From NCBI GenBank assembly GCA_002400895.1, contig NVRO01000155.1, positions 1 through 8,723 on the forward strand: a stretch of DNA of 8,723 nucleotides, read 5' to 3'. Both the position numbers and the translations under genes were made by a program. Positions 1 through 8,723 of this stretch are shown here, piece by piece. How positions within the stretch are numbered: the first letter of the stretch is position 1; every line of letters begins with the position of its first letter. The notes under the pieces were generated by a model, which searched no databases, had not been told where the DNA came from, and saw nothing but the letters and a program-made list of their open reading frames with translations. The stretch comes from Planctomycetota bacterium (GTDB lineage Bacteria; Planctomycetota; UBA1135).

Positions 1-981
1 ATTTTTGCGTCTTTGGGTGACTTGGGAATCAGCTCTGGTTCCCTGTTGGCGGATGGTTCCAGGTCATATTTTCCCGGACCTGAGCTCGTTTTCGATGAGG
101 ATTACTGCACCACCGACCAGGGCCACTGGATTGCGGCGCGGATTCACATCGCCCGCCACGAATGTAAGCGCCCACTTGCTGCCCCCCGGTTGATGTCCAT
201 TCTAAATCTGACAGCCGATTCTTTTAGCGATGGAGGCCGTATCGATACTCCTGAAATGCTGCTGGCGACCGCCAAGATTGAGCGTGATGCTGGCGCCAGC
301 ATCTTCGACTTGGGTGCGGAGAGCACCCGACCCGGGGCCGCACCGATTGCGGCCGCTAATCAGATCGAGCTCCTGGTCCCGGCAATAGAACTGTTGCGTC
401 CGCTCGGACTCCAGATTTCAATCGACACCCGTTGCGCCGCAGTGGCCAGTGCATGCATAAAGGCCGGTGCGCATATGATTAACGACGTGAGTGCTTTAAG
501 TGACCCGGCAATGGCTTCGGTGGTAGCTGAATCTGGTTGTCCCATTGTGCTGATGCATATGCGCGGAACTCCCGCCACCATGCAGCAGCATTGCAACTAC
601 CAGCATTTGCTGGGTGAAATCAGCGATGAGCTTGCCCTGCGGGTGGATTACGCCTTGGAGCAGGGCATTCAACCCGAGCAAATCATTCTCGACCCCGGAA
701 TAGGCTTCGCCAAAACCGCCGACCAATGTCTGGAACTGATTGGAAAATTTTCCAGTCTGCGAGCACTGGGCTTCCCATTGCTGTGTGGTCCATCGCGCAA
801 GTCATTCCTGAATGTTCCGTTGGGAGAACGCAAACCGCATCTGCGCGAACATGGAACTGCCGCGGCTGCGGCCCTCAGTGCCGCTCATGGAGCCGAATTT
901 CTGCGCCTTCACCAGGGTGCTGGCAATTGGGATGCGGTCCTGACTGCCCACTCCGCCGCCGTTGCCGGAATTGAAGCATGA
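1..981 (+). CDS. folP: Dihydropteroate synthase, 5' end probably outside the window
   Basis: This enzyme condenses 6-hydroxymethyl-dihydropterin pyrophosphate with p-aminobenzoate in cytosolic folate synthesis and is the sulfonamide target. The TIM-barrel motifs appear in order, numbering codons from base 1: MSILNLTADSFSDGG (65-79), DLGAESTRPG (from 103), IDTR (141), INDVSA (from 160), LMHM (184), DPGIGFAKT (231), GPSRKSFL (263) and the terminal RLH (302-304), so it should be active. The frame is open to the left edge. The only starts seen before the first motif are TTG codons such as base 13, and the ATG at 193 sits inside the first barrel strand with no ribosome binding site. I therefore treat the gene as continuing upstream or having an unusual start. 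About 40-60 residues precede the usual N-terminal hairpin and match nothing I recognise. The stop overlaps the cdaA start as ATGA, making it the first visible gene of the operon. Confidence 0.93.
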   Translation: MFASLGDLGISSGSLLADGSRSYFPGPELVFDEDYCTTDQGHWIAARIHIARHECKRPLAAPRLMSILNLTADSFSDGGRIDTPEMLLATAKIERDAGASIFDLGAESTRPGAAPIAAANQIELLVPAIELLRPLGLQISIDTRCAAVASACIKAGAHMINDVSALSDPAMASVVAESGCPIVLMHMRGTPATMQQHCNYQHLLGEISDELALRVDYALEQGIQPEQIILDPGIGFAKTADQCLELIGKFSSLRALGFPLLCGPSRKSFLNVPLGERKPHLREHGTAAAAALSAAHGAEFLRLHQGAGNWDAVLTAHSAAVAGIEA

Positions 982-1862
982 GCATCTTCGACAGATTGTT
1001 CGACCGCGGCACCCTCGGCATGGTGATTGAAATCATTACCTTGACCGCCATTTTCTACATGGTATTGCGATTCCTGCGCAGTACCCGAGGCTTCGGTATT
1101 TTGCGTGGCCTTGCAATTTTCTTCGCCTTTGCCTTCCTGTCATTTTCAATTCTGAGCATTTACCCCGGAGTGCCGGTCCTGGGCCACTTGTTGAAACAAG
1201 TCGCCCCTTATCTGATCTTGATTTTGTTCATCTTGTTCCAGCCTGAATTGCGCCAAGGTATTTCCCGTTTCGGCCGCGCCGGCATGTTCCGCTTCCTGAA
1301 TACCGTCGATGAAACACAACAGGCAATTCCGCAAGTTGTCCGCGCCGCTCAGCGCATGTCCAAAGAAAGAATCGGAGCACTAGTTGCCTTCGAGCGACAA
1401 GTTTCGCTGGCCCCCTACCGGGAAAATGCCGTCACCATTGAGGCACCGGTTTCCTCAATCCTGCTGGAAACCATTTTCTTTCCTGGCGCTCCGATGCACG
1501 ACGGCGCAGTGGTGGTACGCGAAGACCTGGTATTGGCGGCCGCGTGTCTTTTGCCTTTGGCCGATGCCGGTGAATCGCTCGGCCGCCTTGGCACTCGCCA
1601 CCGTGCCGCCCTCGGTTTGAGCCAGGAAACAGATGCCGTTACCTTGGTTGTTTCGGAGGAAAACGGTCAGCTAGCTCTTTGTGCCGGTGGGGTGATGTAC
1701 CGCCCAATCCCCCATGACCAGCTAGAAGACAAGTTGAACGAGTTGCTGTTGTCAACTCCACCAAAACCGAAACCGGAAACTGAGGCCACACCGGAGGTGG
1801 AAGCGCCTGGTAGCACCAATCCCCTGCCGGGAACCGGCAAGCCCGGGGAGGGAACAATCTGA
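978..1862 (+). CDS. cdaA: Diadenylate cyclase CdaA (c-di-AMP synthase)
   Basis: CdaA makes cyclic di-AMP from two ATP at the inner membrane; the messenger controls potassium and osmotic balance and wall homeostasis. Three hydrophobic segments (about residues 13-33, 40-61 and 66-88) precede the cytosolic DAC domain (about 90-250). Both catalytic signatures are present: MHDGA (173-177) and TRHRAALGLS (206-215). Where most relatives have PLHDGA, this one has PMHDGA, a mild change. At 294 residues it is slightly longer than the usual approximately 270, because of a proline/glutamate/glycine-rich tail (about 260-294) that looks disordered. The ATG lies in an ATGA overlap with folP, and the stop overlaps the ybbR start as TGATG. 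Its neighbours ybbR and glmM are the classic partners: YbbR proteins bind and modulate CdaA, and GlmM can inhibit it in Firmicutes. Whether that holds in this organism is inference. Confidence 0.95.
   Translation: MSIFDRLFDRGTLGMVIEIITLTAIFYMVLRFLRSTRGFGILRGLAIFFAFAFLSFSILSIYPGVPVLGHLLKQVAPYLILILFILFQPELRQGISRFGRAGMFRFLNTVDETQQAIPQVVRAAQRMSKERIGALVAFERQVSLAPYRENAVTIEAPVSSILLETIFFPGAPMHDGAVVVREDLVLAAACLLPLADAGESLGRLGTRHRAALGLSQETDAVTLVVSEENGQLALCAGGVMYRPIPHDQLEDKLNELLLSTPPKPKPETEATPEVEAPGSTNPLPGTGKPGEGTI
1847..1851 (+). promoter_or_regulatory. Ribosome binding site for ybbR
   Basis: GGAGG ends 10 bases before the ybbR ATG at 1862 and lies within the last codons of cdaA. It is the clearest Shine-Dalgarno sequence in the window. 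Most other starts here rely on stop-start overlap with little or no such motif. It supports the start chosen for ybbR. Confidence 0.6.
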
Positions 1863-3004
1863 TGGCGTCCTCCCTGCGCCGCTTCTTCCTGCACGACATG
1901 GGTCGCAAGCTGTTGGCACTCCTACTTGCCTGCGCTGTTTGGTGGATTGCCAACAAACAAATCACCGTGCAAACCCAAGCTACCCTGGTAATTGTTGAAG
2001 TAAATACCAGCGGACAACCAGACCCAGGCACTCTTGCCATCAGGCCCCCGAACGGATGGCAATTGGCGCAACCTACGGCAGGCAGCGAGACCCAGTTCTG
2101 GTACAAGGGACCGCGCAATCGCCTGGAACAATTCATGGAATCGGAACCGGCAGCTTTTTTTGATGCTGGTGCGGTCTTCACCGACCCCGGGAAAAACCAA
2201 CACAGCACCACCATCGAAGTTGATGCCACCGACTTGAGGTGGCGGCGCCAGGACGATGCCCGCTTGCTGCTTTCGGCCATGGGTGCGATTCAGCACAAAC
2301 TGCAACTGCGTTTCGATCGCCGTCACTCGGCTGAAATTATGCTGCATCCGGAACTGATCAAGGTAGTCGGCAACCCTGCGCCCGGATACCGTTGCCTTGG
2401 TAGCCACCTTCAGCTTTCTACCAACGCCATCACCATCAGCGGTCCCTTCGGTCGTATCGACGAGCTTGAGCGTCAACTCGAAATGTGGGCAAATGGCGAT
2501 GGTGGCACCCCGGTGTTTCTGGTAACACTCAAAGTCGATGGCGCCCGCACCGACCTCAAGCGCTTGCTGGGGCTGCGCACCGGCTTGCTCAATTCCGGAT
2601 TGAGCATGCATCCGGAACAGATTGAAGTCATCTTACCGGTGATTCTGGATAATCGCACCCCCATCGAATTCTCACCTCCAGAACCACAACGGATGGGCAC
2701 TCCCATCGCGGGGATATGGGACGCCCAGTTCACTGCGCAAGCCTGGGTGGCAGAACTTGCTGATCATCCCGAATTGCGTGACGTGGAGTTCAATACTGCA
2801 TGGGTTAACCGGCATCTGCGCTTGTTCCTGCCAATGGCGGAGATTCCAGAGGATGCCAACGAATACGACCTGCCTGTACAATGGATGCTCACCGGCATCG
2901 ACAACCCCGACAAGCGCGACCTGTTGCTGCGCAACCTAAATGTTATTCCGATTGCCAGCGAAAATGCCAAGGTACGTATGACCAAGCGAATTGAACAACC
3001 ATGA
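1862..3004 (+). CDS. ybbR: YbbR-domain membrane protein, CdaA regulator (CdaR-like)
   Basis: YbbR/CdaR proteins are anchored in the inner membrane by one N-terminal helix and expose repeated beta-rich YbbR domains outside the cytoplasm; in Firmicutes they bind CdaA and tune its activity. Here residues 13-30 (MGRKLLALLLACAVWWIA) give the typical anchor, with a basic stretch just before it. About 340 residues of divergent, strand-rich sequence follow, compatible with three or so YbbR repeats, although I cannot place the repeat borders by eye. No catalytic motif is expected or seen. The assignment rests on the anchor signature plus position: the start overlaps the cdaA stop (TGATG) and the stop overlaps the glmM start (ATGA). 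The 380-residue length fits the variable family. Confidence 0.82.
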   Translation: MASSLRRFFLHDMGRKLLALLLACAVWWIANKQITVQTQATLVIVEVNTSGQPDPGTLAIRPPNGWQLAQPTAGSETQFWYKGPRNRLEQFMESEPAAFFDAGAVFTDPGKNQHSTTIEVDATDLRWRRQDDARLLLSAMGAIQHKLQLRFDRRHSAEIMLHPELIKVVGNPAPGYRCLGSHLQLSTNAITISGPFGRIDELERQLEMWANGDGGTPVFLVTLKVDGARTDLKRLLGLRTGLLNSGLSMHPEQIEVILPVILDNRTPIEFSPPEPQRMGTPIAGIWDAQFTAQAWVAELADHPELRDVEFNTAWVNRHLRLFLPMAEIPEDANEYDLPVQWMLTGIDNPDKRDLLLRNLNVIPIASENAKVRMTKRIEQP

Positions 3005-4362
3005 GTGATCGTTTATTTGGCACTGATGGGATACGCGGGGCTGCCGGAGAAGAACCGTTAACCACGCCCACCCTCACCCGCTTGGGGCATTTACTGGGCG
3101 AACGCCTCCTCCAGGACGCTGACAACAGCACGCCACCTACGGTTCTGATCGGCCACGACGGGCGCGAGAGTGGCGAGACTTTATGTGCCGCATTAACTGA
3201 CGGTCTGACAGCTGCAGGCGCCATTGTTGAAATCGCAGGCTTGGCCCCGACTCCGACAGTTGCCTATCTGACTGCCACCGGTGATTTCTCTGCTGGCATA
3301 GTTGTTTCTGCATCACACAATCCGGCCGCTGACAACGGCATCAAGTTATTGGCTGCTGACGGCAGCAAATGCAGCGAGGACTTCGAGCTTTCCCTGGAAC
3401 AGGATCTGGTATCAACCCGCAAACTTGTCGCCGCACCCCAAAGCGGAGAGTGCCGACGTTCCAAAGGCCTGCTCGGCGATTATGTTGCCTGGTTGCGCAA
3501 CGAAGCATTTTCCGAACTTGACCTCAGTGGTAACAGGATTCTCATTGATTGCGCCAATGGGGCCTGGTCCCAGTTGTGTCCACGCTTGCTCAAGGCGTTC
3601 GGAGCGGAAGCGGTGTGCATCAACGACCGTCCGGATGGCAGCAACATCAACCTCGAATGCGGCACCATGTACCCCGAGGCAATGGCAGCAGCAACCCGCA
3701 ACAACGGTTGTCAACTCGGCCTCAGCGTTGATGGCGATGGCGATCGTGGCATCCTTGCTGACGGCAACGGGCGTCTGCTTGACGGCGACGCCATCCTCGC
3801 CGGCCTGGGTGCGCTGATGCATGCTCGCGGCGCGCTCGCCAACGACACCGTCACCGCCACCGTGATGAGCAATCTGGCGCTTGAAAAATGGTGTCAACAA
3901 CAAGGCATCAACCTCCATCGAACTCCCGTCGGTGACCGCCATGTCGCTGCCGCCATGCGCGAACAAGATTTGTGTCTTGGGGGTGAAAAGTCGGGACATA
4001 TCCTGTTTGGTGCCGAACACGGTTTTCGGGGAGACGGTATTTACACCCTCTTGAAAGTCTTGTCTGAACTTTCCATTGCCGGGCATGAGATTGATGCATT
4101 TGCCGACGGATACGCCGATATGCCACAGGAATTGCGCAATCTGAAGGTCAATGAGCGCCGCCCCCTAGAGGAATTGACGCAACTTGCAGCCGCTGATATC
4201 GAAGTTACTGCCGACTTGGGAAATAGTGGACGCACCGTAGTTCGCTTTTCCGGTACTGAATTGAAATTACGCCTGATGGTCGAGGCGGAAACAACTGAAA
4301 TGGTCACTGCAGCCCTGGACAAACTCCAGAACGCGGCCTGCGCCGACGGCATTCTGTCCTGA
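3001..4362 (+). CDS. glmM: Phosphoglucosamine mutase
   Basis: GlmM converts glucosamine-6-phosphate to glucosamine-1-phosphate, the cytosolic step leading to UDP-GlcNAc for peptidoglycan and lipopolysaccharide. The four-domain phosphohexomutase layout is complete. It has FGTDGIRG (6-13), the phosphoserine loop SASHNPAADNGIK (103-115, catalytic Ser105 by comparison with the E. coli enzyme), the metal loop DGDGDR (244-249), the sugar loop GGEKSGHIL (327-335) and the phosphate-binding loop RFSGTE (415-420). That last loop is RPSGTEP in most relatives; here Phe and Leu replace the two prolines while Arg and SGTE are kept. The 453-residue length is normal. The ATG overlaps the ybbR stop, and tsaB begins 3 bases after the stop. 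Choosing GlmM over phosphoglucomutase or phosphomannomutase rests on the start motif FGTDGIRG and the cdaA-ybbR-glmM order. Confidence 0.95.
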   Translation: MSDRLFGTDGIRGAAGEEPLTTPTLTRLGHLLGERLLQDADNSTPPTVLIGHDGRESGETLCAALTDGLTAAGAIVEIAGLAPTPTVAYLTATGDFSAGIVVSASHNPAADNGIKLLAADGSKCSEDFELSLEQDLVSTRKLVAAPQSGECRRSKGLLGDYVAWLRNEAFSELDLSGNRILIDCANGAWSQLCPRLLKAFGAEAVCINDRPDGSNINLECGTMYPEAMAAATRNNGCQLGLSVDGDGDRGILADGNGRLLDGDAILAGLGALMHARGALANDTVTATVMSNLALEKWCQQQGINLHRTPVGDRHVAAAMREQDLCLGGEKSGHILFGAEHGFRGDGIYTLLKVLSELSIAGHEIDAFADGYADMPQELRNLKVNERRPLEELTQLAAADIEVTADLGNSGRTVVRFSGTELKLRLMVEAETTEMVTAALDKLQNAACADGILS

Positions 4363-4365
4363 GCA

Positions 4366-4980
4366 ATGACTGCTCCCCTGCTTGCGCTGGAAACATCAGC
4401 GGAACAACCTACGGTTGCAATTGAGACTTCCGATGGTATTTCGCACCGCAGTTTCGAGGGCGGGAGAGGCAAACATCTGATTCCCGAGATTGATGCCCTG
4501 CTTAAGGAATGCGCCATCGACAAGAATGAACTTGGAGGAATCGTGGTTGGTACCGGACCCGGCTCCTACACCGGATTGCGCATCGCCTGCGCTGCCGCTC
4601 GTAGCCTCGAATGGGCACTGAAAATTCCCGCCCGCGGCTTTTGTAGTTTTGAGGCAATGGCGCTGGACGGCAAGCTGGGACAGGACACCCATATACTCAT
4701 CAATGCCTTTCGTGGCGAACTCTATCACGCCTGTTATCGGCGTGAACAAGATCAACTTGAAGTGGTGACTGCACCACGGGTAATCGCCAAGGATGATGGC
4801 GGTATTGCAGTTCCCGCCGGAGCAAATTTAATTGGCGATCCGAACTTGTTGCCACACCCGGTCAACTGTCTGCAAGAACAATGTATTCCGCTTGCTCAAC
4901 ATCTATTGTTACTCGCCAAGCTACGGGGCTTTAATCGCGGAACCGAACCAGCACCGCTCTATTTGCGAGTCGCCCGCTGA
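4366..4980 (+). CDS. tsaB: tRNA threonylcarbamoyladenosine biosynthesis protein TsaB
   Basis: TsaB is the non-catalytic partner of TsaD in the complex that installs t6A at position 37 of ANN-decoding tRNAs, a near-essential cytosolic process. The protein opens with the ASKHA-type strand LLALETS (5-11). It carries the family hallmark GTGPGSYTGLR (62-72) and ends with the usual PLYLR (197-201). At 204 residues it is slightly shorter than many homologues (about 220-235), but both ends are intact, so I see no truncation. The start is 3 bases after the glmM stop and no clear Shine-Dalgarno motif precedes it, so it probably depends on coupled translation. It is the last gene of the operon and converges on the histone gene. 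RimI, often adjacent to tsaB, is not here. Confidence 0.92.
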   Translation: MTAPLLALETSAEQPTVAIETSDGISHRSFEGGRGKHLIPEIDALLKECAIDKNELGGIVVGTGPGSYTGLRIACAAARSLEWALKIPARGFCSFEAMALDGKLGQDTHILINAFRGELYHACYRREQDQLEVVTAPRVIAKDDGGIAVPAGANLIGDPNLLPHPVNCLQEQCIPLAQHLLLLAKLRGFNRGTEPAPLYLRVAR

Positions 4981-5034
4981 CCTGGACGAAATCCACATTT
5001 TTGCAATCCTGCGCTGGCATTGCATAATTGGAAA

Positions 5035-5064
5035 AGCGACACGCCCTGCAAAGGGCGTGTCGCT
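5035..5064 (-). terminator. Intrinsic terminator of the histone gene
   Basis: A perfect 13-bp stem (5035-5047 paired with 5052-5064) closes a GCAA tetraloop at 5048-5051, which has the same sequence type as stable GNRA loops when read on the + strand. On the minus strand the stem is followed at once by TTTT, the pattern of a Rho-independent terminator for the gene ending at 5081. On the + strand no T run follows, so it is a weaker candidate for the tsaB operon, though the stem could still protect that transcript's 3' end. Confidence 0.75.
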
Positions 5065-5067
5065 GGA

Positions 5068-5082
5068 AAACCGATTCGGTTT
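5068..5082 (-). repeat. Small inverted repeat at the histone stop codon
   Basis: AAACCG and CGGTTT flank three bases (6-bp stem, 3-base loop). The right arm overlaps the TAA stop of the histone gene. It stands immediately before the larger terminator hairpin, so the mRNA would end in two tandem hairpins. A 3'-end stabilising role is inference. Confidence 0.4.
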
Positions 5083-5380
5083 ATAGATCTTGAGGACGGA
5101 GAGTCTTGCGACCGTTGGCGGAGGCGCGCGCCTCGGCGTTGGCGATAGCTACACGTACGTAGCTGTCCAAGGCTCCGTAGAAATCGCCGGAGACGTTGCA
5201 GCTGTAAACAGCGTTCTTGGTCCGGCTCTTGGAAATGATCAATTCAGCAAACTTGGACTTCTTGTTGCCACCTTTCTTGTTGCCACCTTTCTTGGCGGCA
5301 GCCTTTTTGGTGGACTTCTTGTAATTCTTGGCAGTCGACTTCTTAGCCATCTTCTTCTTTGTTTTTTTCTTGGGAGCCAT
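5081..5380 (-). CDS. Bacterial histone-fold DNA-binding protein with lysine-rich N-terminal tail
   Basis: This 99-residue protein has two parts. Residues 1-43 are a tail with 20 lysines plus Ala, Thr, Ser and Gly, including KKGGNKKGGNKK (30-41), reminiscent of histone H1 tails. Residues 44-99 fit the histone fold: a first helix around 46-58, a loop with NVSGDF (62-67), a long second helix (about 66-89), then NGRKTLRPQDL (89-99). That ending matches the RKT(V/L)xxxD second loop of archaeal histones and the short-third-helix bacterial histones, with Arg91, Thr93 and Asp98 as the expected stabilising set. I infer a dimeric, nucleoid-associated DNA-binding protein. It stands alone on the minus strand, convergent with tsaB. 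The ATG at 5380 is preceded by AAAGAGAA about 5 bases upstream, a weak ribosome binding site. It is not HU, which lacks this signature. The fold call is by eye. Confidence 0.8.
   Translation of the reverse strand: MAPKKKTKKKMAKKSTAKNYKKSTKKAAAKKGGNKKGGNKKSKFAELIISKSRTKNAVYSCNVSGDFYGALDSYVRVAIANAEARASANGRKTLRPQDL
5261..5290 (-). repeat. Two exact 15-bp tandem repeats in the histone tail
   Basis: Bases 5261-5275 and 5276-5290 are identical (CTTGTTGCCACCTTT on the + strand) and encode the two KKGGN-type units of the histone tail. The unit is a multiple of three, so copy-number change would lengthen or shorten the tail without shifting the frame. Confidence 0.85.
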
Positions 5381-5394
5381 GTGATTCTCTTTGT

Positions 5395-5410
5395 CCGGTT
5401 AAACCGGTTT
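5395..5410. promoter_or_regulatory. Overlapping palindromes upstream of the histone gene
   Basis: CCGGTT-A-AACCGG (5395-5407) overlaps the perfect 10-bp palindrome AAACCGGTTT (5401-5410), 15-30 bases upstream of the histone ATG and probably within its leader. A dyad here could be an operator or affect the leader mRNA. Its function is not shown by the sequence. Confidence 0.35.
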
Positions 5411-5449
5411 TGGTTTTAGGGGAAGCGGACAACGCCGCCGAGGGTCACG

Positions 5450-5479
5450 ATTGTCCACGCAACCATGGTCCGAGGTCAA
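5450..5479 (-). promoter_or_regulatory. Candidate sigma70-type promoter for the histone gene
   Basis: On the minus strand TTGACC (5479-5474) and GACAAT (5455-5450) are separated by 18 bases, matching 5/6 and 4/6 of the standard -35 and -10 boxes. This would give a leader of roughly 60 bases. Another -10-like GATAAT lies at 5499-5494 with no convincing -35. It also overlaps the annotated start of the divergent gene. Confidence 0.3.
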
Positions 5480-6640
5480 CCTAAACTAGGTAATTATCGC
5501 TTTATACTGGTATTTGGGATTAATCTACCAGCAGTAATAATGTCACCACCCGTACTCGCTCAACTGGTCATGGTCACCAGCATTGTCACCTCAGTGCCAA
5601 TCCTGGCGACTCCGTTTTTCCAAACTGATCCGCTCACCGAACGGGCAATGGAGCGGTTTGAACAGCTCGACCAAGCCGAACAATCCCGCATTGCTTCGCG
5701 CGCTTACCAAACAGTGCTGACCAGTTCACACCCCCTGTGCGCAACCGCCGCGAAGTTGGAAAATTATCTCCTCGAGCATGCACTCAAGAGCACCGATTGG
5801 GAACTTGATCGCAGCTATCAAGCCGCCCGCTGGGCACCGGCATTGAAGTTGACTACACGCCATTGGAAGCGTGGTTCGCGCAAGTGGAAAAGAGCTGAAA
5901 AAGAGCTGTTAGGTGCAGGAAACAGCGTTTCCCGGCAAAACACATGGGAGTGGGATTACGGCCGCAACCTGATTTTGGAACCGCTCAAACCAGCCACGCC
6001 GAGTCAGCAAATGCGTGCACTGTTGGGAGGTCAATGGCCGCACCCAGGTCGCCTGAAAGCAATCGCTGCTGCCCATTTGGATGATGACGACTCCCGCAAT
6101 CAAGTCGCCGATTACTTCAACCATTGCTACCGCGACCGCGAGGGAAATGTATTCGATGAAATCCTGCTTTTCGAAGTATGGGACACCGGTTACGAAATAG
6201 AGGTTTCCGACGTTGAAGCAATTGCCTGGCTACGGCTGATTAAGAAAAGCACCAAGACTTCCTCCCCTATTCCGGCCGCAAAACACGATTTGATTTATTC
6301 CCATATTTCCAATTCATTCGAGACTTGGCGTGAATATTGGACCTTGCGGCAAGCTTTGGCTGCAAGAATTGTCAATCCCTCAGGCACTATCCCCGCACGG
6401 TTTTCCGGTCTCGAAGGAGAGCTGGACACCGCCTGGGCTCTTCTCCACCACGACTTGGAGCAAATGACCAAACTTGTTTCCGAGGCAACCGACCGCGCCA
6501 GTTTTTTCACCTTAATCAATGAGTTGAGCAAAACCAATGAGCTCCCTCCCCACTCACGCGCAGGCTTAGCCGATGAGATTCGCAGGATTACGATTGAAGT
6601 GGTGACAGAAGAAGGACTTCTCGGCCTCGGACGACGCTGA
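5465..6640 (+). CDS. Unrecognised protein with hydrophobic N-terminus, possibly exported
   Basis: I do not recognise a named family. From the ATG at 5465 it has 391 residues. A hydrophobic stretch (about 28-51) suggests a membrane anchor or signal peptide. A helical region (54-150) follows, with a basic patch around RHWKRGSRKWKR (132-143). Then come WEWDYG (161-166), an acidic DDDD (206-209) and a compact segment YRDREGNVFDEILLFEVWD (222-240), which recalls unnamed planctomycete proteins; that similarity is from memory. No catalytic motif stands out. The start is uncertain: no Shine-Dalgarno motif precedes 5465, a second in-frame ATG lies at 5540 just before the hydrophobic stretch, and a -10-like TATACT at 5503-5508 would fit the later start. 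It is divergent from the histone gene, and alr follows after 53 bases on the same strand, so the two may be co-transcribed. Confidence 0.75.
   Translation: MVRGQPKLGNYRFILVFGINLPAVIMSPPVLAQLVMVTSIVTSVPILATPFFQTDPLTERAMERFEQLDQAEQSRIASRAYQTVLTSSHPLCATAAKLENYLLEHALKSTDWELDRSYQAARWAPALKLTTRHWKRGSRKWKRAEKELLGAGNSVSRQNTWEWDYGRNLILEPLKPATPSQQMRALLGGQWPHPGRLKAIAAAHLDDDDSRNQVADYFNHCYRDREGNVFDEILLFEVWDTGYEIEVSDVEAIAWLRLIKKSTKTSSPIPAAKHDLIYSHISNSFETWREYWTLRQALAARIVNPSGTIPARFSGLEGELDTAWALLHHDLEQMTKLVSEATDRASFFTLINELSKTNELPPHSRAGLADEIRRITIEVVTEEGLLGLGRR
5503..5508 (+). promoter_or_regulatory. -10-like box ahead of the 391-residue gene
   Basis: TATACT matches 5/6 of the -10 consensus, but no good -35 box lies at the expected distance. 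If real, transcription would begin near 5515 and the working start of the downstream gene would be the ATG at 5540, not 5465. Confidence 0.22.
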
Positions 6641-6693
6641 AATTTGGCCCTGCAAGCGGCTCGGGTAGAAGCCGGAATAGGTATTCTGAACGG

Positions 6694-7857
6694 GTGAGCA
6701 ATAGGCATCGCGCATGGGCAACTGTGGACTTGGAGGCGTTCCGGCACAACCTCCGGGTAATTCGTCGGTTTGCCGGACAGGCGGAAGTTTGGCCGGTACT
6801 GAAGGCAAATGCTTATGGGCACGGTGCCCGCGCAATCGCCCGGGTTTGTGAATCCGAAAATGTAGCCCTGCTGGGAGTAGGTGACAGCACCGAAGCGCTG
6901 GAATTGCGTGATGCTGGTATCAACACTCCTCTCCTGGTGCTCGGTACTGCGGTTGATTCGGAAATCCCCGCACTGCTGGAACACGACATTGAAGTTGGAG
7001 TGCATTCCGAAGTTCGTGCCTTGCAACTCTCAGCAGCAGCGCGGGCCGCCGGCCACCGTCTCGGCGTACACCTCAAAATTGACACCGGGATGACCCGCCT
7101 CGGAGTTCTGCCGGAGGCTGCCTTGCGCGTCGCCCAGACTGTATCCAGTGAACCTTGGCTTGAACTGCGCGGGGTTATGACCCATTTCGCATGCCCAGGC
7201 GGGTACGACGAAGTCGCTACTGCGGAGCAAGAACATCGCTTTGCCAAGACTCTGGACCAGCTACGCGCGCATGGACTTCCAGTTGCCAAGGTCCACTGCT
7301 CAAATTCCGCTGCCCTATTCACCGGTAAACAGGTCTTTGGAGATGCCGTTCGCCCGGGCATCGCACTTTACGGGGTAATGCCACTTGCTCTCCAACAGGA
7401 CTTTGGCCTGCGGCCAGTCTTGTCATTGCAAACCCAAGTGGTTTTCTTGAAGGACATCCCGGCTGCAACTGCGGTTGGCTATGGGGGGAAATGGCGTGCC
7501 CCTTCACCAACCCGACTGGCGGTGATGCCGCTTGGCTACAACGACGGTATTCCTTACCGATTAGGGGCTGAAGGACACGGCAAAGTGCTCCTGCGCGGAC
7601 AATTTTGTCCGATTGTCGGCGCCATCTCGATGGATTACTGCACCGTCGACGTCGGTCACGTTCCCAATGTTGACATCGGTGACACCGTCACTCTGATTGG
7701 CCGTGACGGGGACCATAGTCTGTCAGTTCAGGATTTGTCCGCAGCGGCCGGCACCATCCCGTATGAAATCGTCTGTTCAATCGGCTCGCGGGTGCACCGG
7801 GTGTACCACCATGATTCCGCTACCGCTGCCGACGAACCCGTAGAAATATCAGGATGA
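6694..7857 (+). CDS. alr: Alanine racemase
   Basis: Alr interconverts L- and D-alanine with pyridoxal phosphate and supplies D-Ala for peptidoglycan; it is cytosolic and acts as a dimer. The N-terminal barrel carries VLKANAYGHG with the cofactor lysine at 37. KIDTGMTRLG (128-137) holds the arginine expected to tune the catalytic tyrosine. AVGYGGKW (260-267) contains the second catalytic base, Tyr263, and the C-terminal domain has GAISMDYCTVDV (309-320) and TIPYEIVCSIGSRV (354-367) of the active-site entrance. All key residues are present and 387 residues is normal. The start is a GTG at 6694; it places the usual approximately 6 residues before WATVDLEAFRHN, and no better start lies nearby. 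The ribosome binding site is poor. The stop overlaps the next gene's ATG (ATGA), pointing to coupled translation. Alr being retained suggests a peptidoglycan wall. Confidence 0.96.
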   Translation: MSNRHRAWATVDLEAFRHNLRVIRRFAGQAEVWPVLKANAYGHGARAIARVCESENVALLGVGDSTEALELRDAGINTPLLVLGTAVDSEIPALLEHDIEVGVHSEVRALQLSAAARAAGHRLGVHLKIDTGMTRLGVLPEAALRVAQTVSSEPWLELRGVMTHFACPGGYDEVATAEQEHRFAKTLDQLRAHGLPVAKVHCSNSAALFTGKQVFGDAVRPGIALYGVMPLALQQDFGLRPVLSLQTQVVFLKDIPAATAVGYGGKWRAPSPTRLAVMPLGYNDGIPYRLGAEGHGKVLLRGQFCPIVGAISMDYCTVDVGHVPNVDIGDTVTLIGRDGDHSLSVQDLSAAAGTIPYEIVCSIGSRVHRVYHHDSATAADEPVEISG

Positions 7858-8723
7858 GAATACGTACCACCCTACTGGTATGTGCCACGGTGGCAATCTC
7901 AGGGTGGCTGCCGGTTCCATTACCCAGTGGCATCTTGAAACGCATCGCACCTGACGGTGCCGAGCTCAGTGCCACTAGCGTTTCCGTACGCTGGGCACCT
8001 GGCACAATCGTATTGAAGGATTTTCGCCTGGCTAAAGTTGGCGCAAGTGGTAGCGATGAATCTCTGGCGATTCTGGATCAGGTCCAACTTCACCTCGACT
8101 TGTTACCGGGGGTCGGTTTTTTGACCATCCGTGGGATGATTATCAATGGCGGTGAAGTGCATTCCGACAAAGTTGCCGAACTGTTGAACGAGCGCAGGCT
8201 CGCGGACAAGACGACCGCAAATCTGACTCCACCACCTGCATTCAAACTGGAACTTAACCAGCTGCGGTGTACTGCTCCGGTGGGAGATTCTCATACTTCC
8301 TTTTTGATTGCATCCGCCAAAGGGCAGGCTCGCGGCAGAAACCTCAAACTACAAGGTGAGATTGTCAGCGATTTTGGTCTCCACGCCATTGCCTGGCTGA
8401 GCCTCGGGCCTGAAGATTGGGGCTTTGATCTTTTCTGCCCCCGTGCTGAACTCGGAGGTTTCGATTTCTTGCCAGCCGATTTGCGCGCGGAGTCATGCCA
8501 GCTCGCACTTCACCTGGCACCCAATTCCAAGGTGATCGACTTCAACTTGGAAAATGTCGAATTGGAGCTTGCGGAACCGCCCCTCTCGTTTGTGCTAAAA
8601 CAAATGCGGGTGGCCGGTTCTCTCAGCAATGGGATTATTATGAATGCAAATGGTGTGTTCGAAGGCACACCGATGCACCTTTCCGGATGGTTGCACCGCG
8701 ACCAGCAGGGCCGACTGGCGGCA
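7854..8723 (+). CDS. AsmA/TamB-like envelope protein, 3' end outside the window
   Basis: The reading frame is open for 290 codons from the ATG at 7854 to the window edge. A short N-terminal hydrophobic segment (about 6-25) acts as an anchor or signal. Then follow TSVSVRWAPGTIVLKDFRL (41-59) and a DQVQLHLDLLPG segment (75-86) leading into TIRGMIINGGEVH (91-103). This alternating-strand pattern, with W.PG.I.L.D and a later L.G..V, is typical of the N-terminus of AsmA, TamB and YhdP-like proteins. Those are inner-membrane-anchored, beta-rich bridges thought to carry phospholipid towards the outer membrane. The rest is regular, strand-rich sequence without catalytic motifs. It starts inside the alr stop (ATGA), so it is co-translated with alr. 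The subfamily cannot be set without the C-terminus. An alternative is another repetitive beta-rich surface protein. Confidence 0.7.
   Translation, partial: MRIRTTLLVCATVAISGWLPVPLPSGILKRIAPDGAELSATSVSVRWAPGTIVLKDFRLAKVGASGSDESLAILDQVQLHLDLLPGVGFLTIRGMIINGGEVHSDKVAELLNERRLADKTTANLTPPPAFKLELNQLRCTAPVGDSHTSFLIASAKGQARGRNLKLQGEIVSDFGLHAIAWLSLGPEDWGFDLFCPRAELGGFDFLPADLRAESCQLALHLAPNSKVIDFNLENVELELAEPPLSFVLKQMRVAGSLSNGIIMNANGVFEGTPMHLSGWLHRDQQGRLAA

Follow-up and report, generated by a model that had tools for sequence, protein, structure and literature searches.

A predicted FtF histone of Planctomycetota with a lysine-rich N-terminal arm whose length follows clades

Face-to-face (FtF) histones form torus-shaped tetramers and have a third helix of 3-4 residues, where nucleosomal histones have about 10, together with an arginine and an asparagine at the dimer-dimer contact (R41 and N45 in the Haloferax member; R49 and N53 in HLp of Leptospira perolatii), whereas bacterial dimer histones such as HBb are without these two residues (Schwab et al., PMC11390915; PMC12701072). 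A chain that stops just past the second loop characterises the whole alpha3-truncated family, and Planctomycetota are among the hosts of bacterial dimer histones as well (Schwab et al., PMC11390915). In solution HLp is tetrameric, and it wraps about 60 bp of DNA; its host has no HU (PMC12701072). Positively charged N-terminal tails on bacterial FtF histones, with Planctomycetota as hosts, have already been described (Schwab et al. 2024, PMC11390915). The protein studied here, encoded in a window of 8,723 nucleotides (the whole stretch of DNA that was analysed), belongs to this described kind, and an earlier sequence-only reading of the window, which had presented a tail and a histone fold in one bacterial protein as a possible novelty, overstated that point. 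For the clade pattern of arm lengths, the conserved locus, the turnover of arms there and the selection on them, we found no earlier description in the available text, supplements aside, of the literature on bacterial and FtF histones, and a literature query combining Planctomycetes with a lysine-rich histone tail gave no match. The features on which the analysis draws are as follows.

5081..5380, minus strand: gene for a tailed FtF histone of 99 amino acids (open reading frame, homologs, fold model, PDB profile matches)
5252..5380, minus strand: N-terminal arm, residues 1-43, containing 20 lysines and neither aspartate nor glutamate; residues 1-40 modelled at low confidence
5084..5251, minus strand: histone fold, residues 44-99, with the FtF signature R85, N89, R91, T93, D98, L99
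5259..5288, minus strand: two exact 15-nt copies in tandem, coding a repeated five-residue arm unit
1..4980, plus strand: folP, dacA (cdaA), a ybbR-like gene, glmM and tsaB (family matches for FolP, DacA, GlmM and TsaB)
5465..7857, plus strand: gene for a 391-aa protein that matches no family; alanine racemase
5035..5064, no strand: perfect inverted repeat (13-bp stem, 4-nt loop) separating the 3' ends of tsaB and of the histone gene

The histone gene runs from an ATG start to a TAA stop. Its arm is also free of arginine and therefore has a net charge of +20, which is most of the +23 of the whole protein, the histone fold adding +3. At the lysine share of the eight other proteins in the window (2.8%), at least 20 lysines in 43 residues would arise with a chance of about 4e-20, and the richest 43-residue stretch among these proteins holds 6. 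The reading frame, this composition and the fold model agree on a lysine-rich 43-residue arm joined to a 56-residue histone fold, as had been proposed. The lysine codons of the histone gene (18 AAG and 5 AAA, vs 36 AAG and 40 AAA in the eight other genes; Fisher p 0.016) give a weak signal of AAG preference, which we kept out of the argument. One homolog (P0002) equals the window protein minus one five-residue arm unit, and this pair appears to catch the growth or shrinkage of an arm by a single repeat unit in the act.

The place of the gene is conserved among many relatives. In the locus set, the best 80 of 164 found, 45 loci contain at least one homolog of the window neighbours within flanks that extend to 6 kb at most and are frequently truncated at a contig end; all 45 keep the order and orientation of the window (glmM in 43, tsaB in 37, dacA in 34, alanine racemase in 29, folP in 27 and the 391-aa gene in 21). 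The remaining 35 have none of these neighbours and include all 16 loci ranked outside Planctomycetota by NCBI. The gene that we take from its position to be ybbR-like has no family match. The 391-aa gene (5465-6640, plus strand), divergent from the histone gene and recurring beside the histone in 21 of the 80 loci, codes for a protein with no Pfam or NCBIfam match. The inverted repeat at 5035-5064 is possibly a shared terminator of the convergent tsaB and histone genes; it was not among the results of the terminator scan.

Of 1076 candidates from a search with the window protein, 974 were homologs at E <= 1, and the source names among the 120 listed homologs include planctomycete proteins, 'histone H3/H4' and, for some, 'DUF1931'. 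At the very C-terminus, each of the 120 listed homologs carries R...N.R.T....D and then a single further residue (L in 119, I in 1). In the window protein, R91, T93 and D98 form the RxTxxxxD motif of loop 2 and helix 3, while R85 and N89, at -6 and -2 from the RD-clamp arginine, correspond to the dimer-dimer arginine and asparagine; their equivalents occur in 120/120 listed homologs and are invariant in 52 aligned cores, across which the DNA-binding and tetramer residues are invariant too. That the chain stops just past the second loop is explained by the role of this end in FtF histones, where it belongs to the tetramer contact. Searched against the PDB, a profile built from cores alone matched HTkC (2.8e-11), HLp (2.9e-6), the archaeal histone-like chain HmvA (0.1) and HBb (0.59-0.65), with no H2B among the matches listed; a profile including tails reached human H2B at E 0.047, partly via the lysine-rich tail of H2B, and a single-sequence search found HTkC at 6e-4. 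The best profile matches among known structures are the histones HTkC and HLp. Pfam-A profiles gave no family at E <= 1 for the window histone, the linker-histone domain included. Two NCBIfam candidates, the Rv3852 family (E 0.046) and valine--tRNA ligase (E 4.3), were rejected as far under the cut-off and matching mainly on the lysine-rich part. By its residues, the window protein thus appears to be an FtF histone of the alpha3-truncated family.

Structural modeling with AlphaFold2 of the last 52 residues, based on the 52 aligned cores, gave a histone core (mean pLDDT, 87.9; pTM, 0.54). In this model helix 1 is short (core residues 4-13) and helix 2 long (18-41), and one turn at residues 49-51 precedes the chain end at 52; the third helix is thus truncated as in FtF histones, the chain stopping after one turn rather than extending over the approximately 10 residues of nucleosomal histones. 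The globular part was modelled as a histone fold and not as the winged-helix domain of linker histone H1. In the full-length model, built from 40 homologs (mean pLDDT, 68.1; pTM, 0.35), mean block pLDDT was 87-94 in the last 29 residues and about 48-59 in the first 40, on account of which the arm is read as intrinsically disordered. All 50 listed Foldseek rows for the core model were histone folds, the ranking running from HTkC and HLp through HBb to eukaryotic histones. Because the core model is short, not one of its 1174 matches reached E <= 0.001. HTkC and HLp took the top ranks for the full-length and core models alike. In VIA-align, HBb, HTkC and HLp were tied, so that the fold comparison identifies a histone and nothing finer.

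The last turn of the model and the profile matches to HTkC and HLp bear out the proposal of a bacterial histone with a truncated third helix. Its assignment to the Bdellovibrio type, with a fold that bends or coats DNA, was not supported. Such a protein would be a dimer histone like HBb with a tail added, a reading favored by the similarly short third helix, by VIA-align Z and TM-scores to HBb as good as those to the FtF histones, and by the occurrence of bacterial dimers in Planctomycetota (Schwab et al., PMC11390915). We consider it quite improbable, given that the arginine and asparagine missing from bacterial dimers are present throughout the listed homologs and that the core profile matches HBb far less well than the FtF structures. 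The chain end after the second loop, which had been likened to the Bdellovibrio type, is shared by the whole alpha3-truncated family, and the presence of the FtF residues makes tetramer wrapping likelier than bending or coating by a dimer.

A phylum sample of 392 genomes contained 153 with a match at E <= 0.001, among them 34 close genomes at E <= 1e-21, with a gap up to the next value, 6e-13. We scanned 40 regions from the 153 (4 from close genomes and 36 from the 119 weaker ones, mostly at the stronger end) along with 31 other loci, a set overlapping the 80 loci in some genes. The R...N.R.T....D pattern was present in all 71, several of the weaker ones running 2-4 residues beyond the D, and arms ranged from none to about 60 residues. 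By title, the 80 loci fall into Planctomycetota (55), other phyla (16; Methylomirabilota 5, Krumholzibacteriota 5, Eisenbacteria 2, and Latescibacterota, Gemmatimonadota, Acidobacteriota and Myxococcota 1 each, bin labels that may be wrong) and unplaced (9); the large family of 974 homologs is thus mainly planctomycete in this set. A start could be assigned in 14 of the 16 other-phylum loci, and all 14 have at most 21 residues before the core. Close cores with short or no arms were seen at twelve loci (L023, L026, L027, L037, L042, L055, L059, L062, L065, L069, L070 and L076) from bins labelled Eisenbacteria, Methylomirabilota, Latescibacterota, Krumholzibacteria, Gemmatimonadetes, Acidobacteria and Deltaproteobacteria; PMC11390915 does not name most of these phyla as main hosts of bacterial FtF histones. 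A phage origin was rejected, as a viral-contig scan gave 143 pattern matches and no relative by tblastn. Three distantly related FtF histones from Planctomycetota (L149, L150 and L151) have arms of about 48-61 residues with AKKT-like or KKKT-like repeats, so that long lysine-rich arms occur beyond the close family of the window too.

Arm length was counted as the stretch before a conserved IISK, with the tail start set at the farthest ATG giving K+R >= 0.25 and otherwise at the nearest ATG; manual trimming was applied to four tails (L001, L025, L067 and L068), and three of the 80 loci were omitted (L012, cut by a contig end, and L030 and L032, with GTG starts). Among the resulting 78 sequences (77 loci and the window, which counts 47), 8 have a stretch of no more than 5 residues, 33 one of 6-21 and 37 one of at least 27; lengths of 22-26 do not occur, and the relatives range from 1 to about 58 residues. 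At least 15 residues precede the core in 118 of the 120 listed homologs (of 974), a share that overstates the frequency of long tails because the query was itself tailed; in one of the 118 (P0074), the extension is not lysine-rich and the start was probably misread. A tree of GlmM and DacA (43 rows, quick method, midpoint-rooted; L012 set by hand to 49 from P0039, which has the same core) groups the window with L001 and L004 (SH-aLRT 98). Arms of 30-58 residues typify a 21-row clade, L008 (4) excepted, arms of 14-17 a 7-row clade, and arms of 27-44 a 14-row clade with one row (17) excepted; L057 (arm 28) lies outside all three. Tail length is therefore clade-structured, with at least three changes between long and short arms on the tree. 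The exception L008 keeps 7 of the 8 window neighbours and has no arm, and the 252 bases before its core contain no lysine-rich stretch in any forward frame. The arm-less L008 in its conserved neighbourhood shows that arms have been gained or lost at an orthologous place, in a direction that the tree does not give.

The 37 long arms have a mean lysine share of 0.385, a mean net charge of +0.435 per residue and no acidic residue among 1343 (the last five before the core excluded). Of 12 locus pairs measured, 10 allowed tail dS to be computed, and each of these had a tail dN lower than dS (ratio 0.07-0.48); some rows occur in more than one pair, so the pairs are not independent. The arm is thus translated and under selection, and it changes faster than the core, through insertions and deletions. 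The exact 15-nt tandem duplication, the indels between close relatives and the tail-less orthologs are what a functionless, neutral low-complexity expansion would leave behind; the dN/dS pairs, the exclusion of acidic residues and the long arms that typify two whole clades of the neighbour-gene tree, with one exception row each, speak against such an arm, and we regard it as highly improbable. An H1-like or polyamine-like compactor, in which the arm would be the active part and the fold no more than a dimerising anchor, would fit the location of most of the charge and the conservation of charge and composition over exact sequence in long arms. We find this unlikely, since the core is far better conserved than the arm (45/52 aligned identical residues vs 27/47, window against L001), its DNA-binding and tetramer residues do not vary, and orthologs without a tail persist.

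The histone occurs alongside HU. Each of seven relatives' genomes (7/7) has a single close histone together with one HU-family gene or two; of the 11 HU-family proteins that this gives, none has a lysine-rich extension, which marks the arm as particular to the histone. In the relatives checked, the histone is no substitute for HU, unlike in Leptospira (PMC12701072). Two HU-family proteins (L158 and L159) from the genome of the tail-less L008 have long acidic or proline-rich C-terminal extensions, and those of the other relatives have shorter, non-basic ones.

Collectively, we judge it probable that the window encodes a bacterial FtF histone with a disordered lysine-rich arm, whose tetramer ring would wrap about 60 bp of DNA and whose arms would raise affinity and compaction. 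Two subunits would dimerise through the long helix, and, by analogy with HTkC and HLp, two dimers would close into a ring via R85, N89, R91 and the C-terminal residues; as for HLp, the ring may wrap about 60 bp without sequence preference. Four arms of approximately +20 each, or +80 together, could then reach flanking or neighbouring DNA and neutralise its charge, raising affinity and compaction in the manner of eukaryotic core-histone tails and the C-terminal domain of H1. A charge of +80 is enough to neutralise much of the phosphate charge on wrapped or flanking DNA, so that tighter binding would be expected, together with DNA-DNA association. The analysis itself demonstrates the fold (by model and profile), the FtF signature and the arm with its charge and selection; the rest of this picture is a prediction. 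A bolder proposal, which we hold as possible and somewhat doubtful, is a mini-nucleosome in one Planctomycetota lineage, namely a homotetramer on about 60 bp with its own H1-like arms, their length tuned by in-frame repeats, encoded at one fixed place and acting beside HU. If so, tailed nucleosome-like particles would have evolved in bacteria independently of the archaeal-eukaryotic line. Tails are what makes eukaryotic nucleosomes regulable, and the same core with 1 to about 58 preceding residues, partly at the same place, amounts to a natural experiment on the contribution of a tail to a DNA-wrapping ring. Tailed members also occur on complete chromosomes (Planctomycetes bacterium Pla163 and Pla86), which suggests that this question is approachable in cultured bacteria.

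Compared with known systems, the arm resembles in composition the C-terminal domain of the eukaryotic linker histone H1, which is lysine-rich and disordered. The description of the arm as H1-like is apt in this respect and does not extend to the globular part, as the window protein has no linker-histone domain detectable at E <= 1. With HBb/Bd0055 of Bdellovibrio bacteriovorus (8CMP, 8FVX; PMC11317129, PMC10627809), it shares the histone fold and the truncated third helix, whereas HBb is without the FtF tetramer residues and a long arm. HTkC of Thermococcus kodakarensis (PDB 9F2C; PMC11390915) is the best match in both sequence and Foldseek rank, but it is archaeal, and its crystallised chain of 59 residues has no long arm. 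HLp (PDB 9QT0-9QT2) aligns its R49, N53, R55 and D62 with R85, N89, R91 and D98 of the window protein and likewise has a truncated third helix; it differs in its 63 residues and short N-terminus, against an arm of 43 residues, and in its HU-less host, against relatives of the window that have HU. With the tailed bacterial FtF histones as a group (Schwab et al. 2024, PMC11390915), the window protein shares the FtF core, the positively charged N-terminal tail and Planctomycetota hosts.
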